Assembly (NCBI GenBank): GCA_020161855.1
Contig: JAIUNJ010000002.1
Location: 124,001 to 188,000 of the forward strand
Direction of reading: 5' to 3'
Length of the DNA stretch: 64,000 bases
From: Pseudomonadota bacterium
Lineage (GTDB): Bacteria > Pseudomonadota > Alphaproteobacteria > Rhizobiales > Aestuariivirgaceae
The position numbers and the translations under genes were made by a program. Below are positions 1-64,000 of this stretch, one piece after another (the first letter of the stretch is position 1; every line of letters begins with the position of its first letter). The notes under the pieces were generated by a model that worked only from the letters and a program-made list of their open reading frames with translations, was not told where the DNA came from and made no database searches.

Positions 1-1118
1 TCAAGGTCCACGACATCGGCCTCAGGCTGCATCGCAACGCCAAGGGCCAAGCCGGCTGGGAAGTGATGGTGGGTGGTGGCCAGGGCCGCACGCCGATGAT
101 CGCCGTGACGGTGCGTGAGCATCTGCCGGAGAACGAGCTGGTGCCCTATCTCGAAGCGATCATGCGCGTCTACAATCTCTATGGACGCCGGGACAACAAG
201 TACAAGGCGCGCATCAAGATCCTCGTGCACGAGATCGGCGCCGAGAAATTCCGTTCGGAGGTCGAGGCCGAATATGCCCGGCATCCGCACCAGACGACGG
301 AAGTTGAGGAGCGGGAGCTGGCGCGCATCGCCAAGTACTTCGCGCCACCGCGCTTTGAGAAACTGTCGCGCTTCGTTCCGCAATTCGAGGAAGCAAAGCT
401 GAAGGACAAGGACTTCGGCCGCTGGGTGAAGAACAACACCGCAGCTCATCACGTTGATGGCTACACAATCGTGAACATCTCGCTCAAGGCCACCGGAGAG
501 ATTCCGGGCGATGCCACCGGCGAGCAGATGCGTGTGATGGCCGACCTGGCCGAGCACTATTCGTTCGACGAGCTCCGCGTCTCCCATGCCCAGAACATCG
601 TTCTGCCGCATGTGAAACTGTCCGATGTTCACGCCGTCTGGCTGAAGCTCAAGGCGCACAACCTGGCAGAGGCCAATTATGGACTGGTGGGCGACATCAT
701 CGCCTGCCCCGGCATGGACTATTGCTCTCTTGCCACCGCGCGTTCGATTCCGATTTCGCAGGCAATCAGCCGGAAATTCGCGGATGCGCGCAAGCAGGAA
801 GAGATCGGCGCCATCAAGATCAACATTTCAGGCTGCATCAACGCCTGTGGCCATCACCATGTGGGCCATATCGGCATTCTCGGCCTCGACAAAAAGGGCG
901 AAGAATTCTTCCAGATTACGCTGGGTGGTTCTTCCTCCGAAAATGCCTCGATCGGCACCATTCTCGGCCCCGGCTTCGCCGGCCATGAGGTACCCGATGC
1001 CATCGAGAAGATTGTCGACACCTATATCAAGCTCAGGTCGCCCGGCGAGGAGTTTCTCTCCACCTATCGCCGCATTGGTCCCCAGCCCTTCAAGGAAGCT
1101 CTCTATGCCGCTGCTTAA
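1..1118 (+). CDS. cysI: Sulfite/nitrite reductase hemoprotein (partial, 5' end missing)
   Basis: The C-terminal 371 residues of a siroheme/[4Fe-4S] sulfite reductase beta subunit are present; the frame is open from base 3 and the start lies outside the window. In this family six electrons reduce sulfite to sulfide in the cytoplasm. The cluster/siroheme cysteines are visible as CPGMDYC (C-x5-C) and, downstream, CINAC (C-x3-C) followed by GHHHVG. About 170-200 N-terminal residues are missing relative to the usual length near 550. The last 14 bases overlap the next gene, and the order cysI-DUF934-cysH is the usual alphaproteobacterial assimilatory sulfate reduction block, which favours sulfite over nitrite as substrate. 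Confidence 0.92.
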   Translation, partial: KVHDIGLRLHRNAKGQAGWEVMVGGGQGRTPMIAVTVREHLPENELVPYLEAIMRVYNLYGRRDNKYKARIKILVHEIGAEKFRSEVEAEYARHPHQTTEVEERELARIAKYFAPPRFEKLSRFVPQFEEAKLKDKDFGRWVKNNTAAHHVDGYTIVNISLKATGEIPGDATGEQMRVMADLAEHYSFDELRVSHAQNIVLPHVKLSDVHAVWLKLKAHNLAEANYGLVGDIIACPGMDYCSLATARSIPISQAISRKFADARKQEEIGAIKINISGCINACGHHHVGHIGILGLDKKGEEFFQITLGGSSSENASIGTILGPGFAGHEVPDAIEKIVDTYIKLRSPGEEFLSTYRRIGPQPFKEALYAAA

Positions 1119-1635
1119 GCAAAATGCCTTTGTGGCTGATCAATGGTCGCATCTGGCCGACGAAGATGCGCTGCCCGACAGCGCGGCCATCACCGTTTCA
1201 CTGGCCCGCCTGCAGAAGGAATGGGACACGCTTGCCAAGCATCCCGGCCAGTTCGGTGTGCGCCTGCCGAACACGGTGCGGGAGGCCGAGCTTGCGCCAT
1301 TCCTGCCGCGGCTGGCGCTTGTGATCGTGACCTTCCCGGCCTTTAACGACGGCCGCTCCTATTCGATTGCGCGGCAGCTGCGCCTGGAAGGCTATCAGGG
1401 TGAAATTCGTGCAGCGGGCAATGTGCTGCCTGATCAGCTGCAGTTCATGCGCCAGGTCGGCATCGACAGCTTTGACGTCAGCGACCGCTTCCCGCTCGAC
1501 AGCTGGCTCAAGGCCTCGCGCCAGATGTCGCTGGCCTATCAGCGTGGGCTGTACCGGCCGGTCGGTGAACGCGAAGTCTGGTCGGAGCGGCACCGCGGTT
1601 TCGATGCCTGGGAGGAACAGCCACATGCTGGCTGA
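1105..1635 (+). CDS. DUF934 family protein of the cys operon
   Basis: A 176-residue protein of the DUF934 family, which is routinely found between cysI and cysH in alpha- and betaproteobacteria and is thought to support sulfite reduction; its biochemical role is not established. It carries the conserved central stretch VTFPAFNDGRSYSIARQLR and ends in an acidic/aromatic tail. The ATG at 1105 lies inside the cysI end (14 bp overlap) and the stop overlaps the cysH start, so translation of all three genes is probably coupled. No signal peptide or membrane segment is seen. A longer reading of the same frame upstream is only the cysI shadow. Confidence 0.88.
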   Translation: MPLLKQNAFVADQWSHLADEDALPDSAAITVSLARLQKEWDTLAKHPGQFGVRLPNTVREAELAPFLPRLALVIVTFPAFNDGRSYSIARQLRLEGYQGEIRAAGNVLPDQLQFMRQVGIDSFDVSDRFPLDSWLKASRQMSLAYQRGLYRPVGEREVWSERHRGFDAWEEQPHAG

Positions 1636-2368
1636 TGCCCACGGTGCCATTCAGGCCAACGCAGCGATTGAACGCTATGCGGGCATTGAAGGCCGTAACC
1701 TGATCAAGTCCGTACTCAAGGACTACCCGGGACGTGTCGCCCTGCTCTCGTCCTTTGGAGCGGAGTCGTCGGTGCTGCTGCACATGGCGTCTGAAGTTGA
1801 CCCGCATGTGCCGGTGATCTTCCTCGACACCCTGAAACTCTTTCCCGAGACGATTGCCTATCGCGACAAGCTGGTCAGCGAGCTGGGCCTCACCAATCTG
1901 CTCATCGCCAAGCCGGACGAGGCCGATCTGGCGCAGTTTGATCCACAGGGCGATCTCCACGGCAGCAATACCGATTTCTGCTGCTATGTCCGCAAGACCG
2001 TTCCGATGGACGAGGTGCTCAAGGATTTCGATGTGATCATTTCAGGCCGAAAGCGCTTCCATGGCTCGGCCCGCAGCGATCTCCAGTTCGTCAACCTGCA
2101 GGATGGCAAACTCAAGATTGAGCCGCTGGCCGGCTTCTCCGCACTCGACCTGCAGACCTACATGCAGCAGCACCATCTGCCGTCCCATCCCCTGAAGCTT
2201 GCTGGCTACCGTTCCATCGGATGCGTGCCCTGCACGGCGGTTGGCGGCAACGATGAGGATCCCCGTGCCGGACGCTGGCAGGGCACGAACAAGACCGAAT
2301 GCGGCATTCACTTCTCCGCCAATGGACAGGTCATCCGGACCGTGACACGGCAAGCCGCCCTGACCTAG
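1625..2368 (+). CDS. cysH: Phosphoadenylyl/adenylyl-sulfate reductase, Fe-S (APS) type
   Basis: A 247-residue PAPS-reductase-family enzyme that reduces activated sulfate to sulfite with thioredoxin. The nucleotide-binding SSFGAESSV segment lies at about 42-50. Cysteine pairs at 119-120 (CC) and 200/203 (GCVPC) are the [4Fe-4S] ligands of the APS-specific subfamily that E. coli CysH lacks, and the C-terminal redox motif ECGIH has Cys226. The enzyme therefore most likely uses APS directly. The start is chosen at the ATG at 1625, preceded by GGAGGAAC, overlapping the DUF934 gene by 11 bp. It is the last gene of the cys block and supplies the sulfite used by the upstream reductase. Confidence 0.93.
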   Translation: MLADAHGAIQANAAIERYAGIEGRNLIKSVLKDYPGRVALLSSFGAESSVLLHMASEVDPHVPVIFLDTLKLFPETIAYRDKLVSELGLTNLLIAKPDEADLAQFDPQGDLHGSNTDFCCYVRKTVPMDEVLKDFDVIISGRKRFHGSARSDLQFVNLQDGKLKIEPLAGFSALDLQTYMQQHHLPSHPLKLAGYRSIGCVPCTAVGGNDEDPRAGRWQGTNKTECGIHFSANGQVIRTVTRQAALT

Positions 2369-2504
2369 GCTTCGCCCCTAATAGACCGGTCACTTAAACT
2401 TGGCGACGGCCCCCACGGTCGGCGGCCTGCTCGGCATCGGCGCCTATCGCCTGCTCTTTGCCTGAACCCTTGCGGCTCTCCGGGCCGGCAGGCAAACTGC
2501 GGCC

Positions 2505-3290
2505 ATGCGTATTGCAACCTGGAACGTCAACTCGATCAAGGCCCATCTGGAGGCGGTCACGACCTGGCTGAAGGAGGCGCAGCCCGACGTCGTCTGCCTG
2601 CAGGAGATCAAATGTGAGAACGCAGGCTTTCCGAGTTTCGAGATGGAGGCGCTCGGCTATGCCTGTGCGATCCATGGCCAGAAGACCTATAATGGCGTTG
2701 CCATCCTCTCGCGGCTGCCGCTTGAGGATGTGCAGCGGGGCCTGCCCGGCGATGCATCCGATGAGCAGTCCCGTTTCATCGTCGCCACTGTCATCGACGG
2801 CGCGCATGCCGTGCGCGTCGCCTCACTCTATCTGCCGAATGGCAATCCGGCACCCGGCCCCAAATATGACTACAAGCTCGCCTGGATGGACCGTCTGAGG
2901 GCCTTCGCCTCGCAGGCGCTCAAGCAGGAAGAGGCGCTGGTTCTCGCGGGTGACTACAATGTCATTCCCGAGGCGCGCGACGCGAAGAACCCGCAGCTCT
3001 GGAAAGATGACGCACTGTTCCTGCCACCAACCCATGCCAGATTCTCCGAACTGACGTCGCTGGGCCTTGTCGAGGCCTTCCGCTCACTGCATCCGCTGAC
3101 GGAAGGCGCCTACAGCTTCTGGGACTATCAGGCCGGCGCCTGGCAGAAGAACAACGGCATCCGCATCGACCATCACCTCCTGTCGCCTCAGGCAGCGGAC
3201 CAGTTGGTATCGGTCGACATTCACAAGCACGTGCGCGCCTGGGAGAAGCCCTCGGACCACGTTCCCGTGGTCATCGAATTGCGCGCCTGA
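2505..3290 (+). CDS. xthA: Exodeoxyribonuclease III
   Basis: A 261-residue exonuclease III/AP endonuclease of base excision repair: it cleaves abasic sites and has 3'-5' exonuclease activity on duplex DNA. All hallmark residues are visible: Asn7 in WNVNS, metal-binding Glu34 in LQEIK, GDYNV with Asp150/Asn152, and the catalytic SDHVP with Asp251/His252. The length is normal for the family (about 260). It starts 136 bp after cysH, so it may have its own promoter. It ends tail-to-tail with the amine oxidase gene; the two stop codons lie within a short CCTGATCAGG palindrome and there is no obvious intrinsic terminator. Confidence 0.95.
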   Translation: MRIATWNVNSIKAHLEAVTTWLKEAQPDVVCLQEIKCENAGFPSFEMEALGYACAIHGQKTYNGVAILSRLPLEDVQRGLPGDASDEQSRFIVATVIDGAHAVRVASLYLPNGNPAPGPKYDYKLAWMDRLRAFASQALKQEEALVLAGDYNVIPEARDAKNPQLWKDDALFLPPTHARFSELTSLGLVEAFRSLHPLTEGAYSFWDYQAGAWQKNNGIRIDHHLLSPQAADQLVSVDIHKHVRAWEKPSDHVPVVIELRA

Positions 3291-5165
3291 TCAGGTGCAG
3301 CAGTGGGCGGGCTTGGCCGCCGGAACATCCAGGCCCGGATTCTCGTCAAAGAAGCCGACCGGCATCCAGTGGAAGTTTGCATAGACACAAGGTTGCACTG
3401 GCCAATCCTCGGGCCGCGGCAAATGGTGGTAGTTGAGCGTATACCAGACCACGAGGTTCTCCCCTTCGAGGTTCCGGTTCTTGGCCGCATAGGCCGGAAG
3501 CCCGTCGCCGCCCTTGTGCTGGTTGGGGAAAAGACCAGCAGCGTAAAGCTCCTCGGGCGCAAACTGCGTCGCCCAGAAGTGGTTGTACATGAAGCCTGCC
3601 CGCTTCCCCACCGGCGAATCCGGCGGAAGGAAAGGCAGCGCGTTCACGCCCGGCACGAGCTTGTAGCCCACGGGCTGGCCCAGACTGTTGGGCTTCGCGG
3701 TGTTGACCACCTTCCAATAAGCCTGCGTTGCAAGGTCGATCCTGCCCTGCGCCTCGCTTTCGGAGGCGAGCTTCCGCTCACTCACATCGATGGCGTTCCC
3801 ATGCGGGTTGTCGGGACCATAGGGTCTTCCGGCGAAGGACACCTCGCGCAGCGCGTTGCGCTCGCCATCCACGGTCATGTCAAAGCGGAAGGAGAAGACG
3901 TGCTGGTGAACATGGGCATTGATGCCAGAGGCCACCGCTGCACCATGCTTCGGCTCGGAGCCCACTGGTATGGCCGTCGGCAAGGGAATGCCGGTCGCCT
4001 TCACCTCTACGCCGATGGTGCCGTCCTGATAGAAGTACCAGAAGAAGCCATAGACATAGTTGCCAATGGTGCAGATCGAGGAGATCACAAACCGCCGGGA
4101 ACGCTTCACCGTCACGTCGCGCGTCAGCCAGTTTGAGTATTTCCAGAGGATGCCGAAATCCTCCTCGTGCATGCAGACGGCATTCTTGATGAGAACTGGC
4201 TTGCCATTCCAGTCGTGGCGCCAGGCGTCAAAATAGTGAATGTGTCCCAGGCAGTCGCAGCCCAACGTCAGTGAATCCGTGAGTTGGCCAATACCATACT
4301 CGCCCGTGTCAAAAGCGTTGCGGCGGTAGTTGCCGCCACCCGGTTCGCCATAGGGCACCACCATCTCGGACAGCGAGGCGCGATGCATGATGGGCCTGAC
4401 ACGCCCGCCATCCTCATAGCCGATCTCATGCAGGATCAGCCCGTCGCGCACATGGAAGCCGACACGAATGCGCCACTTCTGCCACTTCACGAGGTGGCCC
4501 TCGACTGCGAAGCTCGCCCCTCCGGGCTGCGTGATCTCCAGCGCCTTTACATCTTCACGAGGCTTTGCCGTCGTGATCGGCGTGCATTCGGGCGGCAATG
4601 GTACCACGCCAAAGTCGTCGATGCGGATCACCCGGCGGCGGCGCAGATCGATGACGGGATGCAGATTGGCGATCGGGCGCGCATAGGGGTTGTCGCCGTT
4701 GGCATTGCGGTGGAAGCAGTGGCCATAGGCAATGCGCTCGCCCTCCTCGGCCTTCACACCGAAATTTCCGGCAGCCCAAGGCTCAATACTCACGGCATCC
4801 ATATCAGTGATGCCGCGCCGGGCGCAGGCCTCCACAAAGCGCGGGTCCTGCTTCGCCATCTCGCCACAGAGCACGAATTCATCGGTCACGATGCGGGCCT
4901 GCATGCCCGCGGCGTGGTGCCAATCGATAAGGGCATTGTTGGCAAGGTCGGCAATGCCGAACCACGTTTCACCGGAGGCTGGATCGTAACAGCAGACAAA
5001 AGCCTGCCGGCGGCTCTTGCCCGCGCCCAGTTCCGCCTTTGACGGCTCATGTAGCGCTATGGTTTCGAACCAGGCTTCCGGGCTTAGGCCACCCTTGCTC
5101 CGCACCAACTCGGCTGCCGCAGCTATTTCGACGGCGTTCAGTGGATCAAGGGGATGGGAGGTCAT
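3291..5165 (-). CDS. Copper-containing primary amine oxidase
   Basis: A 624-residue type II (Cu/TPQ) amine oxidase that oxidatively deaminates a primary amine to aldehyde, H2O2 and NH3. The catalytic-base Asp286 lies in FDTGEYGIG. The TPQ precursor is Tyr370 in TIGNYVYGF. Copper ligands are His420/His422 (HQH) plus a histidine of NYHHLPRPEDW (580/581). The residue after the TPQ tyrosine is Val, not the usual Asp/Glu. No signal peptide is evident, so the enzyme is probably cytoplasmic. The ATG at 5165 was chosen because it sits 4 bp after the agmatinase stop; an upstream start at 5198 would overlap that gene. It is the last gene of the polyamine operon and likely oxidises putrescine, a related diamine or another amine. 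Confidence 0.93.
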   Translation of the reverse strand: MTSHPLDPLNAVEIAAAAELVRSKGGLSPEAWFETIALHEPSKAELGAGKSRRQAFVCCYDPASGETWFGIADLANNALIDWHHAAGMQARIVTDEFVLCGEMAKQDPRFVEACARRGITDMDAVSIEPWAAGNFGVKAEEGERIAYGHCFHRNANGDNPYARPIANLHPVIDLRRRRVIRIDDFGVVPLPPECTPITTAKPREDVKALEITQPGGASFAVEGHLVKWQKWRIRVGFHVRDGLILHEIGYEDGGRVRPIMHRASLSEMVVPYGEPGGGNYRRNAFDTGEYGIGQLTDSLTLGCDCLGHIHYFDAWRHDWNGKPVLIKNAVCMHEEDFGILWKYSNWLTRDVTVKRSRRFVISSICTIGNYVYGFFWYFYQDGTIGVEVKATGIPLPTAIPVGSEPKHGAAVASGINAHVHQHVFSFRFDMTVDGERNALREVSFAGRPYGPDNPHGNAIDVSERKLASESEAQGRIDLATQAYWKVVNTAKPNSLGQPVGYKLVPGVNALPFLPPDSPVGKRAGFMYNHFWATQFAPEELYAAGLFPNQHKGGDGLPAYAAKNRNLEGENLVVWYTLNYHHLPRPEDWPVQPCVYANFHWMPVGFFDENPGLDVPAAKPAHCCT

Positions 5166-5169
5166 GCCG

Positions 5170-6165
5170 TCATTCCGGCATTGCTTGCGCACGCGCACCG
5201 CGCTGCCAGGCCCTGAGGCAGAGATATTCCATGATCAGCGAGGATGCGGCCGAAGCGGTCACCTCGGAATGATCGTAAGGCGGCGACACCTCGACCATGT
5301 CCATGCCGACGAAGTTGATACCCGTCAGCTTGCGGATCACCGATGCCGCCTGATGATAGGTAAGTCCACCCGGAATGGGTGTTCCCGTACCGGGGGCCGC
5401 AGAAGGATCGAGGCAGTCGATATCGAAGGTAAGATAGGCCTTCGACGCACCAACCTTCTCCGAAATGATGCTGGCAAGTTGCGCCGCGGTCGAGTCGTGA
5501 ACCTCATCGGCATAGATGATCCGGAAGCCCATGGTCGTCTCGCCAACAAATGTCGTGCGGATGCCGATCTGCACGGACTTGCGCGGATCGATGAGCCCTT
5601 CCCTTACGGCATAGCCAAACATGGTGCCGTGATCGATACGCCCGCCATTGTCGACCTCAACATCGCGATGGGCATCGAAATGCACCAGAGCCAGCGGCCC
5701 GTGCTTCTTCGCATGAGCCTTGAGCAGCGGATAGGAAATGTAGTGATCGCCGCCGAGTGTGATCATCTCCGCATCCGACGATATGATCTCGGTCGCATGA
5801 CGTTCGAGTGCTTCGGGGAAATCTTCTTTCCGGCCCCAGTCAAAGAAGCAGTCGCCGTAATCGATCACACCCAGCGTCTCGAACGGATCGAAGTTCCATG
5901 GCCAGAACGGCCCCCAGGCGTTCTCTGCAGAAGCCCGGCGGATTGCTTCCGGGCCCATGCGGGTGCCTGAACGATGCGAAACGGCCTGATCGAACGGAAC
6001 GCCCGTCACGGCAAAATCCACGCCTTTCAGCTCGCGGGTATATTTGCGCCGCATGAAGGAGAGCGCACCTGCGTAGGTCGGCTCCCAGTTCGTGCCCTTG
6101 ATGCTGCTGCGCCGAAACGCATCATCTCCCGGCACCCGGCCGAGCTTGTCCATTTCCAATGCCAT
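5170..6165 (-). CDS. speB: Agmatinase / ureohydrolase family
   Basis: A 331-residue arginase-superfamily hydrolase. The binuclear Mn ligands are all present: His141 (GGDH), Asp164/His166/Asp168 (FDAHRD) and Asp248/Asp250 (TFDIDCLDP). Family members hydrolyse agmatine, guanidinobutyrate or related guanidino compounds to urea plus the amine; agmatine to putrescine best fits the surrounding polyamine transport and oxidation genes, but guanidinobutyrase cannot be excluded. The start is taken at the ATG at 6165, 5 bp after the stop of the ATP-binding gene; a more distal start would overlap it. Spacing on both sides is 4-5 bp, indicating one transcript. Confidence 0.88.
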   Translation of the reverse strand: MALEMDKLGRVPGDDAFRRSSIKGTNWEPTYAGALSFMRRKYTRELKGVDFAVTGVPFDQAVSHRSGTRMGPEAIRRASAENAWGPFWPWNFDPFETLGVIDYGDCFFDWGRKEDFPEALERHATEIISSDAEMITLGGDHYISYPLLKAHAKKHGPLALVHFDAHRDVEVDNGGRIDHGTMFGYAVREGLIDPRKSVQIGIRTTFVGETTMGFRIIYADEVHDSTAAQLASIISEKVGASKAYLTFDIDCLDPSAAPGTGTPIPGGLTYHQAASVIRKLTGINFVGMDMVEVSPPYDHSEVTASAASSLIMEYLCLRAWQRGARAQAMPE

Positions 6166-6170
6166 AAAGC

Positions 6171-7259
6171 CTACTCCGTCAGGATCAGGGAATCCGTACC
6201 CTGCCAGCTGACCCAAATCTTGTCGCCACGCTTGGCGGCCGAACCGATGCTGCGCTTCTCGTTCTGTACGTTCACGGACACGGATGTGCCATCGGCCATT
6301 TCAGCCACGACCTCGCTCCAGTCGCCATAATAGGCCACGTCACGTACTGTTGCCTGCGCCTTCACGATGCCTTCTACCTTGGGGGCCGCATCCGAAAGCT
6401 TGAGCTTCTCGGGCCGCACGGCAATCGTCACATCCTTGCCGCAGGCCTTGTCGCTGACCAGCTTGAGCTTACCGAGGCCCTTCACATTAGCGATCACATC
6501 CGAGCCCTTCTGGCTGACCACGCTGGCCTCGAACAGGTTCACCTTGCCGATGAAGTCGGCGACGAATTTGTTGGCCGGATGCTCATAAAGCTCCGCCGGC
6601 GTGGCGATCTGCCTGATCTTTCCCTTCTCCATGACGGCGATGCGGCTGGCCATGGACAATGCCTCGTCCTGATCATGCGTGACGATGATGAAGGTGATGC
6701 CGACCGTCTGCTGCAGCCGCGTCAGTTCCATACGCATGTCGTCACGCAACTTCGCATCAAGGGCTGAGAGTGGCTCATCCAGCAGCAACACCTTGGGCCG
6801 CTTGACGAGTGCGCGCGCCAGGGCAACGCGCTGGCGCTGGCCACCCGACATCTGATCCGGCTTGCGGTCCGCGAGATGGGAGAGCTTCACCATCTCGAGG
6901 CCTTCGGCTACGCGCCGCTTGATCTCATCCGAGGGCACGCCCGTCACCTTGAGCCCGTAACCCACATTCTGCGCTACGGTCATGTGCGGGAACACGGCAT
7001 AGGACTGGAACACCATGTTGGTGGGACGCTTGTTCGGTGGCGTCAGGGCCATGTCCTCGCCGCCGATATAGATGTGGCCTTCCGTGGGTGTATCGAGCCC
7101 GGAAATCATGCGGAGCAATGTCGTCTTCCCGCAACCCGACGGCCCGAGCAGCGCAAAGAACTCGTTCTGCTCGATGTCGACGGATACGTCATCGACGGCC
7201 ACAACGCCGCCAGGATAGCGGCGGGAAACATTGCGGATGGAAACAATGGCGTCTGGCAT
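6171..7259 (-). CDS. potG: Polyamine ABC transporter ATP-binding protein
   Basis: A 362-residue ABC ATPase of the PotA/PotG type that powers polyamine import. Walker A GPSGCGKT (39-46), Q-loop Gln85, signature MSGGQ (137-141), Walker B VLLLDE (about 157-162), the D-loop and the H-loop His195 are visible. A C-terminal regulatory OB-type (TOBE) domain follows from about residue 280. The ATG at 7259 begins 2 bp beyond the end of the permease gene; a TTG two codons upstream is possible. It pairs with the two permeases and PotF-like binding protein of the same operon. Confidence 0.93.
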   Translation of the reverse strand: MPDAIVSIRNVSRRYPGGVVAVDDVSVDIEQNEFFALLGPSGCGKTTLLRMISGLDTPTEGHIYIGGEDMALTPPNKRPTNMVFQSYAVFPHMTVAQNVGYGLKVTGVPSDEIKRRVAEGLEMVKLSHLADRKPDQMSGGQRQRVALARALVKRPKVLLLDEPLSALDAKLRDDMRMELTRLQQTVGITFIIVTHDQDEALSMASRIAVMEKGKIRQIATPAELYEHPANKFVADFIGKVNLFEASVVSQKGSDVIANVKGLGKLKLVSDKACGKDVTIAVRPEKLKLSDAAPKVEGIVKAQATVRDVAYYGDWSEVVAEMADGTSVSVNVQNEKRSIGSAAKRGDKIWVSWQGTDSLILTE

Positions 7260-7261
7260 GA

Positions 7262-8107
7262 TCAATGACCCGATTTTTCTGGCGCCTGAAGCTTCATGGC
7301 GATGACTGTTGCAACGATGGTGACGACAATGAGCACGGTGGAGGCCGCATTGATTTCCGGTGACACGCCCCTGCGCACGAGAGAGTAGACCTTGACCGGG
7401 AACGTCACAGTTTCCGGCCCTGACGTGAAGAAGGTGATGACGAAGTCATCAAGGGACAGCGTGAAGGCAAGGAGCGCCCCCGCAATGATACCCGGCATCA
7501 TGAAAGGAATGAGAACGTTCCTGAACGTTTGCCATTCACTGGCTCCCAGATCCTTGGAGGCCTCTTCCAGCTGCCGGTTGAAGCCCACGAGGCGCGAGCG
7601 CACGACCACGGCCACGAAAGGAAAGCAGAAGGCCACATGCGCGATGATGATGTTGGCGAGATTGAAGGGCCAGACGAGCCCAACGACAGCATTCATCATG
7701 CCGCTTTCGATGAAAAACAACAGCAGCGCCACGCCCATGCAGATTTCCGGGATCACGATCGGCAGCGCCATGAAACCTTCGAAGGCGCCCTTGAACGGGA
7801 ACTTGAAACGCCAGAGCAGGATGGCGACCATCGTGCCGATGATCGTCGCAATCACCGTGGCGATCAGGGCAATCACAAGCGAATTGACCAAGGCCTCGAT
7901 CAGCGAGTCATTGGTCATGGCCTTCACGTAGTTGTCGAAGGTGAAGCCGCGCCAGACGATACCGCGTTTGTCCGTGTTGAAGGAGAAGGCGATCAGCGTG
8001 ATGATCGGCATGTAGAGAATGAAGAAGATGCCGATGAACAGCGCCCGCAGCCAGGTCCTGTTACCATAATCGAGAGGGCCTGCGCCCGGTTTCAATTGCC
8101 CAGCCAT
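7262..8107 (-). CDS. potI: Polyamine ABC transporter permease (PotI/PotC type)
   Basis: A 281-residue inner-membrane permease with about six hydrophobic helices. The EAA loop that contacts the ATPase is visible as EASKDLGASEWQTFRNV. It forms the transport channel together with the adjacent PotH-type permease. The ATG overlaps the stop of the PotH gene by one base (TGATG), so the two subunits are translationally coupled. Length and topology match PotC/PotI. Substrate specificity (putrescine versus spermidine) cannot be read from the permease alone. Confidence 0.93.
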   Translation of the reverse strand: MAGQLKPGAGPLDYGNRTWLRALFIGIFFILYMPIITLIAFSFNTDKRGIVWRGFTFDNYVKAMTNDSLIEALVNSLVIALIATVIATIIGTMVAILLWRFKFPFKGAFEGFMALPIVIPEICMGVALLLFFIESGMMNAVVGLVWPFNLANIIIAHVAFCFPFVAVVVRSRLVGFNRQLEEASKDLGASEWQTFRNVLIPFMMPGIIAGALLAFTLSLDDFVITFFTSGPETVTFPVKVYSLVRRGVSPEINAASTVLIVVTIVATVIAMKLQAPEKSGH

Positions 8108-8979
8108 CAGACGCCGACCCCTTTGCTGAAGCGCGCGAACAGCGCACGCAAGGCCAGGGCCCCGAATGTCGCATACATGAGAAGGAATGAAATGGCGGCG
8201 CCAAAGGGCCAGTCATTGGCCGCCTTGAACTGGCGTTCGATGACGTTGCCGATCATCACCGCATTGGCTCCGCCGAGAAGATCAGGCGTGAGGAACGAAC
8301 CCAGGCAGGGGATGAAAACAAGAATGATGCCGGTGATGATGCCGGGCATGGTCAGTGGCACGGTCACCTTCAGGAAGGTCTGGAACTGCGAGGCACCGAG
8401 ATCAAGGCTGGCTTCCAGGAAAGAACGGTCCAGACGCTCGATCGTGGCATAGAGTGGCAGCACCATGAACGGCATGTAGACGTAGACAAGCCCGAAGATG
8501 ACCGCGAAGTTATTGTAAAGCATGTCGTAGGGGCCGAGCCCCACCCAGCCGAGCGCCAGATTCACATAGCCCTGCGTACGGAAGACGGCGATCAGGGCGT
8601 AGGTGCGGATCAGCAGGTTGATCCAGAACGGCAGGATCACCAGCAGCAGAAGCAGCGGCTTCCACTTGGCCGGCGCAAAGCAGATACCGAAAGCAATGGG
8701 ATAAGCCGTCAGCAGGCAGACCAGCGTTGCCAGCGCGGAAACCCAGATCGATTTCCACATGATGGTCAGATAGAGCGGCTCGAATGCCCTGATATAGTTG
8801 GAGACACCGGTCAGATAATCATAGTCGGTGATCGAGACCTGCCCGTCGACGACGGCCTTGTCGCTGAACGACATAACGAACAGGAAGCCGAGCGGCACGA
8901 CAAAGAACAGCAGTAGCCAGAAGAAGCCGGGCGTTCCTAGTGTCCAGAATACGCGCCTGTTGCCTTTCCAATCATCCAA
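8107..8979 (-). CDS. potH: Polyamine ABC transporter permease (PotH/PotB type)
   Basis: A 290-residue inner-membrane permease with about six helices and the EAA loop EASLDLGASQFQTFLKV. It is the partner of the PotI-type permease just downstream. The only in-frame start near the family's usual N terminus is a TTG at 8979, giving MDDWKGNRR; a nearby ATG at 8975 is out of frame. A weak GGGGA element precedes it. The gene follows the kinase/lyase fusion after about 75 bp, the largest gap between transporter genes, leaving room for an internal ribosome site. Confidence 0.9.
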   Translation of the reverse strand: MDDWKGNRRVFWTLGTPGFFWLLLFFVVPLGFLFVMSFSDKAVVDGQVSITDYDYLTGVSNYIRAFEPLYLTIMWKSIWVSALATLVCLLTAYPIAFGICFAPAKWKPLLLLLVILPFWINLLIRTYALIAVFRTQGYVNLALGWVGLGPYDMLYNNFAVIFGLVYVYMPFMVLPLYATIERLDRSFLEASLDLGASQFQTFLKVTVPLTMPGIITGIILVFIPCLGSFLTPDLLGGANAVMIGNVIERQFKAANDWPFGAAISFLLMYATFGALALRALFARFSKGVGV

Positions 8980-9053
8980 GATGCCGTGTCCCCGTTCCGA
9001 CGTTTCCCAATGTTTTGCGCAAGTCTAACCCCATTTCCCCGGCAGGGGCAAGC

Positions 9054-11354
9054 TCAGCGCAAGGCCTTGAGCGCGTCATCCAGAGCGGAGATGGCAATAT
9101 CCGCCTCGGTGCGGCCGAAGATGAGCGGGGGTCTCACCTTGAGCACATTGCCCAGCTTGCCATCGCTTCCGACCAGCACACCGAGATCCTTGAGGGCATT
9201 GATGATCTTCCGCGTCTCTGCCGCCGCCGGCTCCAGCGTTGCCCGGCTGCGAACGAGTTCCACCCCGATTGCAAGCCCCGAGCCACGGACATCCCCGATG
9301 AGTTCGTGCCGGTCCATCAGGCTCCTGAAGCCTTCGCGGAGGTATTTCCCGGTTTCCAGTGAGTTGCGCACGAGTTCTTCCCGGGCAATCACGTCGAGCA
9401 CGGCCATGCCTGCCGCGCAGGCCGCGTTGCCGCCGCCGAAGGTCGAGAAGAACGGCCCTGTCTCCGCAATGAATTTCTCGAGGATTTCACTCCGCGTGAT
9501 GATCACACCTACCGGATAGCCATTCCCGGCGGGCTTGCCGATGGTCACAAAGTCAGGGACAACGCCATGGTGCTGATGGCCCCACATGTGGGTTCCCATA
9601 CGGCCAAAACCCGATTGAACCTCATCCGCCACAAATAGCCCGCCAGCGGCGCGCATGCGCCCGGCGATCGCCTGCACATAGCCCGGTGGTGCATCGATGA
9701 TGCCATTGGTCATGAAGGCGCTGTCGAAAACACTGACCGCGACGCCAAAGCCAGCAGAAGCCAGTTCGGCAATGGCCGTGTCGGCAAAGGCCGCATAGCG
9801 CTCAGCTATATCATTCGTGCCCTTGCGATGGGGGCCGCGATAGGTGTCCGGCGCTTCCAGCTGACGCACCTGCGGCTTTGAGAACTTCCCCGCGGGGTAG
9901 TTCGACGGTGACATGGCATCGCTGATATCGGTGACGCCGTGATAGGCAAAATCCATCACCAGCATGCCCGTCTGTCCGGTCCAGCAGCGGGCCATGCGAT
10001 ACGCGACGTCGTTGGCTTCGCTTCCGGAGTTGACGAAGATCACGGTATCAAGCGACGGATCAAGCGTGGCCTTGAGCCGCTCGGCGTAGGCGATGGACTC
10101 ATCCGTGAGGTAGCGCGTGTTGGTGTTGAGGACGCGGAGCCTGCGGGCCACCACCTCGCTCACATGCGGATTGCAATGCCCGACGTGCGGCACGTTGTTA
10201 TAACAATCGAGATAGCGCCGCCCGTCAGAGGCGGTGAGCCAGACGCCCTCTCCCTTCACCATGTGAAGCGGCGTGTCGTAGAAGAGCAGCGGCTTCGGCC
10301 CCATGGCAGCCTCGCGGCGCGCGATCATACTGTCATTCGCCGCTGAAGGACTCGGTTCGAAATTGGCGGCGTAGCGGATGGCCTCACTGAGCTTCCCGGC
10401 ATCAAGAGCCGCCAGAATATCGAGGCTGATGCTGTCGAGGGCGGCAATCTGTGGGGTTACGGGTGCTCCATCCTTCCGCCGGATGGCGGTGATGAGCGCG
10501 GTCAGGGCCAGCCGGGAACGCATGAGCGGCAGGATCAGATCAACCTCCTGCTCTTCCAGCGGCACATGGCGCACGAAACCCGAGGTGATGGAGGTCATAA
10601 TGCGGGCGAAGTCCCGGCCCGGCAGAAGACAATCGGCCAGAACATTCGCAAGCTCCATGACACGCGGACCATGCACCATGTCGCCGAAGTCGATCACCCC
10701 TGACACATGCCCTTCTTCCGACAGCAGTACATTGAAGGGATGCGCATCGGCATGCATGATCTGGGCCGGAAGTCTGGCTGCCGCCGGCTCAACAAGCGCC
10801 CTGCTCTCGGCGAGCACCGCGCCGACAAGAGCCCGGCGACCGGGCGCGATGAGATCAAGATGGCCCGAGAGTGCGTGGGCCTGAACGGTGTTCCACACAA
10901 GCGCCCGCCCGGCAGGTGCGGGATGAACGAAGCCGCGGAGCGCCTTGTTCAACCGGCCAATGGTTTCCCCCAGTTCACAATACTGCGCTTCCGCAAGATC
11001 GCGGTCGCCTGCCACGTCCCCCTTCAGCCATGAGAGCACGGCAACGGGAAGAACAGAGCCGCCGCTGGAGAAGCTGTGCAGGAGGCCGCCCTGCAGCGTT
11101 CGGTGGACGCGCGGTACGCCAAGGCCGGGGTCAACGGCTGCGATATGCTCCAGTGCCAGCAGCTGGCCCTCAACGATGGAGAGGCCCTCCGCCGGATTGC
11201 AGATTTTGACAACAAACTCGCCTTCGGCAGAGGAAAGCCGGTGGTTCTGGTCGCGCTCGCCATCCAGCGCCCGGTAGGTGCCGTCGAGGCCGTAACCCGA
11301 CTTCACCGCCGCGCGGATACTGTTCAATGGCAAAACCGGTGCCTGCACCAACAT
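9054..11354 (-). CDS. Fused APH-type kinase and class III aminotransferase-fold phospho-lyase
   Basis: A 766-residue two-domain protein. Residues 1-330 form an aminoglycoside-phosphotransferase/choline-kinase-like kinase with Lys50 (FVVKI), the Brenner motif His201-x-Asp203...Asn208 and IDFGD with Asp222. Residues 345-766 form a class III PLP enzyme with NSGSEAND, ADEVQSGFGR (Asp577) and the PLP lysine Lys607 in IGKPAGNGYPVG. Kinase and PLP parts related to hydroxylysine kinase and AGXT2L1/AGXT2L2 phospho-lyases are known: the pair phosphorylates an amino alcohol and then eliminates phosphate and ammonia to give an aldehyde. The substrate here is unknown; the operon suggests a hydroxylated di- or polyamine or another amino alcohol. 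The start at 11354 is supported by GGGAGG. Confidence 0.87.
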   Translation of the reverse strand: MLVQAPVLPLNSIRAAVKSGYGLDGTYRALDGERDQNHRLSSAEGEFVVKICNPAEGLSIVEGQLLALEHIAAVDPGLGVPRVHRTLQGGLLHSFSSGGSVLPVAVLSWLKGDVAGDRDLAEAQYCELGETIGRLNKALRGFVHPAPAGRALVWNTVQAHALSGHLDLIAPGRRALVGAVLAESRALVEPAAARLPAQIMHADAHPFNVLLSEEGHVSGVIDFGDMVHGPRVMELANVLADCLLPGRDFARIMTSITSGFVRHVPLEEQEVDLILPLMRSRLALTALITAIRRKDGAPVTPQIAALDSISLDILAALDAGKLSEAIRYAANFEPSPSAANDSMIARREAAMGPKPLLFYDTPLHMVKGEGVWLTASDGRRYLDCYNNVPHVGHCNPHVSEVVARRLRVLNTNTRYLTDESIAYAERLKATLDPSLDTVIFVNSGSEANDVAYRMARCWTGQTGMLVMDFAYHGVTDISDAMSPSNYPAGKFSKPQVRQLEAPDTYRGPHRKGTNDIAERYAAFADTAIAELASAGFGVAVSVFDSAFMTNGIIDAPPGYVQAIAGRMRAAGGLFVADEVQSGFGRMGTHMWGHQHHGVVPDFVTIGKPAGNGYPVGVIITRSEILEKFIAETGPFFSTFGGGNAACAAGMAVLDVIAREELVRNSLETGKYLREGFRSLMDRHELIGDVRGSGLAIGVELVRSRATLEPAAAETRKIINALKDLGVLVGSDGKLGNVLKVRPPLIFGRTEADIAISALDDALKALR

Positions 11355-11373
11355 GCCTACCTCCCACAAAGAA

Positions 11374-11396
11374 GGCGGGAGCCACCGGCCCCCGCC
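11374..11396 (-). terminator. Intercistronic stem-loop after potF
   Basis: GGCGGG (11374-11379) pairs with CCCGCC (11391-11396), and an inner GCC/GGC adds to the stem. On the transcribed minus strand the hairpin is followed by TTCTTT. It lies between the potF stop and the ribosome site of the kinase/lyase gene, so it probably attenuates read-through or protects the potF 3' end, keeping the binding protein more abundant than downstream products. Confidence 0.55.
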
Positions 11397-11422
11397 CCAT
11401 ATTCAAAAGCCCGCGTGCCTGA

Positions 11423-12505
11423 TCAGGCGGCCTGAATGGCGGTCCAGATTTCGTCGCGGACGCGGAGCGCTTCCTCGCCGAGATAGACATTGCCTTCGCA
11501 CTTCGCGATCAGATCCGCAGGCGGATAGATGGCGAGGTTGTTGACGTATTCTTCCGGCATCAGCTTCTTGGCCGCGAGGTTCGGCGTGGCGTATTGCACC
11601 GTCTCGGCGATGTGCTTGCCTGCCTCCGGATCGAGCACGAAGTTCAGGAACTTGTGAGCGTTCTCGGGGTGCGGCGCGCCGTTTGGAATGCACCAGGCTT
11701 CTTCCCAGATGTTGGCGCCTTCCTTCGGGATCACATAGGTGAGGTCGTCGTCTTCCTTCATCACCTGGGCGATATCGCCGTTCCATTCCTGGCAGGCGGC
11801 CACTTCGCCGGAGGCCAGGAGATCCTGTCCGTTGTCGTCAGCGAAGACCTTGATGTTCTTCTTCTGCGCGATCAGCAGGTCCTTGACCTTGTTGAGTTCG
11901 TCGGCGTTGGTCGAATTGAACGAGTAGCCGAGATACTTGAGGGCACAGCCGAGAACGTTCTGCGCGTCACCGAGCAGCGCCAGCTTGCCGGCAAGCTCAT
12001 CAGACTCGAAGAGGATTTTCCAGCTGTCGATCACGCCGTTTGGCGCCGCCGACTTGCGGTAACCGATGCCGATCGTTCCCCACATGTAAGGAACGCCGAA
12101 CTTGCGGCCCGGATCGAAGGTCGGATTGGCGAAGGCCGGATCGACATTGGCAAAGTTCGGAATCTTGCTGTGGTCCAGCGGCATCAGCATGTTGGCTTTC
12201 ATCATGCGCTCTTGGAAGTCCGAAGCGATGATGACGGCGTCATAGCCGGGGTTGCCCGCCTTCAGCTTGGCGAACATCTCGTCCATGTCGGCAAAGAGAT
12301 CCATGCGCGTTGCAATGCCGGATGCCTTGGTGAAGTCGTCGAGCGTGTGCTCGCCGATGTAGGTGTCGTAGTTATAGAGGCTGATCTGCTTTTCCTCTTC
12401 GGAAAAGGCATTGCGCGAGGCAAAAGTCAGCCCGGCGATCACGGCGCCGGTGCCCTGGAGCAGCGCACGGCGGCTCGGGCGGAATTTCGGAACGTAGTTG
12501 GTCAT
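11423..12505 (-). CDS. potF: Polyamine-binding periplasmic protein (PotF/PotD type), Tat signal
   Basis: A 360-residue extracellular solute-binding protein of the spermidine/putrescine family. The N terminus has a twin-arginine-type signal (SRRALLQGTG, then a hydrophobic stretch) before mature sequence starting near SEEEKQISLYNYDTYIG. It captures the polyamine and delivers it to PotH/PotI. The ATG at 12505 has a strong GGAGGAAAG ribosome site; longer readings upstream lack support. Stem-loops flank the gene on both sides. A Tat rather than Sec signal is less common for this family but recurs in alphaproteobacteria. Confidence 0.92.
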   Translation of the reverse strand: MTNYVPKFRPSRRALLQGTGAVIAGLTFASRNAFSEEEKQISLYNYDTYIGEHTLDDFTKASGIATRMDLFADMDEMFAKLKAGNPGYDAVIIASDFQERMMKANMLMPLDHSKIPNFANVDPAFANPTFDPGRKFGVPYMWGTIGIGYRKSAAPNGVIDSWKILFESDELAGKLALLGDAQNVLGCALKYLGYSFNSTNADELNKVKDLLIAQKKNIKVFADDNGQDLLASGEVAACQEWNGDIAQVMKEDDDLTYVIPKEGANIWEEAWCIPNGAPHPENAHKFLNFVLDPEAGKHIAETVQYATPNLAAKKLMPEEYVNNLAIYPPADLIAKCEGNVYLGEEALRVRDEIWTAIQAA

Positions 12506-12565
12506 GGTCTTTCCTCCGGTTTTTGATGTGGCCATTGCCATCGTCTGAGCGATATCAAGCAATTA

Positions 12566-12596
12566 AGGGGCCATTTGCGGCGATGCAATGGCCCCT
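12566..12596 (-). terminator. Perfect 10-bp stem-loop upstream of potF
   Basis: AGGGGCCATT (12566-12575) and AATGGCCCCT (12587-12596) form a perfect 10-bp inverted repeat with an 11-nt loop, starting about 9 bp beyond the aminotransferase stop. On the minus strand it is followed by TTAATTGCTTG, only moderately U-rich. It could be a leaky terminator or an RNA-processing barrier between the aminotransferase and potF. Confidence 0.55.
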
Positions 12597-12604
12597 ATCG
12601 TCAT

Positions 12605-13990
12605 TCAGGCCAGCTCCGCCTTCACATCGGCATGTGTCTTGTCGAGCGCTAGCCGCGCAAGCCTGCCGATTTCATCGATCTCCTTCTTGGAAACGCAGAA
12701 CGGAGGCGCAAGCACCATCGTATCCCAGCAGGCCCGCATGATGAGGCCATTGTTGAAGCAATGGTCGCGGCAGATGCCGCCCACGCGGCCCGGTTCATGG
12801 AAGCGCTCACGCGTCTTTTTGTTCTTGCAGAGCTCAATCGCACCGATCAGGCCCACCGACCTTGCCTCGCCGACGATGGGGTGGTCCGCCAAAGCTTTGA
12901 GCATGTTGCTGAAATATGGAGCGAGCTCGGCCACCCGCTCGACCAGCTTTTCATCCTGCAGGATCTGCAGGTTCTTGAGCGCCACGGCCGCGGCCACCGG
13001 ATGACCGGCATAGGTCATGCCGTGGTAGAACTCGCCGCCCTTGGCGAAGAAGTCCTTGGTGAGGTGGTCGGAGAAGGCAACCGCACCAATCGGCAGGTAA
13101 CCGGACGAGAGGCCCTTGGCCATGGCGACGATATCCGGCTCAAACCCCATGGTCTCGAAACCGAACCACTTTCCGGTGCGGCCGAACCCGCAGATCACCT
13201 CGTCGGCGACGATGAGAATGCCGTACTTGCGGCAGATCTTCTGCACTTCCGGCCAGTAGGTCGACGGTGGAATGAGCACACCAGCCGCCCCCTGGATTGG
13301 CTCACCATAGAACGCCGCGACATTCTCCGGCCCGACCTCGAGAATCTTCTTCTCAAGATCGGCAGCAGCCTCAAGGCCGAATTCCTCGGGGCTCTTGTCG
13401 CCGCCGAAATCGAACCAGTGCGGCTGCTGCACGTGATGGAAGCCCGGCAGCGCATCACCGCCCTGCTCATGCATCGCGGTCATGCCGCCGAGATTTGCCG
13501 CTACCCAGGTGGAGCCGTGATAGCCGCGCCTGCGCCCGATGATGTGCTGGCGATAGGGCTTGCCCATCAGCTTCCAGTAGTGGCGGATGAAGCGCACGAT
13601 GGTGTCGTTGGATTCGCTGCCGGAGTTCGTGAAGAAGACATGCTTGAAGCGCTTCGGCAGAACCGACGAGATCTTCTCGGCCAGTTCCGTGGCCGGCACC
13701 GTCGTCGTCTTGAAGAAGGTGTTGTAGTAGGGCAGATCGAGCATCTGCTTGTAGGCGACTTCGGCCAGTTCCTTGCGGCCATAGCCGATATTCACGCACC
13801 AGAGCCCGGACATGCCGTCCAGAATCTTGTTGCCCTTGCCGTCCCAGAGATAGACGCCGTCGCCCTGCGTGATGACGCGCGGGCCGCCCGCCTCGTGAAA
13901 TGTCTTGTGATCGGTGAAGGGATGGAAATGGTGGGCGATATCCGCCTTCACGATTTCCTCGATATTGATGTTCTTCTGATGGATGGTCAT
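12605..13990 (-). CDS. spuC: Putrescine (diamine) aminotransferase, SpuC-like class III
   Basis: A 461-residue class III PLP aminotransferase. SpuC-type hallmarks include ILDGMSGLWCVNIGYGR near 56-72, NSGSESND (about 122-129), VADEVICGFGRTG with Asp263 and the PLP lysine Lys292 in AMAKGLSSGYLPIG. Family members transfer an amino group from putrescine, or a related omega-amine, to pyruvate, giving 4-aminobutanal. It is the first gene of the polyamine operon. The ATG at 13990 is preceded by GGAG; a GTG two codons upstream is an alternative. Assignment to putrescine rests on the transporter context plus the WCVNIGYG motif; related taurine or beta-alanine transaminases cannot be excluded. Confidence 0.87.
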   Translation of the reverse strand: MTIHQKNINIEEIVKADIAHHFHPFTDHKTFHEAGGPRVITQGDGVYLWDGKGNKILDGMSGLWCVNIGYGRKELAEVAYKQMLDLPYYNTFFKTTTVPATELAEKISSVLPKRFKHVFFTNSGSESNDTIVRFIRHYWKLMGKPYRQHIIGRRRGYHGSTWVAANLGGMTAMHEQGGDALPGFHHVQQPHWFDFGGDKSPEEFGLEAAADLEKKILEVGPENVAAFYGEPIQGAAGVLIPPSTYWPEVQKICRKYGILIVADEVICGFGRTGKWFGFETMGFEPDIVAMAKGLSSGYLPIGAVAFSDHLTKDFFAKGGEFYHGMTYAGHPVAAAVALKNLQILQDEKLVERVAELAPYFSNMLKALADHPIVGEARSVGLIGAIELCKNKKTRERFHEPGRVGGICRDHCFNNGLIMRACWDTMVLAPPFCVSKKEIDEIGRLARLALDKTHADVKAELA

Positions 13991-14024
13991 TGCCACACTC
14001 CGTGCCTGAAACGAAAACGAGCCA

Positions 14025-14036
14025 TGGCATTTGCCA
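14025..14036. promoter_or_regulatory. Inverted repeat in the leader of the polyamine operon
   Basis: TGGCATTTGCCA is a perfect inverted repeat (TGGCA/TGCCA) lying 35 bp upstream of the aminotransferase ATG. A second, looser TGCCA...TGGCA pair lies at 14171-14186. They are candidate operator sites for a polyamine-responsive regulator; no regulator gene is adjacent. The 240-bp gap between this operon and the Sel1 gene holds no other convincing feature. Confidence 0.3.
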
Positions 14037-14231
14037 CGGCCGGATAGAGGATCGAATCCGGGAGTCCTAAGGCTTGAAACCGATACGGGCGCAGTTGACG
14101 AGGACCGCCGCCTTGGCCGTGCGGCCGCGCAGGCGAAGCACCTCTCCCGTCGCTGTCAGGTGAAAGCACATGCCAAAACTATGGCAGGACAGGTCCGAAA
14201 AGGCAAATCAGCTGACGGGCAGAGGCACAGC

Positions 14232-15005
14232 TCAGTTGGCTGTCGACCTCAGATCGGGCTCGGGCGCAATGGTTGCCGTTGAGGTTCCGGCGGCCTCGAG
14301 ACGCGCCAGATTGGATTGCGCCATCTTGTTCCCCTTGCTGAGGGCCATGCGATAATATTCGCGGGCCTTCTGAAGATCCTTGGCGACACCCCAGCCCATT
14401 TCATACATGGACCCGAGATTGTTCATGGCCCAGGCATCACCACGCTTGGCGGCATCCTGGAACAGGTTGATGGCGATGCCGTAGTCGCGCGGAACGCCCT
14501 GCCCGCGCACGCGCAGCAGCCCGAGATTGACTTCGGCAGGCGCATAGCCCTGGTCAACCGCCTTCTGGAACCAGCGGGCAGCCTCGACCATGTCGACATC
14601 GATGCCTTCGCCGTTCTGGTAGCGGAGGCCCAGTTCATTCTGGGACATGGCGTGGCCCTTCTCGGCCCCCGCCTGGAACAGTGTCACGGCCGCAACCTTG
14701 TCGGCGGTCAGGCCCCGGCCGCCCTTGCTGATCAGCTTGGCAAGCCTGTACTGTGCCTCGATATTGCCCTTGAGCGTGGCCTCGCGATACCAGCGCGCCG
14801 CCTGCTGGACGTCCTTTTCAGCCTGATCGCCGGCCTCGTAATGCATGCCAATGGCAAGCTGGGCCGTGTCATCGCCAGCCCTTGCCAGCTTGATTTTCTT
14901 GGCAAAGGAGAGGCCTTCCAGAGGAATGGACTGCGCCGAGGCACCAACCGCCAGCATGGCGAGCATGGCGCCAGAGAGGGCGAGCCTACGAATCAACGTC
15001 AACAC
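14232..15005 (-). CDS. Secreted Sel1-repeat (TPR-like) protein
   Basis: A 257-residue protein with a Sec signal peptide (about 1-24, ending in GASAQS) followed by about five Sel1-like repeats of 36 residues recognisable by patterns such as AARWYREATLKGN, AARWFQKAVDQGY and AREYYRMALSKGN. Such solenoids mediate protein-protein contacts, often in envelope signalling or cell-wall functions. The start is a GTG at 15005; the first ATG lies inside the hydrophobic core and would delete the charged n-region. It is transcribed towards the polyamine operon but separated by about 240 bp, so it is probably an independent unit. Confidence 0.85.
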   Translation of the reverse strand: MLTLIRRLALSGAMLAMLAVGASAQSIPLEGLSFAKKIKLARAGDDTAQLAIGMHYEAGDQAEKDVQQAARWYREATLKGNIEAQYRLAKLISKGGRGLTADKVAAVTLFQAGAEKGHAMSQNELGLRYQNGEGIDVDMVEAARWFQKAVDQGYAPAEVNLGLLRVRGQGVPRDYGIAINLFQDAAKRGDAWAMNNLGSMYEMGWGVAKDLQKAREYYRMALSKGNKMAQSNLARLEAAGTSTATIAPEPDLRSTAN

Positions 15006-15163
15006 TTAACACCTGTATCTGCCCCGCCGGGGCTATAGCATGGTCTGGCCGCAGCATCACATGACTTTTTGACATTTCTGGGCCCCGGCTCTGACGGCAG
15101 CTGCCATATTGCCCAAGCCTCTCCACCAGACTAGCCTTGCCCCAAGCTAGAACGGAGGTTTCC

Positions 15164-15928
15164 ATGGGCGACGTCACTTCACTGAAGCGCAACCCGGCCA
15201 GCAACACCGAATGGGAGATGCGTGTCGATCTCGCAGCCGCCTTCCGGCTCGCCGCCCACTACGACTGGCATGAGGCCGTGGCCAACCACTTCAGCCTGGC
15301 TGTGTCGCCCGATGGCAAGACCTTCCTCATGAACCCGCGCTGGCGCCACTTTGCCAAGGTGAAGGCCTCTGAGCTTCTGCTTCTCAACGTCGAAGACAAA
15401 TCCACCATGTCGCGCCCCGATGCGCCCGACCTGACGGCCTGGAGCCTGCACGGACGCCTGCATGCCAACCTGCCCCACGCCCGCTGCCTCATCCATCTCC
15501 ACCCGCCCTATGCGACGGCCATCGCCTCGCTTGCCGACCCGGAAATCAAGCCGATCGACCAGAATACGGCGCGCTACTACAACCGCATCGCCTACGACAT
15601 GGAATATGGCGGCATGGCCAACACCGATGCCGAGGGCGACCGCATTGCCCGCCTGATGGGCAACAAGTCCATCATGATGATGGGCAACCACGGCGTTCTC
15701 ATTGCCGCCGCTTCCGTCGCCGAAGCCTTTGATCTGGCTTATTATCTCGAGCGCGCCTGCCGCAACCTGGTGTTCGCCTACCAGACCGGGCAGAAGCTCC
15801 ATGTGATGACCCCTGCCGTGGCCGAAAAGACGGCCCAGGAATGGGAGAGCGACCGCGAACAGTTCATCTCCCACTTCGAGGAGATGAAGTCGATCATCGC
15901 CGCGGAAGACCCCAGCTTCGCCACCTGA
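15164..15928 (+). CDS. Class II aldolase/adducin family protein
   Basis: A 254-residue protein of the class II aldolase/adducin fold. Metal-ligand histidines are visible at His111 and His113 (HLHPPYATA) and His176 (GNHGVLI). Members include L-fuculose-phosphate aldolase, ribulose-phosphate 4-epimerase and many uncharacterised alphaproteobacterial proteins; this one lacks sugar-kinase or isomerase neighbours, so its substrate is unknown. The ATG at 15164 has a clear ACGGAGG ribosome site. It stands alone between the Sel1 gene and tRNA-Ser. Confidence 0.85.
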   Translation: MGDVTSLKRNPASNTEWEMRVDLAAAFRLAAHYDWHEAVANHFSLAVSPDGKTFLMNPRWRHFAKVKASELLLLNVEDKSTMSRPDAPDLTAWSLHGRLHANLPHARCLIHLHPPYATAIASLADPEIKPIDQNTARYYNRIAYDMEYGGMANTDAEGDRIARLMGNKSIMMMGNHGVLIAAASVAEAFDLAYYLERACRNLVFAYQTGQKLHVMTPAVAEKTAQEWESDREQFISHFEEMKSIIAAEDPSFAT

Positions 15929-15995
15929 CGGCGCGGCTTGCCAATCGGGGCAGGCATGCTAGATGCGGTGCGCTTCGATCTGTGAACCATCTTGT

Positions 15996-16085
15996 GGAGG
16001 GGTGGCAGAGTGGTCGATTGCGGCGGTCTTGAAAACCGTTGGGGGTGCAAGCCTTCCGGGGGTTCGAATCCCTCCCCCTCCGCCA
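15996..16085 (+). tRNA. tRNA-Ser (anticodon UGA)
   Basis: A 90-nt class II tRNA with acceptor GGAGGGG/CCCCTCC, discriminator G and encoded CCA, a long variable arm, T-loop GGTTCGAATCC and anticodon loop CTTGAAA giving UGA (reads UCA). It borders an AT-rich segment immediately downstream and is therefore a plausible integration site. Confidence 0.96.
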
Positions 16086-16116
16086 TTTCTAACCGAGTAA
16101 CCTATTGTAAAATAAT

Positions 16117-16632
16117 ATGAAAAATAAAAAGCATATAGGCAAATTAATTTCAATTAAGTTCACTGACAGAAAAACTCCAATCTATGGCATTGTCATTGAT
16201 TGCAGCGATGACTGGACTTTGATGAAATATAATCCTGTAGACTATATAGTCGATGGGTATGTGATTATAAGACATAAAAGTATTGAGGGGTTTTGTATAA
16301 GCTCAGAAGAAAAATTTAGACACAAGGTAATTAAGTTAAAAGGAATAGAAGTAACGAAAAAAGATTCGATACCGCTAAATGACTTGAATACAATATTAAA
16401 ATATTTGACAGAAAAGTTTGGAGTATTTCAATTTCAAACCAAATCTGAAACAGCTTGTTATTTAGGTCGTCTTAAATCACTAGATAGCAAACATCTTGTA
16501 ATTGATTGCCTAGATACAAATGGTAAATGGGATGGACAGATGAAATTCAGACCAAATGATATTCGAGTCATTGAATTTGATACTGACTATATCAATTCCT
16601 TAAAGTTGGTGTCTGGCAATAAACGAAAATAA
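16117..16632 (+). CDS. AT-rich orphan protein, beta-rich with a possible internal duplication
   Basis: A 171-residue Lys/Ile/Asp-rich protein with codon use (AAA, ATA, TTA, AAT) quite unlike its GC-rich neighbours, starting 31 bp after tRNA-Ser. No signal peptide or membrane helix. Residues 20-60 read GIVIDCSDDW...VDGYVIIRHKSIEGF, and residues 124-156 show a similar GRLKSLDSKHLVIDCLD...WDGQMKF...IRVIEF pattern, suggesting two small beta-barrel units. The GxVxDxSDDW...DGY pattern recurs in uncharacterised bacterial proteins; no function is known to me. The ribosome site is weak. Composition and position argue for horizontal acquisition. Confidence 0.7.
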   Translation: MKNKKHIGKLISIKFTDRKTPIYGIVIDCSDDWTLMKYNPVDYIVDGYVIIRHKSIEGFCISSEEKFRHKVIKLKGIEVTKKDSIPLNDLNTILKYLTEKFGVFQFQTKSETACYLGRLKSLDSKHLVIDCLDTNGKWDGQMKFRPNDIRVIEFDTDYINSLKLVSGNKRK

Positions 16633-16875
16633 GCTTTCATCACGCCAAACTTATCACCTGCCTTTCTTAACCATTTACGAAAATAGCTTGAGCGTAAAGG
16701 CATAAGAACTACAATAGCATAAGTCTCACGGCAGGTTCGCATAGCGTCTACAACGCCCCGCCATTGAATCCGCTCGTGCCACTGGCTTTTAAAGATAGCT
16801 AGGACTTCGGCTGGTCTCTGCTAGGCGCCCGGCTCCCGACTTGGATAGGGCTTCTGCCTCGCGACGATGGCATTC
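16633..16875. other. Intergenic gap with a possible degraded minus-strand reading frame
   Basis: No complete gene is seen. On the minus strand a frame is open from 16820 to a TAG at 16587-16589; from an internal ATG at 16742 it would encode 51 residues, ending inside the 3' end of the AT-rich gene. It has no clear ribosome site and I do not recognise it, so it may be a remnant. A TTAACCAT motif lies at 16667-16674. Confidence 0.35.
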
Positions 16876-17952
16876 TTACTTGGTACCCGAGATCCCGCTA
16901 CTCCGCCTGCTCGGTGCCTTTTTTGAAGTATACCCTGAGGAGCCGCCATAGCCCGCTCCGCTCCCGCGAATGATGTTTCCAATCATAAGGCCAGCATTTA
17001 CACCATCGATAACACTTTGAAGGGCGCTTCCGCCCGAGCCGCCACTGGACTTTGAGGGATAGCTATCCGGGCCACCGTCGGTGAGTGTCGTTTCAAAGGT
17101 GTTTCCGCAAGTGGTGCAGCAGTTATCGCATGCGTTTCGCCACGTTTTGCCTACCCCCCAGTACATCGTTTGGTAGTCTCGCCAAGCCCCAAAGCAGACT
17201 TTTTCCCCGGGGGAGCATTGAAGCTTGTAGGTCGCGGTACCGCCCTTAAAGACGTAGTGCTTGTTGCCACCGGGCCAACCGTAGCCCTTCCTCTTGATCG
17301 AATGGAACTGCAGAGAGAGTGTGTAACGGTCATTGTTGGTCATGATGAACGTTACTGTGCGCTTGCGCTGCTCTTCAGCTTTCCTTTCTGCCACCCTTCG
17401 CAGGGCCTCCGGGGAATCATCTGGAGCACTTGCATTGTAGGTCGCTGAAGGCTTTTTGCGCTTGGTAGCGTCGGCTTCGGCCGGGCCTGAGCTGTTCGGC
17501 ACTTCAACACATTTCGAGCCGCTATCCTTCTTTTCGTAAGCGGCCTGGCTCAGGTTGCCGGTCAGATAGTCTTCTTCAAACTCAGCAACCAGCTGCGTAA
17601 CAATATCTTTCGCGCGACCAAGGGCCAGGCGTCTTGCTTTGTCCTTCTTGTCCGATCTTGCACAGGCGACCCCTGCAAATTTCAGGCGGTTGTCTGGATC
17701 ATTCCAGTATTTTCTGATCTTCTGCCAGCGCGCATCATTCTTGAGTTTGGTGTCGGGTATCCAACCGTTTATTGCTCCGATCTCAATGTGCTTACACGAA
17801 TACTGCCACGTGCCCGTGTCGAACTCCGAGCACTCTTCAGGTCGCATTCTGGTTGTTGAAAATCTGGAGAAGTCTTCGATATCCGAAGCGACTGCCTGCA
17901 CAGGGAACAGTGGCGTCAAAAGAAGCGAAAGCAGAACAAACCATCTCAGCAT
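16876..17952 (-). CDS. Secreted Cys-rich protein of unknown function
   Basis: A 358-residue exported protein. The Sec signal is MLRWFVLLSLLLTPLFPVQA, about 22 residues. The middle (about 165-205) is a Lys/Arg/Ala-rich linker. A beta-rich module at about 205-305 begins with TVTFIMTNNDRYTLSLQF and carries a cysteine cluster CDNCCTTCG, probably disulfide-bonded in the periplasm. The tail (310-358) is Gly/Ser-rich with a short apolar segment (GLMIGNIIRG). I do not recognise the family. The ATG at 17952 starts the signal peptide; an upstream start would bury it. Base composition is lower in GC than the core genes, and it lies in the tRNA-Ser-adjacent accessory segment. Confidence 0.75.
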   Translation of the reverse strand: MLRWFVLLSLLLTPLFPVQAVASDIEDFSRFSTTRMRPEECSEFDTGTWQYSCKHIEIGAINGWIPDTKLKNDARWQKIRKYWNDPDNRLKFAGVACARSDKKDKARRLALGRAKDIVTQLVAEFEEDYLTGNLSQAAYEKKDSGSKCVEVPNSSGPAEADATKRKKPSATYNASAPDDSPEALRRVAERKAEEQRKRTVTFIMTNNDRYTLSLQFHSIKRKGYGWPGGNKHYVFKGGTATYKLQCSPGEKVCFGAWRDYQTMYWGVGKTWRNACDNCCTTCGNTFETTLTDGGPDSYPSKSSGGSGGSALQSVIDGVNAGLMIGNIIRGSGAGYGGSSGYTSKKAPSRRSSGISGTK

Positions 17953-18231
17953 GGTCACACCCGGCGTTTCTATATGCAAGATGCTACTTATGTTACTCCA
18001 CAAGAGTCAATGGCATCTCCAGGTAGCAGCGCCTTTATTTTAGAACTGCCCGAATGCACAAGTATTCGTTCCAGCGAGCATGTTATGCCAGTACAGAATT
18101 ACTACGATCTCTTGCTGCGATGCAGACCGATCTTCGCATCAGCGAATGACTTCACCGGCATAGACTTCATCTGGTCCCTTTCAGATTCCTGCGCCGCCGG
18201 CCCTGTTTAGCTGCCACCTCAACAACAAGCT

Positions 18232-18276
18232 GCCGGAATGCCGGCCCCCAAGCTGTAGGCTTGGCGACATTCCGGC
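18232..18276 (-). terminator. Nested hairpin downstream of the toxin-antitoxin pair
   Basis: GCCGGAATG (18232-18240) pairs with CATTCCGGC (18268-18276), and inside it CCAAGC (18248-18253) pairs with GCTTGG (18259-18264). It begins 6 bp after the acetyltransferase stop and is followed on the minus strand by TTGTTGTTG. It is probably the operon terminator. The rest of the 17953-18281 gap holds nothing I can support. Confidence 0.55.
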
Positions 18277-18281
18277 CACTG

Positions 18282-18782
18282 TCACGATTGCTGTTCCAGG
18301 CCGAAGGCCGGGTGATGGATCAGTTCACCGTGTGGCGCGATCCCGTCGAACGGCAAGGCCAGAACCACTTCCGGAGGACAGCCAGCCACGCCGAAGCCCG
18401 GAAAGGCGCGAAAGCCGAACCGGCCATAATAGGCGGGGTTGCCCACCAGCGCGGCGCCCCGGCTTGTCGCCCGCAAGCGATTGAGAGCTTCAGCCATCAG
18501 GGCTGAGCCAATCCCCTGGCGATGCCGTGACGGCAGGACGGCGAGCGGCCCGATAAGCCCCCAGCCCTCCTGCGGCCCGATCCGGGCCGCCGAAGCGGCA
18601 AGATGACCGATCACCTGCCCCTCCTCCTCGGCGACGAGCGAGAGGGCAAGGGCGCGATCAGCCCTTAGCCTCTCGACGATGCGCGCCTCGGTGCCGGTGG
18701 ATTGCGGCAGCAGCAGGAGCGCCTCCGTCACAACATGGCTGATTGCCGGAATGTCAGCGGCGGTTTCATTGCGGATCAGCAT
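18282..18782 (-). CDS. yjhQ: GNAT N-acetyltransferase, YjhQ-like putative antitoxin
   Basis: A 166-residue GNAT-fold acetyltransferase. The acetyl-CoA motif is seen as LAVLPSRHRQGIGSAL (about 80-95), preceded by the beta-strand GQVIGHLAASAARI and followed by AYYGRFGFRAFPGFG. It starts 1 bp after the yjhX stop. In E. coli, YjhQ, a predicted GNAT protein, is described as the antitoxin partner of YjhX, and the same order and tight coupling are seen here. GNAT genes are common in other contexts, so the antitoxin role is inferred from the partner. Confidence 0.82.
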   Translation of the reverse strand: MLIRNETAADIPAISHVVTEALLLLPQSTGTEARIVERLRADRALALSLVAEEEGQVIGHLAASAARIGPQEGWGLIGPLAVLPSRHRQGIGSALMAEALNRLRATSRGAALVGNPAYYGRFGFRAFPGFGVAGCPPEVVLALPFDGIAPHGELIHHPAFGLEQQS

Positions 18783-18783
18783 G

Positions 18784-19047
18784 TCATGCTCCTTGATTGT
18801 CGAGTTGGGCGCGGACAGCGGCCCGGCCGCGCCGAGAGATGCGGTATGGGCCGCCGGACAGGGATTCGATCAGCCGCCTGCGCCGCAGCCGCGCGAACAC
18901 GGCGAGGTCACAGTCGGCGAGGATCATTCCGTCGCGGGTAAAGCAGGTGATGGCGGTGATCTTGGGGCCGTCGGCCCGCTCATGCCTGATGTGGCCGCCA
19001 AGGGCCAGAACGTGCAGAACACGTTGCTCACTTCGTGAAATGTTCAT
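18784..19047 (-). CDS. yjhX: YjhX family toxin
   Basis: An 87-residue protein of the YjhX/UPF0386 family, matching the family pattern from MNISRSEQRVLHVLALGG through ITCFTRDGMILADCDLAVF to the terminal GPYRISRRGRAAVRAQLDN. E. coli YjhX is reported as the toxin of the YjhX-YjhQ module, with a winged-helix-like fold. The ATG at 19047 matches the family N terminus; a start at 19116 would add an unrelated tail. Palindromes just upstream may be autoregulatory sites. It lies in the tRNA-Ser-adjacent accessory segment. Confidence 0.88.
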   Translation of the reverse strand: MNISRSEQRVLHVLALGGHIRHERADGPKITAITCFTRDGMILADCDLAVFARLRRRRLIESLSGGPYRISRRGRAAVRAQLDNQGA

Positions 19048-19085
19048 GGAAATCTCGTGCAATAGGCGTGAAAAAAAACCCCGGA

Positions 19086-19142
19086 TGCAGCTGCACCCGG
19101 CGGCTTTGGATTTCACGAGGCTCTCTGGGATTCAGAGAGCCT
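19086..19142. promoter_or_regulatory. Palindromes upstream of yjhX
   Basis: TGCAGCTGCA at 19086-19095 is a perfect palindrome inside a GG...CC frame, 39-48 bp before the yjhX ATG. AGGCTCTCT (19118-19126) and AGAGAGCCT (19134-19142) form a perfect 9-bp inverted repeat, 71-95 bp before it. Autoregulated toxin-antitoxin operons commonly carry such operators; the second could also be a terminator. The rest of the gap to 19356 shows nothing clear. Confidence 0.4.
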
Positions 19143-19356
19143 TATCGCACAAGCTCTGACATTCCTTACTCCGGCGTCTGCACAGCGGACATTGCCGCTG
19201 CACCGGCTGTCCATAGATGGCGCGCGAACCGCAGACAACCACGAATTCCGCTGCAAACAAGAACGAAGAGTTGTCCGTCTCGACCCACCATTTACATAAA
19301 ACATTCAATGGGTTGACAGAACTGGTGAAGGCATCACAGCAGCCCCCGCGGCCCGC

Positions 19357-20076
19357 TCACACCTGCTCGCGCCGGGCCGCCCAATAAAGGCGCCATTGCC
19401 GCCGCCATTGCGGCGGAGTCCGTCCCTGAGTGAAGTAGAGATCGCTCAGCGCAACCGGAAGCATGACGGGGAACAGCTGCTTCGGCAGCGCGTTGATCGC
19501 CGCCTGCGCCTGCGCGAGGCGCTTGCGGCCGTGGGCCATCGCCTCATCCTTGCTTAGCCCCGACGGTATGAATCGGTCGCCATGAAGCGCCAGGCCGCGC
19601 GCCAGGCCAAAGCTGACGCCGCCGTAGCCGGCAGCCTCGCTCGCACCGGATGCAAGCTGCGGCGCAATGATCATCGCGGCAAGCTGCAGGAAGATGGAAG
19701 TTGCCTGGCCGAGATAGCCCTCGAGCGCCGCAACGTCCGGAAAGCGGTCGGCATAGAGGTCGCGCCGCTTTGCCTCGACGAAGGCCAGAAGCGGGCCCGT
19801 TGGAAGCCGGTGCTGCTGCACGACATCCGCCAGCGCGCGCGCCACGGGATGATCGGGCGACTCGCCGCGGGCAATCGCTTCAACCGTGTCGGCCCACCAT
19901 TGCAGCCTGATCTCGCCGATCTGCGCCTCGCTCACGAGCAGCGGAATGCGGCTGATCTCGGTGTGGAAAGCCCAGAGGGCGAAAAGGTCCACCTGCCTTT
20001 CCGCCGGACAGAACAGCGTGGAGAGAAAGAGATCCTTGTCCCCTGCCCGCACGATCTCCTGGATGCCGTCAGCCAT
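19357..20076 (-). CDS. Squalene/phytoene synthase-fold protein (NDUFAF6-like)
   Basis: A 239-residue protein of the squalene/phytoene synthase superfamily. Where catalytic members have aspartate-rich DxxxD motifs, this one reads AFHTEISRIP early on and LARGLALHGDRFIP later, so prenyl-transfer activity is doubtful. Mitochondrial NDUFAF6, a complex I assembly factor, is from this family and also lacks them. The gene overlaps the Mth938/NDUFAF3-like gene by 8 bp, supporting a role in respiratory complex I assembly. The start at 20076 (MADGIQ) is favoured; a farther start would lengthen the overlap to about 59 bp. Confidence 0.85.
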   Translation of the reverse strand: MADGIQEIVRAGDKDLFLSTLFCPAERQVDLFALWAFHTEISRIPLLVSEAQIGEIRLQWWADTVEAIARGESPDHPVARALADVVQQHRLPTGPLLAFVEAKRRDLYADRFPDVAALEGYLGQATSIFLQLAAMIIAPQLASGASEAAGYGGVSFGLARGLALHGDRFIPSGLSKDEAMAHGRKRLAQAQAAINALPKQLFPVMLPVALSDLYFTQGRTPPQWRRQWRLYWAARREQV

Positions 20077-20446
20077 GGGCCGCCGCGACGGCCAGCAAGG
20101 CCGCGCCAACCCGACGCCCCTCGCCAAGGACGATGTTGTAGGTGTGAATGGCGGAGCTCGTGCTCATGTAATCGAGGCGGACGCCCTGCGTTGCCAAGTG
20201 ATCGAGCACAGGCTTCGGCGGCCGCGCCATCCTCGCGCCTGTTCCCAGAAGCAGGAAGTCGATGCCGTCCCGCTCGTCGATCAGCGGCTCGAAGTCATCC
20301 GGCCGAAGTGCCTCGATATCCAAAGGCTGCCAAGCCCGCATGCCGCTCGGCAGCACCATGAGCGAGCCCACATGAGACATGCCGGCAAACCGGAAGCCGC
20401 CATTGCCGAAGCTCTCGATGAGTGCCCGCTGCGGCAGGAACTTCAT
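20069..20446 (-). CDS. Mth938-like (DUF498) protein, NDUFAF3 homologue
   Basis: A 125-residue single-domain protein of the Mth938/DUF498 family, with the typical core DGIDFLLLGTGARMARPP and a C-terminal TSSAIHTYNIVLGEGRRV. Its eukaryotic orthologue NDUFAF3 acts in early complex I assembly. The ATG at 20446 overlaps the secF stop by one base (TGATG). The secDF-Mth938 order is conserved in alphaproteobacteria, linking membrane-protein insertion to complex I biogenesis. Confidence 0.9.
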   Translation of the reverse strand: MKFLPQRALIESFGNGGFRFAGMSHVGSLMVLPSGMRAWQPLDIEALRPDDFEPLIDERDGIDFLLLGTGARMARPPKPVLDHLATQGVRLDYMSTSSAIHTYNIVLGEGRRVGAALLAVAAAHG

Positions 20447-21384
20447 CAGGGCCGGGCTGCGGCCGCCTTGCGTGCCTCGGCGGTCCAGTCACGCTTGGTA
20501 CCGAGCAGGATGAGAACCGGCGCGGCGACGAAGATCGACGAGTAGGTGCCGACGAAAACACCCCAGATCATGGCAAAGGTGAAGCCGCGGATGACTTCGC
20601 CACCGAAGATATAGAGCGCCGTCAATGCGATCAGCGTACAGACCGATGTGAGCAAGGTGCGCGGCAGAACCGAGTTCATCGAAAGATCGATGAGATCGAC
20701 CAGGCCCATGCTCTTGAACTTGCGGAGATACTCGCGGATACGGTCATAGATCACGACGGTGTCGTTCAATGAATAGCCGATGATCGTGAGGATCGCCGCG
20801 ATGATCGACAGGTTGAACTCCAGCTTGAACAGGCTGAACAGGCCGATGGTCAGCAGCGTGTCATGCAGAAGCGAAATGATGGCGCCTACAGCAAACTGCC
20901 ACTCGAACCGCGCCGTGAGATAAATCAGGACGCCGAGGAGCGCCACGGTCACGGCCAGAATGGCCTGTTGCGTCAACTCGCCGGACACTTTCGGCCCGAC
21001 GGACTCGATGCTGAGATACTCGATCTTCGGATCGAGCGCGCCACGCACCTTCTCCTGGGCCTCGCGTTCGGCGGCTTCACCGCCCTCCTGGGCTTCGACG
21101 CGGATCAGAACGTCATTCGGGCTGCCATACTCCTGGACTTCGACATCGCCGATATTCAAGGCAGACAGCGTCTCGCGCAGCTGGTTGATCTCGGCGGCGA
21201 CGGGCGTGCGGATCGTCATCACGGTGCCGCCCTTGAAGTCGACGCCGTAATTGAGGCCCATGACAATGAACAGCAGCACCGAACTCAGGCAAAGAATGCC
21301 CGAGAAAAAGAAGCCGAAGCGGCTCCAGCGCATGAACGGCAGCTTGGTGCCGTCGGGAATGAAACGGATGGGTTTCCAGCGCAT
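20446..21384 (-). CDS. secF: Protein translocase subunit SecF
   Basis: A 312-residue inner-membrane RND-type protein with a first helix at about 20-43, a periplasmic domain and five further helices. The family motif GVDFKGGT (48-55) and the TM4-region sequence GYSLNDTVVIYDRIRE (with Asn/Asp) are present. With SecD it uses the proton gradient to pull exported proteins through SecYEG. It overlaps secD by one base (TGATG). Confidence 0.96.
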   Translation of the reverse strand: MRWKPIRFIPDGTKLPFMRWSRFGFFFSGILCLSSVLLFIVMGLNYGVDFKGGTVMTIRTPVAAEINQLRETLSALNIGDVEVQEYGSPNDVLIRVEAQEGGEAAEREAQEKVRGALDPKIEYLSIESVGPKVSGELTQQAILAVTVALLGVLIYLTARFEWQFAVGAIISLLHDTLLTIGLFSLFKLEFNLSIIAAILTIIGYSLNDTVVIYDRIREYLRKFKSMGLVDLIDLSMNSVLPRTLLTSVCTLIALTALYIFGGEVIRGFTFAMIWGVFVGTYSSIFVAAPVLILLGTKRDWTAEARKAAAARP

Positions 21385-23054
21385 CAGAGATTGATCTCCT
21401 TGGGCCGCTTCCAGCGCACCCAGAGGGCCACCATCACCTGCGTCAGGGTGAAGGCCGTGAACATTGTGGTGAGAATGCCGATGGCGTGGGTTACGGCGAA
21501 GCCCCTGATCGGGCCCGAGCCCACGCCGAAGAGCACAACTGCGGCAATGAGCGAGGTTAGGTTCGAGTCAAGAACCGTTCCGAGGGCCGACTTGAAGCCA
21601 ACCTCGATACTGCTCAGGGCCGTTCGGCCACTCCGCCATTCATCTCGTATGCGTTCGTAAATCAGCACGTTTGAGTCCACGGCCATGCCGAGGCTCAGCA
21701 GGATGCCGGCAATGCCTGGCAACGTTAATGTGAAGCCGATGAATGACATGAGACCAATCAACAGCAGGAGATTGGCGATCACGGCAATGTCGGCAATAAC
21801 GCCGAAGAAGCCATAGGGCAACAGCATGAAGATCATCACGCCAATGACGCCGACGACGCAGGCGATGAAGCCCGCTCGCACCGAGTCGGAACCGAGGCTC
21901 GGTCCCACCGTCCGCTCTTCGACGACCTGAAACCGTGCCGGCAAAGCGCCAGACCTCAGGATGATTGCCAGCTGCGCCGTCTCGGCAACGCTGAAACTGC
22001 CGGAAATCTGGCCCTGGCCACCGAGGATCGGCTCGTTGATGACGGGCGCACTTTGCACCACGCCATCCAGCACGATGGCGAAAGGTTTCTGGACGTTTTC
22101 AGCCGTCAGCCTTCCGAAACGGAGTGAACCGGCATTGTTGAAGCGGAACGACACGACGGGGCGGTTGTTCTGGTCAAAGTTCGGCTGCGCATCGGTGATG
22201 TTTTCGCCGTCAACTGTGGCACGGCTTCCCGTCTGCACCCACATCTTCGGAAGTGCTGCAATGTCGGCATCGGTCAGAACGGCTTCGGGATTCTGATTCC
22301 GCTTCGTGGCCAAAGCCCTGTCCACGTCTTCCTTGGTCGGATAGGCCGCACAATCCTGCGGCGGGCGCTCCAGCGGATCCCGCGGCTGCTCCTCGCACAA
22401 CAGTCGGAAGTAGAGCTTGCCGGTGCCTGACAGAAGCTGCAGCAGGCGCTTGGTGTCACTCAGGCCAGGATACTGGATGACGATGCGGTCATTGCCCTGC
22501 TGCTGGATGACAGGCTCGGTTGTGCCGAGGCCATTGATGCGCTTCTCGAAGATGCCGAGAGATTGCTTGATGGCATTGCCAATCTTCGCGTCGAGCCCCG
22601 CCTGGTTGATGGCAAAGGTAAATACGCCGTCCCTTTCGGTCAGCGTGTAGAGATTGTTGGAAACACCTGTCGAGAAAATGCCACTCTGCACCGGCTGCAA
22701 CAGCGTGTTGAGCTTCGTGCGCGCGTTGTCGACATCCTCCGGCTTGGCAATCTTGACGCTGGCACCGGTGCCAACGCGCTGCACCTCGCGATAGCCGATG
22801 TTTGCCTCACGAAGCACTGGGCGGATGTCGCTCGTCAGCTGTGTCTGCAGCTGCTTCGTCATGTCGTCCTTGTCGACCTCCAGCAGCACGTTTGAGCCGC
22901 CCTGAAGATCAAGGCCCAATGTCATGGGCCTCAGGCCATATCCAGCCAGCTTCTCCTGCATGTTTTCAGGCAGGATATTGGGCACGGAAAACAGCGCCGC
23001 CAACAAGACGGAGCCGAGGACGAGGATGAGTTTCCAGCGGGGCGTTTGCAGCAC
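21384..23054 (-). CDS. secD: Protein translocase subunit SecD
   Basis: A 556-residue inner-membrane SecD. An N-terminal helix (about 8-26) precedes LGLDLQGGSNVLLEVD (D1), a large P1 domain, ERTVGPSLGSDSV, and the C-terminal helices containing LPGIAGILLSLGMAVDSNVLIYERIRDE, the conserved proton-path region. The start is a GTG at 23054, 11 bp after the yajC stop. It works with SecF and YajC as the auxiliary translocase complex. Confidence 0.96.
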   Translation of the reverse strand: MLQTPRWKLILVLGSVLLAALFSVPNILPENMQEKLAGYGLRPMTLGLDLQGGSNVLLEVDKDDMTKQLQTQLTSDIRPVLREANIGYREVQRVGTGASVKIAKPEDVDNARTKLNTLLQPVQSGIFSTGVSNNLYTLTERDGVFTFAINQAGLDAKIGNAIKQSLGIFEKRINGLGTTEPVIQQQGNDRIVIQYPGLSDTKRLLQLLSGTGKLYFRLLCEEQPRDPLERPPQDCAAYPTKEDVDRALATKRNQNPEAVLTDADIAALPKMWVQTGSRATVDGENITDAQPNFDQNNRPVVSFRFNNAGSLRFGRLTAENVQKPFAIVLDGVVQSAPVINEPILGGQGQISGSFSVAETAQLAIILRSGALPARFQVVEERTVGPSLGSDSVRAGFIACVVGVIGVMIFMLLPYGFFGVIADIAVIANLLLLIGLMSFIGFTLTLPGIAGILLSLGMAVDSNVLIYERIRDEWRSGRTALSSIEVGFKSALGTVLDSNLTSLIAAVVLFGVGSGPIRGFAVTHAIGILTTMFTAFTLTQVMVALWVRWKRPKEINL

Positions 23055-23065
23055 GTGATCGGCTC

Positions 23066-23392
23066 TTACTTCGCCGGCTCGCCCTTGGCCCGCACGTCGC
23101 TAAGGCCACTCTTGAGAACGCGCACCTTCACGTTCTCACCGACTTCGACCAGAAGTTCGTTGTCGTCGACAACCTTGACCACCTTGCCGATGAGGCCACC
23201 CGAAGTGACGATTGTATCGCCCTTGGCAACCTTCGAAAGCATCTGCTGATGTTCCTTCATCTTGCGCTGCTGCGGCCGGATGAGCAGGAAGTAGAACACA
23301 CCCATGATCAGAACGAGTGGCAGGACCATGCCGAGGAAATCGCCAGCACCCGGCGCTCCCGCGGTCTGGGCATAGGCTTCGGTAATGAACAT
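23066..23392 (-). CDS. yajC: Preprotein translocase subunit YajC
   Basis: A 108-residue single-helix membrane protein: a short periplasmic N terminus (MFITEAYAQT), one helix (about 19-38, LGMVLPLVLIMGVFYFLLI) and the hallmark RPQQRKMKEHQQML, then a small beta domain (GDTIVTSGGLIGKV). The ATG at 23392 has a GGAG ribosome site. It is the first gene of the yajC-secD-secF-Mth938-NDUFAF6-like operon, divergent from the DUF815 ATPase gene. Confidence 0.95.
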   Translation of the reverse strand: MFITEAYAQTAGAPGAGDFLGMVLPLVLIMGVFYFLLIRPQQRKMKEHQQMLSKVAKGDTIVTSGGLIGKVVKVVDDNELLVEVGENVKVRVLKSGLSDVRAKGEPAK

Positions 23393-23503
23393 GAAAGGCT
23401 CCGGTTGCGGGACCAATGGCCCGGATTGAAAAGGTTGCGCGGAATATAGCGATGCAATAGGCCATTGCAAGTTACCGGCAAGAATTCTTTCGAGGTTGAA
23501 ATC

Positions 23504-24358
23504 ATGGGCAAAAAGCTCCCTTTTCTGCGGCGGATCGCCGATGCGCTGGACCGGCTCGCGCCGCCGCCGCCGTCAGCACCGGATCTCGCGGCTCATGAGG
23601 CCTTCCTGTGGCGCTCCGAACCGCCAGGTCTCGAGGCCGTCAACAAGGTCAACCGTGTTGAACTCTCGCTGCTGCGTGGCATCGACCTGACACGCGATCA
23701 GTTGCTCGAGAACACACGCCGCTTTGCCAAGGCCCTGCCCGCCAACAATGCTCTGCTGTGGGGCGCACGCGGCATGGGGAAATCCTCCCTCGTGAAGGCC
23801 GTGCACAAGGCCGTCAACGCAGAGAGCGGCGGCAAGCTGAAGGTGATCGAGATCCACCGCGAAGACATTTCGACCCTGCCCTTGCTCATGGGGCATCTAC
23901 GGCAGGCACCCGATCTCCGCTTCATCATCTTCTGCGATGATCTTTCCTTTGATGCGCAGGACACATCCTACAAGTCACTGAAGGCCGTGCTCGATGGCGG
24001 CCTCGAGGGCCGTCCCGCCAACGTCATCTTCTATGCAACAAGCAACCGCCGACATCTTCTGCCGCGCGACATGATCGAGAACGAGCGCTCGACGGCAATC
24101 AACCCGTCAGAGGCGGTGCAGGAGAAAGTCTCTCTCTCGGATCGCTTTGGCCTGTGGCTGGGCTTCCACAACTGTTCGCAGGACGAATTCTTCGCAATGG
24201 TCGAGGGCTACGCCAAGCACCACAAGCTGAAGATCAAGCCGGAGGAGCTTCGTGCAGCAGCGGTCGAATGGTCGGTCACGCGTGGTGCACGTTCGGGCCG
24301 TGTCGCCTGGCAGCTCGTTCAGGACATTGCCGGACGCCTTGGCCAGCGGATCGACTGA
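23504..24358 (+). CDS. DUF815 family AAA ATPase
   Basis: A 284-residue P-loop ATPase of the DUF815 family. Walker A is in LLWGARGMGKSSLVKAVH (about 90-107), Walker B in LRFIIFCDDLSFD (about 140-152), and a sensor-like FYATSNRRHLLP follows. Members are cytoplasmic AAA+ proteins of unknown function. The ATG at 23504 gives the conserved MGKKLPFLRRIADAL start; it is divergent from yajC with about 110 bp between starts. Confidence 0.88.
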   Translation: MGKKLPFLRRIADALDRLAPPPPSAPDLAAHEAFLWRSEPPGLEAVNKVNRVELSLLRGIDLTRDQLLENTRRFAKALPANNALLWGARGMGKSSLVKAVHKAVNAESGGKLKVIEIHREDISTLPLLMGHLRQAPDLRFIIFCDDLSFDAQDTSYKSLKAVLDGGLEGRPANVIFYATSNRRHLLPRDMIENERSTAINPSEAVQEKVSLSDRFGLWLGFHNCSQDEFFAMVEGYAKHHKLKIKPEELRAAAVEWSVTRGARSGRVAWQLVQDIAGRLGQRID

Positions 24359-24421
24359 TCCAGCAAAAGATAAAGACCGGAACGTGTCCGGGCCTCACCT
24401 TGCAGGGGCTCGTTGGCCAGA

Positions 24422-25912
24422 TCAGTTCGAGGCGGTCGACGACGCAAGATACTTGGCGGGATCAAGTGCGGTCGCGCCCTTACGTACCTCGAAATGAAGC
24501 TGTGGGCTGGAAACAGCACCGGTCTGGCCGGCCTTGGCGATGATGTCACCGCGCTTCACGGTGTCGCCACGCTTGACCATCAATTCCTTGGCATGGGCAT
24601 AGGCCGTCACATAGCCACCGGAGTGGCGGATGAGGATAAGGTTGCCATAGCCCTTCAACTCGCTGCCGGCATAGGCCACCACGCCACCGTCAGCAGCGCG
24701 GACCGATGTGCCTTCCGGCACGGCAATGTTGATGCCTTCATTCTTCAGGCCATTCGCCTTGGGACCAAAGTCGGAAATGACCTTGCCCTTGACCGGCCAG
24801 CGCAGATTGAGACCCGACGACGCTGCCGGAGCCTGTGCCACCTGCTCTTCCGAGCCGGCACTTGCCTTAGGTGCCGGTGCAGACGTGTCATCGGCCATCT
24901 GATCATTGCTGCTGTCCACGCCACCGGCAGTGGCCTGTTCTTCGGCCAGCGAGAGGGTGATCTTCTTCTTCGGCTTCTGGGTGACTGGTGCCTCAATCGT
25001 CTCGGACGAAGCAGCGCTATCGTCACTGTCGACGCTCGCCATCTGCTGGCTTGCGCCCGGGATGCGAACCTTCTGGCCAAGCCTCAACGTCTGGCTACGA
25101 TCAAGGCCATTGGCATCGGCGATGGCGAAAGGCGAAACCTGATACTTGCGGCCGAGCGAGTAGAGCGTTTCACCGCTGCTCACTGTATGAACGGCACCCT
25201 TGCCCGAGGGCTTGGGTACTTCCGCAAACGATTCCTCGCTGTCCGAAGTGACCTTCTTCTTGGCCTTTGGTGTCTGCACCGCGGCCATCTCCGAACCCTT
25301 GGCCGGAATGCGCAGGATCTGCCCGCTCACAACCGTGTAGGGCTTGCGGATATTGTTGGCGCGGGCCAGTTCATCGGTCGAGACACCATTGGCCTTGGCG
25401 ATGGAAAACAGCGTCATGCCCTCGCTGACACGCACGGTGCCGGACTTGGCCTTGTAGCCGTCGGCGCGCTGGAACGGCACGTCCTGCTGCGTCGAGTCGT
25501 CAATGATCTCTTCCTGCCCAGAGGCCTGCTCACCCGGAGGCGGCAGCTGGTTGAGCTTCACGCGTGGCTTGGTTGCGCCATAGGACGGCTGCTCATAGCT
25601 CGGCTGCTTGTAGGCCTTCTGATAGCTCTGCTCGTAGCTGTAAGAAGGCGTGCTTGGCGCCTTGGCAATTGGCGTCTCGACGATCGTATCGTCCGAAGGT
25701 GCGGGCGCCTGATAGGCCGGGCGCTTGTAAACCGGCTTCTTCGCCGGAACCGACGCGGTGTAGACCGGATCGCTGTCAGACGGGTTGTCGTAGTTGGCCG
25801 AGAACCGCTCGATTGAGTTTGAGCAACCTGCCAGCACCGCTGCTGCTGCAACTGTCAAGAGCCACTGGGCAGCCAACCGGGCAACGGGGCCACGAGACTG
25901 TGGGATACGCAT
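24422..25912 (-). CDS. NlpD/DipM-like LysM lipoprotein with degenerate LytM (M23) domain
   Basis: A 496-residue lipoprotein: signal peptide ending at the lipobox LAGC (Cys near 29), a Tyr/Lys/Pro-rich linker, two LysM peptidoglycan-binding repeats (about 165-212 and 245-290) and a C-terminal LytM/M23 domain (about 370-496). The zinc-binding HxxxD motif reads NEGIN, as in NlpD-type proteins, so it is probably a non-catalytic activator of N-acetylmuramoyl amidases in septal cell-wall splitting. The ATG at 25912 is spaced well from GGAG; a GTG two codons upstream is too close to it. Confidence 0.9.
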   Translation of the reverse strand: MRIPQSRGPVARLAAQWLLTVAAAAVLAGCSNSIERFSANYDNPSDSDPVYTASVPAKKPVYKRPAYQAPAPSDDTIVETPIAKAPSTPSYSYEQSYQKAYKQPSYEQPSYGATKPRVKLNQLPPPGEQASGQEEIIDDSTQQDVPFQRADGYKAKSGTVRVSEGMTLFSIAKANGVSTDELARANNIRKPYTVVSGQILRIPAKGSEMAAVQTPKAKKKVTSDSEESFAEVPKPSGKGAVHTVSSGETLYSLGRKYQVSPFAIADANGLDRSQTLRLGQKVRIPGASQQMASVDSDDSAASSETIEAPVTQKPKKKITLSLAEEQATAGGVDSSNDQMADDTSAPAPKASAGSEEQVAQAPAASSGLNLRWPVKGKVISDFGPKANGLKNEGINIAVPEGTSVRAADGGVVAYAGSELKGYGNLILIRHSGGYVTAYAHAKELMVKRGDTVKRGDIIAKAGQTGAVSSPQLHFEVRKGATALDPAKYLASSTASN

Positions 25913-25930
25913 ACGCACAAACTCCGAAAC

Positions 25931-25946
25931 TTACCAATAATGGTAA
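25931..25946. promoter_or_regulatory. Palindrome upstream of the nlpD-like gene
   Basis: TTACCAATAATGGTAA is an inverted repeat (TTACCA/TGGTAA, 4-nt spacer) 19-34 bp upstream of the ATG, near a TTAACC motif at about 25961-25966 on the minus strand. It could be an operator or a leader hairpin near the ribosome site. Confidence 0.35.
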
Positions 25947-26000
25947 ATTGCCGCGTTTAGGTTAAGGGAGAGTTTAGCATGCGGGCCTCGAGCGGAATTT

Positions 26001-26651
26001 TCACTCGACCACCACGCGCGCACCGATGGCCACACGGTCATAGAGCTCAATGACATGTTCGTTGAGCATGCGAATGCAGCCCGAAGACACAGCCCGTCCG
26101 ATGCTCCAGGGCTGCGTGGTGCCATGAATGCGGAATTCCGTATTACCGATATAGAGCGCGCGGGCGCCAAGCGGGTTGTGGGGGCCGCCGGCCACAAAGG
26201 CGGGAATGATTTTCCCCTGCCTGAACTCACGCTCGATCATGCGCTTTGGCGGCCGCCAATCGGGCCACTCCGCCTTGCGTGACACGACGTTCTCACCCGA
26301 CCATGTGAAGCCTTCGCGGCCAACACCCACCGGATAGAGGATCGCCTGGCCATCCGGCAGGATATAGAAGAGCTGCCGTGCATGGGTGCGGACCAGAACC
26401 GAGCCCGCTGGCAAAGGACCATCATAGGCGACGATCTTCGTCTCAAGCCTCGCGGTACCTTGCGGCTGGCGCTCAAAGGACAGAACCGCATCCTGCGACA
26501 GCGCGCGCTTGCCATTGGGAAAGTAAGGCGCGGGATCCTGCATGCCGCCCAGGATTTCCAGTTTGCCACTGTTGAGGGCCAGTTGCTCCTGAGCCCGGAC
26601 TGACCCCGCCAGCGCAGCAAAAATCATCGTCGCCGTCACTACGAGCCGCAT
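26001..26651 (-). CDS. L,D-transpeptidase (YkuD family)
   Basis: A 216-residue exported YkuD-domain enzyme. The signal peptide spans about 1-21 (ends SVRAQ). The catalytic region reads IHGTTQPWSIGRAVSSGCIRM with His176 and nucleophile Cys192. It makes 3-3 crosslinks or attaches lipoproteins/OMPs to peptidoglycan in the periplasm. The ATG at 26651 gives a proper signal peptide; the GTG at 26672 adds seven residues in front. It is downstream of folK with a 55-bp gap. Confidence 0.92.
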   Translation of the reverse strand: MRLVVTATMIFAALAGSVRAQEQLALNSGKLEILGGMQDPAPYFPNGKRALSQDAVLSFERQPQGTARLETKIVAYDGPLPAGSVLVRTHARQLFYILPDGQAILYPVGVGREGFTWSGENVVSRKAEWPDWRPPKRMIEREFRQGKIIPAFVAGGPHNPLGARALYIGNTEFRIHGTTQPWSIGRAVSSGCIRMLNEHVIELYDRVAIGARVVVE

Positions 26652-26706
26652 GCCATCCACCTGAATACTCACTGTCCCACCAGGGCGCAGGATTGACCGT
26701 TCAGGC

Positions 26707-27198
26707 TTAAATTGACGCTAAGCGGGATAGTTTCCGGATCATTACCGGCACTGCTTCGCGGCTCACGGGATGACGCCACTGCGGCGCCATCTCTGCCAGC
26801 GGTTCAAGCACGAATGACCTTTCGGCCATGCCGGGATGAGGCAACACCAACGGCTTGATCGAAAGCGTGCGCTTCGGGCGCACGACGCCATGATAATCGA
26901 GCAGGTCAAGATCGAGCGTGCGCGGCCCCCAGCGCAAACGCCGCGCCCTCCCCGCCTCGCGCTCGATCATGTGCAACCGCCGCAACAGCGCGTCAGGCGA
27001 AAGATGCGTGTCGACCAGCGCGACCGCATTGACAAAGTCCGGCTGGTTCAGGCGGCCAAAGGGCGCTGTGATCCTGAGTCTTGAGGCCTGGCGCAGCTTG
27101 ACCGGTCCAGAATTGAGCGCTTGCAACGCCCGTTCGACGGCCTGCCTCGGCGTTCCCCAGGGACCGTCAAGATTGCTGCCAAGACCGACCAGGATCAT
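26707..27198 (-). CDS. folK: HPPK, 6-hydroxymethyl-dihydropterin pyrophosphokinase
   Basis: A 163-residue folate-pathway enzyme transferring pyrophosphate from ATP to 6-hydroxymethyl-7,8-dihydropterin. It begins MILVGLGSNL and carries RWGPRTLDLDLLDYHG with the Mg-binding DLD motif, plus LPHPGMAERSFVLEPL. The ATG at 27198 overlaps the upstream peroxiredoxin-like stop by 4 bp (ATGA); a start at 27219 would overlap it more. No other folate genes are nearby. Confidence 0.95.
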   Translation of the reverse strand: MILVGLGSNLDGPWGTPRQAVERALQALNSGPVKLRQASRLRITAPFGRLNQPDFVNAVALVDTHLSPDALLRRLHMIEREAGRARRLRWGPRTLDLDLLDYHGVVRPKRTLSIKPLVLPHPGMAERSFVLEPLAEMAPQWRHPVSREAVPVMIRKLSRLASI

Positions 27199-27680
27199 CC
27201 GGCGTGATTCCGGATCCATGACAGGATTTCGGCGGCATCCTCATCCGGCTTCGCATAGTGCGTCTTGTCGAAAGCGACGGTACCATCGCGCAAGACCAGC
27301 GCACGCCGACGCAGGAAAGATCGGTCCCCCGCATTGAATGTCTCGAGCGCGAGGCCATTCGTCAGCACACGCTCGCGATCCGACAGCAAGGGAAACGGCA
27401 AGCCGGCGCGCGCCACGAACTCCTGCTGCCACGCCGTGTCCTGAAGGCTGATGCCAAAGACACGCGCACCCAGTTCCGAGAAGCTTCGATGCAGGCTGGC
27501 ATAGGCCTTTGCCTGTGGTGTTGATCCATGCGCGCCCGGGATGTCGTCCCAGCCCACTGGATCGGCAGCGCCAGGCCGGCCTGTATAGGGATAGATGAAA
27601 CACACCGTGAGGCCATCGAGCCGTGCGAGATTGACGGTGCTTCCGTCCGTCGCAGCGAGCCCTGCATCCGGCAAACGCAT
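27195..27680 (-). CDS. Peroxiredoxin-fold protein lacking the peroxidatic cysteine
   Basis: A 161-residue thioredoxin-fold AhpC/TSA-like protein (redoxin). It keeps FIYPYTGRPG...WDDIPGAHG and GVFGISLQDT-type strands, but where relatives read GCTPQSC it has GSTPQAK: Ser replaces the peroxidatic Cys and the nearby Cys is also absent. The only Cys is in TVCFIYPY. Peroxidase activity is therefore unlikely. The ATG at 27680 lies 1 bp after the smpB stop, and the stop overlaps folK, giving an smpB-redoxin-folK unit. Confidence 0.85.
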   Translation of the reverse strand: MRLPDAGLAATDGSTVNLARLDGLTVCFIYPYTGRPGAADPVGWDDIPGAHGSTPQAKAYASLHRSFSELGARVFGISLQDTAWQQEFVARAGLPFPLLSDRERVLTNGLALETFNAGDRSFLRRRALVLRDGTVAFDKTHYAKPDEDAAEILSWIRNHAG

Positions 27681-27681
27681 C

Positions 27682-28179
27682 TCAGCCGCGTTCACGCAGC
27701 AGGCGGGATTTCTCGCGGTTCCAGTCACGCGTCTTGATCGTTTCACGCTTGTCGGTCTTCTTCTTGCCGCGCGCCAAGGCCACATCGACCTTCACCCGCC
27801 CGCGCGGGTTGAAGAAGATCTTCAACGGCACGATCGTCAGGCCTTCACGAAGAACACCCACAGCGAGCCGGTCGATCTGCTTGCGATGCAGCAACAGCCG
27901 GCGCGGCCGCTTCGGCGTATGATTGAAGCGGTTGGCCTCCCGGTACTCCGGAATGTTCGCGTTCAGCAGAAAGAGTTCGCTGCCTTTCATTGCGGCATAG
28001 GACTCGCCCAGATTGACGTGGCCGACACGCAAGGACTTCACCTCGGAGCCGACAAGCTCAATGCCCGCCTCGAATGTTTCGATCAGCTCATAGTCGAAGC
28101 GGGCCCGCCTGTTGTCACCCTTGACCTGCAGGCCTTCCGTCTTGGCAGATTTCTTGGCTCCGCCACTCTTTGATGACAT
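27682..28179 (-). CDS. smpB: SsrA-binding protein SmpB
   Basis: A 165-residue tmRNA-binding protein for trans-translation rescue of stalled ribosomes. The OB-fold core shows [24 protein letters not shown]..., [18 protein letters not shown] and a C-terminal [22 protein letters not shown]. Length is normal. It follows dapA directly (1 bp gap), so dapA-smpB-redoxin-folK is probably one transcript. The ssrA gene is not in this window. Confidence 0.95.
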
Positions 28180-28180
28180 T

Positions 28181-29062
28181 TCAGTTCAGCAATCCTGCAT
28201 GCACCATGGCATCGCGAACCGCCTTCTTGGTGCTCTCGGCAATGGGAACAAGCGGCAGGCGCGCCTCGGGATCGCAGAGGCCGAGCAGGCTGACCGCATA
28301 TTTCACCGGCCCGGGGCTCGTCTCCACGAAGAGCGCATGATGCAGCGGCATCAGGCGGTCCTGCAGCTTCAGCGCCTTGCGATAGTCACCGGCAAGGGTG
28401 GCCTCCTGAAACTCGGCGCACAGGCGCGGCGCCACATTGGCCGTCACAGAAATGCAGCCAACGCCGCCATGGGCGTTGAAACCAAGGGCCGTGCCATCCT
28501 CGCCGGAAAGCTGGATGAAGCCTTCACCGCTCATCAGGCGCTGCCGCGAGGGGCGCGTGAGATCAGCGGAAGCATCCTTCGTGCCTACGACGTTGCGGCA
28601 ATCCTTGACGAGGCGATCCAGCGTCTCGACCGAGATGTTGGCAACGGTGCGGCCCGGCACGTTGTAGATGAAGATCGGAATGTCGACTGCATCAGCCACG
28701 GCCTTGAAATGGGCATAGAGCCCTTCCTGTGTCGGCTTGTTGTAGTAAGGCACCACAACCAGCGCAGCATCGGCACCCGCGGCCTTGGCATGAACCGTAT
28801 ATTCAATTGCCTCGGCTGTGTTGTTCGATCCCGTGCCTGCAATGACAGGAACACGGCCACCGGCCTCTTCCACACAGAGTTCGATCAACCGCTTGTGCTC
28901 TTCGGGCGTCACAGTCGGGCTTTCGCCGGTCGTTCCGACCGGGACAAGTCCATGGCTTCCCTCTTTGATCTGCCATGCTACAAATTTCCGGAATGCGGCC
29001 TTGTCCACAGCACCATTCTTCATGGGGGTGATCAAGGCAGGCATGGAACCACGGAACGTCAC
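28181..29062 (-). CDS. dapA: 4-hydroxy-tetrahydrodipicolinate synthase
   Basis: A 293-residue class I aldolase condensing pyruvate with aspartate semialdehyde for lysine and diaminopimelate. The Schiff-base Lys162 (GTKDAS), Tyr133 and Arg138 (IYNVPGRT), and the Thr44-Thr45 pair (PVGTTGES) are present. I prefer the GTG start at 29062, preceded by AGAGG with 6-nt spacing and giving the usual family length; the ATG at 29095 would add 11 residues without a good ribosome site. Divergent from the lytic transglycosylase gene. Confidence 0.93.
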
Positions 29063-29282
29063 GGAAGACCTCTTCGGTAAGGAGTTGGAAACCATCGGGG
29101 AGATACGGTTAAGCTTTGTCGCTCTATCCCCCCAAGGTTGGCGCGGCACCATAGTCGTTCGCAGGGACGCGGGCAAGCAAGGTGGATGGAACATTTTCGG
29201 GTTGGATTCAGCGTCCAATTACGGTCGTATTCCCTCAATATCCGCCTGGGCAGCGCGAGTCGCAGGCTGAAGGAGTTTTGAT

Positions 29283-31379
29283 TTGACGGGTGAGAACGTA
29301 TCGCGACGCATGTTTCTCAAGGGTCTGGGCGCTGCCTCGGCCCTCGCAGTGCTGCCGATTCACACGACAGAGGCATGGGCGGTCAGCGCCGATGCCGTAT
29401 CTGCCGTAAAGGCCGCGCTGTCGGGAGATTTCTCGCGGGCCGGCGGCCTGGCCCGGTCATCAGGCGATCCCGTCGCTTCAAAACTCGTCGAGCTCATCTA
29501 TTTGCGCGATCACGGCCGCACCGCTGGCTACGATCGCGTCATGGCCTTTCTTGACGCAGCTCCCCTCTGGCCACTCAACGACACCATGCGTCGCCGGGCC
29601 GAACAGGCCCTCTATGAAAGTGGCGATCGCGCCCGTGCCCTTCAGCATTTCTCAGGTCGCGCGCCGCTGACCGCAGAAGGCTATGTCGCATTGGCCCGTG
29701 CGCATTATGCGAGTGGTGATGCCAAGGCCGGCAAGGCGGCCCTGCGCGGTGCCTGGCTTGATGCAAGCATCAGCGGCTCCATCGAAAGCACCATCATCAG
29801 CGAATTCAAGCCGGAACTCTCGGAAAGCGACTACCGCTCGCGCCTGTGGCGCTTGATTTATGCTCAGGAAGCCGATCCCGCCAGCCGCTTTGCCAAGGTC
29901 ATGGGCAGCAAGTATTCACGCCTTGCCCAGACTGCGATTGCACTGCTTAAGGGCTCGGATGGCGCTGAGAAGAAATACGCGGCCCTCTCTTCTTCCGACC
30001 GTAGCATTCCCGCCTTACGTTATGCGCTTGCTCGCTACTATCGCCGCGATCAGAAATTTGCGAAGGCCCGCAGCGTACTGCTCGATGCGCCGGCCACCGC
30101 CAGCGAGATGGGCGATCCGGTTGCCTGGTGGACAGAGCGCCGCATCATTGCACGCCGCTCCATCGGACCAAACCAGAAGAGCAACTGGCAAGCGGCCTAC
30201 AAGATTGCGAGCCGACACGGCCTGACCTCGGGGTCTGATGCCATTGAAGCGGAATTCGTCGCAGGCTGGATCGCGCTGCGTTACGTCGGCGATAACGAAC
30301 GTGCCCTCAAGCACTTTGCCGCCTGCCGCGATCTTTCGACGACTCGCACAGATAAGGCACGTGCCTATTACTGGCTGGGCCGCACGGCGCTCGCCAAGGG
30401 TGACCGCAACGCAGCCAAGTCGGCGTTCCGCGAAGCATCGCAGTATTCGACGATCTATTATGGCCAGTTGGCGCGCGAATACCTGGGCCTCGGCAATGTG
30501 CCTGAGCAGATTGCCTCCGCCGATACCACCAACGCGGCGCGTGGCAAGGTCGAGAACGATGAAGTCATCCGCGCTTTCCGTATCATGTCGAAGGCGGGAA
30601 CCAAGCGGCATCTCAATCTCTTCATGTGGTCTATCTCGCAGCGCTTCAATTCGCTGGCGGAAATGAATGCGGCGGCAGCTGTCGTCCATGGGGTCGGCGG
30701 CACATCGCTGGCCGTGAAGCTGGCAAAGGCGGCCGGCACACGCGCCATCGATATCGACAGCTACTCGTACCCGATCCGTGGCCTGCCCGACTGGAAGCAG
30801 ATCGGAAAGCCGGTCGAGAAGTCTCTGGTCTTCGCCTTGTCACGGCAGGAAAGCGAATTCGATCCCGAGGCAGGCAGCAAGGTTGGTGCACAGGGCCTGA
30901 TGCAGCTCATGCCGGGCACCGCCAAGCTGGTCGCCAAGCAGTATGGCCTGCCCTATGCGCCCGCGAAGCTGACGGCCGATCCGGCTTACAACGTCAAGCT
31001 CGGCGCGGCCCATCTTGCCGATCTCGTAGATGATTTCGGCGGCTCCTATGTGTTGACGCTCGTGGCCTACAATGCCGGCCCGCGGCGTGCGAAGGACTGG
31101 GTTGCCGATTTTGGTGACCTGCGCTCACCAGACATTGATCCGATCGACTGGGTCGAGACGATTCCGTTCCAGGAAACCCGCCAGTATGTGCAGAAAGTTC
31201 TCCAGAACCTGCATGTCTACCGCTCGCGCCTCGCACCAAAGACGGTGCGGCCGATGTCGGCGGATCTGCGCCGTGGCTCCTCTGCCGAGTTGATCGTCGC
31301 ATCGACGTCAGCGCCGCCAGAAGGTCAGGCCCAGTGCTCGGGCAACTCTATCGTGGCACTCATCCGGGGCTGTGACTGA
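29283..31379 (+). CDS. slt: Soluble lytic transglycosylase (Slt family), Tat-type signal
   Basis: A 698-residue periplasmic peptidoglycan lyase. It begins with SRRMFLKGLGAASALAVLP, a twin-arginine-type signal, followed by an alpha-superhelical TPR-like region (about 40-490) and a C-terminal SLT domain. Catalytic Glu523 lies in SRQESEFDPEAGS, with GAQGLMQLMPGTA and AYNAGPRR motifs. The start is a TTG at 29283, fixed by a strong GAAGGAG six bases upstream. It overlaps the following alpha/beta hydrolase gene by 8 bp. Confidence 0.93.
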   Translation: MTGENVSRRMFLKGLGAASALAVLPIHTTEAWAVSADAVSAVKAALSGDFSRAGGLARSSGDPVASKLVELIYLRDHGRTAGYDRVMAFLDAAPLWPLNDTMRRRAEQALYESGDRARALQHFSGRAPLTAEGYVALARAHYASGDAKAGKAALRGAWLDASISGSIESTIISEFKPELSESDYRSRLWRLIYAQEADPASRFAKVMGSKYSRLAQTAIALLKGSDGAEKKYAALSSSDRSIPALRYALARYYRRDQKFAKARSVLLDAPATASEMGDPVAWWTERRIIARRSIGPNQKSNWQAAYKIASRHGLTSGSDAIEAEFVAGWIALRYVGDNERALKHFAACRDLSTTRTDKARAYYWLGRTALAKGDRNAAKSAFREASQYSTIYYGQLAREYLGLGNVPEQIASADTTNAARGKVENDEVIRAFRIMSKAGTKRHLNLFMWSISQRFNSLAEMNAAAAVVHGVGGTSLAVKLAKAAGTRAIDIDSYSYPIRGLPDWKQIGKPVEKSLVFALSRQESEFDPEAGSKVGAQGLMQLMPGTAKLVAKQYGLPYAPAKLTADPAYNVKLGAAHLADLVDDFGGSYVLTLVAYNAGPRRAKDWVADFGDLRSPDIDPIDWVETIPFQETRQYVQKVLQNLHVYRSRLAPKTVRPMSADLRRGSSAELIVASTSAPPEGQAQCSGNSIVALIRGCD

Positions 31380-32247
31380 GTTTCAGGCCAGGGACGTTTT
31401 TGTTGCGGCAGCAGACGGAACCAGTCTCTATGCCGCCGACTTTGGTCCACCGTCTCCAGCGCCGACGCCACTTCTCTGCATTCCGGGGCTAACGCGAAAT
31501 CATCGCGATTTCGAGCCGGTGATCGCGCGGTTCGCTTCCATGCGCCGCGTCATCGCGGTCGATTTGCGTGGCCGCGGAAGATCGGCAGCCGCGCACGATT
31601 CGCAAAGTTACCGGCCCGACGTTGAATTGGCCGATGTCATTGCCGTGCTTGACCATCTCGACGTGGAGCGTGTTGCCCTGCTCGGCACCTCGCGCGGCGG
31701 CATCATTGGCATGCTCATGGCGGCCCTGCATCCAGGACGGCTTGCAGGCCTGTTCCTCAACGACATCGGTGCGGCGCTCGAGCCGGCCGGGCTCCGGCGC
31801 ATTGCCTCATATCTTGGCAAACCTGCTCGCTACGGCTCCTGGCCTGAGGCCGGTGCGGCGCTCGCTGGCATCTCATCGGGCTTCTCCGGCGTGACGGACC
31901 ATGAATGGCAGATCGCCGCCCGGCGTATCTTCATGGAGACAGCCGGCGGCATCGTGCCCCACTATGACTTGCGCCTTGCTGACACGTTTCCGTCGGCCGA
32001 AACCATCCGCGCCGGTGAGATCGCCGCGCTATGGCAACTGATGCCCGCGTTGGCAAGGCTGCCGACAGCCATTCTGCGCGGCGAAAACTCGGACCTACTT
32101 GAACGTGCAACCGTTGTGAAAATGAAAGAGCTATTGCCGGATCTGGCCGCAACAGAGGTACCAGGCCGAGGCCATGTCCCATTCCTCGACGAACCGCAGT
32201 CTGTTCACGCCATAAGTCAGTGGCTGGCGCGCGTTGACAAAGCCTGA
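31372..32247 (+). CDS. Alpha/beta hydrolase
   Basis: A 291-residue alpha/beta-fold hydrolase. The oxyanion region LLCIPGLTRNHRDFE, DLRGRGRS, nucleophile elbow GTSRGG (Ser near 102) and C-terminal GRGHVPFLDE with the catalytic His are visible. Substrate unknown; no signal peptide, so cytoplasmic. The GTG start sits inside the end of the lytic transglycosylase gene, so it is probably coupled to it. Confidence 0.88.
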   Translation: MTEFQARDVFVAAADGTSLYAADFGPPSPAPTPLLCIPGLTRNHRDFEPVIARFASMRRVIAVDLRGRGRSAAAHDSQSYRPDVELADVIAVLDHLDVERVALLGTSRGGIIGMLMAALHPGRLAGLFLNDIGAALEPAGLRRIASYLGKPARYGSWPEAGAALAGISSGFSGVTDHEWQIAARRIFMETAGGIVPHYDLRLADTFPSAETIRAGEIAALWQLMPALARLPTAILRGENSDLLERATVVKMKELLPDLAATEVPGRGHVPFLDEPQSVHAISQWLARVDKA

Positions 32248-32254
32248 GTGCGCC

Positions 32255-32848
32255 TCAGCTTTTGCGCGTCCTGCTGCCTGAGAGCTTCTCACCCTGCCTG
32301 TTCTTCATGCCGCCGGTGCCATAGAGCCTGGCAAACTCCTGCTCTTTACCTTCCGCCAGAAGCCTGGCCTGCTTGGTCCACTCCTCGCGGCGGATGCGGC
32401 CGTTGAACTTCAGGTGATTGTCCACCCATTCGATCTGCTCGCTGGTCCAGGCCGCGATCTGGTCAAAGTGGAAGAAGCCCAGGCTGTGCAGCACTTTCTC
32501 GTTCTTCGGTCCAACGCCACTGAGACGCTGCAGCTTGTCAGGTTTTCCGCTGCGCGCCGCCGCAATGCCTTTCGGCCGTTCCATCTTGCCCGGCTTCGAA
32601 GGCGCGGAAACCTTGACTTCCGGAGCAACTTTCTTCGTCTGCGAGACCGCGCGAACCGGTTCCACCGCAGGAGGCACTGGTGCCGTCTCGACCGGCGCAT
32701 ATGTGACAGAAGCCGCAGCAGCAGGCACGGAATCAGCAGCAACCGAAACATCCGGCGCAAAGAGCTTCTTCAGCAACACGCCAAGCAGGCAGCCCGCAAA
32801 GAAGAATGCCAGCATCCAAACGGCAAGTTCGATCAGATAGTGGGTCAT
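32255..32848 (-). CDS. Membrane-anchored helix-hairpin-helix protein
   Basis: A 197-residue protein with an N-terminal transmembrane helix (about 5-25), an Ala/Pro/Val-rich linker and a C-terminal HhH-like domain (LQRLSGVGPKNEKVLHSLGFFHFDQIAAW), which resembles proteins annotated as predicted 5' flap-nuclease-like (COG3743). The HhH suggests DNA or protein contacts; nuclease activity is not shown. It overlaps the preceding 48-aa gene by 4 bp (ATGA), making it the third gene of the OmpA operon. Confidence 0.8.
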   Translation of the reverse strand: MTHYLIELAVWMLAFFFAGCLLGVLLKKLFAPDVSVAADSVPAAAASVTYAPVETAPVPPAVEPVRAVSQTKKVAPEVKVSAPSKPGKMERPKGIAAARSGKPDKLQRLSGVGPKNEKVLHSLGFFHFDQIAAWTSEQIEWVDNHLKFNGRIRREEWTKQARLLAEGKEQEFARLYGTGGMKNRQGEKLSGSRTRKS

Positions 32849-32991
32849 GGCCGTGCACCGCCGGTCTCGTCGTCAACGCGTTCTGTGGTGGACCAGCCGA
32901 CATAAATGCCGACGGCGGCCGCTGTCAGCATCCATATCCAGTGCGTCTCGACCAGTATCCAGGTGTCGTGCCAGTTGAAGAACTCGCTCAT
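32845..32991 (-). CDS. Small single-pass membrane protein (48 aa)
   Basis: A 48-residue product starting MSEFFNWHDTWILVETHW, with one hydrophobic helix (about 19-33, WMLTAAAVGIYVGWS) and a hydrophilic C terminus. It starts 9 bp after the OmpA-like stop and its stop overlaps the HhH gene by ATGA, so its position between two coupled genes strongly suggests it is real. I do not recognise the family. Confidence 0.65.
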   Translation of the reverse strand: MSEFFNWHDTWILVETHWIWMLTAAAVGIYVGWSTTERVDDETGGARP

Positions 32992-33000
32992 GGCCTTCCC

Positions 33001-35817
33001 CTATCGCTTTGTAACCGTCACTTCGACGCGCCGGTTGATGGCATAACCCTCGCGCGTGCGCTCCGTGCTGATCGGCATGGTTTCGCCGTACCCGCGGAAC
33101 GTCAGCCGGTTGGCCTCAATTCCCCTCTGCTCCAGCAGCTTGGTGATCGCTGCGGCGCGGTTCTCGCTGAGCGTCAGATTGTATCCCGGCGAACCGCGCT
33201 CATCGGCATGGCCGCTCAGTTCAATGTGAACCCCCACACAGCGCGGATCCTTGAGCAGCGCTGCATACTGCGAGAGAGAGATTTCGTATTTCGGATCAAG
33301 GGTTTCTGCATCGAGAGTAAAGCGAAGTGGGAACACCGAGCTGATTCTTTCCAAGACGCCGGTGCAATCATAGGCCGGCGCTGCGGAAGCTTGCCCCGCC
33401 GCCGCGACAGTCAATTCTCCAGCAGACCCATCATCCTGTATGCGGCCATGCCGGTCGCTGCTGCGGGCATAGACTTCATAGACACCGGGATCGACAGTGC
33501 CGCTGAGGCTGAGCGTCCAGTTGCCAGAACCGTCAGACGTAAGCGGGCTTGCAGCCGCGCCCAGATCGGCGTTGATCCCGAGCGCCGGCACTTCGACCTT
33601 GAGCGTCTTGGCCTTCGCCTCGTCCCACGTGCCTTTCAGCGCTGGCGGAGCCTTGTCTCCGGCGTAGCTTTCGATCGTCGGCTTGGCAGGAGGTGTTGCC
33701 TCCACCTCGAGCTCGGCTACTGACACATCCTTGGCCGAGATTCCGGCCGCATTGGTCGCGGTCGCTACCACGTCATAGATGCCATCCTTGAGCGGCGCCG
33801 TCACGATGAGGCGCCAGTTGCCTTTCGCATCGGCCCGGAGATTCGAATCCCGTCCAAGCACATAGCTGTGCCCGCCAAGCGAGACCTCAAGAGTCTTGGC
33901 CTCGGCGACAGGCCAGGTGCCGCGGATGTTTGGCTTGCCCGTCAGGTCGAGCAGCTTCTGAACCGTCGGTGCGGGTGGCACGGGCGGAGGCGGTGGCGCT
34001 GCTACCACAATGGCATTTTCCGCTACGGTCTGCGTCACGTTCCCCAGCTTGTCAGCAAGCTTAAACTCGACGTTGTAGCTGCCGGGCGCAAACTTGCGGG
34101 CAGGCGCGAAGGTGAACTTGCCCGGCGCATCGCTGGTCAGGGCGGCCCCCCGGCCCAGTATATACTCCCGGCCGTCGACCGTGGCCGAGAAGGACGACGT
34201 GTCGGCCTGATTGAATGTTCCCGTGAGCGCGTAAGGCCAAGACGTCCCTTCAGCAACCGGATCCAGTGCCGGCGCCGCCGGGCCTGCCGTATCGACCTCA
34301 AGCTCGGCAACCGAGAGGTCGCGCGTCGCTGCGCCAGCAGCGTTTGTTGCCGAAACAACCACGTCGTAGATACCATCCTTGAGTGGCTGCGAGGGTGTGA
34401 GTGTCCAATTGCCCGCAGCGTCTGAGGTCAACGCAGCGTCCTTGCCGAGTTCGTAGGCCGTGCCACCCACGGTGACGGTGAGCGATTGGGCTTCGCCCTG
34501 CGGCCAGGTGCCCGATATCTGTGGCGTTGCCGAAGCAGCCACCGCCTTGCTTACTGTTGGCGCGGGCGGCGGAACATCTGCTGCGGCTGTAGGCTGCTCG
34601 ACGGCTGGAGCAGCAACCGCGTCAGGCACAACAATGGCCTTCCCCACCTTCTGGGTGGTCACATTGCCTGCCCCGTCAACCAGCTTGAAATCGACGTCAT
34701 GACTGCCGGGCGCAAGCTTGCGCGACGGTGCAAAGACGAAGTTGCCCTTGCCATCCGACGTGAGCGCCGCGCCCCGGTTGAGGACATATTCCCGGCCGTC
34801 GAGCGTGGCACTGAAGAACTTCGTGTCAGCTTCATCGAAGGTGCCGGACAGGGACTGCGCCTGCCCGGAGACCGAGAGCACCGGCGCAGCCGGCCCTGCC
34901 GAATCGGCCGCAGAAGCAGCGGGAGGAGGCGCGGCGGCGGGCTCCGGCACGACAAAGGCCTTTTCGGCCTTGAATGCCGTGACATTACCCACTTTGTCGG
35001 CCAACTTGAAATCGACATCATAGTGGCCGGGCACCAGCTTGCGCGACGGAGCGAAACTGAAATTCCCTGCCCCATCCGAGGTCAACGCCGCCCCGCGGTT
35101 CAGGACATATTCCCGGCCATCCAGCGTGGCGCTGAATGATGCGGTGTCAGCCTCGTCAAAGGTACCTGCGAGAGCGAGGCCGCCAGAAGTGGTCAAGGCC
35201 GGTGCTGTGGGGCCTGTTGTGTCGGGCGGTGGCGGCAGCTTGACGGTGAGCTTGCCTGGCGCAGCGGATGCGACTGTCTGCTTGTCCCCGTCGGAAACCT
35301 CGGCCGAGACATCATAGTCACCATCAGCCAACGGTGCTGCGAGAGCCAGAGTCCAGTTAGGGCCATCTGCCGTCAATTCAGGGTTCTGGCCCAGCTTGTA
35401 AGTGGTTCCGGCGACAGTCACGGCGAGGGTTTTGGCCGTTTCGTTGCCATAAGTGCCCTTGATCACGGGCGTTGCCGAATCCGAGACAAAGGATTCGACA
35501 ACCGGAGGCGACAGCCTGACCGGCTCCACAACCTGGGCGACAGATCCGACTGTGCGGATGCCATAAGTGCCCCTAACAGCGCTCACCGCCGCGTCGACTG
35601 CCGCCTGGCTTGTTGCTGTTCCTGCCACCGTTGCATCGCGGCCGTCAAAGCTCAGGGTTGCCCAGCTTGTCGACTCACTGGCGGTCACGGCCGCCGTGGC
35701 CCGACTCAAAACGTCATTCTTCAAGTCTTCGGTTGTAATGAACGTGGCAGCCAGCCACGGAAGACCTGCCCCAACAAGCGACCACGGGAGCCATTTCGAC
35801 GGGCGCCACTTGTACAT
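33001..35817 (-). CDS. OmpA-family protein with BON-like domain and seven Ig-like repeats
   Basis: A 938-residue envelope protein. An N-terminal membrane segment (about 10-28) is followed by a BON-like domain (about 40-97), seven Ig-like/FN3-like modules (about 113-805) of two alternating types, one opening with a GTW/GTY-like strand and one with GTF...DGREYVL, and a C-terminal OmpA peptidoglycan-binding domain (about 820-938) with LSGHADERGSPGYNLTLSENRA and NRRVEV. It probably spans the periplasm anchored at both ends. The ATG at 35817 has GGGAGGTG upstream. It is the first gene of a three-gene operon, divergent from the porin. Confidence 0.88.
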   Translation of the reverse strand: MYKWRPSKWLPWSLVGAGLPWLAATFITTEDLKNDVLSRATAAVTASESTSWATLSFDGRDATVAGTATSQAAVDAAVSAVRGTYGIRTVGSVAQVVEPVRLSPPVVESFVSDSATPVIKGTYGNETAKTLAVTVAGTTYKLGQNPELTADGPNWTLALAAPLADGDYDVSAEVSDGDKQTVASAAPGKLTVKLPPPPDTTGPTAPALTTSGGLALAGTFDEADTASFSATLDGREYVLNRGAALTSDGAGNFSFAPSRKLVPGHYDVDFKLADKVGNVTAFKAEKAFVVPEPAAAPPPAASAADSAGPAAPVLSVSGQAQSLSGTFDEADTKFFSATLDGREYVLNRGAALTSDGKGNFVFAPSRKLAPGSHDVDFKLVDGAGNVTTQKVGKAIVVPDAVAAPAVEQPTAAADVPPPAPTVSKAVAASATPQISGTWPQGEAQSLTVTVGGTAYELGKDAALTSDAAGNWTLTPSQPLKDGIYDVVVSATNAAGAATRDLSVAELEVDTAGPAAPALDPVAEGTSWPYALTGTFNQADTSSFSATVDGREYILGRGAALTSDAPGKFTFAPARKFAPGSYNVEFKLADKLGNVTQTVAENAIVVAAPPPPPVPPAPTVQKLLDLTGKPNIRGTWPVAEAKTLEVSLGGHSYVLGRDSNLRADAKGNWRLIVTAPLKDGIYDVVATATNAAGISAKDVSVAELEVEATPPAKPTIESYAGDKAPPALKGTWDEAKAKTLKVEVPALGINADLGAAASPLTSDGSGNWTLSLSGTVDPGVYEVYARSSDRHGRIQDDGSAGELTVAAAGQASAAPAYDCTGVLERISSVFPLRFTLDAETLDPKYEISLSQYAALLKDPRCVGVHIELSGHADERGSPGYNLTLSENRAAAITKLLEQRGIEANRLTFRGYGETMPISTERTREGYAINRRVEVTVTKR
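33405..35480 (-). repeat. Tandem Ig-like module repeats in the OmpA-family gene
   Basis: Seven imperfect modules of about 85-100 residues. Modules 2, 3 and 5 share TFDEADT or TFNQADT then FSATLDGREYVL; modules 1, 4, 6 and 7 share the GTW/GTY opening. Recurrent DNA blocks, such as the CATATTCCCGGCC-type segment on the plus strand, show recent amplification, especially of modules 2 and 3. The copy number may vary between strains. Confidence 0.8.
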
Positions 35818-36170
35818 GCGTTCACCTCCCTGTGCCCCGAGCCTCGCATTTTGGGGGATCGCGGCAAAGGCCTCAAAACCGCCCCGAAGGCTTGGAATTC
35901 AGCATCTTGCTAGCACTTCGACGGGTTCTTGCCTATCCCTCTGCGCCAGTCCTCCAGAGCCCTGTACGTGCCTGGACTGCCCCGCGGACCGCACTGTGGC
36001 AGGCTTGCCACATGTGGCGACTTTCTGGCCAGAACGAGGCCTTGTTCGTTGACGTTAACGGTCGAAGAAGCGAGAAAGTCCCTGTGTGCGATGACTCGTG
36101 CATTGCCTACCCAATTTTCTTGCAGGGGATCGGGGGGCTAGTCCAACTCCAAAAGTTTGGGAGAAACCAA
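35818..36170. promoter_or_regulatory. Divergent promoter region of the OmpA operon and porin
   Basis: A 353-bp gap between divergent envelope genes. It holds the ribosome sites GGGAGGTG for the OmpA gene and TTGGGAG for the porin. GTTGACGTTAAC at about 36048-36059 is the nearest -35-like/palindromic candidate for the porin, but no convincing -10 follows. The frame is open through the gap in the porin frame, but its composition is not coding-like. Confidence 0.35.
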
Positions 36171-37373
36171 ATGAAAGTTATGAAGCTTGCTCTTCTCGGT
36201 GCAGCTGCTGTGGCAGCCGTGTCGGTTAGCGCTCGCGCTGACGATCTGTCCGATCTCAAGGCTCAGATTGAAGCGCTGAACGGCCGTATCTCCCAGCTCG
36301 AATCCGCTCCGGCGGTTCCTGCTGGCTATCAGCTGATGACGCTGACCGAAGCCCCGAAGATCCTGGCTCCTGGCGTCGAACTCGACAAGAACGAGATGCC
36401 AACCGTCAAGACCATCGGCATCCTGCCGACGGCTGACGTCCCGGCTTCGACCAACATCCAGTGGGATGGCTACGTCCGCGCCGCGATCTACTACGCTGAA
36501 GACCGCAGCTACAGCGATGACGCTTACGATGACGCCGATGTGGTGTTCAAGTCGCGCGCTCGTCTGAACCTCACCGCCACGACCGACACGGCCGTGGGTG
36601 AAGTCGGTGCCTTCATCCGTTTCGAAGTGAACTCTGAAGGTCACTTCCTGAACGCCGCCGGCATCTCGTCGGATGGTGATGGTTACTCGGGTACGGCTGA
36701 AATCATCCGTTGGTACGGCTGGTGGAAGATCACCCCGGAAGTGTCGCTGCTCGGCGGTTACACTGAATCGATCGGCAAGGTCGCTCTCGGTATGGGCGCT
36801 TGCACCTGCAACTACGTTGGCTACGTTGGCACGACGGAAGGTCAGGACGACTCGACGCAGTTCCAGCTCCGTTATGACTCGGGCCCGATCTCGGCTGCTA
36901 TCGCTGTCGAGAACCACGACACGACCGACGAAGACAGCGACTACGCAGTCGCCGCCTCGTTGGCTTGGAAGGGTGACACGGTCTCCGGTAAGATCGCTGG
37001 TGTTGTGACCGAAGAAGACGGTCTCGGCAGCGATGACACCGCTTGGGAAGTCGGCGCCGGCATCACTTTCGGCCTCGACATGATCACCGTGACGGCCATG
37101 GCCGGTCTGGGTGAAGATCTCCAGTACGCTGACAGCTACTGGGTGGCTTCTATCTTGGCCTCGGCTGCTCTCAGCGAGAGCGTGACCCTCGAAGTCGGCG
37201 CTGGCATCGCCTCGCCGGATGGTGACGACAACGACGAGTACAGCGTTTACGGTGCGGCCTACTGGTCGCCTGTGAGCCAGCTGTCCATCGGCGCTGAAGT
37301 TGCATGGGGCAAGAACGAAGCTGATGACGACGGCGCTATCGAAGCCGCTCTCGTGACGGTCTTCTCGTTCTAA
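36171..37373 (+). CDS. Porin
   Basis: A 400-residue outer-membrane porin of the alphaproteobacterial Porin_2-like type. The signal peptide MKVMKLALLGAAAVAAVSV ends near SARAD; a short coiled-coil-like stretch (LSDLKAQIEALNGRISQLES) precedes the barrel, which ends in the outer-membrane terminal VTVFSF. Codon choice is shifted (many GCT, GGT, CGT) relative to neighbours, typical of very high expression. The ATG at 36171 is preceded by GGGAG. A strong intrinsic terminator follows, so it is monocistronic. Confidence 0.93.
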   Translation: MKVMKLALLGAAAVAAVSVSARADDLSDLKAQIEALNGRISQLESAPAVPAGYQLMTLTEAPKILAPGVELDKNEMPTVKTIGILPTADVPASTNIQWDGYVRAAIYYAEDRSYSDDAYDDADVVFKSRARLNLTATTDTAVGEVGAFIRFEVNSEGHFLNAAGISSDGDGYSGTAEIIRWYGWWKITPEVSLLGGYTESIGKVALGMGACTCNYVGYVGTTEGQDDSTQFQLRYDSGPISAAIAVENHDTTDEDSDYAVAASLAWKGDTVSGKIAGVVTEEDGLGSDDTAWEVGAGITFGLDMITVTAMAGLGEDLQYADSYWVASILASAALSESVTLEVGAGIASPDGDDNDEYSVYGAAYWSPVSQLSIGAEVAWGKNEADDDGAIEAALVTVFSF

Positions 37374-37397
37374 TCTCTGAGCAATCAGGAATTGGGA

Positions 37398-37427
37398 ACG
37401 GCCCGCTTCGGTGGGCCGTTTTCTTTT
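37398..37427 (+). terminator. Rho-independent terminator of the porin gene
   Basis: ACGGCCC (37398-37404) and GGGCCGT (37413-37419) form a perfect 7-bp stem with the stable GCTTCGGT loop, followed by TTTCTTTT. It lies 25 bp after the porin stop. Confidence 0.9.
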
Positions 37428-37526
37428 GTATTGTTGGTTGTGCGTTGCCCCTGGTGCAACAACTGCAAGCAGCCTTGTTGCTGCCCCTTTCCTCCGCTAA
37501 GAACTTTTGGAAATACCGGGTGCGCT

Positions 37527-38348
37527 TTGAACCGTTGTCTCTCTCTCTTGGTTGTTGCCATGTTGCTTTCTGCTTGTGCTGGCGGAGAGACAATCGACTT
37601 GGAAAGCCGCTCCATCGCTGTTGAGCAGAATGCAATTCCGACGGCCGGTGCCGCAGCGTCGGTCTCGCACCTGTTGCCGCAGACCGGCCCGACCTATGTT
37701 ACGCTGAACGTCATCAAAACCGACAAATTCGAAGCGAACGCCATGAAGTCGCGTGGCACAGCAGTCACGTCCGGCAGCGGTTATCTCGTGGATGGTTCAG
37801 GCCTCGTCATGACGGCCGCCCATGTGGCCGTCGAGAAAGGCAATGACATCTCGGCCCGTGCTGCAAACGGCCGGGTCTATTCCGGCAAGGTCATCGCCAT
37901 AAACCCCAGCAACGACATGGCGATCATCAAGCTGCGCGGATACTCCGGCATGGCCGCCAAGCCTGCCTCCCCGGGCTGCGTTGCCCAGGGAGAACTCGTC
38001 TACACCCTGGGGCGCCCGCACGCACAGGGTGACACAGCACGTGTCGGCGCTCTCGAAAGCCTTCACTTCGGCCGTGCTGTTGCCTACGGGCGTTTTGGCT
38101 ATCCTGACGCGCTCGTGCTGCGCATGGGCACTCAGAAGGGCGAATCCGGCGGCCCCCTCTTCAACTCCAGCGGACGACTGATCGGAATGGTGGTCAGCAC
38201 ATTGACCGACTCCACCGGGCGCCTGATCAACGTGGCTCACGCCGTGCCGTCGACGGCCCTCGCCAAATTCCTTTGCAGTGAAACGCAATGCTCGCCCGAC
38301 TGGGCAAGGCTATCATCAGCGCAAGTCGAATCCTGCGACGGCGCCTGA
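37527..38348 (+). CDS. Trypsin-like serine protease lipoprotein
   Basis: A 273-residue exported protease. The N terminus MNRCLSLLVVAMLLSACAGG has a lipobox LSAC. The catalytic triad of the DegP/trypsin-like fold is visible: His in VMTAAHVAVEKG, Asp in NDMAIIKL and Ser in GESGGPLFNSSG. No PDZ domain. The start is a TTG at 37527; an ATG at 37392 would read through the porin terminator and the next in-frame ATG (37560) removes the signal core. It probably has its own promoter. Confidence 0.82.
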   Translation: MNRCLSLLVVAMLLSACAGGETIDLESRSIAVEQNAIPTAGAAASVSHLLPQTGPTYVTLNVIKTDKFEANAMKSRGTAVTSGSGYLVDGSGLVMTAAHVAVEKGNDISARAANGRVYSGKVIAINPSNDMAIIKLRGYSGMAAKPASPGCVAQGELVYTLGRPHAQGDTARVGALESLHFGRAVAYGRFGYPDALVLRMGTQKGESGGPLFNSSGRLIGMVVSTLTDSTGRLINVAHAVPSTALAKFLCSETQCSPDWARLSSAQVESCDGA

Positions 38349-38359
38349 CGCCATGCTAC

Positions 38360-39331
38360 TCAGGGGATCAGGATAGTCGTTCCCGTCGTCTTGCGTGCTT
38401 CCAGATCACGATGGGCCTGAGCCGCCTGAGCAAGAGCATAGCGCTGGTTGATCGCGATCTTCACCTTGCCTGAGGCGACCATGGCCACCACCTCGGCAGC
38501 TGTCTCCTTGAACTCGGCATCTGCAGCGACGTAGCTACCCAAAGTGGGACGCGTGACATACAGCGATCCCCGGGCAGCGAGCAGCCCGAGATCCAGCGAC
38601 TTTACCGGACCTGATGCGTTGCCGAAGCTCACGAGCAAACCGCGCGGGCTCAATGAATCCAGTGATGACATCAGTGTCGCCTGGCCGACGCCATCATAGA
38701 CAACAGGTACACCTGCCCCACCGGTGATCTCCCGGACGCGCTTGGCCACGTCCTCCTGGGACGAATCGATCACATGCGCGCAACCATGTGCCTTTGCGGT
38801 CTCAATCTTCTCGGCCCGGCCCACGACCCCGATAACCTTGACACCGAGTGCCTTGGCCCACTGCGACAGAATGAGACCGACGCCGCCTGCCGCCGCATGC
38901 AGCAGAATGGTCTGGCCGCGCTTTACGCGATAGGTGGCGCGCAACAGATAGCGCACGGTCATGCCCTTCAGCATCATGCCGGCCGCTGTCTCATCGCTGA
39001 TGGCCTTCGGCAACTTGACGACCCGATTGGCCTGGACGTTCCTGACCTGCGCATAGGCACCGACCGGGCCTGTTCCATAGGCCACGCGATCACCAACCTT
39101 CAGTCCCTTTACAGCCACACCGACGGCCTCAACGACACCCGCAGCCTCGCCGCCAAGGCCTGCCGGCAAGGGCACCGGATAGAGACCGCTGCGATGATAG
39201 GTATCGATGAAGTTCAGACCGATCGCGGTCTGGCGCAGCCTGACCTCGCCTTCCCCTGGCGGCGGCACATCAACATCCACATACTTCAGAACTTCCGGGC
39301 CGCCCGTCTGCTCAAACTTGATCGCCTTCAT
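38360..39331 (-). CDS. qor: NADPH:quinone oxidoreductase (zeta-crystallin type)
   Basis: A 323-residue MDR-family oxidoreductase. N-terminal GroES-like domain (RQTAIGLNFIDTYHRSGLYP; GGEAAGVVEAVG) and Rossmann domain with HAAAGGVGLILSQWAKALG for NADPH. No zinc ligands. It reduces quinones or related electrophiles in the cytoplasm. The ATG at 39331 gives the usual MKAIKFEQTGGPEVL start. Tail-to-tail with the serine protease. Confidence 0.92.
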   Translation of the reverse strand: MKAIKFEQTGGPEVLKYVDVDVPPPGEGEVRLRQTAIGLNFIDTYHRSGLYPVPLPAGLGGEAAGVVEAVGVAVKGLKVGDRVAYGTGPVGAYAQVRNVQANRVVKLPKAISDETAAGMMLKGMTVRYLLRATYRVKRGQTILLHAAAGGVGLILSQWAKALGVKVIGVVGRAEKIETAKAHGCAHVIDSSQEDVAKRVREITGGAGVPVVYDGVGQATLMSSLDSLSPRGLLVSFGNASGPVKSLDLGLLAARGSLYVTRPTLGSYVAADAEFKETAAEVVAMVASGKVKIAINQRYALAQAAQAHRDLEARKTTGTTILIP

Positions 39332-39532
39332 GAATGCATTCCCCGCTGATACCCGGCCGCAATATCCGGCTCGGTGCTCCCACAAGCTTATAACCGGCAT
39401 GTGTTTGTTGTCATGCATTGCCTGAAGGCCGGACCCTTGCGCGCCCCGAACAGAACCCGGCCAGATGCACTTGCATCGGGCCTTGCGATGGCGCAATTCA
39501 CTGACACTTCAAGTGTTTCCAGAGCCATACTG

Positions 39533-40702
39533 ATGACAACCCCTATCTCTCCGCTCGTCGCTCGCGTTGAAGCGCCGCCTATTGCCGAAGCCATGAGCTG
39601 GGTTCGTCCGGGACCACGCAACCGTGATCTCCTGAACATGTGCCAGGCCGTTCCGAGTTATCCACCGGCTGAGTCTCTCCAGGCGGAATTTGCGCGCCTG
39701 GCGGCGCTGCCCCACATGGGCGGATATACTGACAGCCTTGGCATCGGCCCCCTGCGCGAGGCCCATGCCCGCCACATCAGCCAGGACTATCGCTGCATCA
39801 TTCAGCCAGATCAGGTCGCCCTCACCTCCGGCTGCAACCAGGCCTTCGCCGCCGTTGTCATGGCCGTGGCGAAGGCCGGCGACGAGATCATTCTTCCAGC
39901 CCCCTACTACTTCAATCACCAAATGTGGCTCACGATGCTCGGCATTGGCATCAAGACCATCCCGGCGTTCTCCGCCTCGGGCTCTCATCCGGATCCCGCC
40001 ATAGCTGCAGCGGCTGTCGGGCCCAACACTAAGGCGATTGTTCTGTGCTCGCCGAATAATCCGACAGGGGCTGTTTATCCGCCACCCGTCCTGCAGGCCT
40101 TCTATGACCTCGCACGCGAACACGGGCTGGCACTGGTCATTGACGAAACCTACAAAGACTTTCGCCCGTTCCCGGAGCCAGCACACGGCCTCTTTCTCAA
40201 CAAGGACTGGGATGACACACTCGTCCAGCTCTACAGTTTCTCGAAGGTCTATGCGCTAGCGGGCTACCGGCTCGGCGCCATCATCGGCAAGCCTTCGCTT
40301 CTTGCAGAAACGGTCAAGATCCTCGACTGCATGACCATCTGCCCGCCTCATATCACACAGGAGGGAGTGGTCTTTGCGCTGCGTGAGCTGGAAAGCTGGA
40401 AATCGCAGAAGCTTTCCCTGATGGCCGAGCGCCTCTCGGCCATCCGCACGGCATTCTCGCATCCGGAATTGCGCTACGAACTGGTGAGCAGTGGCGCCTA
40501 TTTTGCCTATGTCCGACACCCATTCCGGGGACAGAAATCAAAGGATGTCGCGATCAGACTGGCCCAGGAAAATGATGTCCTCTGCCTGCCCGGCTCGATG
40601 TTCGGCCCCGGACAGGAAGACTATCTGCGGTTTGCCTTTGCGAACGTCGATGCAAGTCTCATGGTGCCGCTGGTGGACCGGCTGATCGAAAGCCAAGGCT
40701 GA
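39533..40702 (+). CDS. Class I/II PLP-dependent aminotransferase
   Basis: A 389-residue fold-type I aminotransferase. The PLP lysine is Lys238 in SFSKVYALAGYRLG; SPNNPTGAVYPP and the C-terminal FGPGQEDYLRFAF region are conserved. The substrate is not evident; it may act on an aromatic or other amino acid. The ATG at 39533 is chosen; an in-frame ATG at 39488 would add 15 residues. It is followed after 7 bp by a glycosyltransferase-like gene, so the two may be one transcript. Confidence 0.85.
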   Translation: MTTPISPLVARVEAPPIAEAMSWVRPGPRNRDLLNMCQAVPSYPPAESLQAEFARLAALPHMGGYTDSLGIGPLREAHARHISQDYRCIIQPDQVALTSGCNQAFAAVVMAVAKAGDEIILPAPYYFNHQMWLTMLGIGIKTIPAFSASGSHPDPAIAAAAVGPNTKAIVLCSPNNPTGAVYPPPVLQAFYDLAREHGLALVIDETYKDFRPFPEPAHGLFLNKDWDDTLVQLYSFSKVYALAGYRLGAIIGKPSLLAETVKILDCMTICPPHITQEGVVFALRELESWKSQKLSLMAERLSAIRTAFSHPELRYELVSSGAYFAYVRHPFRGQKSKDVAIRLAQENDVLCLPGSMFGPGQEDYLRFAFANVDASLMVPLVDRLIESQG

Positions 40703-40709
40703 CGGCTGC

Positions 40710-41891
40710 ATGGCCCGCCGCGTTCTCTTCATCAACGAGTTTGGCAGCGGGCTGACGCATTTCAATGCGCTTGTGGGCGCCTTTCGCCACATGAAGAAGC
40801 ACGCGGACATCGAAGCCAGATTCTACGTCAAGGCTGTCGATGAGCTGCAGGCGCAGGGGTTCAATGAGGCGCCCTTCGAAGCGCCGCCGCACCGCGCCCT
40901 GCATAAGAACAAGAAGCAGTTCAAGGGTCGCACCTTTGGCGAGGAGATGTTTGGCGAGATCTTTGTACTCCGCGACCAGCCCGACTTCTGGTTTGGCACA
41001 TGGGACAAGATCTTCAGCGAGTTCAATCCACATCTTGTTGTGTTGGACTACGCCCCCGTGGCGCAGATGGTGGCCTTTGGGCGATGGCCCACCATTTCCA
41101 TCGGCTACGGCTATACGATGCCACCGGCCGCAATGCCGCGCTTCGTTGCCTTCGGCCAGGAGGCGCCCAAGCCCAAGGACGAGCGCATGATGCTCGAGCA
41201 GTTTCAAGCACAGCTCGCCAAGCTTGGCATCAATCGCCTCACGAAGTTCACCGACATCTGCGCCGTGGACACGGAAGTGAACGCCACTGTTCCGCCGTTC
41301 GATCCCTACATCGAGCATCGCGCGCAGGATAGCTATGCCGGCCTCCACCATCCGGGGGGCTCACCTTGGCCTACGTCACAGGCCGAAGGGGCGATGGCCT
41401 ATTTCCACGCCTTTTCCCAGGATGACAACGATCTTCTCGCCGGTTTGAAATCTGCCGGCGTCGCAACGGACTTCTATGCAGGGCCACCGAAAGACACGTT
41501 GCTGGCGAAGTTCGCAGGTTCACACGTTACGGTGCACAGCGCACCGCTGCGCCTCAAGGAGACGCTGCCGGGCAAGGCCGTCTGCATTCACATGGGTGGG
41601 CAAGGCGTTGCCCTCGCCGCCCTCTTCGCCGGCGTTCCTCAGGTGATGCTGCATACCCATCGGGAAAATGCCTTCAACGCTCGGATCATCGCGATGAAGG
41701 GGGCCGGCATCGCGCATCCCATGCGCGCCATCGACAGAAAATCATTGCCTTCACTCATTCTTGAGGCGGCCAATGACCCGAACATGCGCCAGAAGGCATT
41801 CGAGATGGGGCGCCTTCTCTCGAAGTATCGTGACGCCGACCCGATCGGCGTGCTGGCCCGGGAGGCGTTGCAGATGACTGGTGGATCTTGA
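40710..41891 (+). CDS. GT-B-fold glycosyltransferase-like protein
   Basis: A 393-residue protein with a GT-B/UGT-like outline. N-terminal RRVLFINEFGSGLTHFNAL resembles a nucleotide-sugar or acceptor-binding Rossmann half; the C-terminal half has KAVCIHMGGQGVALAALFAGVPQVML, a variant of the HGGxGT donor-binding motif. Donor and acceptor are unknown. No signal or membrane segments. It follows the aminotransferase directly and precedes gmd by about 100 bp. Confidence 0.7.
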   Translation: MARRVLFINEFGSGLTHFNALVGAFRHMKKHADIEARFYVKAVDELQAQGFNEAPFEAPPHRALHKNKKQFKGRTFGEEMFGEIFVLRDQPDFWFGTWDKIFSEFNPHLVVLDYAPVAQMVAFGRWPTISIGYGYTMPPAAMPRFVAFGQEAPKPKDERMMLEQFQAQLAKLGINRLTKFTDICAVDTEVNATVPPFDPYIEHRAQDSYAGLHHPGGSPWPTSQAEGAMAYFHAFSQDDNDLLAGLKSAGVATDFYAGPPKDTLLAKFAGSHVTVHSAPLRLKETLPGKAVCIHMGGQGVALAALFAGVPQVMLHTHRENAFNARIIAMKGAGIAHPMRAIDRKSLPSLILEAANDPNMRQKAFEMGRLLSKYRDADPIGVLAREALQMTGGS

Positions 41892-41993
41892 GCCGCCATA
41901 AGCGATCTGGTTTTGATTGTGCGCCGGTTTTCATTTGCAGTCTGCCGGCGATCACCTAGCCCCTGAGCATCACAAGAGTGGAACGGTACAGCC

Positions 41994-43016
41994 TTGCCCA
42001 AAACAGCTTTGATAACCGGTATAGCAGGCCAGGACGGCGCATATCTGGCTCGCCTTCTGCTCGAGAAGGGCTACACCGTACATGGCACCACGCGGCGAAG
42101 CAGCATGCCGCAGGGCCATACGCGGCTGGAAGCGCTCGGCGTCATCGATCATTTGCACCTACACGAATCCGAACTTACTGAAGCATCGAATCTGCAGCGC
42201 CTCGTCGGCCGTGTTGCTCCAGACGAGATCTACAATCTGGCGGCACAAAGCCATGTGGCCACTTCATTCGACGTTCCGATCTACACGACGGATATAAATG
42301 CGCTTGGCCCGCTGCGCCTGCTTGAGATCGTCCGCACCATGGGCGGCAAGTGCCGCTTCTACCAGGCGTCCACATCAGAGATGTTCGGCAACGCCCCTGC
42401 TCCGCAATCCGAAGAAACGCCGCTCAATCCCAGAAGCCCCTACGCTGCCGCAAAGACGTTGGCGCATCATGCCACCTTGAACTACGCGTCAGCCTTCGGA
42501 CTTCACGCGTCTTCGGGCATCCTCTTCAATCACGAAAGCCCCCTGCGCGGCATCGGCTTCGTCACGCGCAAAGTGGCCCGCGGGCTTGCCCACATTGCGC
42601 TTGGACGCCAAGACAAGCTGCTACTTGGCAATCTTGATGCTGTGCGCGACTGGGGCTACGCGCCCGACTATGTTGAAGGAATGTGGCGCATGCTTCAGCA
42701 CGACAGTCCTCGAAGCTTTGTGCTGGCTACAGGTGAGGGCCATACAGTCCGCGATTTTGTTGAAGCAGCCTGCCGCTCAATGGATTGGTCTATCGCATGG
42801 AGCGGCGAGGGAGAGCACGAGATTGCAATCGATACAAAGACGGGCCGGACGATTATTACGATTGATCCTCAGCTATACCGGCCTCTTGAAGTGAACAAAC
42901 TCGTCGGTGATCCCTCTCTCGCAGAACGAGAGCTGGGCTGGACGAGAAGCGTTGATTTCGCTCAGCTGGTAGATCTGATGATACGTCATGATCTTCATGA
43001 GGCCACCGCAAGGTGA
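41994..43016 (+). CDS. gmd: GDP-mannose 4,6-dehydratase
   Basis: A 340-residue short-chain dehydrogenase-type enzyme converting GDP-mannose to GDP-4-keto-6-deoxymannose, precursor of GDP-fucose, rhamnose or perosamine in surface glycans. Rossmann motif GIAGQDGAYLARLLL; TSEMFGNAPAPQSEETPL; catalytic Tyr150/Lys154 (SPYAAAK) and GILFNHESPLRG are present. The start is a TTG at 41994; no nearby ATG preserves the Rossmann motif. The epimerase or aminotransferase that completes the sugar is not adjacent. Confidence 0.92.
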   Translation: MPKTALITGIAGQDGAYLARLLLEKGYTVHGTTRRSSMPQGHTRLEALGVIDHLHLHESELTEASNLQRLVGRVAPDEIYNLAAQSHVATSFDVPIYTTDINALGPLRLLEIVRTMGGKCRFYQASTSEMFGNAPAPQSEETPLNPRSPYAAAKTLAHHATLNYASAFGLHASSGILFNHESPLRGIGFVTRKVARGLAHIALGRQDKLLLGNLDAVRDWGYAPDYVEGMWRMLQHDSPRSFVLATGEGHTVRDFVEAACRSMDWSIAWSGEGEHEIAIDTKTGRTIITIDPQLYRPLEVNKLVGDPSLAERELGWTRSVDFAQLVDLMIRHDLHEATAR

Positions 43017-43036
43017 CCATAAGCCTGCGGGAACTT

Positions 43037-44143
43037 CTAGCTCCACAACTCCCTCAGCAGCGCCGCAATCTGCCGGCCGACAACAGCAGGGGCATGCTGC
43101 CGCTCCATGAGCTGTCGCCCTGCCTGCCCACGAGCGCGGCGCAGTGACTGATCACTGTAGGCAAGGCGCAGCTTTGCCGCGGCGTCGTCAAGAGAGGGGT
43201 CGGCCCATTTCATACCCTCGGTACCTGCGACATACTCCCCGGTGGTAATGCTGGTGATGTCGTATGTGACCGGATATCCCGTCTCATTGTTGATAAAGTC
43301 GCGCGTTCCGGAATAGTCAGTCGCGACGACAGCTTTCTCCAGAATCAAAGCCTCTGCTGCACCCAACCCGAAGCCTTCGGAGCGATGCAGAGACAGCAGG
43401 ACATCGCACTGCTGCAGCAGTTGATCCATGGCAGTTCGTGATACAGTTTCGTCGATGATCTTGACTTGCGGGATCTTCTGCATGAGCGCCTGGAAAGACC
43501 GACGGATTCCGTCATCCCGGGTTCCGCGCAGTTTCACCCACAATTCGATGCCTTGCGGCACGGGTGAGAAGGCGCTCAGGAACGCATTCACCGCGCCCGT
43601 CGGGTTCTTTCTCTGCACATGGGAGTCGACGTCCAGATAGGTCAGAACGACAAACCTGCCGTTCACGCCGTCAGGCTTTCCCGCCGGATCCAGGAACGGC
43701 ATTGGCAGGGGCACATGTATGACCGGCAGGGATGTCGCCCGGCGGAAGGCATCGGCTATGAACTTTGATGGCGCCCAGATCGCGTCAAATCGCCCTATAT
43801 TGCGAAGCCATGGACGCGGAATCTCCTCAAGCTCCCAGAAAGGATAGAGAATATTCTTGCGGCCAGGTACCGGCTCAATTGCCCTGCGCTGCAGTCCAGC
43901 AACAGGAAGAACATGAATTGTCGTGCGTTGATCGTTGACGGGGCTGGTCCGTCCTGAGAACTCCAAGGCGTTCTGGCGGCCTTCGCTTGGCAGGTTGACG
44001 TAGGTCGTCTCAATACCCGCCGCCTCAAATGCCAGGCCGAGATTGCGGGCAGCCTGCCCTAAGCCGATTTCAGACAGCACGTAGCCAGAGATACAGGCGC
44101 CAGTGCGCAGCGTTCCGCGCCCGCCCAAATGAGATTCTGCCAA
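43037..44143 (-). CDS. GT4 family glycosyltransferase
   Basis: A 368-residue GT-B glycosyltransferase. N-terminal GYVLSEIGLGQAARNLG resembles polysaccharide-cluster enzymes; the C-terminal donor motif SEGFGLGAAEALILEKAVVATDYSG is typical of GT4. It probably adds a sugar to a surface polysaccharide. The start is a TTG at 44143; no better ATG is near, so the N terminus is uncertain. Tail-to-tail with gmd. Confidence 0.83.
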   Translation of the reverse strand: MAESHLGGRGTLRTGACISGYVLSEIGLGQAARNLGLAFEAAGIETTYVNLPSEGRQNALEFSGRTSPVNDQRTTIHVLPVAGLQRRAIEPVPGRKNILYPFWELEEIPRPWLRNIGRFDAIWAPSKFIADAFRRATSLPVIHVPLPMPFLDPAGKPDGVNGRFVVLTYLDVDSHVQRKNPTGAVNAFLSAFSPVPQGIELWVKLRGTRDDGIRRSFQALMQKIPQVKIIDETVSRTAMDQLLQQCDVLLSLHRSEGFGLGAAEALILEKAVVATDYSGTRDFINNETGYPVTYDITSITTGEYVAGTEGMKWADPSLDDAAAKLRLAYSDQSLRRARGQAGRQLMERQHAPAVVGRQIAALLRELWS

Positions 44144-44206
44144 GTTAATAACCGCACCCGCCCCCGGTGCTTGTTAGGTTATTTCATGAGTTTACATGGC
44201 GGGGGC

Positions 44207-44300
44207 TGGCGGAGACAGAGGGATTCGAACCCTCGATACGCCTTTGCAAGCGTATAACGGTTTAGCAAACCGCCGCCTTCAGCCACTCGGCCATGTCTCC
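44207..44300 (-). tRNA. tRNA-Ser (anticodon GCU)
   Basis: A 94-nt class II tRNA read on the minus strand: acceptor GGAGACA/TGTCTCC, discriminator G with encoded CCA, long variable arm, and anticodon loop TTGCTAA giving GCU (reads AGC/AGU). Confidence 0.96.
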
Positions 44301-44423
44301 GCGATCGAGGTGGAAGCGTGGGCGGCTTTTGCCGTGATTTGTCGGCCAGCGCAAGCTTGGGCAGCCGCCAGACCCTTGAGAAAGCTTACCGCGATTTAAT
44401 CCGACTCTTGGTGTCGGCTTTGA

Positions 44424-44473
44424 TTGACAGGCTATGGCGGGACGCCTAGACGAAATCCGATTAATTTAATCGG
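44424..44473 (+). promoter_or_regulatory. Promoter and palindromic operator candidate for the iron-binding protein gene
   Basis: TTGACA (44424-44429) is followed after 17 bp by TAGACG (44447-44452), a partial -10. CCGATTAATTTAATCGG (44457-44473) is a perfect inverted repeat (CCGATTA/TAATCGG, 3-bp centre) whose right arm merges with the CGGAG ribosome site. It could be a repressor operator or a leader hairpin. It does not match a classic Fur box. Confidence 0.45.
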
Positions 44474-44483
44474 AGAACGTCAA

Positions 44484-45503
44484 ATGAACACTCGCCGTTT
44501 CGTGCTCACGCTTCTGGCCTCCGCCATGCTGGCAGGTCCTGCCCTCGCCGACGGAGTCGTGAATGTCTACTCCTATCGCCAGCCCACCCTGGTCGATCCG
44601 CTCTTCAAGAAGTTCACCGAGGAGACGGGCATCGAGGTGAAGACGGTGTTCGCCGAAAAGGGCCTGATCGAACGCATGGAGCAGGAAGGCAACCTGAGCC
44701 CGGTCGATATTCTGATGACGGCAGATATCGGTCGTCTGGTCGAAGCCAAGGAAAAGGGCCTTGGCCAGCCTGTGAATGATGAAAAAATCAATGCCAACGT
44801 GCCGGCCACCCTGCGCGATCCGGGCAATGAATGGTTTGGCCTCACGATGCGTGCCCGCGTCGTCTACGCTTCGAAAGAGCGCGTGGCACAGGACACGATC
44901 AGCTACGAAGAACTTGCTGACCCGAAGTGGAAAGGCAAGATCTGTATCCGCCCTGGCGATCATCCCTATAACATCGGCCTGATCTCGGCGATGATCGCCA
45001 AGCGCGGCCTGGACAACACCCGCACCTGGCTGCAGGGCCTGAAGGCCAATCTCGCCACCAAGCCGAACGGCAATGACCGCGCCCAGGCGAAGGGCGTGTG
45101 GTCCGGCGAATGCGATCTCGCCGTAGCCAACACCTATTACATGGGTCTGATGGCCAACAACGACAAGGAACCCGAACAGAAGGAATGGGCCAAGGCGTCC
45201 AAGATCCTGTTCCCCTCGTCCCCCGAAATGGGCACGCAGGTGAATATCTCGGGCATGTTGCTGGCCAAGAATTCGCCGAACAAGGACAATGCGCTGAAGC
45301 TCATGGAGTTCCTTGCGAGTGATGAAGCCCAGGCCCTCTATGCCTCCCAGAACTACGAGTATCCGGTAGACCCGCATGTTGCTCCGTCGGAGACCGTCGC
45401 CTCCTGGGGCAAGTTTGAACCTGAGACAACCAACATCGCGGAAGTGGCAGCCCACCAGAAGGAAGCTGCCAAGCTCGTCGACGAAGTTCAGTTCAACAAC
45501 TGA
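44484..45503 (+). CDS. fbpA: Iron(III) ABC transporter substrate-binding protein
   Basis: A 339-residue periplasmic ferric-iron-binding protein of the FbpA/FutA type. Signal peptide about 1-22 (MNTRRFVLTLLASAML...ALADG). The mature protein begins VVNVYSYRQPTLVDPLFKKF and contains the adjacent tyrosines of the Fe site in NTYYMGLMANND. The ATG at 44484 has CGGAGAA upstream. No permease or ATPase genes are next to it; it stands alone between a palindromic operator and a terminator, suggesting separately regulated high expression. Confidence 0.9.
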   Translation: MNTRRFVLTLLASAMLAGPALADGVVNVYSYRQPTLVDPLFKKFTEETGIEVKTVFAEKGLIERMEQEGNLSPVDILMTADIGRLVEAKEKGLGQPVNDEKINANVPATLRDPGNEWFGLTMRARVVYASKERVAQDTISYEELADPKWKGKICIRPGDHPYNIGLISAMIAKRGLDNTRTWLQGLKANLATKPNGNDRAQAKGVWSGECDLAVANTYYMGLMANNDKEPEQKEWAKASKILFPSSPEMGTQVNISGMLLAKNSPNKDNALKLMEFLASDEAQALYASQNYEYPVDPHVAPSETVASWGKFEPETTNIAEVAAHQKEAAKLVDEVQFNN

Positions 45504-45523
45504 TTTCCCGCTGATCCACAATC

Positions 45524-45555
45524 AATCCCCCGGCCCTTGGCTGGGGGATTTTTGT
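45524..45555 (+). terminator. Rho-independent terminator of fbpA
   Basis: AATCCCCC (45524-45531) pairs with GGGGGATT (45543-45550), loop GGCCCTTGGCT, followed by a T-run. It lies between convergent genes and may act partly on both. Confidence 0.88.
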
Positions 45556-45556
45556 T

Positions 45557-45820
45557 TCAGTGCAGGGTCATGAAGGCCCGGGCCTGGCGCTGGGCCTCGG
45601 CAATGTCACCCGCCGACATTTCACGGGCGAGTTCGCAGCGATAGGATTTGGCGGCATCGCTGCCCTTGAGCGCTGCAATGTTGAACCACTTGTGCGCGGT
45701 CACATAGTTGCATTCAACGCCACGACCCAAGCAATAGCGCATGCCCGCGGCCAGGAAAGCATCAGCCGCAGCATCCGCGGCAAGTGTGTTGATCTCGTTT
45801 TCGATCGTATCCCAGATCAT
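45557..45820 (-). CDS. Small Sel1-like repeat protein
   Basis: An 87-residue protein with one clear Sel1-type repeat: FLAAGMRYCLGRGV...NYVTAHKWFNIAALKGS, followed by a helical tail. No signal peptide. Small Sel1 proteins of this type occur in many alphaproteobacteria without a known role. Its upstream gap contains two inverted TAACCAT motifs and GANTC sites. Confidence 0.75.
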   Translation of the reverse strand: MIWDTIENEINTLAADAAADAFLAAGMRYCLGRGVECNYVTAHKWFNIAALKGSDAAKSYRCELAREMSAGDIAEAQRQARAFMTLH

Positions 45821-46014
45821 GGTTCTGTCCCTCTGTCTGACGCACAGGGACCTGTCTCGGTTCTACCCCTGCGAGGCGCCACGCCCACCGCGGCCTCCAT
45901 GTGTCACAGCATGCCTCACCCGTCAGAACAGGCACTTAAGCGGTTTGCTTAAGGCTCCTTGAACAGCGAAAGCATGAAGGCACTTGCTAACCAGTGCGCA
46001 GGCAGAAGATTCAA

Positions 46015-46048
46015 ATGGTTACGGCTGCAGCAAGGTTGGCTTAACCAT
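46015..46048. promoter_or_regulatory. Inverted TAACCAT motifs upstream of the Sel1 gene
   Basis: ATGGTTA (46015-46021) and TTAACCAT (46041-46048) face each other across about 20 bp. TTAACCAT resembles the CtrA half-site described in alphaproteobacteria, and GANTC sites lie nearby (GATTC at 46009-46013, GACTC at 46057-46061). The 45821-46100 gap otherwise shows no gene. Confidence 0.35.
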
Positions 46049-46100
46049 GCCGCGTTGACTCATGCTTTACGCTGAACTCGGGTTTCGTCCGCAATCCGGA

Positions 46101-47240
46101 TCACTTGTCGGGAATCGCAAGCGTCATGGCGATGGGGAAGTGATCGGAACCGGTGGGATTGCCAACGACTTCCGGCGTCAGTGACCTGATGTTCTGACTC
46201 GTGAAGATATGGTCGATTGCCAGCTGTGGCAGCACATAGCCCGTCGGCCAGGTCGGCAGGCTGGTCTGGCGCACAAGTCCCGCGCCTCCTTCGATGGTGC
46301 TGACCACGCGCGAGAACGGCGTGGCATTGAAGTCACCCATCATGATCACGCTGCCACGCTCCGTCTGCAGGTTCTGTACCAATGCTGTCACCTGGCGCAG
46401 TTGCGCCCGGGAATGGGGAAAGCGCGTGGTGTGAACACCCAGCACAGTCAGGCCGCCCAGTGTCGCAAAGCGCGCCTGAATATAGGGTGGCCCCTCCCAT
46501 CGGCCTTTGGCCTCCGGACTGCTGATCGGATACTTCGAGATGATGGCGAGGTGACACTCGGGCTCCTGATCACAGGAGAACTGATACGGATATGCGATGC
46601 GCAGCCGGTCAAGGATCGGCCGCTTGTTTGGCGAGAACTCGATCAACGTCATGATGTCGGCATCGAGCCGCTCGATCTCCTGTGTCAGGCCATCGAGATC
46701 GTCATTCACATAGAACATGTTGAAGTGAGCGACCTTCAGCGGCCGTTCACCGGCCGGGAGATTGAACTCCTGCGAGACGGGCTGGTCGGAAACGATCAAC
46801 GGCCACAGGCCATATCCAATCAGCGAGAGAACGAAGAACAGCAGGCCGAACGTGCTTTTCAAGCGAGGCAGCGCGACCGCCAGCGAGAAACTCGCCGCCA
46901 TCAGAACAAACTGCATGCCGAACTGGGCAAAAACATCAAAAACGGGCCAGATATGCCCGGCGCGCCCAAGGGCCAGCCCGCCAATGGCGCAGAGAAGACC
47001 GATCAACGCGCCACTCCAGCCAACATGGCGGCGCTTGCGGCGCTCTTCCTTCGGACGTTTGGGGTCGATCAGGACGAGATTCGGATCAAGATCCGTGATG
47101 TCCAGCTCGTTCTCATCCTTCTCGATCCGCGCTGGAACCTTGGGTTCAACGCGGATGACAAGGGGCGCTGGCCGCGCCATGCCGGGCGGCGGTGGCCTTC
47201 TGCCGCCGTCCATGGCCTCTTCACTGGAACCGTCTGACAC
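46101..47240 (-). CDS. Membrane-anchored endonuclease/exonuclease/phosphatase-family protein
   Basis: A 379-residue protein. A Pro/Arg-rich cytoplasmic N terminus (about 1-75) precedes three hydrophobic helices (about 76-155) and a C-terminal EEP domain with FNMFYVN, IEFSPNKR, GVHTTRFPHS, MMGDFNATPFS and a terminal GSDHFPI. This architecture occurs in membrane EEP proteins of unknown substrate (phosphodiesters of lipids or nucleotides). The start is uncertain: GTG at 47240 or ATG at 47213. Confidence 0.82.
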   Translation of the reverse strand: MSDGSSEEAMDGGRRPPPPGMARPAPLVIRVEPKVPARIEKDENELDITDLDPNLVLIDPKRPKEERRKRRHVGWSGALIGLLCAIGGLALGRAGHIWPVFDVFAQFGMQFVLMAASFSLAVALPRLKSTFGLLFFVLSLIGYGLWPLIVSDQPVSQEFNLPAGERPLKVAHFNMFYVNDDLDGLTQEIERLDADIMTLIEFSPNKRPILDRLRIAYPYQFSCDQEPECHLAIISKYPISSPEAKGRWEGPPYIQARFATLGGLTVLGVHTTRFPHSRAQLRQVTALVQNLQTERGSVIMMGDFNATPFSRVVSTIEGGAGLVRQTSLPTWPTGYVLPQLAIDHIFTSQNIRSLTPEVVGNPTGSDHFPIAMTLAIPDK

Positions 47241-47278
47241 CTTCGAAACTGCCGCTCAAAACTGACTCGGCAATTCTC

Positions 47279-48025
47279 TTACACCAACCGGCTCTCAAGG
47301 GGCAAAAGTTGTTCGGGTGCGGCAAATCCCGGCAGCGCCTCGATGCGCTTCTTCCAGGCCAGCACATGCGGATAGTGCGCGAGGTCGATGTTGGCGTCGG
47401 GCGCGAAGCGAACCACGCCGTAGATGCCGATATCCGCTGCCGTCGGCTTCTTGCCGGCAATCCATTCAGATTTGGTCAGGTCCTGCTCGAGAACGGCAAT
47501 CGCCGCGCGGGCTTCCGTATCGTACATGACGCGAACTTCATCGCCGAACTGACGGAAACCCCGGTTGCGGGCCCTCAGCCTGTAAACCGGCACGGCGAGC
47601 TTGTCCCACTGCCAGAACAGCCATTCGCGGATCCGCTCCCGTTCATGCGGCGTCTTGCCATCGAACTTGCCAAGCGTTTCGGCCAGATGCATCAGGATTG
47701 CAGCGGACTGGACAAGGAATTGCTGGCCATCGCGCAGGGCCGGAACCTGACCATAGCGGTTCTTCACCAGAAAATCGGCCTGCTTGTGCGCACCATCGCG
47801 CAGGCTCACATGAATATAGGAGAACGGGTGCCTGGCGAGCGCGAGCATCAGGGCGACGGTGTAGGTATTGGGCGAACCGGCAAAACCATAGAGTGTAAAG
47901 CGGTTCTTCTCGGCGGCAGAGGGACCCTTTTCCTTCGCTGGTTTGGCACTTTTGGCGGTCTTCGCCGCCTTGGCAGATTTTGACGCAGACTTACTCTTGG
48001 CCGCCGCCTTTGCTGGCTTTGCCAT
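47279..48025 (-). CDS. Glutathione S-transferase with a Lys/Ala-rich N-terminal tail
   Basis: A 248-residue protein: residues 1-40 are almost entirely Lys, Ala, Ser and Pro (histone H1-like), followed by a standard GST: thioredoxin-like domain (FTLYGFAGSPNTYTVALML, GQVPALRDGQQFLVQSAAIL) and helical C-terminal domain (TAADIGIYGVVRF). The glutathione-binding QSAAI segment is intact. Substrate unknown. The unusual tail could bind nucleic acid or acidic surfaces. An upstream inverted repeat and TAACCAT palindrome may regulate it. Confidence 0.85.
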   Translation of the reverse strand: MAKPAKAAAKSKSASKSAKAAKTAKSAKPAKEKGPSAAEKNRFTLYGFAGSPNTYTVALMLALARHPFSYIHVSLRDGAHKQADFLVKNRYGQVPALRDGQQFLVQSAAILMHLAETLGKFDGKTPHERERIREWLFWQWDKLAVPVYRLRARNRGFRQFGDEVRVMYDTEARAAIAVLEQDLTKSEWIAGKKPTAADIGIYGVVRFAPDANIDLAHYPHVLAWKKRIEALPGFAAPEQLLPLESRLV

Positions 48026-48053
48026 TCGACCCGACTCCCCTACCCATTCGTAT

Positions 48054-48115
48054 GCTGAAATTCAGCGTACGGACTATAGCGGATCGGCCAGCGCCTGCCA
48101 ATGGTTAATAACCAT
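48054..48115. promoter_or_regulatory. Two palindromes upstream of the GST gene
   Basis: GCTGAAATTCAGC (48054-48066) is a perfect palindrome 29-41 bp before the GST ATG. ATGGTTAATAACCAT (48101-48115) is a perfect 15-nt inverted pair of TAACCAT motifs, and a third ATGGTTA occurs at 48126-48132 in the gatB end. They are candidate operator sites. Confidence 0.4.
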
Positions 48116-48118
48116 ATG

Positions 48119-49612
48119 TTATTGCATGGTTATTTCGAGTTTTTTGCGCAGCAGCTCGTTCACCGCCTGGGGATTGGCCTTGCCGCCGGTGGACTTCATG
48201 ACCTGGCCCACGAACCAGCCCAGAAGGTTCGGCTTGGCCTTGGCGGCCTCGGCCTTGTCGGGATTTGCCGCGACAATTTCATCGACGGCCTTCTCGATCG
48301 CCGACATGTCGGTCACCTGCTTGAGGCCACGGCTCTCGACGATCGCCGCCGGGTCGCCGCCTTCCGTCCACATGATCTCAAAGACATCCTTGGCAATCTT
48401 GCCCGAGATGACGCCGGACCCGATGAGGTCCACGATGCCACCGATCTGGGCCGCGGTGACCGGCGAGTTCTCCACGGTTTTGCCTTCCTTGTTCAGGCGG
48501 CCGAACAACTCGTTGATCACCCAGTTTGCAGCGAGCTTGCCATCCCGGCCCTTGGCAACATCCTCATAGAACGCAGCTGAAGCCTGCTCGGCGACGAGAA
48601 CCGATGAATCATAGGCGGTCAGTCCGAAGGACGACATGAAGCGGTTGCGCTTCTCGTCCGGAAGCTCCGGCAAGGATTTGGCGATGCCATCGACCCAGGC
48701 CTGCTCCAGTTCGAGAGGCAGCAAGTCGGGATCGGGGAAATAGCGGTAGTCGTGGGCCTCCTCCTTCGAGCGCATGGAGCGCGTCTCGCCCTTGCGTGCA
48801 TCGAAGAGCCGCGTCTCCTGATCGATCTTTCCGCCATCCTCCAGGATGCCAATCTGACGCCGCGCCTCATACTCGATGGCCTGGCCCATAAAGCGGATCG
48901 AGTTCACGTTCTTGATCTCGCAACGGGTACCAAACTCGCCGCCCGGCCGCCGCACAGAGACGTTGACGTCAGCGCGCATGGAGCCCTGCTCCATGTTGCC
49001 GTCGCAGGTGCCGAGGTAGCGCATGATCTGGCGGAGCTTCGTCACATAGGCCTTGGCTTCGTCCGCCGAGCGCATGTCCGGCCGCGACACGATTTCCATC
49101 AGGGCGCAGCCCGAACGGTTCAGGTCGACGAAGGACATGCTGGGGTGCTGGTCATGCAGCGATTTCCCAGCATCCTGCTCAAGGTGCAGACGTTCAATAC
49201 CGATCTCGGTCGACTTGCCGTCATCAAGGTCGATCGTCACCTTGCCCTCGCCCACAACAGGCTGCTTGTACTGCGAGATCTGGTAGCCCTGCGGCAGGTC
49301 GGGGTAGAAATAATTCTTCCGGTCGAAAACCGAATAATTATTGATCGTGGCTTTCAGCCCGAGACCGGTGCGCACGGCCTGCTCGACGCAGTAGCGGTTG
49401 ATCACGGGCAGCATGCCGGGCATGGCCGCGTCCACGGTCGAGACGTGGTCATTGGGCTCACCGCCAAATTCCGCCGAAGCCCCCGAGAAGAGCTTGGCCT
49501 TGGAGAGAACCTGGGCATGGACTTCAAGCCCGATGATGATCTCCCAGTCGCCGGTGGCGCCCTTGATCCAGTCCTTCTTGTCGGCAACGCGCTTTGCGGA
49601 ATCCATGTTCAT
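48119..49612 (-). CDS. gatB: Aspartyl/glutamyl-tRNA(Asn/Gln) amidotransferase subunit B
   Basis: A 498-residue GatB, which with GatA and GatC amidates misacylated Glu-tRNA(Gln) or Asp-tRNA(Asn). The GatB signature [42 protein letters not shown] and a C-terminal YqeY-like tail domain are clear. The ATG at 49612 is chosen; two codons downstream is another ATG. gatA and gatC are not adjacent. Confidence 0.96.
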
Positions 49613-49658
49613 GTCCAGATATGCTTTCGGCGGGTGGTAACGTCTCGACCTGCGGCGA

Positions 49659-49901
49659 TCAACCCCCGTCGCGATTGATTTCCTTGCCAATGGCGCGGAC
49701 CAGATAGGCGGCGAGAAGGACCAGGACAAAGAGCACGGCCAGAAAACCCCAGTCCTGGCGGCTCAGCGAGATGCCGTTTTCCGGGTGGCTTCTCTGCCAC
49801 ACGAGCAAGGCGGCGAAACACAACAGCAGCAAGCCCGCCGCCAGCGCACCGGAGCGCAGAATCTTCAGCAGAAGCCGGGCCAGGGGAGACATCTCTGCCA
49901 T
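49659..49901 (-). CDS. Small two-helix membrane protein
   Basis: An 80-residue hydrophobic protein with two helices (about 18-36 and 51-68) and a short polar loop ([17 protein letters not shown]). It lies 46 bp upstream of gatB on the same strand, so they may be co-transcribed. Unrecognised. Confidence 0.65.
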
Positions 49902-49958
49902 GCAGCCATACCCTCCAGTATATTGATTTCAGGGGCAAAATAGTCTCTCGTCCGCCGC

Positions 49959-51131
49959 ATGGCAAAAGGCAAATCAGACCGCTCCAAACTCCACCCGGCA
50001 ACCCGCATCGTTACGGCGTCGCGCAGCTACGCCGAGCATGGCATGGTCAATCCCGCCGTCTACCGGGCATCGACCATCACCTTTCCGGACGTCGAGACAC
50101 TTCACAACCGGAACCAGCCCTATCTCTACGGCCGCCGCGGCACGCCGACATCCCAGGCCTTCGAGACGGCCGTGGCGGAGCTTGAGGGCGGGCACAATGC
50201 CAAGGCCTGCCCCTCCGGGCTTGCCGCTATCTCGACAGCCCTGCTCGCCTTCCTCAGGGCGGGCGACCATCTGCTCATGGTCGACACGGTCTATCAGCCT
50301 GCCCGCCAGTTCTGCGACACGATCCTCAAGGGCCTCGGCATCGAAACCACCTATTATGATCCGTTGATCGGGAAAGGCATCTCCGGCCTGACGCGGCCCA
50401 ACACGCGCGTCGTCTATTGCGAGAGCCCCGGCTCGCAGACGATGGAGGTGCAGGATATTGCGGCCATCGTCGACGCTGCCAGGCCCGCCGGCATCACGGT
50501 GATCCTCGACAACACCTGGAGCGCCGGACACTACTTCAAGGCCTTCGCCCATGGCTGCGATGTCTCGGTGCAGGCAGCCACGAAATATCTCGTCGGCCAT
50601 TCCGATGCGATGCTTGGCACAGTGACCTGCAATGCCGAGGCCTGGCCGCGCTTCAAGGACGCCTACGAGAACATGGGCATGTTTGCCGGGCCGGATGACA
50701 TGTATCTCGCCTTGCGCGGCATGCGCACACTCGACGTCCGCCTCGAACGGCACATGAAGAGCGCGCTTGCCGTTGCCGAATGGTTGCGCAGCCGGCCCGA
50801 GGTGGAGACCGTTCTGCATCCGGGCCTCTCCAACGCACCGGGGCATTCAATCTGGCGGCGCGACTTTGCCGGTGCGTCCGGCCTGTTCTCCGTCGTGCTC
50901 AAGCCCGTGGCGGAAAAGGGTGTCGCCGCCATGCTCGACAACATGGAACTCTTCGCCATGGGCTATTCATGGGGTGGTTTCGAGAGCCTGGTTGTTCCCT
51001 TCAAGCCACACCGTACGGCCACCTCATGGACCGCCAAGGGTCCGTGCCTGCGGCTTCATATCGGCCTCGAAGATACTCAGGATCTCATCGCTGATCTTGA
51101 CGCCGGATTTGACCGGCTTGCCGCTGCGTGA
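49959..51131 (+). CDS. metC: Cystathionine beta-lyase
   Basis: A 390-residue Cys/Met-metabolism PLP enzyme that cleaves cystathionine to homocysteine, pyruvate and ammonia. YGRRGTPTSQAFE, the glycine-rich CPSGLAAIS, DNTWSAGHYF and the PLP lysine Lys209 in QAATKYLVGHSD are typical of the MetC/PatB-like branch. The C-terminal SWGGFESL motif is also typical. The start at 49959 has no strong alternative. Divergent from the small membrane protein gene. Confidence 0.92.
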   Translation: MAKGKSDRSKLHPATRIVTASRSYAEHGMVNPAVYRASTITFPDVETLHNRNQPYLYGRRGTPTSQAFETAVAELEGGHNAKACPSGLAAISTALLAFLRAGDHLLMVDTVYQPARQFCDTILKGLGIETTYYDPLIGKGISGLTRPNTRVVYCESPGSQTMEVQDIAAIVDAARPAGITVILDNTWSAGHYFKAFAHGCDVSVQAATKYLVGHSDAMLGTVTCNAEAWPRFKDAYENMGMFAGPDDMYLALRGMRTLDVRLERHMKSALAVAEWLRSRPEVETVLHPGLSNAPGHSIWRRDFAGASGLFSVVLKPVAEKGVAAMLDNMELFAMGYSWGGFESLVVPFKPHRTATSWTAKGPCLRLHIGLEDTQDLIADLDAGFDRLAAA

Positions 51132-51200
51132 TCGCAGAGCCTCGCGGAAAGGCTTGAAATCGTCGCGCAGGGGCCCACATTGCCGGGGTCGGAGGATGAC

Positions 51201-51710
51201 ATGAAGAAGTTCGCTGCCGCCTTGCTTGCCCTTGCCTGCCTTGCCGCGCCTGTCGCCGCGCAGGAGGCCGACGATCCGGAACTCATCTTCAAGAAGACCA
51301 CTGTTTGGCGCATGCTCTCGCCCGACGCCAAGCTTGCGACTTATGTCATCGACGACCCCAATGTTCAGGGTGTCGCCTGCTACTTCACCGTGCCTGAGAT
51401 CGGCGGCTGGGTGGGCTGGGCCGGTTTCGCCGAGGAACGTTCGGAGACGTCAATCTCCTGCCGCCAGATCGGACCCATTTCCATCAAGGGCAAGTTTGAG
51501 CAGGGCTACGAAATCTATCGGCAGCGCCGCTCGCTCTTTTTCAAGAAGATGCAGATCGTGCGCGGCTGCGATACCAAGCGGAACGTGCTCGTCTATCTCG
51601 CCTACACGGACAAGCTGATCGAAGGATCGCCGCAGAACTCAACGTCGACGGTGCCGATCATGCCCTGGGGCAATGACACGCCCCCCAAATGCTCAGACTT
51701 CATGGACTAG
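51201..51710 (+). CDS. creA: CreA family protein
   Basis: A 169-residue periplasmic CreA-family protein. Signal peptide about 1-21 (ends PVAAQ). Conserved VQGVACYFT, ISCRQIGPI and FKKMQIVRGCDTKRNVLVYLAYTDKLIEGSP are present; cysteines suggest disulfides. The function of CreA is unknown. The ATG at 51201 is preceded by GGAGGA. Its stop overlaps the converging unknown gene at CTAG. Confidence 0.92.
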   Translation: MKKFAAALLALACLAAPVAAQEADDPELIFKKTTVWRMLSPDAKLATYVIDDPNVQGVACYFTVPEIGGWVGWAGFAEERSETSISCRQIGPISIKGKFEQGYEIYRQRRSLFFKKMQIVRGCDTKRNVLVYLAYTDKLIEGSPQNSTSTVPIMPWGNDTPPKCSDFMD

Positions 51711-52402
51711 GCTGCGCGCTGCCGTGACTTGCTGGCCGGGGCCTTCGAGGCCCTTGATGACGGCATCTCCAGCCATTCGAGGTCAATTGCCACGATCCTC
51801 AGCGCGGCGACGAAGCGCTGATGCTTCTCGGTGATTGTGCCTGCTACCGGCACGACGATGCGACCGACATTGTCGCCTCCATGCAGCAGCGCCACCGCCA
51901 CGGAGACGAAATCGGGCTCCGTCACCAGATGAGCATTTGTGTAATACATGCCAATCTGGCTGTTGGCTGAGCTGCGGCTGTGGGCGTCAACGAAGTCGCC
52001 AAACCAGTCGACCCGCGCGACCGGAACACCAGCGCCGCTCGCCTTCACCTCAGTCGGGCCATTCAGCTTGCCTGCCTCGCCAGCCACAAGTTCGAGATCA
52101 TGCGTGGCGAGGGCGCGTATTTCGCCGTTGAAGGGTGCAACATTCACCGGCCTGTTGCATAGCACCCGAATGGCTTCGACCTGATCGCATCCCAGCATCA
52201 GATGCGGAATCTCCAGGAAATCTCCACAATAGTCAGCAATAAGTGCGGCGCAGGCTAGGCCAAAGGCATGTGTGTTTGTCTTCGGCTGCTGGCGGCGCAG
52301 GATGATCTCGCGCACGAGAGGCATCGAGTCGCTATAGCTATTGCTCTCAAGGCGGATACGGCATTCGCTGAGGCGCGGTTCGGCTTTCAGGATACATTTC
52401 AT
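51707..52402 (-). CDS. Unknown protein coupled to the dual-domain glycosyltransferase
   Basis: A 231-residue protein I do not recognise. No signal peptide or membrane helix. It has a mixed alpha/beta character with an apolar core (FGLACAALIADYCGDFLEIPHLML) and a motif-like GMYYTNAHLVTEPDFVSVAVALL. Its ATG overlaps the stop of the glycosyltransferase gene by one base (TGATG), so it is translated together with it; a role in the same glycan-modification step is inferred. Confidence 0.6.
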   Translation of the reverse strand: MKCILKAEPRLSECRIRLESNSYSDSMPLVREIILRRQQPKTNTHAFGLACAALIADYCGDFLEIPHLMLGCDQVEAIRVLCNRPVNVAPFNGEIRALATHDLELVAGEAGKLNGPTEVKASGAGVPVARVDWFGDFVDAHSRSSANSQIGMYYTNAHLVTEPDFVSVAVALLHGGDNVGRIVVPVAGTITEKHQRFVAALRIVAIDLEWLEMPSSRASKAPASKSRQRAA

Positions 52403-54633
52403 CAGTGATTCTTTCCGCCGGGAAGCAGGTCTGTTTCGACGGCGCCAGAGCCAATCTGCGCGAAGGCAATGCCCGTCGCCTTCTGCAGCCTGAACTGCAT
52501 GAGTTCAATGTCCTGCCTGCCTTTGATGCGTGGTGTGAGCAGGTAGTAGCACTCGCCATCCTCATCGCAGTCGGAGACAAGGCTTGTCGCATTCCGGAGT
52601 TCCAGCTTCGTAGCCAGCTTGGCGCGGGCCAGCAGGGCTTCAGCACAGTCACGGAAGGGTTCGGAGCGCAAACGGCGGGAACCTGCCTCAAGCTTGAGCG
52701 CTGCCCAGTTGAAAGGCGTGGTGCGGTCAAGTTCGCTCTGGCGCACAGCGCAGAGATCTATGGGGGCGTCGACTAATGCTTCGAGAGCCTTCTTGGCAGC
52801 CATCGCCTTGGCCGCACCTCGGATCGGTTTGGTACGGAAATATATGCTCTGATTGAGACCCGAAAGCCTGGTACAGAGCGCGCCATCGGTCTTGCGATAG
52901 AGGCGCTCCAGACGGCTCCGGTCTACGGGTGAGTAGCTCCCGCCACTCTCTCGCAACGTATCCGTCTCAGCGTCTGCATCCACTTCGCCGTCCGTCTCCG
53001 CCCTCAAGGCCGCTACCGGTACGAAGAGATGCCATTCCCCGGCGTAGCCCGGCAGCTTTTCCGCAATCGCCGCAAGCGACATGGTGTTGCTGCAATAGAC
53101 TTCGTCGTTGACTGTCTTGGCGATCTCCTGCAGGCCCTCGCTTTCACGCCAGCCGAGCGCCATAGCCTGCCGCGCCCGGGCCTGCAGCCCACGCACAACC
53201 TGGTTGGACTGCCCGGTGATGGTGACGTTTGTGGCGTGGAATCTCCGAAGTGTCACGAAGCTCCGCGTGTGAGTCACCTCGATGCCCATCATGGCCATGC
53301 GAAGCGCCAGGTCCCAGTCGGAGCCGAGAAGATAACTCTCGTCGTAGCGCGCCCTCTTCAGCACGTCAGTACGGTAGAAGCTGGCGGGATGGCAGGTGAC
53401 CTTGCCTGTCCCCTTCAAGAGGGTCGCAAGCTTGCGTTCCTTGCCCTGGTTTCTCTCGATGATGCCACTATGTTCATCGAAATCGATCCAGCCGCCGTGG
53501 GAGCCGTGGATCAGGCCATCGCGTTCAAAAGCCTTCAGGTGGTCAGCCAGGCGGTTGGGCAAGGCAATGTCGTCATCATCGACCACCGCCAGATAGCGCC
53601 CGCGCGACAGGTCCGTCGCAATGTTGCGCGCTTTCGGGATCGATGACTCCGAAATGTGCTCCACGCGCACCGCAGCAGCCCAGGTCATGGCCTCCAGTTT
53701 CTTTCTCAGACTCAGAAGGTCGCCTTGCGAAGAGCCATTATCCACCGCAACGATCTCGATGTCGTTGCCGACCTGCCCGCGGAAGCTCTCCAGGGCCTCG
53801 GTGATCATCTTGAGCCGGCCGGGCCGGCTGGTCGTGGCCACGGCAAGCGAGACCAGCGGATGCAGGGACTTCACGGCTGCGGGCGCGGCAAGCTTACTTG
53901 CATTGGAATGAGGAAAGCGAATAGGCCTCAGAACGCTTCTGTCGGACTTCGCCAGCTCTATGTTGCGCTGGCGATGGGCCAGAATGCCTGTCTTGGCGAA
54001 GGTTGGCGGATGCCACACGTGATAGCATTTGAGCTGGTCGCGGTCGGTCCAGCCCACGCGGTGGCCAGCCATCCGCATGCGTTCATAGAAGTCATTGTCT
54101 TCGTTTCCCCAGCCGGTGAAGCGGGATTCAAGTCCGCCGATATGTTGCCAGGCAGGGCGGGAGAAGAAGACGAGCGCACCCTGCCCCCACTTCGGGCGCA
54201 GCTTCTGCGGCACCTCCAGATCCTGTTGAGCAGCCTCGACGGCGTCTTCAAGCGGAACAGTATTGGGAAGATCGATAAACTGAGAAACGGCCAATCCAAG
54301 TTCGCCACGTCCTACCCGCTCGACAGTCCTGTCGAATTCGTCCCGGCTGTCAGGCGAGATCAGCGTGTCGGCATCAATTTTGGCGAGCACCTGGTTGCTT
54401 GATGCCAGAACGCCAGCGTTGATCGCCTCGGCGAGGCTCCACTCGGATGCCGAAACGCGGAACTGCCGCACTTCAGGCTTCACCTTCAGGTGCAGCCGAA
54501 ACTTGCGGGCCGATCCGAAATCAACAACGACAATGTCAGTGAGGTGTCGCGAACGCAGCGCCACGAAGCTCTTGATGCTGGCTTCGATGCGTTGGACAGG
54601 CCAGTCCCGGACCGGGACGATGAGTGTAAGCAT
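52402..54633 (-). CDS. Two-domain GT2-family glycosyltransferase
   Basis: A 743-residue protein with two GT-A domains. The first (about 1-235) has LTLIVPVRDWP, AKIDADTLISPDS and a C-terminal GWGNEDNDFYERM typical of galactosyltransferase-like GT7/GT27 enzymes. The second (about 258-500) has LVSLAVATTSRPGRL, VAVDNGSSQGD, AVVDDDDIALPNRL. A helical C-terminal region (about 500-743) follows. No signal; cytoplasmic. The downstream unknown gene is translationally coupled. Confidence 0.85.
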   Translation of the reverse strand: MLTLIVPVRDWPVQRIEASIKSFVALRSRHLTDIVVVDFGSARKFRLHLKVKPEVRQFRVSASEWSLAEAINAGVLASSNQVLAKIDADTLISPDSRDEFDRTVERVGRGELGLAVSQFIDLPNTVPLEDAVEAAQQDLEVPQKLRPKWGQGALVFFSRPAWQHIGGLESRFTGWGNEDNDFYERMRMAGHRVGWTDRDQLKCYHVWHPPTFAKTGILAHRQRNIELAKSDRSVLRPIRFPHSNASKLAAPAAVKSLHPLVSLAVATTSRPGRLKMITEALESFRGQVGNDIEIVAVDNGSSQGDLLSLRKKLEAMTWAAAVRVEHISESSIPKARNIATDLSRGRYLAVVDDDDIALPNRLADHLKAFERDGLIHGSHGGWIDFDEHSGIIERNQGKERKLATLLKGTGKVTCHPASFYRTDVLKRARYDESYLLGSDWDLALRMAMMGIEVTHTRSFVTLRRFHATNVTITGQSNQVVRGLQARARQAMALGWRESEGLQEIAKTVNDEVYCSNTMSLAAIAEKLPGYAGEWHLFVPVAALRAETDGEVDADAETDTLRESGGSYSPVDRSRLERLYRKTDGALCTRLSGLNQSIYFRTKPIRGAAKAMAAKKALEALVDAPIDLCAVRQSELDRTTPFNWAALKLEAGSRRLRSEPFRDCAEALLARAKLATKLELRNATSLVSDCDEDGECYYLLTPRIKGRQDIELMQFRLQKATGIAFAQIGSGAVETDLLPGGKNH

Positions 54634-54714
54634 GTGCGGTGATTCTTCCCCGCACCAGACTTGCGCAGTATTCCTTGCCTGAGTCCTGCCTCAGGCAAAC
54701 TTCAAGACCGCAGA

Positions 54715-54894
54715 CTAGACGCCGGAAGAGCCGAGCGGGAACAGGCAGGTGTCTTGGTTCTGCACGCAGTTGTCAGCCACCGTACCGCGCAATGCCGGGA
54801 CCTGATCGGCCAGCACCCGTTCGCCCGAAGCAGCCAGCATCAGCGCAGCCGCAACAGCCATGTTCAGTTTTTTCAGGCGCCGTGCCTTACTCAT
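54715..54894 (-). CDS. Small secreted two-Cys peptide
   Basis: A 59-residue product with a signal peptide-like N terminus (MSKARRLKKLNMAVAAALML, cleavage near VLADQ) leaving about 30 residues with two cysteines (NCVQNQDTCLF). The ATG at 54894 has GGGTGG upstream. Unrecognised; a periplasmic peptide is possible. Confidence 0.5.
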   Translation of the reverse strand: MSKARRLKKLNMAVAAALMLAASGERVLADQVPALRGTVADNCVQNQDTCLFPLGSSGV

Positions 54895-54987
54895 GTCCAC
54901 CCCACACACCGAAAGCCTACAATGCACGGGGAGTGGTTAACTTGACGCTAAGCGCACTGGGCCAGCGGATGGGCACGCATAGTCAAA

Positions 54988-55065
54988 TGGCGACCCCGGC
55001 AGGATTCGAACCTGCGACCTAGTGCTTAGAAGGCACTTGCTCTAGTCCAGCTGAGCTACGGGGTC
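54988..55065 (-). tRNA. tRNA-Arg (anticodon UCU)
   Basis: A 78-nt tRNA on the minus strand: acceptor GACCCCG/CGGGGTC, D-arm TAGCTCAGCTGGACTAGAGC, anticodon loop CTTCTAA giving UCU (reads AGA/AGG), T-loop GGTTCGAATCC and encoded CCA. Confidence 0.96.
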
Positions 55066-55083
55066 ATTGGCCGGCCAGCCGAC

Positions 55084-55389
55084 TCAATGGGTCCAATTGT
55101 CGGTCCGGCCGAACTTGAAATTGTCCGAGTAGGACTTCTTCTGGGTGCGCACCGGCGCCTCGGGCTGCACCAGATAGGCAATGCCGTGCTTGCGGGCATA
55201 GGCTTCAGCCTCGTCGCGCGTCGGGAAATTCAGCTTCACCTGGGTTACGGTCTCGTTGGCCGACGTCCAGCCCATGAGCGGGTCAGCTTCGCGCTTGCTG
55301 GACTGCTCGAACTCCAGAACCCACGAGTCATACTTGCCCTTGCCGGATTGCATGGCGTTGCGGGAGGGCTTGTAAATTCGGGCGGGCAT
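55084..55389 (-). CDS. NDUFS4-like complex I accessory subunit
   Basis: A 101-residue ETC complex I family protein homologous to mitochondrial NDUFS4. MPARIYKPSRNAMQSGKGKYDSWVLEFE, DPLMGWTSANET and FPTRDEAEAYARKHGI match the family. It is an accessory subunit of NADH:ubiquinone oxidoreductase typical of alphaproteobacteria. It lies between tRNA-Arg and tRNA-Pro. Confidence 0.93.
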   Translation of the reverse strand: MPARIYKPSRNAMQSGKGKYDSWVLEFEQSSKREADPLMGWTSANETVTQVKLNFPTRDEAEAYARKHGIAYLVQPEAPVRTQKKSYSDNFKFGRTDNWTH

Positions 55390-55428
55390 GAAAACCTCTG
55401 GCTCTCAGAAATCTCGTCTTCCGAAGGG

Positions 55429-55505
55429 TGGTCGGGGCGGCGGGATTCGAACTCGCGACCCCCTGCGCCCAAGGCAGGTGCGCTACCAGACTGCGCTACA
55501 CCCCG
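55429..55505 (-). tRNA. tRNA-Pro (anticodon UGG)
   Basis: A 77-nt tRNA on the minus strand: acceptor CGGGGTG with the CGCCCCG 3' strand, anticodon loop CTTGGGC giving UGG (reads CCA), discriminator A and encoded CCA. Confidence 0.95.
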
Positions 55506-55575
55506 ATCCTTCCTTCCGCTGGCACCGCTTAACCGATTTGGGGGCTGCCCTGCAAGCGCTGACCGCGTAGCTAGC

Positions 55576-56043
55576 TTACTGAGGTTCCGTCGTGAATATC
55601 CGGTGATAGACCTTGTCGTCGCGCTTGATGCCCAGCTTCTTCGCGGTGCCTGCGGCCAGTTCGACCACGCCCTTCACAGGCTCCTGCACGCTGATGATCT
55701 GCAGCGAAAGCGGCTCGGTGTTCTCGGCCACGGCGGCGATGGTGCCATCCGCCCGCACAAACAGCATGTCGAGCGAGATGTACGTATTCTTCATCCACAT
55801 GGCCGCGGGCCGGGGTGCGCCGAAGTCAAACAGCATGGCCTGGTCGGGCGGCAGCTTGTGCCTAAACATCAGGCCACGCGCCCTCAGTTCATCGGTGTCG
55901 GCAATCTCGGCCGAGAACAGCGCCGCTGAACTTTCGGTGACGATCGACACCGGCTCGATCTTTGCCGGCTCCGCCGCAAATGCGTGAGAGATCATCAGGC
56001 AGATGGCCAGAGACAGCAGGCGAAACAGGCTGAGAAACTTCAT
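55576..56043 (-). CDS. DUF192 family periplasmic protein
   Basis: A 155-residue exported protein of the DUF192 family. Signal peptide about 1-23 (MKFLSLFRLLSLAICLMISH...). The family core is seen in RARGLMFRHKLP, MLFDFGAPRPAAMWMKNTYISLDMLFV and GVVELAAGTAKKLGI. Its role is unknown. The ATG at 56043 is preceded by GGGAGCGG. It precedes tRNA-Pro and follows the double cold-shock protein gene. Confidence 0.88.
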   Translation of the reverse strand: MKFLSLFRLLSLAICLMISHAFAAEPAKIEPVSIVTESSAALFSAEIADTDELRARGLMFRHKLPPDQAMLFDFGAPRPAAMWMKNTYISLDMLFVRADGTIAAVAENTEPLSLQIISVQEPVKGVVELAAGTAKKLGIKRDDKVYHRIFTTEPQ

Positions 56044-56085
56044 GACCGCTCCCATCCGGGGGGATTGAAGCAAAAATACGGCTGC

Positions 56086-56673
56086 TCAGTTGGTGAGCGG
56101 CGGGCCGCCTTCAAGCGTGAGGCGAACTTCTGCCGCCATCTTGCCCTTGTTGCTGTCACCGTAGCGGACATAAATCCACTGGTCCGGAATGAGCTCGGCA
56201 ATCGCCGTGCGCCGCATCACTTCCATATGGACGAAGATGTCGCCCTGGCCGTCACCCTCGGTGACGAAGCCGAAGCCACGAGCCCGGTTGAACCACTTCA
56301 CGCGGGCACGCACCCAGCCCGTCGACGGAACAACCTCATTGTGCGTCTTTGCCCGGCGTTCGACCGGGTGAATGGCTGTCGATTGATCAACCGAGAGAAC
56401 ACGCAGGCATTGATAGCCCTTCTGGCGCGCCACGACTTCGCAGGCGATGCGCGTGCCCTCAAGCGGCGCTTCAAAACCGTCGCGCTTCAGGCAGGAGAGA
56501 TGAAGAAGGATATCCGGCAGGCCATTGTCGGGAATGATGAAGCCGTAGCCACGGCCGACGTCGAACCATTTGACGAGACCATCCACACGAATGATGTTGA
56601 CACCAACCTCGCCCGCCACCTGCCCTTGCGGTGCTTGCCCGGCGACTGCCGCGTTTTCGTCTCTTGCCGCCAT
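56086..56673 (-). CDS. Tandem cold-shock-domain protein
   Basis: A 195-residue RNA/ssDNA-binding protein with two cold-shock domains: the first (about 30-97) with VKWFDVGRGYGFI (RNP1) and DILLH (RNP2), the second (about 120-188) with VKWFNRARGFGFV and DIFVH. The linker is charged. Such two-CSD proteins are alphaproteobacterial and probably act as RNA chaperones. The ATG at 56673 (MAARDEN) is chosen; the farther upstream frame lacks a ribosome site. Confidence 0.9.
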   Translation of the reverse strand: MAARDENAAVAGQAPQGQVAGEVGVNIIRVDGLVKWFDVGRGYGFIIPDNGLPDILLHLSCLKRDGFEAPLEGTRIACEVVARQKGYQCLRVLSVDQSTAIHPVERRAKTHNEVVPSTGWVRARVKWFNRARGFGFVTEGDGQGDIFVHMEVMRRTAIAELIPDQWIYVRYGDSNKGKMAAEVRLTLEGGPPLTN

Positions 56674-56982
56674 GAACAGACTCAACCCCAAACGGCACTT
56701 GCCCCTGCCGTGCTCATCTTTGAACAAAAAATTAACTATTTGTACAGTGCTGCCCTGTGCAGGGGTGGATAACGGCCCAGGTTGCACTGCAAAGCGAAGA
56801 TGCAGGCCGCAAATAACTCAATCTGTGTCTGCACTTGTGCCATGGACTGCACTGTTGCCGAAGTCCCGTGCGAAGCATGCCGGGGCAATGCAGGGCGAAG
56901 GCAAAGCCTGCGTCATCACATTGAAATTCTGGCAATTGATTCGTCTTCCGTCTATCGGAACCGCCACAAGAGAGGAACCAGC
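56674..56982. promoter_or_regulatory. Divergent region between the cold-shock gene and gloA
   Basis: A 309-bp gap. Next to the cold-shock gene is an AT-rich stretch (about 56721-56745, including TTAACTATTTGTACAG), probably its promoter or long leader. On the other side AGAGGAA precedes gloA. The frame upstream of gloA stays open but has no coding character. Confidence 0.35.
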
Positions 56983-57402
56983 ATGAAGTATCTGCACACG
57001 ATGATCCGCGTTTCGAACCTCGACCAGTCGCTCGACTTCTTCGTCAATACGCTGGGCTTTGTGGAGCAGCGCCGCCATGTCAGCGAAAAGGGGCGCTACA
57101 CGCTGGTCTTCGTCGCGGCGCCAGAGAGCCCCGACGCTCCGGTTGAACTGACTTACAACTGGGATCCGGAAGTCTATACCGGCGGACGGAACTTCGGCCA
57201 TCTGGCGCTCGAAGTGGACAATATCTACGACTACTGCGCGATGCTGCAGTCCAAGGGCGTCACCATCAACCGTCCGCCACGCGATGGCCGCATGGCCTTC
57301 ATCAAGACACCGGACGGCATCTCGATCGAGTTGCTCAACAAGGATGGATCGCTGGAGCCGAAGGAACCCTGGACCAGCATGCCCAACACGGGCAGCTGGT
57401 AG
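56983..57402 (+). CDS. gloA: Lactoylglutathione lyase (glyoxalase I)
   Basis: A 139-residue VOC-fold metalloenzyme converting the methylglyoxal-glutathione hemithioacetal to S-lactoylglutathione. Metal ligands His5 (HTMIRV), Glu in ELTYNWD, His in FGHLALEVD and Glu in GISIELL are all present. The ATG at 56983 has AGAGGAA upstream. Monocistronic, convergent with the cupin gene. Confidence 0.94.
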
Positions 57403-57405
57403 CAG

Positions 57406-57786
57406 CTACCATTTGCCGGTGACCGGATAGGCCTCATCCGGTCCCGGCCAGGGCGGCATCGTCACGCCGACAATCTCCAGCGCTGCATCATTTCCGGCGC
57501 GGAACTGAAACGACGTGCCGACAGGAATGGTCAGCGAGAGCCCCGGCGACAGTGCCGTCACTTCCTCCGCGTTGCGAGAGCTTCGCCATATCTCCCCGCT
57601 CCCGGCCGTGACATACCAGACCTCATCGACAGTCCGATGGCAGACGGCGACCGAGACTTGCCCCGGCGGCAGCCTGAAATGCGCCATCGAACCGCGCGAA
57701 GCGCCTGCAAGCACACGCACCTCGCTGCCATCCGGCGCCAGGACATCATAGACCTCGGGCAGTGCTTTCGTGCTGAAGCCGCTCAC
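57406..57786 (-). CDS. Cupin-domain protein
   Basis: A 126-residue cupin. The first motif is GQVSVAVCHRTVDEVWYVTAGSGEIWR and the second LSPGLSLTIPVGTSFQFRAG. Only part of the canonical metal ligand set is present. It starts with GTG at 57786, overlapping the SDR stop by 4 bp (GTGA), so it is co-translated with the SDR. Its function is unknown. Confidence 0.8.
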   Translation of the reverse strand: MSGFSTKALPEVYDVLAPDGSEVRVLAGASRGSMAHFRLPPGQVSVAVCHRTVDEVWYVTAGSGEIWRSSRNAEEVTALSPGLSLTIPVGTSFQFRAGNDAALEIVGVTMPPWPGPDEAYPVTGKW

Positions 57787-58529
57787 GCCATCAACTGGCC
57801 GCCATTCACTTCGATCACCTGCCCGGTCACGTAACCGGAAAGCTGATCGCTGGCGAGATAAAGGAAGGTGCCCGTGCAGTCGTCAGCCAGGCCCAGGCGC
57901 TGCATCGGGATGGTCTTGGCAGTGGCCGCCCGCTTCTCGGCGGAAGAGAAGCGGTCATGGAAGGCGGTGTGGATCGTGCCGGGAGACACGGCGTTCACGC
58001 GAATGCCGAAGCCCACCAGCTCCTTTGCAATGGTCTTGGTGAAGGACGACACGAAGCCCTTGGCACCGGCATAGACGCTGCCGCCCGGGCTCGCACCCTG
58101 GCGTGCCGCAATGGAGGTCACGTTGATGATGTTGCCGGAGCCCTGGGGCTTCATCACATCCGCAGCGAGCCGCGTCGTATGGATGAGCTGGCGGCAGTTG
58201 AGATCGAAGACCTTGTCGATGAAGTCATCGGTCAGGGCCTCAAGCGGCGTACGCGCAACGAGGCTGCCGGCATTGTTCACCAGAACGTCGATGCGGCCGA
58301 ACTCTTTCTTGGCCGAGGAGATGAGGTTTTCGGCAGCGCCATCTGCGGTCAGGTCGAGGCGCATGGTCTTGATCCCTGCAGCCTCGATGGCTTTCAGTTC
58401 ATCGCCACCGCCGAAGTACTGGGCGAAAACCTTGGCGCCGCTGCGGGCGAAACCCAGTGAGGCTGCCCCGCCAATGCCGGTGACGCCCCCCGTCAAGACG
58501 ACAACCTTGCCCTTCAGATCTTCAATCAT
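57783..58529 (-). CDS. Short-chain dehydrogenase/reductase
   Basis: A 248-residue classical SDR. Cofactor motif TGGVTGIGGAASLGF (TGxxxGxG), NNAGS, catalytic Ser (NVTSIA) and YAGAK (Tyr-x-x-x-Lys). Cytoplasmic NAD(P)-dependent oxidoreductase; substrate unknown. The ATG at 58529 is preceded by GGGAAAC; an ATG at 58541 adds four residues. Coupled to the cupin. Confidence 0.9.
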   Translation of the reverse strand: MIEDLKGKVVVLTGGVTGIGGAASLGFARSGAKVFAQYFGGGDELKAIEAAGIKTMRLDLTADGAAENLISSAKKEFGRIDVLVNNAGSLVARTPLEALTDDFIDKVFDLNCRQLIHTTRLAADVMKPQGSGNIINVTSIAARQGASPGGSVYAGAKGFVSSFTKTIAKELVGFGIRVNAVSPGTIHTAFHDRFSSAEKRAATAKTIPMQRLGLADDCTGTFLYLASDQLSGYVTGQVIEVNGGQLMA

Positions 58530-58659
58530 GCTGTTTCCCATTCGGTTCTGAAATTTTGGGCAGACTATGCAGCATCGCCCCACGCAGGCCAGCATTTTGT
58601 TGCGGCCGCTGGTAGGTTTCTGCCACCTGCGAATTTCACTGAATGAGGGAATGATAAAG

Positions 58660-58734
58660 TGGCGCGCCCTACGGGAGTCGAACCCGTCTTTGCAACGTGA
58701 AAGGCTGCCGTCCTAACCGATAGACGAAGGGCGC
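58660..58734 (-). tRNA. tRNA-Glu (anticodon UUC)
   Basis: A 75-nt tRNA on the minus strand: acceptor GCGCCCT/AGGGCGC, anticodon loop CTTTCAC giving UUC, T-loop GGTTCGACTCC, discriminator G and encoded CCA. The rest of the gap 58530-58798 holds nothing else clear. Confidence 0.95.
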
Positions 58735-58798
58735 CCGACCTGCGCCGAAGCGCCGGAAGTCGCGCCTCTATAGGTGCGCCGCCTTGCCTTGGCAAGCC

Positions 58799-60580
58799 TC
58801 ATGAAACGGGTGCTGCATCCTCGATATGGACGCCCGGTTCACGCTTCGGACCCCACTCGTCCGCCACCAGCCGGCCCGCGATATGCAGCGGAAATTGCCG
58901 CTCCGAGAGCAGCGCCTCTCCCAGCGCCGTCCCCATGGCACGGAAGGCCACGGCCTTGATCCGCTTGCCATCGGAGCCGATCAGCGTGCAGCGGATATGA
59001 TCCGTGCCGGCGCGTGCCGCATAGACGACGCGGTGGGCGGGAAAGACAAACATCGGCGAAGGATTTGCCGATCCATAGGGGCCTGCCTGCTCCAGCATGT
59101 CGACGAGATCAAGCGAGGCGCCCGCCGCCGTCAAGGCACCATCCACCTCCAGCGCCTGCTCGCCCAGTGACTGGACATCGCCCGAGAGAGAATCTTCAAG
59201 CGCCTGGCGCAGGTCTCCGAGCCTGGCGGTCTCGACCGTCAGTCCTGCCGCCATGGCATGGCCGCCGCCCTTGACCAGTATGCCCTGCTCCAGCGCCTTG
59301 CGGACGGCAGCACCGAGATTGGCGCCCGCGACCGATCTGCCCGAGCCGACCGCCAATCCGGTCTTCCTGTCGATGGCAAGCGCAAAGGCCGGGAGGCGGA
59401 AACGCTCCTTGAGGCGCGCCGCGACCAATCCGACGACACCCGGATGCCAGCCTTCAGCGGCAACAATGACAACCGAGGGCCGGGCTTCCTTGCCGAGCGA
59501 CAATTCCGCCTGGACAACCGCTTCCTCGACGGCCCGCATCTCGGTCGCCTGACGCCGCCTGTTCATCTCATCGAGGCTGCGGGCGAGATTGGCGGCCTCG
59601 CCTCGGTCGTTCGCCATCAGCAGCGCAAGCGCTTCGTCAGCGTGGCCGATGCGGCCTGCGGCATTGATCCGGGGGCCGAGCATGAAGCCCAGGGCATAGG
59701 CATCGGGGCGGCGCTTGAGGCCCGCGACATCCGCCAGCGCGGCAATGCCGGGGTTCTCGCGCCGCGCCATGATCTTCAGGCCTTGCGTCACATAGGCCCG
59801 GTTCACGCCGCGCAGCGGTACCACATCACAGACGGTCGCCAGCGCTACGAATTCCAGCCACTGCAGCATGTTCGGTTCGGACCGCGCCTCGCCATAGTGC
59901 TTCTGCTCACGCAGCAGGCGGTTCACAGCCGCAATCAGGATCATCACGACACCGGCAGCGCAGAGATGCCCCTGCCCCGATGTATCGTCCTGCCGGTTGG
60001 GGTTGATCACAGCCTGGGCCTGCGGAAGCTCGACGCCGGCCTGATGGTGATCGACGATGATGGTTTCGAGACCGAGGTCGGCGGCATGGGCCAGCGGATC
60101 GTGAGACTGCACGCCGCAATCCAGCGTCAGCAGCAGTTGCGTTCCCTCGGCCTTGAGAGCGGAGACAGCCTTCTCGCTGGGCCCGTAGCCTTCGCTCACA
60201 CGGTCGGGAATGTAGACATGGGCATCGCTGCCCACGGCGCGCAGAAAACGCGTGAGCAGTGCAGCCGAGCAGACGCCATCCACATCATAGTCGCTGATGA
60301 TGCCGATCTTCTCGCCGTCACGGATGGCACGCGCCAGGCGTGCCGCGCCCTTGTCCATGTCACGGAACAGCGACGGCGCAGGCATGAGTCCACGCAAGGT
60401 GGGATTGAGGAAGGCCTCAGCCTCGTCAATGCCGACACCACGCGCCGCCAGCACCCGGCAGAGGAGTTCCGGCAGGTCGTGGCGCTGGGCCACAGCCTCT
60501 GCCGTTCGCTGGTCTTCGAGACGCGCAATCCAGCGCTGGCCCTTGAGGGAACGCTCGACCTTGAGGAAGGCCGGCTTCAC
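58799..60580 (-). CDS. recJ: Single-stranded-DNA-specific exonuclease RecJ
   Basis: A 593-residue DHH-family 5'-3' ssDNA exonuclease used in recombination and mismatch/base excision repair. Catalytic Asp-rich motifs include SDYDVDGVCSAALL, LTLDCGVQSHDP and IIVDHHQAG; the DHHA1 region has VKGGGHAMAAGLT. The start is GTG at 60580, overlapping the hom stop by 4 bp (GTGA), so recJ follows hom in one transcript. Confidence 0.95.
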   Translation of the reverse strand: MKPAFLKVERSLKGQRWIARLEDQRTAEAVAQRHDLPELLCRVLAARGVGIDEAEAFLNPTLRGLMPAPSLFRDMDKGAARLARAIRDGEKIGIISDYDVDGVCSAALLTRFLRAVGSDAHVYIPDRVSEGYGPSEKAVSALKAEGTQLLLTLDCGVQSHDPLAHAADLGLETIIVDHHQAGVELPQAQAVINPNRQDDTSGQGHLCAAGVVMILIAAVNRLLREQKHYGEARSEPNMLQWLEFVALATVCDVVPLRGVNRAYVTQGLKIMARRENPGIAALADVAGLKRRPDAYALGFMLGPRINAAGRIGHADEALALLMANDRGEAANLARSLDEMNRRRQATEMRAVEEAVVQAELSLGKEARPSVVIVAAEGWHPGVVGLVAARLKERFRLPAFALAIDRKTGLAVGSGRSVAGANLGAAVRKALEQGILVKGGGHAMAAGLTVETARLGDLRQALEDSLSGDVQSLGEQALEVDGALTAAGASLDLVDMLEQAGPYGSANPSPMFVFPAHRVVYAARAGTDHIRCTLIGSDGKRIKAVAFRAMGTALGEALLSERQFPLHIAGRLVADEWGPKREPGVHIEDAAPVS

Positions 60581-61881
60581 AAGCGCTCGATGCGGATGAC
60601 GCGCGGGTTGCCCACGACGTGACCATCCTTTTCGATCCGGGCGATTGCCTTGCGGATCGCCGGCTCCAGCGTGTTGTGGGTGATCAGGATGAAGGGTGCC
60701 GTGGCGCGCGCCGTCTCGGACGAGGCCGCACCCCGCTGCACGATGCTTTCAATCGAAATCTGCTCGTCGGCGAGTATCCGGGCCACCGAGGCCACGGCGC
60801 CTGGCCGGTCATGCAGGGTCAGCGACACATAGAAACCGCCCTCATGGGCCATCTGCGGGGCCGAAACATAGGGCCTGAGCCTGGCCGCCGGAATGCCAAA
60901 GGTCGGCAGGCGAAAACCACGGGCAATATCGACGACATCGGCGACCACCGCCGAGGCTGTCGGATGCGAACCGGCTCCCCGACCTTCGAGCATCAGGTCG
61001 CCTACGAAATCACCCTTGACCACGACGGCGTTGAACACCCCATCGGTCTCCGACACGGGCGAGCCCTTGGGCACAAGGGTGGCGTGCACGCGCTGCTCGA
61101 TGCCTTCAGCATGGGCCACGGCCACGCCGAGCAGCTTGATCTTGTAGCCAAGCTCTGCGGCGTTTCGGATGTCCTCGAGCGTGATGGCCTCGATGCCTTC
61201 GATGGCAATGCTCTCGACATTCACCTGCGTGCCGAAGGCGAGTGACGTCAGAATGGCAAGCTTGTGGGCCGTATCGAAGCCGCCGACATCGAACGTCGGA
61301 TCAGCCTCGGCATAGCCAAGCCTCTGCGCTTCGGCGAGAACATCGGCGAAGCTGCGGCCTTCATCGGCCATCTTGGTCAGGATGTAGTTGCAGGTGCCGT
61401 TCATGATGCCGAAAACCTTGCGCACGGCATTGCCGGCAAGGCCTTCACGCAGGGTCTTGATGACGGGAATGCCGCCTGCGACTGCAGCTTCGAAATTCAG
61501 GCTCACGCCCTTGGCCTCTGCGGCCTTCGCAAGTGCAACACCGTGATGGGCGAGGAGCGCCTTGTTGGCGGTCACAACATGCTTGCCGTTGGCCAGGGCC
61601 GTCTCGACGGTCTGCTTCGCCGCGCCCGCTTCGCCGCCGATCAATTCGACAACGACATCGACGTTCGGCGCTGCAGCAAGAGCAACCGGATCGTCGAACC
61701 AGTCGACTTTCGAGAGATCGTGGCCCCGGTCCTTCTTGCGGGTACGCGCACTGACGGCCGTCAGCGCGATCGGGCGGCCTGCGCGCGTCGCCAGAGTTCC
61801 GCCATGAGACTTGAGGATATCGAGCACGCCCGTGCCCACTGTTCCAAGGCCGGCGATCCCGAGGCGAAGTGCATTATCCAT
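60577..61881 (-). CDS. hom: Homoserine dehydrogenase
   Basis: A 434-residue monofunctional homoserine dehydrogenase of threonine/methionine synthesis. N-terminal NAD(P) motif GIAGLGTVGTGVL, catalytic-domain FEAAVAGGIPVIKTLREG, GTCNYILTKM and AEADPTFDVGGFDTAHKL, and a C-terminal ACT regulatory domain (about 350-430). The ATG at 61881 gives the normal N terminus. Divergent from phaC. Confidence 0.95.
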   Translation of the reverse strand: MDNALRLGIAGLGTVGTGVLDILKSHGGTLATRAGRPIALTAVSARTRKKDRGHDLSKVDWFDDPVALAAAPNVDVVVELIGGEAGAAKQTVETALANGKHVVTANKALLAHHGVALAKAAEAKGVSLNFEAAVAGGIPVIKTLREGLAGNAVRKVFGIMNGTCNYILTKMADEGRSFADVLAEAQRLGYAEADPTFDVGGFDTAHKLAILTSLAFGTQVNVESIAIEGIEAITLEDIRNAAELGYKIKLLGVAVAHAEGIEQRVHATLVPKGSPVSETDGVFNAVVVKGDFVGDLMLEGRGAGSHPTASAVVADVVDIARGFRLPTFGIPAARLRPYVSAPQMAHEGGFYVSLTLHDRPGAVASVARILADEQISIESIVQRGAASSETARATAPFILITHNTLEPAIRKAIARIEKDGHVVGNPRVIRIERL

Positions 61882-62003
61882 TCGTTGCAAAACCCGTCTT
61901 TTTTCGCGGTCCTTATGGCTTCCAGGCCCCGATTTGGCAAGGAAGCCCTTGCCCTCCAATACCCTGCCTCTAAACTGAACGGGCCCATGCAAGGCGAAAG
62001 GTC

Positions 62004-63818
62004 ATGACCGAGACAAAGCCAACCACAATCGCCGATTTTACGCTGCCGGACCCGGCGCGATTCGCGCAGAATCTGGCGCGCCTGGCCGAGCAGGCCGCCC
62101 TGCTGGCACAGGTGATGTCGTCGCATCAGGAAGCACAGCAGAAAGAAGCCGAGACCCAGGTTGTGCCGATCGCGCAGGTCAGCAAGACCCTCTCGGAGGT
62201 GTGGCAGGCCCATCTCAACGACCCCAACAAGCTGGTCGAGGCCCAGACCAAGCTCTGGGCGCAGTATACGGAAGTCTGGAACAATGCCTGGGCCCGGGCG
62301 CTGGGCCAGCCGGTCAAGCCGGTGATCGAGCCCGCCCGCTCGGACAAGCGCTTCAAGGACCGCAACTGGGTCGAGAACACCGTTTTCGACTTCATGAAGC
62401 AGATCTATCTCGTCTCTGTGCGCTGGGCTCAGGAGATGGTCGCCAACGCGCCGGGCCTCGATGACCACACCCGGCAGAAGGCGCGCTTCTATGTCGAGAA
62501 CATTGCAAATGCGCTTTCGCCTTCCAACTATGCGCTGACTAACCCGGAAGTGCTGCGCACGACATTTGCGACAAGCGGTGAAAACCTGCTGCGCGGCCTT
62601 GAGAAGCTGGCCAAGGATTTCCAGACGGCCGACGGCCGCCTGCGCATCAGCCAGGTGGATGGCAGTGCCTTCAAGCTTGGTGAAAACATCGCGACGACGC
62701 CGGGCAAGGTTGTCTTCCGCAACGACGTCTTTGAACTGATCCAGTATTCGCCACAGGTGGCCCGCACTTTCGAGATTCCGCTTCTCATCGTGCCGCCCTG
62801 GATCAACAAGTTCTACATTCTCGACCTCACGCCGCAGAAATCCTTCGTGCGCTGGTGCGTCGAGAACGGCCTCACGGTTTTCGTGATGTCCTGGGTCAAT
62901 GCCGACGAGGAACAGGGGCGCAAGAGCTTCTCCGATTATATGCGGCAAGGCTTCATCACTGCCGTCGATGCGGTGCAGAAGGCAACGGGCTCCGACAAGG
63001 TGAACACCGTCGGTTTCTGCATCGGCGGTTCGCTTGTTGCCTCTTCCCTGGGCTACATGGCGGCGAAGAACGACAAGCGTGTCAACGCCGCGACCTTCTT
63101 CACCACGCAGGTCGATTTCGAGAAGGCCGGCGACCTGCTTGTCTATGTCGATGACGAACAGGTGAAATGGATCGAGGAGCGCATGCAGGCCAAGGGCTAT
63201 CTGCCAGGCGCTCGCATGGCTGATGCCTTCAACCTGCTGCGCTCGAACGACCTGATCTGGTCCTATGTCGTGAACAACTATCTGCTCGGCAAGGATCCAG
63301 CCCCTTTCGATCTCCTGTACTGGAACAGCGATTCCACACGCATGCCTGCAGGGGTGCATTCCTTCTACCTGCGCGAATGCTATCTTGAGAACCGGCTCTC
63401 GAATGGGCGCATGGTGCTCGACAATGTCCGCATCGATCTCAAGAAAGTGAAGATCCCCGTCTACAATCTGGCGGCAAAGGACGATCACATCGCGCCCCTG
63501 CCCTCGGTCTTCCGGCTCGGCAAATACTTCGGTGGTGAAACCACACTTGTCGTCTCGGGATCAGGCCATATTGCCGGCGTGGTCAATCCGCCTGCCGCCC
63601 AGAAGTACCAGTACTGGGTCGACGGCAAATCCACGGCGTCCCATGAGGAGTGGCTGCGCAGCGCCACCGAGCATGCGGGTTCATGGTGGCCGCACTGGCT
63701 GGAGTGGATCACGGCCAAGAGCGGTGACAAGATCGCGGCGCCCATCCCCGGCGAGGGCAAGCTGCCTGTGTTGGGCGACGCCCCCGGTGAGTATGTCCGG
63801 GTCAAGGGCGTCGCCTAG
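62004..63818 (+). CDS. phaC: Class I poly(3-hydroxyalkanoate) synthase
   Basis: A 604-residue class I PHA synthase that polymerises hydroxyacyl-CoA into storage granules. The lipase-box-like GFCIGG contains nucleophile Cys339; Asp493 (AAKDDHIAP) and His522 (SGHIAGV) complete the triad. The long N-terminal region (about 1-200) is typical of class I. The ATG at 62004 begins 122 bp from the divergent hom start. Its stop overlaps the converging EamA gene in a CTAG. Confidence 0.96.
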   Translation: MTETKPTTIADFTLPDPARFAQNLARLAEQAALLAQVMSSHQEAQQKEAETQVVPIAQVSKTLSEVWQAHLNDPNKLVEAQTKLWAQYTEVWNNAWARALGQPVKPVIEPARSDKRFKDRNWVENTVFDFMKQIYLVSVRWAQEMVANAPGLDDHTRQKARFYVENIANALSPSNYALTNPEVLRTTFATSGENLLRGLEKLAKDFQTADGRLRISQVDGSAFKLGENIATTPGKVVFRNDVFELIQYSPQVARTFEIPLLIVPPWINKFYILDLTPQKSFVRWCVENGLTVFVMSWVNADEEQGRKSFSDYMRQGFITAVDAVQKATGSDKVNTVGFCIGGSLVASSLGYMAAKNDKRVNAATFFTTQVDFEKAGDLLVYVDDEQVKWIEERMQAKGYLPGARMADAFNLLRSNDLIWSYVVNNYLLGKDPAPFDLLYWNSDSTRMPAGVHSFYLRECYLENRLSNGRMVLDNVRIDLKKVKIPVYNLAAKDDHIAPLPSVFRLGKYFGGETTLVVSGSGHIAGVVNPPAAQKYQYWVDGKSTASHEEWLRSATEHAGSWWPHWLEWITAKSGDKIAAPIPGEGKLPVLGDAPGEYVRVKGVA

Positions 63819-64000
63819 GCGTCACTCCGGCGCGGCGTTGATTGGGCAATGGCAACGCCTGCCAGCATGATCACACCGCCCGCCACAAGCCAACCCGTCA
63901 CCGGCTCGGCCAGGATCAGGTATCCCGCCGCGACCGCAATCACCGGCAAGAGATACAAGAAGGAACCGACCACGGCGCCCGGGAGATGCCGCGTGCCGAA
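63815..64000 (-). CDS. EamA/DMT-family transporter (partial, C terminus)
   Basis: The last 61 residues of an EamA (DMT) permease, running off the window edge. Two hydrophobic helices are visible: VVGSFLYLLPVIAVAAGYLI, then LAEPVTGWLVAGGVIMLAGV. The AEPV...G motif is typical of the family's terminal helices. The stop TAG lies inside the phaC stop (CTAG), tail-to-tail. Confidence 0.82.
   Translation of the reverse strand, partial: FGTRHLPGAVVGSFLYLLPVIAVAAGYLILAEPVTGWLVAGGVIMLAGVAIAQSTPRRSDA

What the first reader, a model, noticed from the sequence alone, without database searches (positions are those of the whole stretch)
9054..11354. Kinase/phospho-lyase fusion inside a polyamine uptake-catabolism operon
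A single 766-aa protein joins an APH-type kinase (His201-x-Asp203, Asp222) to a class III PLP enzyme (Lys607) related to ethanolamine-phosphate and phosphohydroxylysine phospho-lyases. It lies inside an eight-gene operon with PotF/H/I/G, a putrescine-type aminotransferase, an agmatinase and a copper amine oxidase. Known family chemistry phosphorylates a hydroxyl next to an amine, then eliminates phosphate and ammonia to leave an aldehyde. Applied to 2-hydroxyputrescine this would give 4-aminobutanal, the product of the neighbouring aminotransferase; ethanolamine or hydroxylysine are alternatives. A route for hydroxylated polyamine degradation would be new to me.
Basis: partly seen in the sequence, partly recalled or inferred. 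Interest (0 to 1): 0.75.

Follow-up and report, generated by a model that had tools for sequence, protein, structure and literature searches.

The report
Amino-alcohol kinase-lyase in polyamine operon
A bacterial polyamine-uptake operon carries an optional extra gene for one protein that probably phosphorylates an amino alcohol and then splits it into an aldehyde, ammonia and phosphate, which might let the cell eat hydroxylated polyamines; the exact food molecule is still a guess.

Summary
Window 9054-11354, minus strand, encodes a 766-aa fusion of an APH-type kinase and a class III PLP enzyme, inside a tight eight-gene run (aminotransferase, potF, fusion, potH, potI, potG, agmatinase, copper amine oxidase). 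The C-terminal half is of the phospho-lyase kind: by profile, human ethanolamine-phosphate phospho-lyase and phospholyase A1RDF1 score 514 and 505 bits, the next solved protein 261. The fused form itself is widespread in bacteria and haloarchaea. In the window's genus it is an optional insert between potF and potH of an otherwise conserved polyamine operon (16 of 35 operons; several gains or losses; low dN/dS). Outside the genus most relatives examined are not beside Pot-type transporters; a few are. Conversion of a vicinal amino alcohol to an aldehyde is well supported by kinship, not shown. 2-Hydroxyputrescine is the best single substrate guess; ethanolamine is a live rival, since EutB was found in none of 37 genus genomes. 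Verdict: new variant of a known kind.

The parts
9054..11354 (-). 766-aa fusion: APH-type kinase (about residues 1-330) and class III PLP phospho-lyase (about 338-766)
12605..13996 (-). class III aminotransferase, NCBIfam PRK07480 over cut-off; first gene of the run. That this family is putrescine-type is recalled
11423..12562 (-). PotF/PotD-type substrate-binding protein with an altered ligand pocket
8107..8979 (-). PotH/PotB-type permease
   Evidence: relative at E <= 1e-70 in 35 of 37 genus genomes
7262..8107 (-). PotI/PotC-type permease
6171..7265 (-). PotG/PotA-type ATPase (TIGR01187 over cut-off)
5170..6216 (-). agmatinase-family ureohydrolase (PRK02190 and TIGR01230 over cut-off)
3291..5198 (-). 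copper amine oxidase (PRK11504 over cut-off); optional, found in 4 of 36 operon loci

Best explanation
The protein is a two-step amino-alcohol degrading enzyme. Its kinase half uses ATP to phosphorylate a hydroxyl next to a primary amine. Its PLP half forms an aldimine with that amine, eliminates phosphate, and releases ammonia and an aldehyde. In this genus it is an optional side branch of a polyamine uptake and breakdown operon: the Pot transporter brings in the substrate, and the aldehyde joins the pool made by the neighbouring aminotransferase or amine oxidase. The likeliest substrate class is a hydroxylated diamine or polyamine; 2-hydroxyputrescine giving 4-aminobutanal is the best single guess. 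Shown here: domains, catalytic residues, phospho-lyase kinship, operon position, gain or loss within the genus, low dN/dS. Inferred: both reactions, the order of steps, the substrate and the fate of the product.
For: Lyase half: 5g4i and 6tor lead the searches (385 and 350 bits against 200 for the next; with a profile 6tor 514 and 5g4i 505 against 261; Foldseek E of about 1e-40 to 1e-37 against about 1e-30). Residues N386-N387, R414-[YF]415, Q580 and G606-K607-P608 are shared with both solved phospho-lyases. The NN pair and GKP are in 0 of the 8 other class III proteins of the genome that I aligned (of 12 found); R-[YF] is in 1 and Q580 in 2 of the 8. The fusion sits between potF and potH in 16 genus genomes, also in three whose PotH is only 61-65% identical. 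In G214 the order is PotF-PotG-PotH-PotI, aldehyde dehydrogenase, fusion, all on one strand. In Rhizobium wuzhouense it is PotG-PotH-PotI-PotF-fusion, then an amidohydrolase and a molybdenum hydroxylase of the aldehyde/xanthine oxidase type. Three of four haloarchaeal plasmids looked at have Pot-type, glutamine-synthetase-like and aminotransferase genes near. PotF residue 115, at the ligand-contact position S87 of E. coli PotF, is Asp in 15 of 15 operons with the fusion and 6 of 17 without.
Against: Most relatives examined outside the genus are not beside polyamine genes. EutB was found in none of 37 genus genomes, so the fusion could instead supply ethanolamine breakdown. The Asp in PotF rests on about two origins. 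Two genomes (G219, G203) have it with no fusion found, and two (G212, G223) have the fusion elsewhere but an Asn. Columns of PotH, PotI and PotG associate more strongly with the fusion, and those of the aminotransferase and agmatinase about equally. Four genus genomes carry the fusion outside this operon. Window residue 642 is Gly where nearly all aligned relatives have Asn, of unknown effect.
Confidence: 0.5

Rival explanations
1. Ethanolamine kinase/phospho-lyase: the protein turns ethanolamine into acetaldehyde, ammonia and phosphate, and its place in the polyamine operon only reflects shared regulation by amines or nitrogen.
For: Human ETNPPL acts on phosphoethanolamine (entry name; established knowledge). 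EutB, the known bacterial ethanolamine lyase, was found in 0 of 37 genus genomes; the same search found it in 1 of 14 control genomes, E. coli.
Against: The conserved neighbour is a diamine-type binding protein and transporter, and the PotF pocket has acidic residues at both ends. In the tree ETNPPL groups with a different fusion clade, and one genus genome with the operon fusion (G135) also holds a 1020-aa kinase-linker-lyase of that other clade (L057).
Confidence: 0.25
2. 5-Hydroxylysine or another vicinal amino alcohol (isopropanolamine, 1,3-diamino-2-propanol, hydroxy-agmatine, hydroxy-cadaverine) is the true substrate; the chemistry is the same.
For: 5-Phosphohydroxylysine has the same H2N-CH2-CH(OP)- unit as phospho-2-hydroxyputrescine (established knowledge of PHYKPL). 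Relatives lie in very different neighbourhoods, so substrate range across the family probably varies.
Against: No amino-acid-type transporter or lysine pathway gene is in the operon. The ureohydrolase and aminotransferase families point to four-carbon guanidino and diamine compounds (inference).
Confidence: 0.2
3. A genomic passenger: an amino-alcohol enzyme that inserted by chance into an expressed operon and has no functional tie to polyamines.
For: 19 of 35 genus operons lack it; it has been gained or lost several times; one genome keeps only a remnant of its 3' end.
Against: Same position and strand in 16 genomes whose fusions differ at up to about half of their residues, low dN/dS, and separate Pot neighbourhoods in other lineages.
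Confidence: 0.05

Closest known systems
Human ethanolamine-phosphate phospho-lyase ETNPPL (6tor) and, by recall, its paralogue PHYKPL for 5-phosphohydroxylysine
   Same: Lyase half: best profile hit (514 bits), same fold (target-normalised TM 0.95), same NN, R-[YF] and GKP residues
   Different: The solved ETNPPL chain (499 aa) is too short to hold the kinase; in the tree ETNPPL lies in another fusion clade
Phospholyase A1RDF1 of Arthrobacter aurescens TC1 (5g4i)
   Same: 43-44% identity in the structural alignment, target-normalised TM 0.95
   Different: Solved chain of 446 aa without a kinase; in the tree it falls among lyases for which no kinase was found, on a long branch whose place is unsure
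NCBIfam PRK06148 and PRK06149 (models of 1015 and 972 positions)
   Same: Best NCBIfam matches, two matched stretches each
   Different: Window protein scores 710 and 562 bits against cut-offs of 1128 and 973, and lacks the middle stretch of about 240-250 residues seen in three long forms. That this stretch is an M23 peptidase domain is recalled, not tested
E. coli PotFGHI / PotABCD polyamine uptake and putrescine aminotransferase pathway
   Same: Transporter and aminotransferase families
   Different: No kinase/phospho-lyase is part of the known pathway (recalled). PotF contact residues W37, S38, D39, S85, S87, A182, E185, F276 and D278 are changed in the window protein (wild-type residues and their roles from PMC8666671 passages)
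PbfA, (R)-1-hydroxy-2-aminoethylphosphonate ammonia-lyase
   Same: Class III PLP enzyme that acts as a lyase (PMC8154272 passages)
   Different: Acts directly on a hydroxylated aminophosphonate, with no phosphorylation step (passages); NF049939 match is only 189 bits against a cut-off of 525

Membership tests
Class III PLP ammonia-phospholyases (ETNPPL/PHYKPL/A1RDF1 kind) | Closer to solved phospho-lyases than to any solved aminotransferase or racemase | tested here: met
Class III PLP ammonia-phospholyases (ETNPPL/PHYKPL/A1RDF1 kind) | PLP lysine and the NN / R-[YF] / GKP residues shared by both solved phospho-lyases (set chosen here by comparison, after seeing the alignment) | tested here: met
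   NN and GKP in 0 of the 8 other class III proteins aligned, R-[YF] in 1 of 8
Class III PLP ammonia-phospholyases (ETNPPL/PHYKPL/A1RDF1 kind) | Release of phosphate and ammonia from an O-phospho amino alcohol | not testable with these tools
   needs enzyme assay
APH-type small-molecule kinases | HxD...N and DFG-type catalytic motifs and an ATP-binding lysine (motif roles recalled) | tested here: met
   H201, D203, N208, D222, K50; Pfam PF01636 over cut-off. Against: the sequence search of the kinase half found only two weak ABC1-family hits, E about 0.01, and a kinase-only model failed
NCBIfam PRK06148/PRK06149 | Score over the curated cut-off and the middle stretch | tested here: not met
Pot-type polyamine uptake operon | Binding protein, two permeases and ATPase of the Pot families in one run | tested here: met
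   run seen in 35 of 37 genus genomes, some loci cut by contig ends
Pot-type polyamine uptake operon | PotF pocket with the contact residues of E. coli PotF | tested here: not met
   W37Y, S38D, D39T, S85A, S87D, A182D, E185N, F276W and D278E relative to E. coli PotF; W244 and D247 kept
2-Hydroxyputrescine catabolic enzyme | Activity on, or growth dependence for, 2-hydroxyputrescine | not testable with these tools
   no assay; nothing on such a route in the listings

The most novel reading that the evidence does not exclude
A dedicated route for degrading hydroxylated polyamines: PotF (with a distal-site Asp) takes up 2-hydroxyputrescine, the fusion phosphorylates it and eliminates phosphate and ammonia, and 4-aminobutanal enters the same path as putrescine. 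The gene comes and goes with the supply of 2-hydroxyputrescine, a polyamine reported from beta-proteobacteria.
Probability: 0.33. Interest if true: 0.75.

Novelty: new variant of a known kind. Interest (0 to 1): 0.5.

Why it matters
2-Hydroxyputrescine is a recognised polyamine of beta-proteobacteria (a passage and cited titles in PMC7857480), yet the listings I saw show no described route for its breakdown. If the reading is right, a single two-domain enzyme added to an ordinary polyamine operon opens that food source. It would also give a function to a large group of proteins that the plasmid records I opened name only 'aminotransferase' or 'phosphotransferase'.

Tried and rejected
Rejected as a chance open frame: conserved, low dN/dS, high-confidence model. 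Rejected as an aminotransferase: it has the phospho-lyase-type residues and sits with phospho-lyases. Rejected as a new architecture: kinase and lyase are fused in 67 of the 122 gene rows (64 short, 3 long with a middle stretch; recounted). About 22 of the 64 short rows are from the window's genus or its near copies.

Tried with little result: (1) A general test of Pot linkage. A full Pot system lies within 10 kb in 4 of 26 window-clade loci outside the genus, 0 of 22 ETNPPL-clade loci, 3 of 19 loci of the mostly two-gene group, and 3 of 38 loci where the script found no kinase. A PotF-like gene alone was found in 3, 0, 0 and 1 more. Only 16, 17, 18 and 32 of these have 5 kb of flank on both sides. 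The first two groups follow the tree, the last two partly the architecture. Left out before counting: the genus loci, L018, L055, L059, L060, L074, L109, L136, L138, L192 and L194. The 'no kinase' label misses some: L055 and L171 show a kinase nearby. The differences are too small to count as proof. (2) A Rieske oxygenase and two agmatinase-like genes near the fusion in L064 looked like a hydroxylation-plus-degradation set. But a creatininase over its cut-off is in the same run, and an acyl-CoA dehydrogenase on the other strand lies between, so I do not use it. (3) The kinase half against solved structures by sequence gave two weak ABC1-family hits. (4) A kinase-only structure without alignment had pLDDT 34.6 and was discarded. 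(5) Nine literature searches on the fusion, its chemistry or hydroxyputrescine showed no paper on this fusion in a polyamine operon. Several listings were capped (20 of 1,066; 10 of 32; 15 of 20; 10 of 13), and subscription papers are mostly not held. The 2012 paper on hydroxylysine kinase and phospho-lyases and the 2016 paper on putrescine hydroxylases were seen only as titles in reference lists.

Full report
What is there. The stretch 9054-11354 encodes, on the minus strand, a 766-residue protein. The start codon at 11354 has a GGGAGG site just upstream. Pfam finds an APH kinase domain at 32-241 and a class III aminotransferase-fold domain at 362-762, and no other family at E <= 0.001. K50, D203, N208, D222, D577 and K607 are invariant in 38 aligned fusions, with H201 nearly so. 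The eight genes from 3291 to 13996 all lie on the minus strand, at most about 75 bases apart by the coordinates. They are an aminotransferase (PRK07480 over cut-off), a PotF/PotD-type binding protein, the fusion, PotH- and PotI-type permeases, a PotG/PotA-type ATPase, an agmatinase-family enzyme and a copper amine oxidase. The window is part of genome G000 (92% complete), where one place matches both halves of the fusion.

What kind of enzyme. By sequence the lyase half is closest to two solved phospho-lyases, 5g4i (385 bits) and human ethanolamine-phosphate phospho-lyase 6tor (350 bits); the next solved protein scores 200. With a seven-member profile 6tor scores 514 and 5g4i 505, the next 261. 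A model of the whole protein on 38 homologues has mean pLDDT 91.8 and pTM 0.72, and Foldseek ranks the same two proteins first (E about 1e-40 and 1e-37, then about 1e-30). I aligned the lyase half with both solved phospho-lyases and with 8 of the 12 other class III proteins that one search found in this genome, the operon's own aminotransferase among them. N386-N387 and G606-K607-P608 are in both solved phospho-lyases and the fusion and in none of the eight; R414-[YF]415 is in one of the eight and Q580 in two. These residues were picked after seeing the alignment. The kinase half has the APH catalytic residues but only two weak solved hits by sequence, and a model of it alone failed. So the two-step chemistry is inferred from kinship, not shown.

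The fusion is a widespread form. A tree of 137 lyase-domain rows (quick method, many forks open) has one clade of 47 rows with the window protein and fusions from Alphaproteobacteria, Gammaproteobacteria, Actinomycetota and four haloarchaeal plasmids. Another clade (23 rows) holds fusions from Bacteroidota, Planctomycetota and others together with human ETNPPL and three roughly 1000-residue forms. A third (26 rows) is mostly two-gene kinase/lyase sets, and a fourth (36 rows) is nearly all lyases for which the script found no kinase, with 5g4i on a long branch. In one search, 67 of 122 rows are fused, 3 of these in the long form (recounted). The rows come from a capped list (the best 80 of 590). 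The window protein is far below the cut-offs of NCBIfam PRK06148 and PRK06149 and lacks their middle part. The architecture as such is therefore not novel.

The operon setting in the genus. Of 37 genomes of the window's genus, 35 have a PotH relative at E <= 1e-70, and in 20 the fusion was found, four of them only in part. In 16 of these 20 the fusion lies between potF and potH (in G216 the two parts lie at the ends of two contigs). This includes G204, G224 and G225, whose PotH is only 61-65% identical to the window's. In 19 genomes the operon is present without the fusion; four of those (G210, G212, G214, G223) carry the fusion elsewhere. On trees of PotF, PotH and the aminotransferase the presence of the fusion needs 5, 5 and 6 changes (at least 4, 5 and 4 forced by well-supported branches). 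G208 keeps a remnant of the last 42 or so residues in the potF-potH gap (E 5e-16), a recent loss; the best of the other 18 gaps reaches only E 0.003. Eight of nine pairs of fusion genes give dN/dS 0.12-0.22; the ninth was out of frame and dropped. So the gene is an optional but selected insert in a conserved polyamine operon. The copper amine oxidase is also optional (4 of 36 operon loci, 35 genomes).

Outside the genus. The link is much weaker. Ten loci from nine further alphaproteobacterial genomes (four of the genomes from one genus; threshold E <= 1e-135, 385 genomes searched) show no Pot system beside the fusion. Two of these contigs are too short to tell, and one locus has a ureohydrolase. 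Among 26 window-clade loci outside the genus, four have a full Pot system within 10 kb and three a PotF-like gene only (one of them a 21% match). The ETNPPL clade has 0 of 22, the mostly two-gene group 3 of 19, and loci with no kinase found 3 of 38 plus one with PotF only (which loci were left out is told under Tried and rejected). Some neighbourhoods are nevertheless telling. Rhizobium wuzhouense has PotG-PotH-PotI-PotF directly before the fusion, and an amidohydrolase and a molybdenum hydroxylase of the aldehyde/xanthine oxidase type after it. Genus member G214 has a second Pot system, an aldehyde dehydrogenase and the fusion on one strand. The haloarchaeal plasmids of Natronosalvus, Natribaculum and Natrinema carry Pot-type, glutamine-synthetase-like and aminotransferase genes nearby. 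That of Halalkalicoccus does not, though a deoxyhypusine synthase lies about 6 kb away. Other relatives lie beside genes with no evident polyamine tie, or beside other ABC transporters; the Bosea two-gene set has a histone-deacetylase-family gene and an ABC system next to it.

A hint in the binding protein. Compared with E. coli PotF, whose contact residues I took from passages of PMC8666671, the window PotF has W37Y, S38D, D39T, S85A, S87D, A182D, E185N, F276W and D278E, and keeps W244 and D247 (aligned through an engineered PotF). Among genus operons, the PotF column that best separates those with the fusion from those without is residue 115, the equivalent of contact residue S87: Asp in 15 of 15 against 6 of 17. 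Of those six, G208 has the fusion remnant, G210 and G214 have the fusion elsewhere, G201 is 66% complete, and G219 and G203 have no fusion found. Against the pattern, G212 and G223 have the fusion elsewhere but Asn here. On a tree without the N-terminal part, Asp needs three changes, with two separate Asp groups that both contain the fusion. This is suggestive only: columns of PotH, PotI and PotG associate more strongly and those of the aminotransferase and agmatinase about as strongly, so shared history can explain it.

How it most likely works. Import by the Pot system; phosphorylation of a hydroxyl next to a primary amine by the N-terminal half; PLP-dependent loss of phosphate and ammonia in the C-terminal half, which gives an aldehyde. 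With 2-hydroxyputrescine the product would be 4-aminobutanal, the product expected from a putrescine aminotransferase, and the genome has aldehyde dehydrogenases (14 matched places, some of them pieces of one gene). This fits the neighbourhood best, but the substrate is inference. Ethanolamine is the main rival: EutB was found in 0 of 37 genus genomes. Against it stand the diamine-type binding protein and the presence, in one genome with the operon fusion (G135), of a second, long-form kinase-lyase that groups with human ETNPPL (L057).

Literature. Nine full-text searches of an open-access library listed nothing on a kinase/phospho-lyase fusion in a polyamine operon or on breakdown of 2-hydroxyputrescine; several listings were capped. 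I read passages only, of PMC8154272, PMC10848231, PMC8666671, PMC7857480 and PMC11998418. Subscription papers are mostly not held, so a published description may exist.

Verdict. Observation confirmed; chemistry well supported by family; polyamine link real in the genus and not general outside it; substrate open. New variant of a known kind, interest 0.5.

Noticed in passing
L173 (G208), potF-potH gap: Remnant of the fusion's last 42 or so residues in an operon that has otherwise lost the gene: a recent deletion.
   Followed up: yes
window 11423-12562: The PotF pocket departs from canonical PotF/PotD at several contact positions across the genus (Asp at position 38 in every row, Thr or Ser at 39), so its ligand may not be plain putrescine even in operons without the fusion.
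   Followed up: partly
L174, L175, L176 potF-potH gap; L158: A strong G+C-rich inverted repeat right after potF, seen by eye in the printed gaps, perhaps to set the binding protein's expression apart from the permeases.
   Followed up: no
L167 (G214) 10-8986: A second Pot-type system, an aldehyde dehydrogenase and the fusion on one strand, while the core operon of the same genome lacks the fusion.
   Followed up: partly
L198 (Natronosalvus halobius plasmid): Archaeal fusion flanked by an agmatinase, aminotransferases, a glutamine-synthetase-family gene, a glutamine amidotransferase and PotD/PotF-type uptake genes: possibly a gamma-glutamyl polyamine route plus the fusion.
   Followed up: partly
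window 9054-11354, residue 642: Gly where nearly all aligned relatives have Asn, in a conserved glycine-rich stretch of the lyase half.
   Followed up: no
L097, L103, L105, L118, L121, L126 and others: Lyases with no kinase found directly follow another class III aminotransferase-fold gene in several rhizobia; a separate conserved pair of unknown role.
   Followed up: no
L064 4661-8494: Creatininase, Rieske oxygenase and two agmatinase-like genes in one run near a window-clade fusion.
   Followed up: partly
L156 (G223) 9426-10805: A TIR-domain gene lies near the fusion in a genome where the fusion is outside the operon.
   Followed up: no
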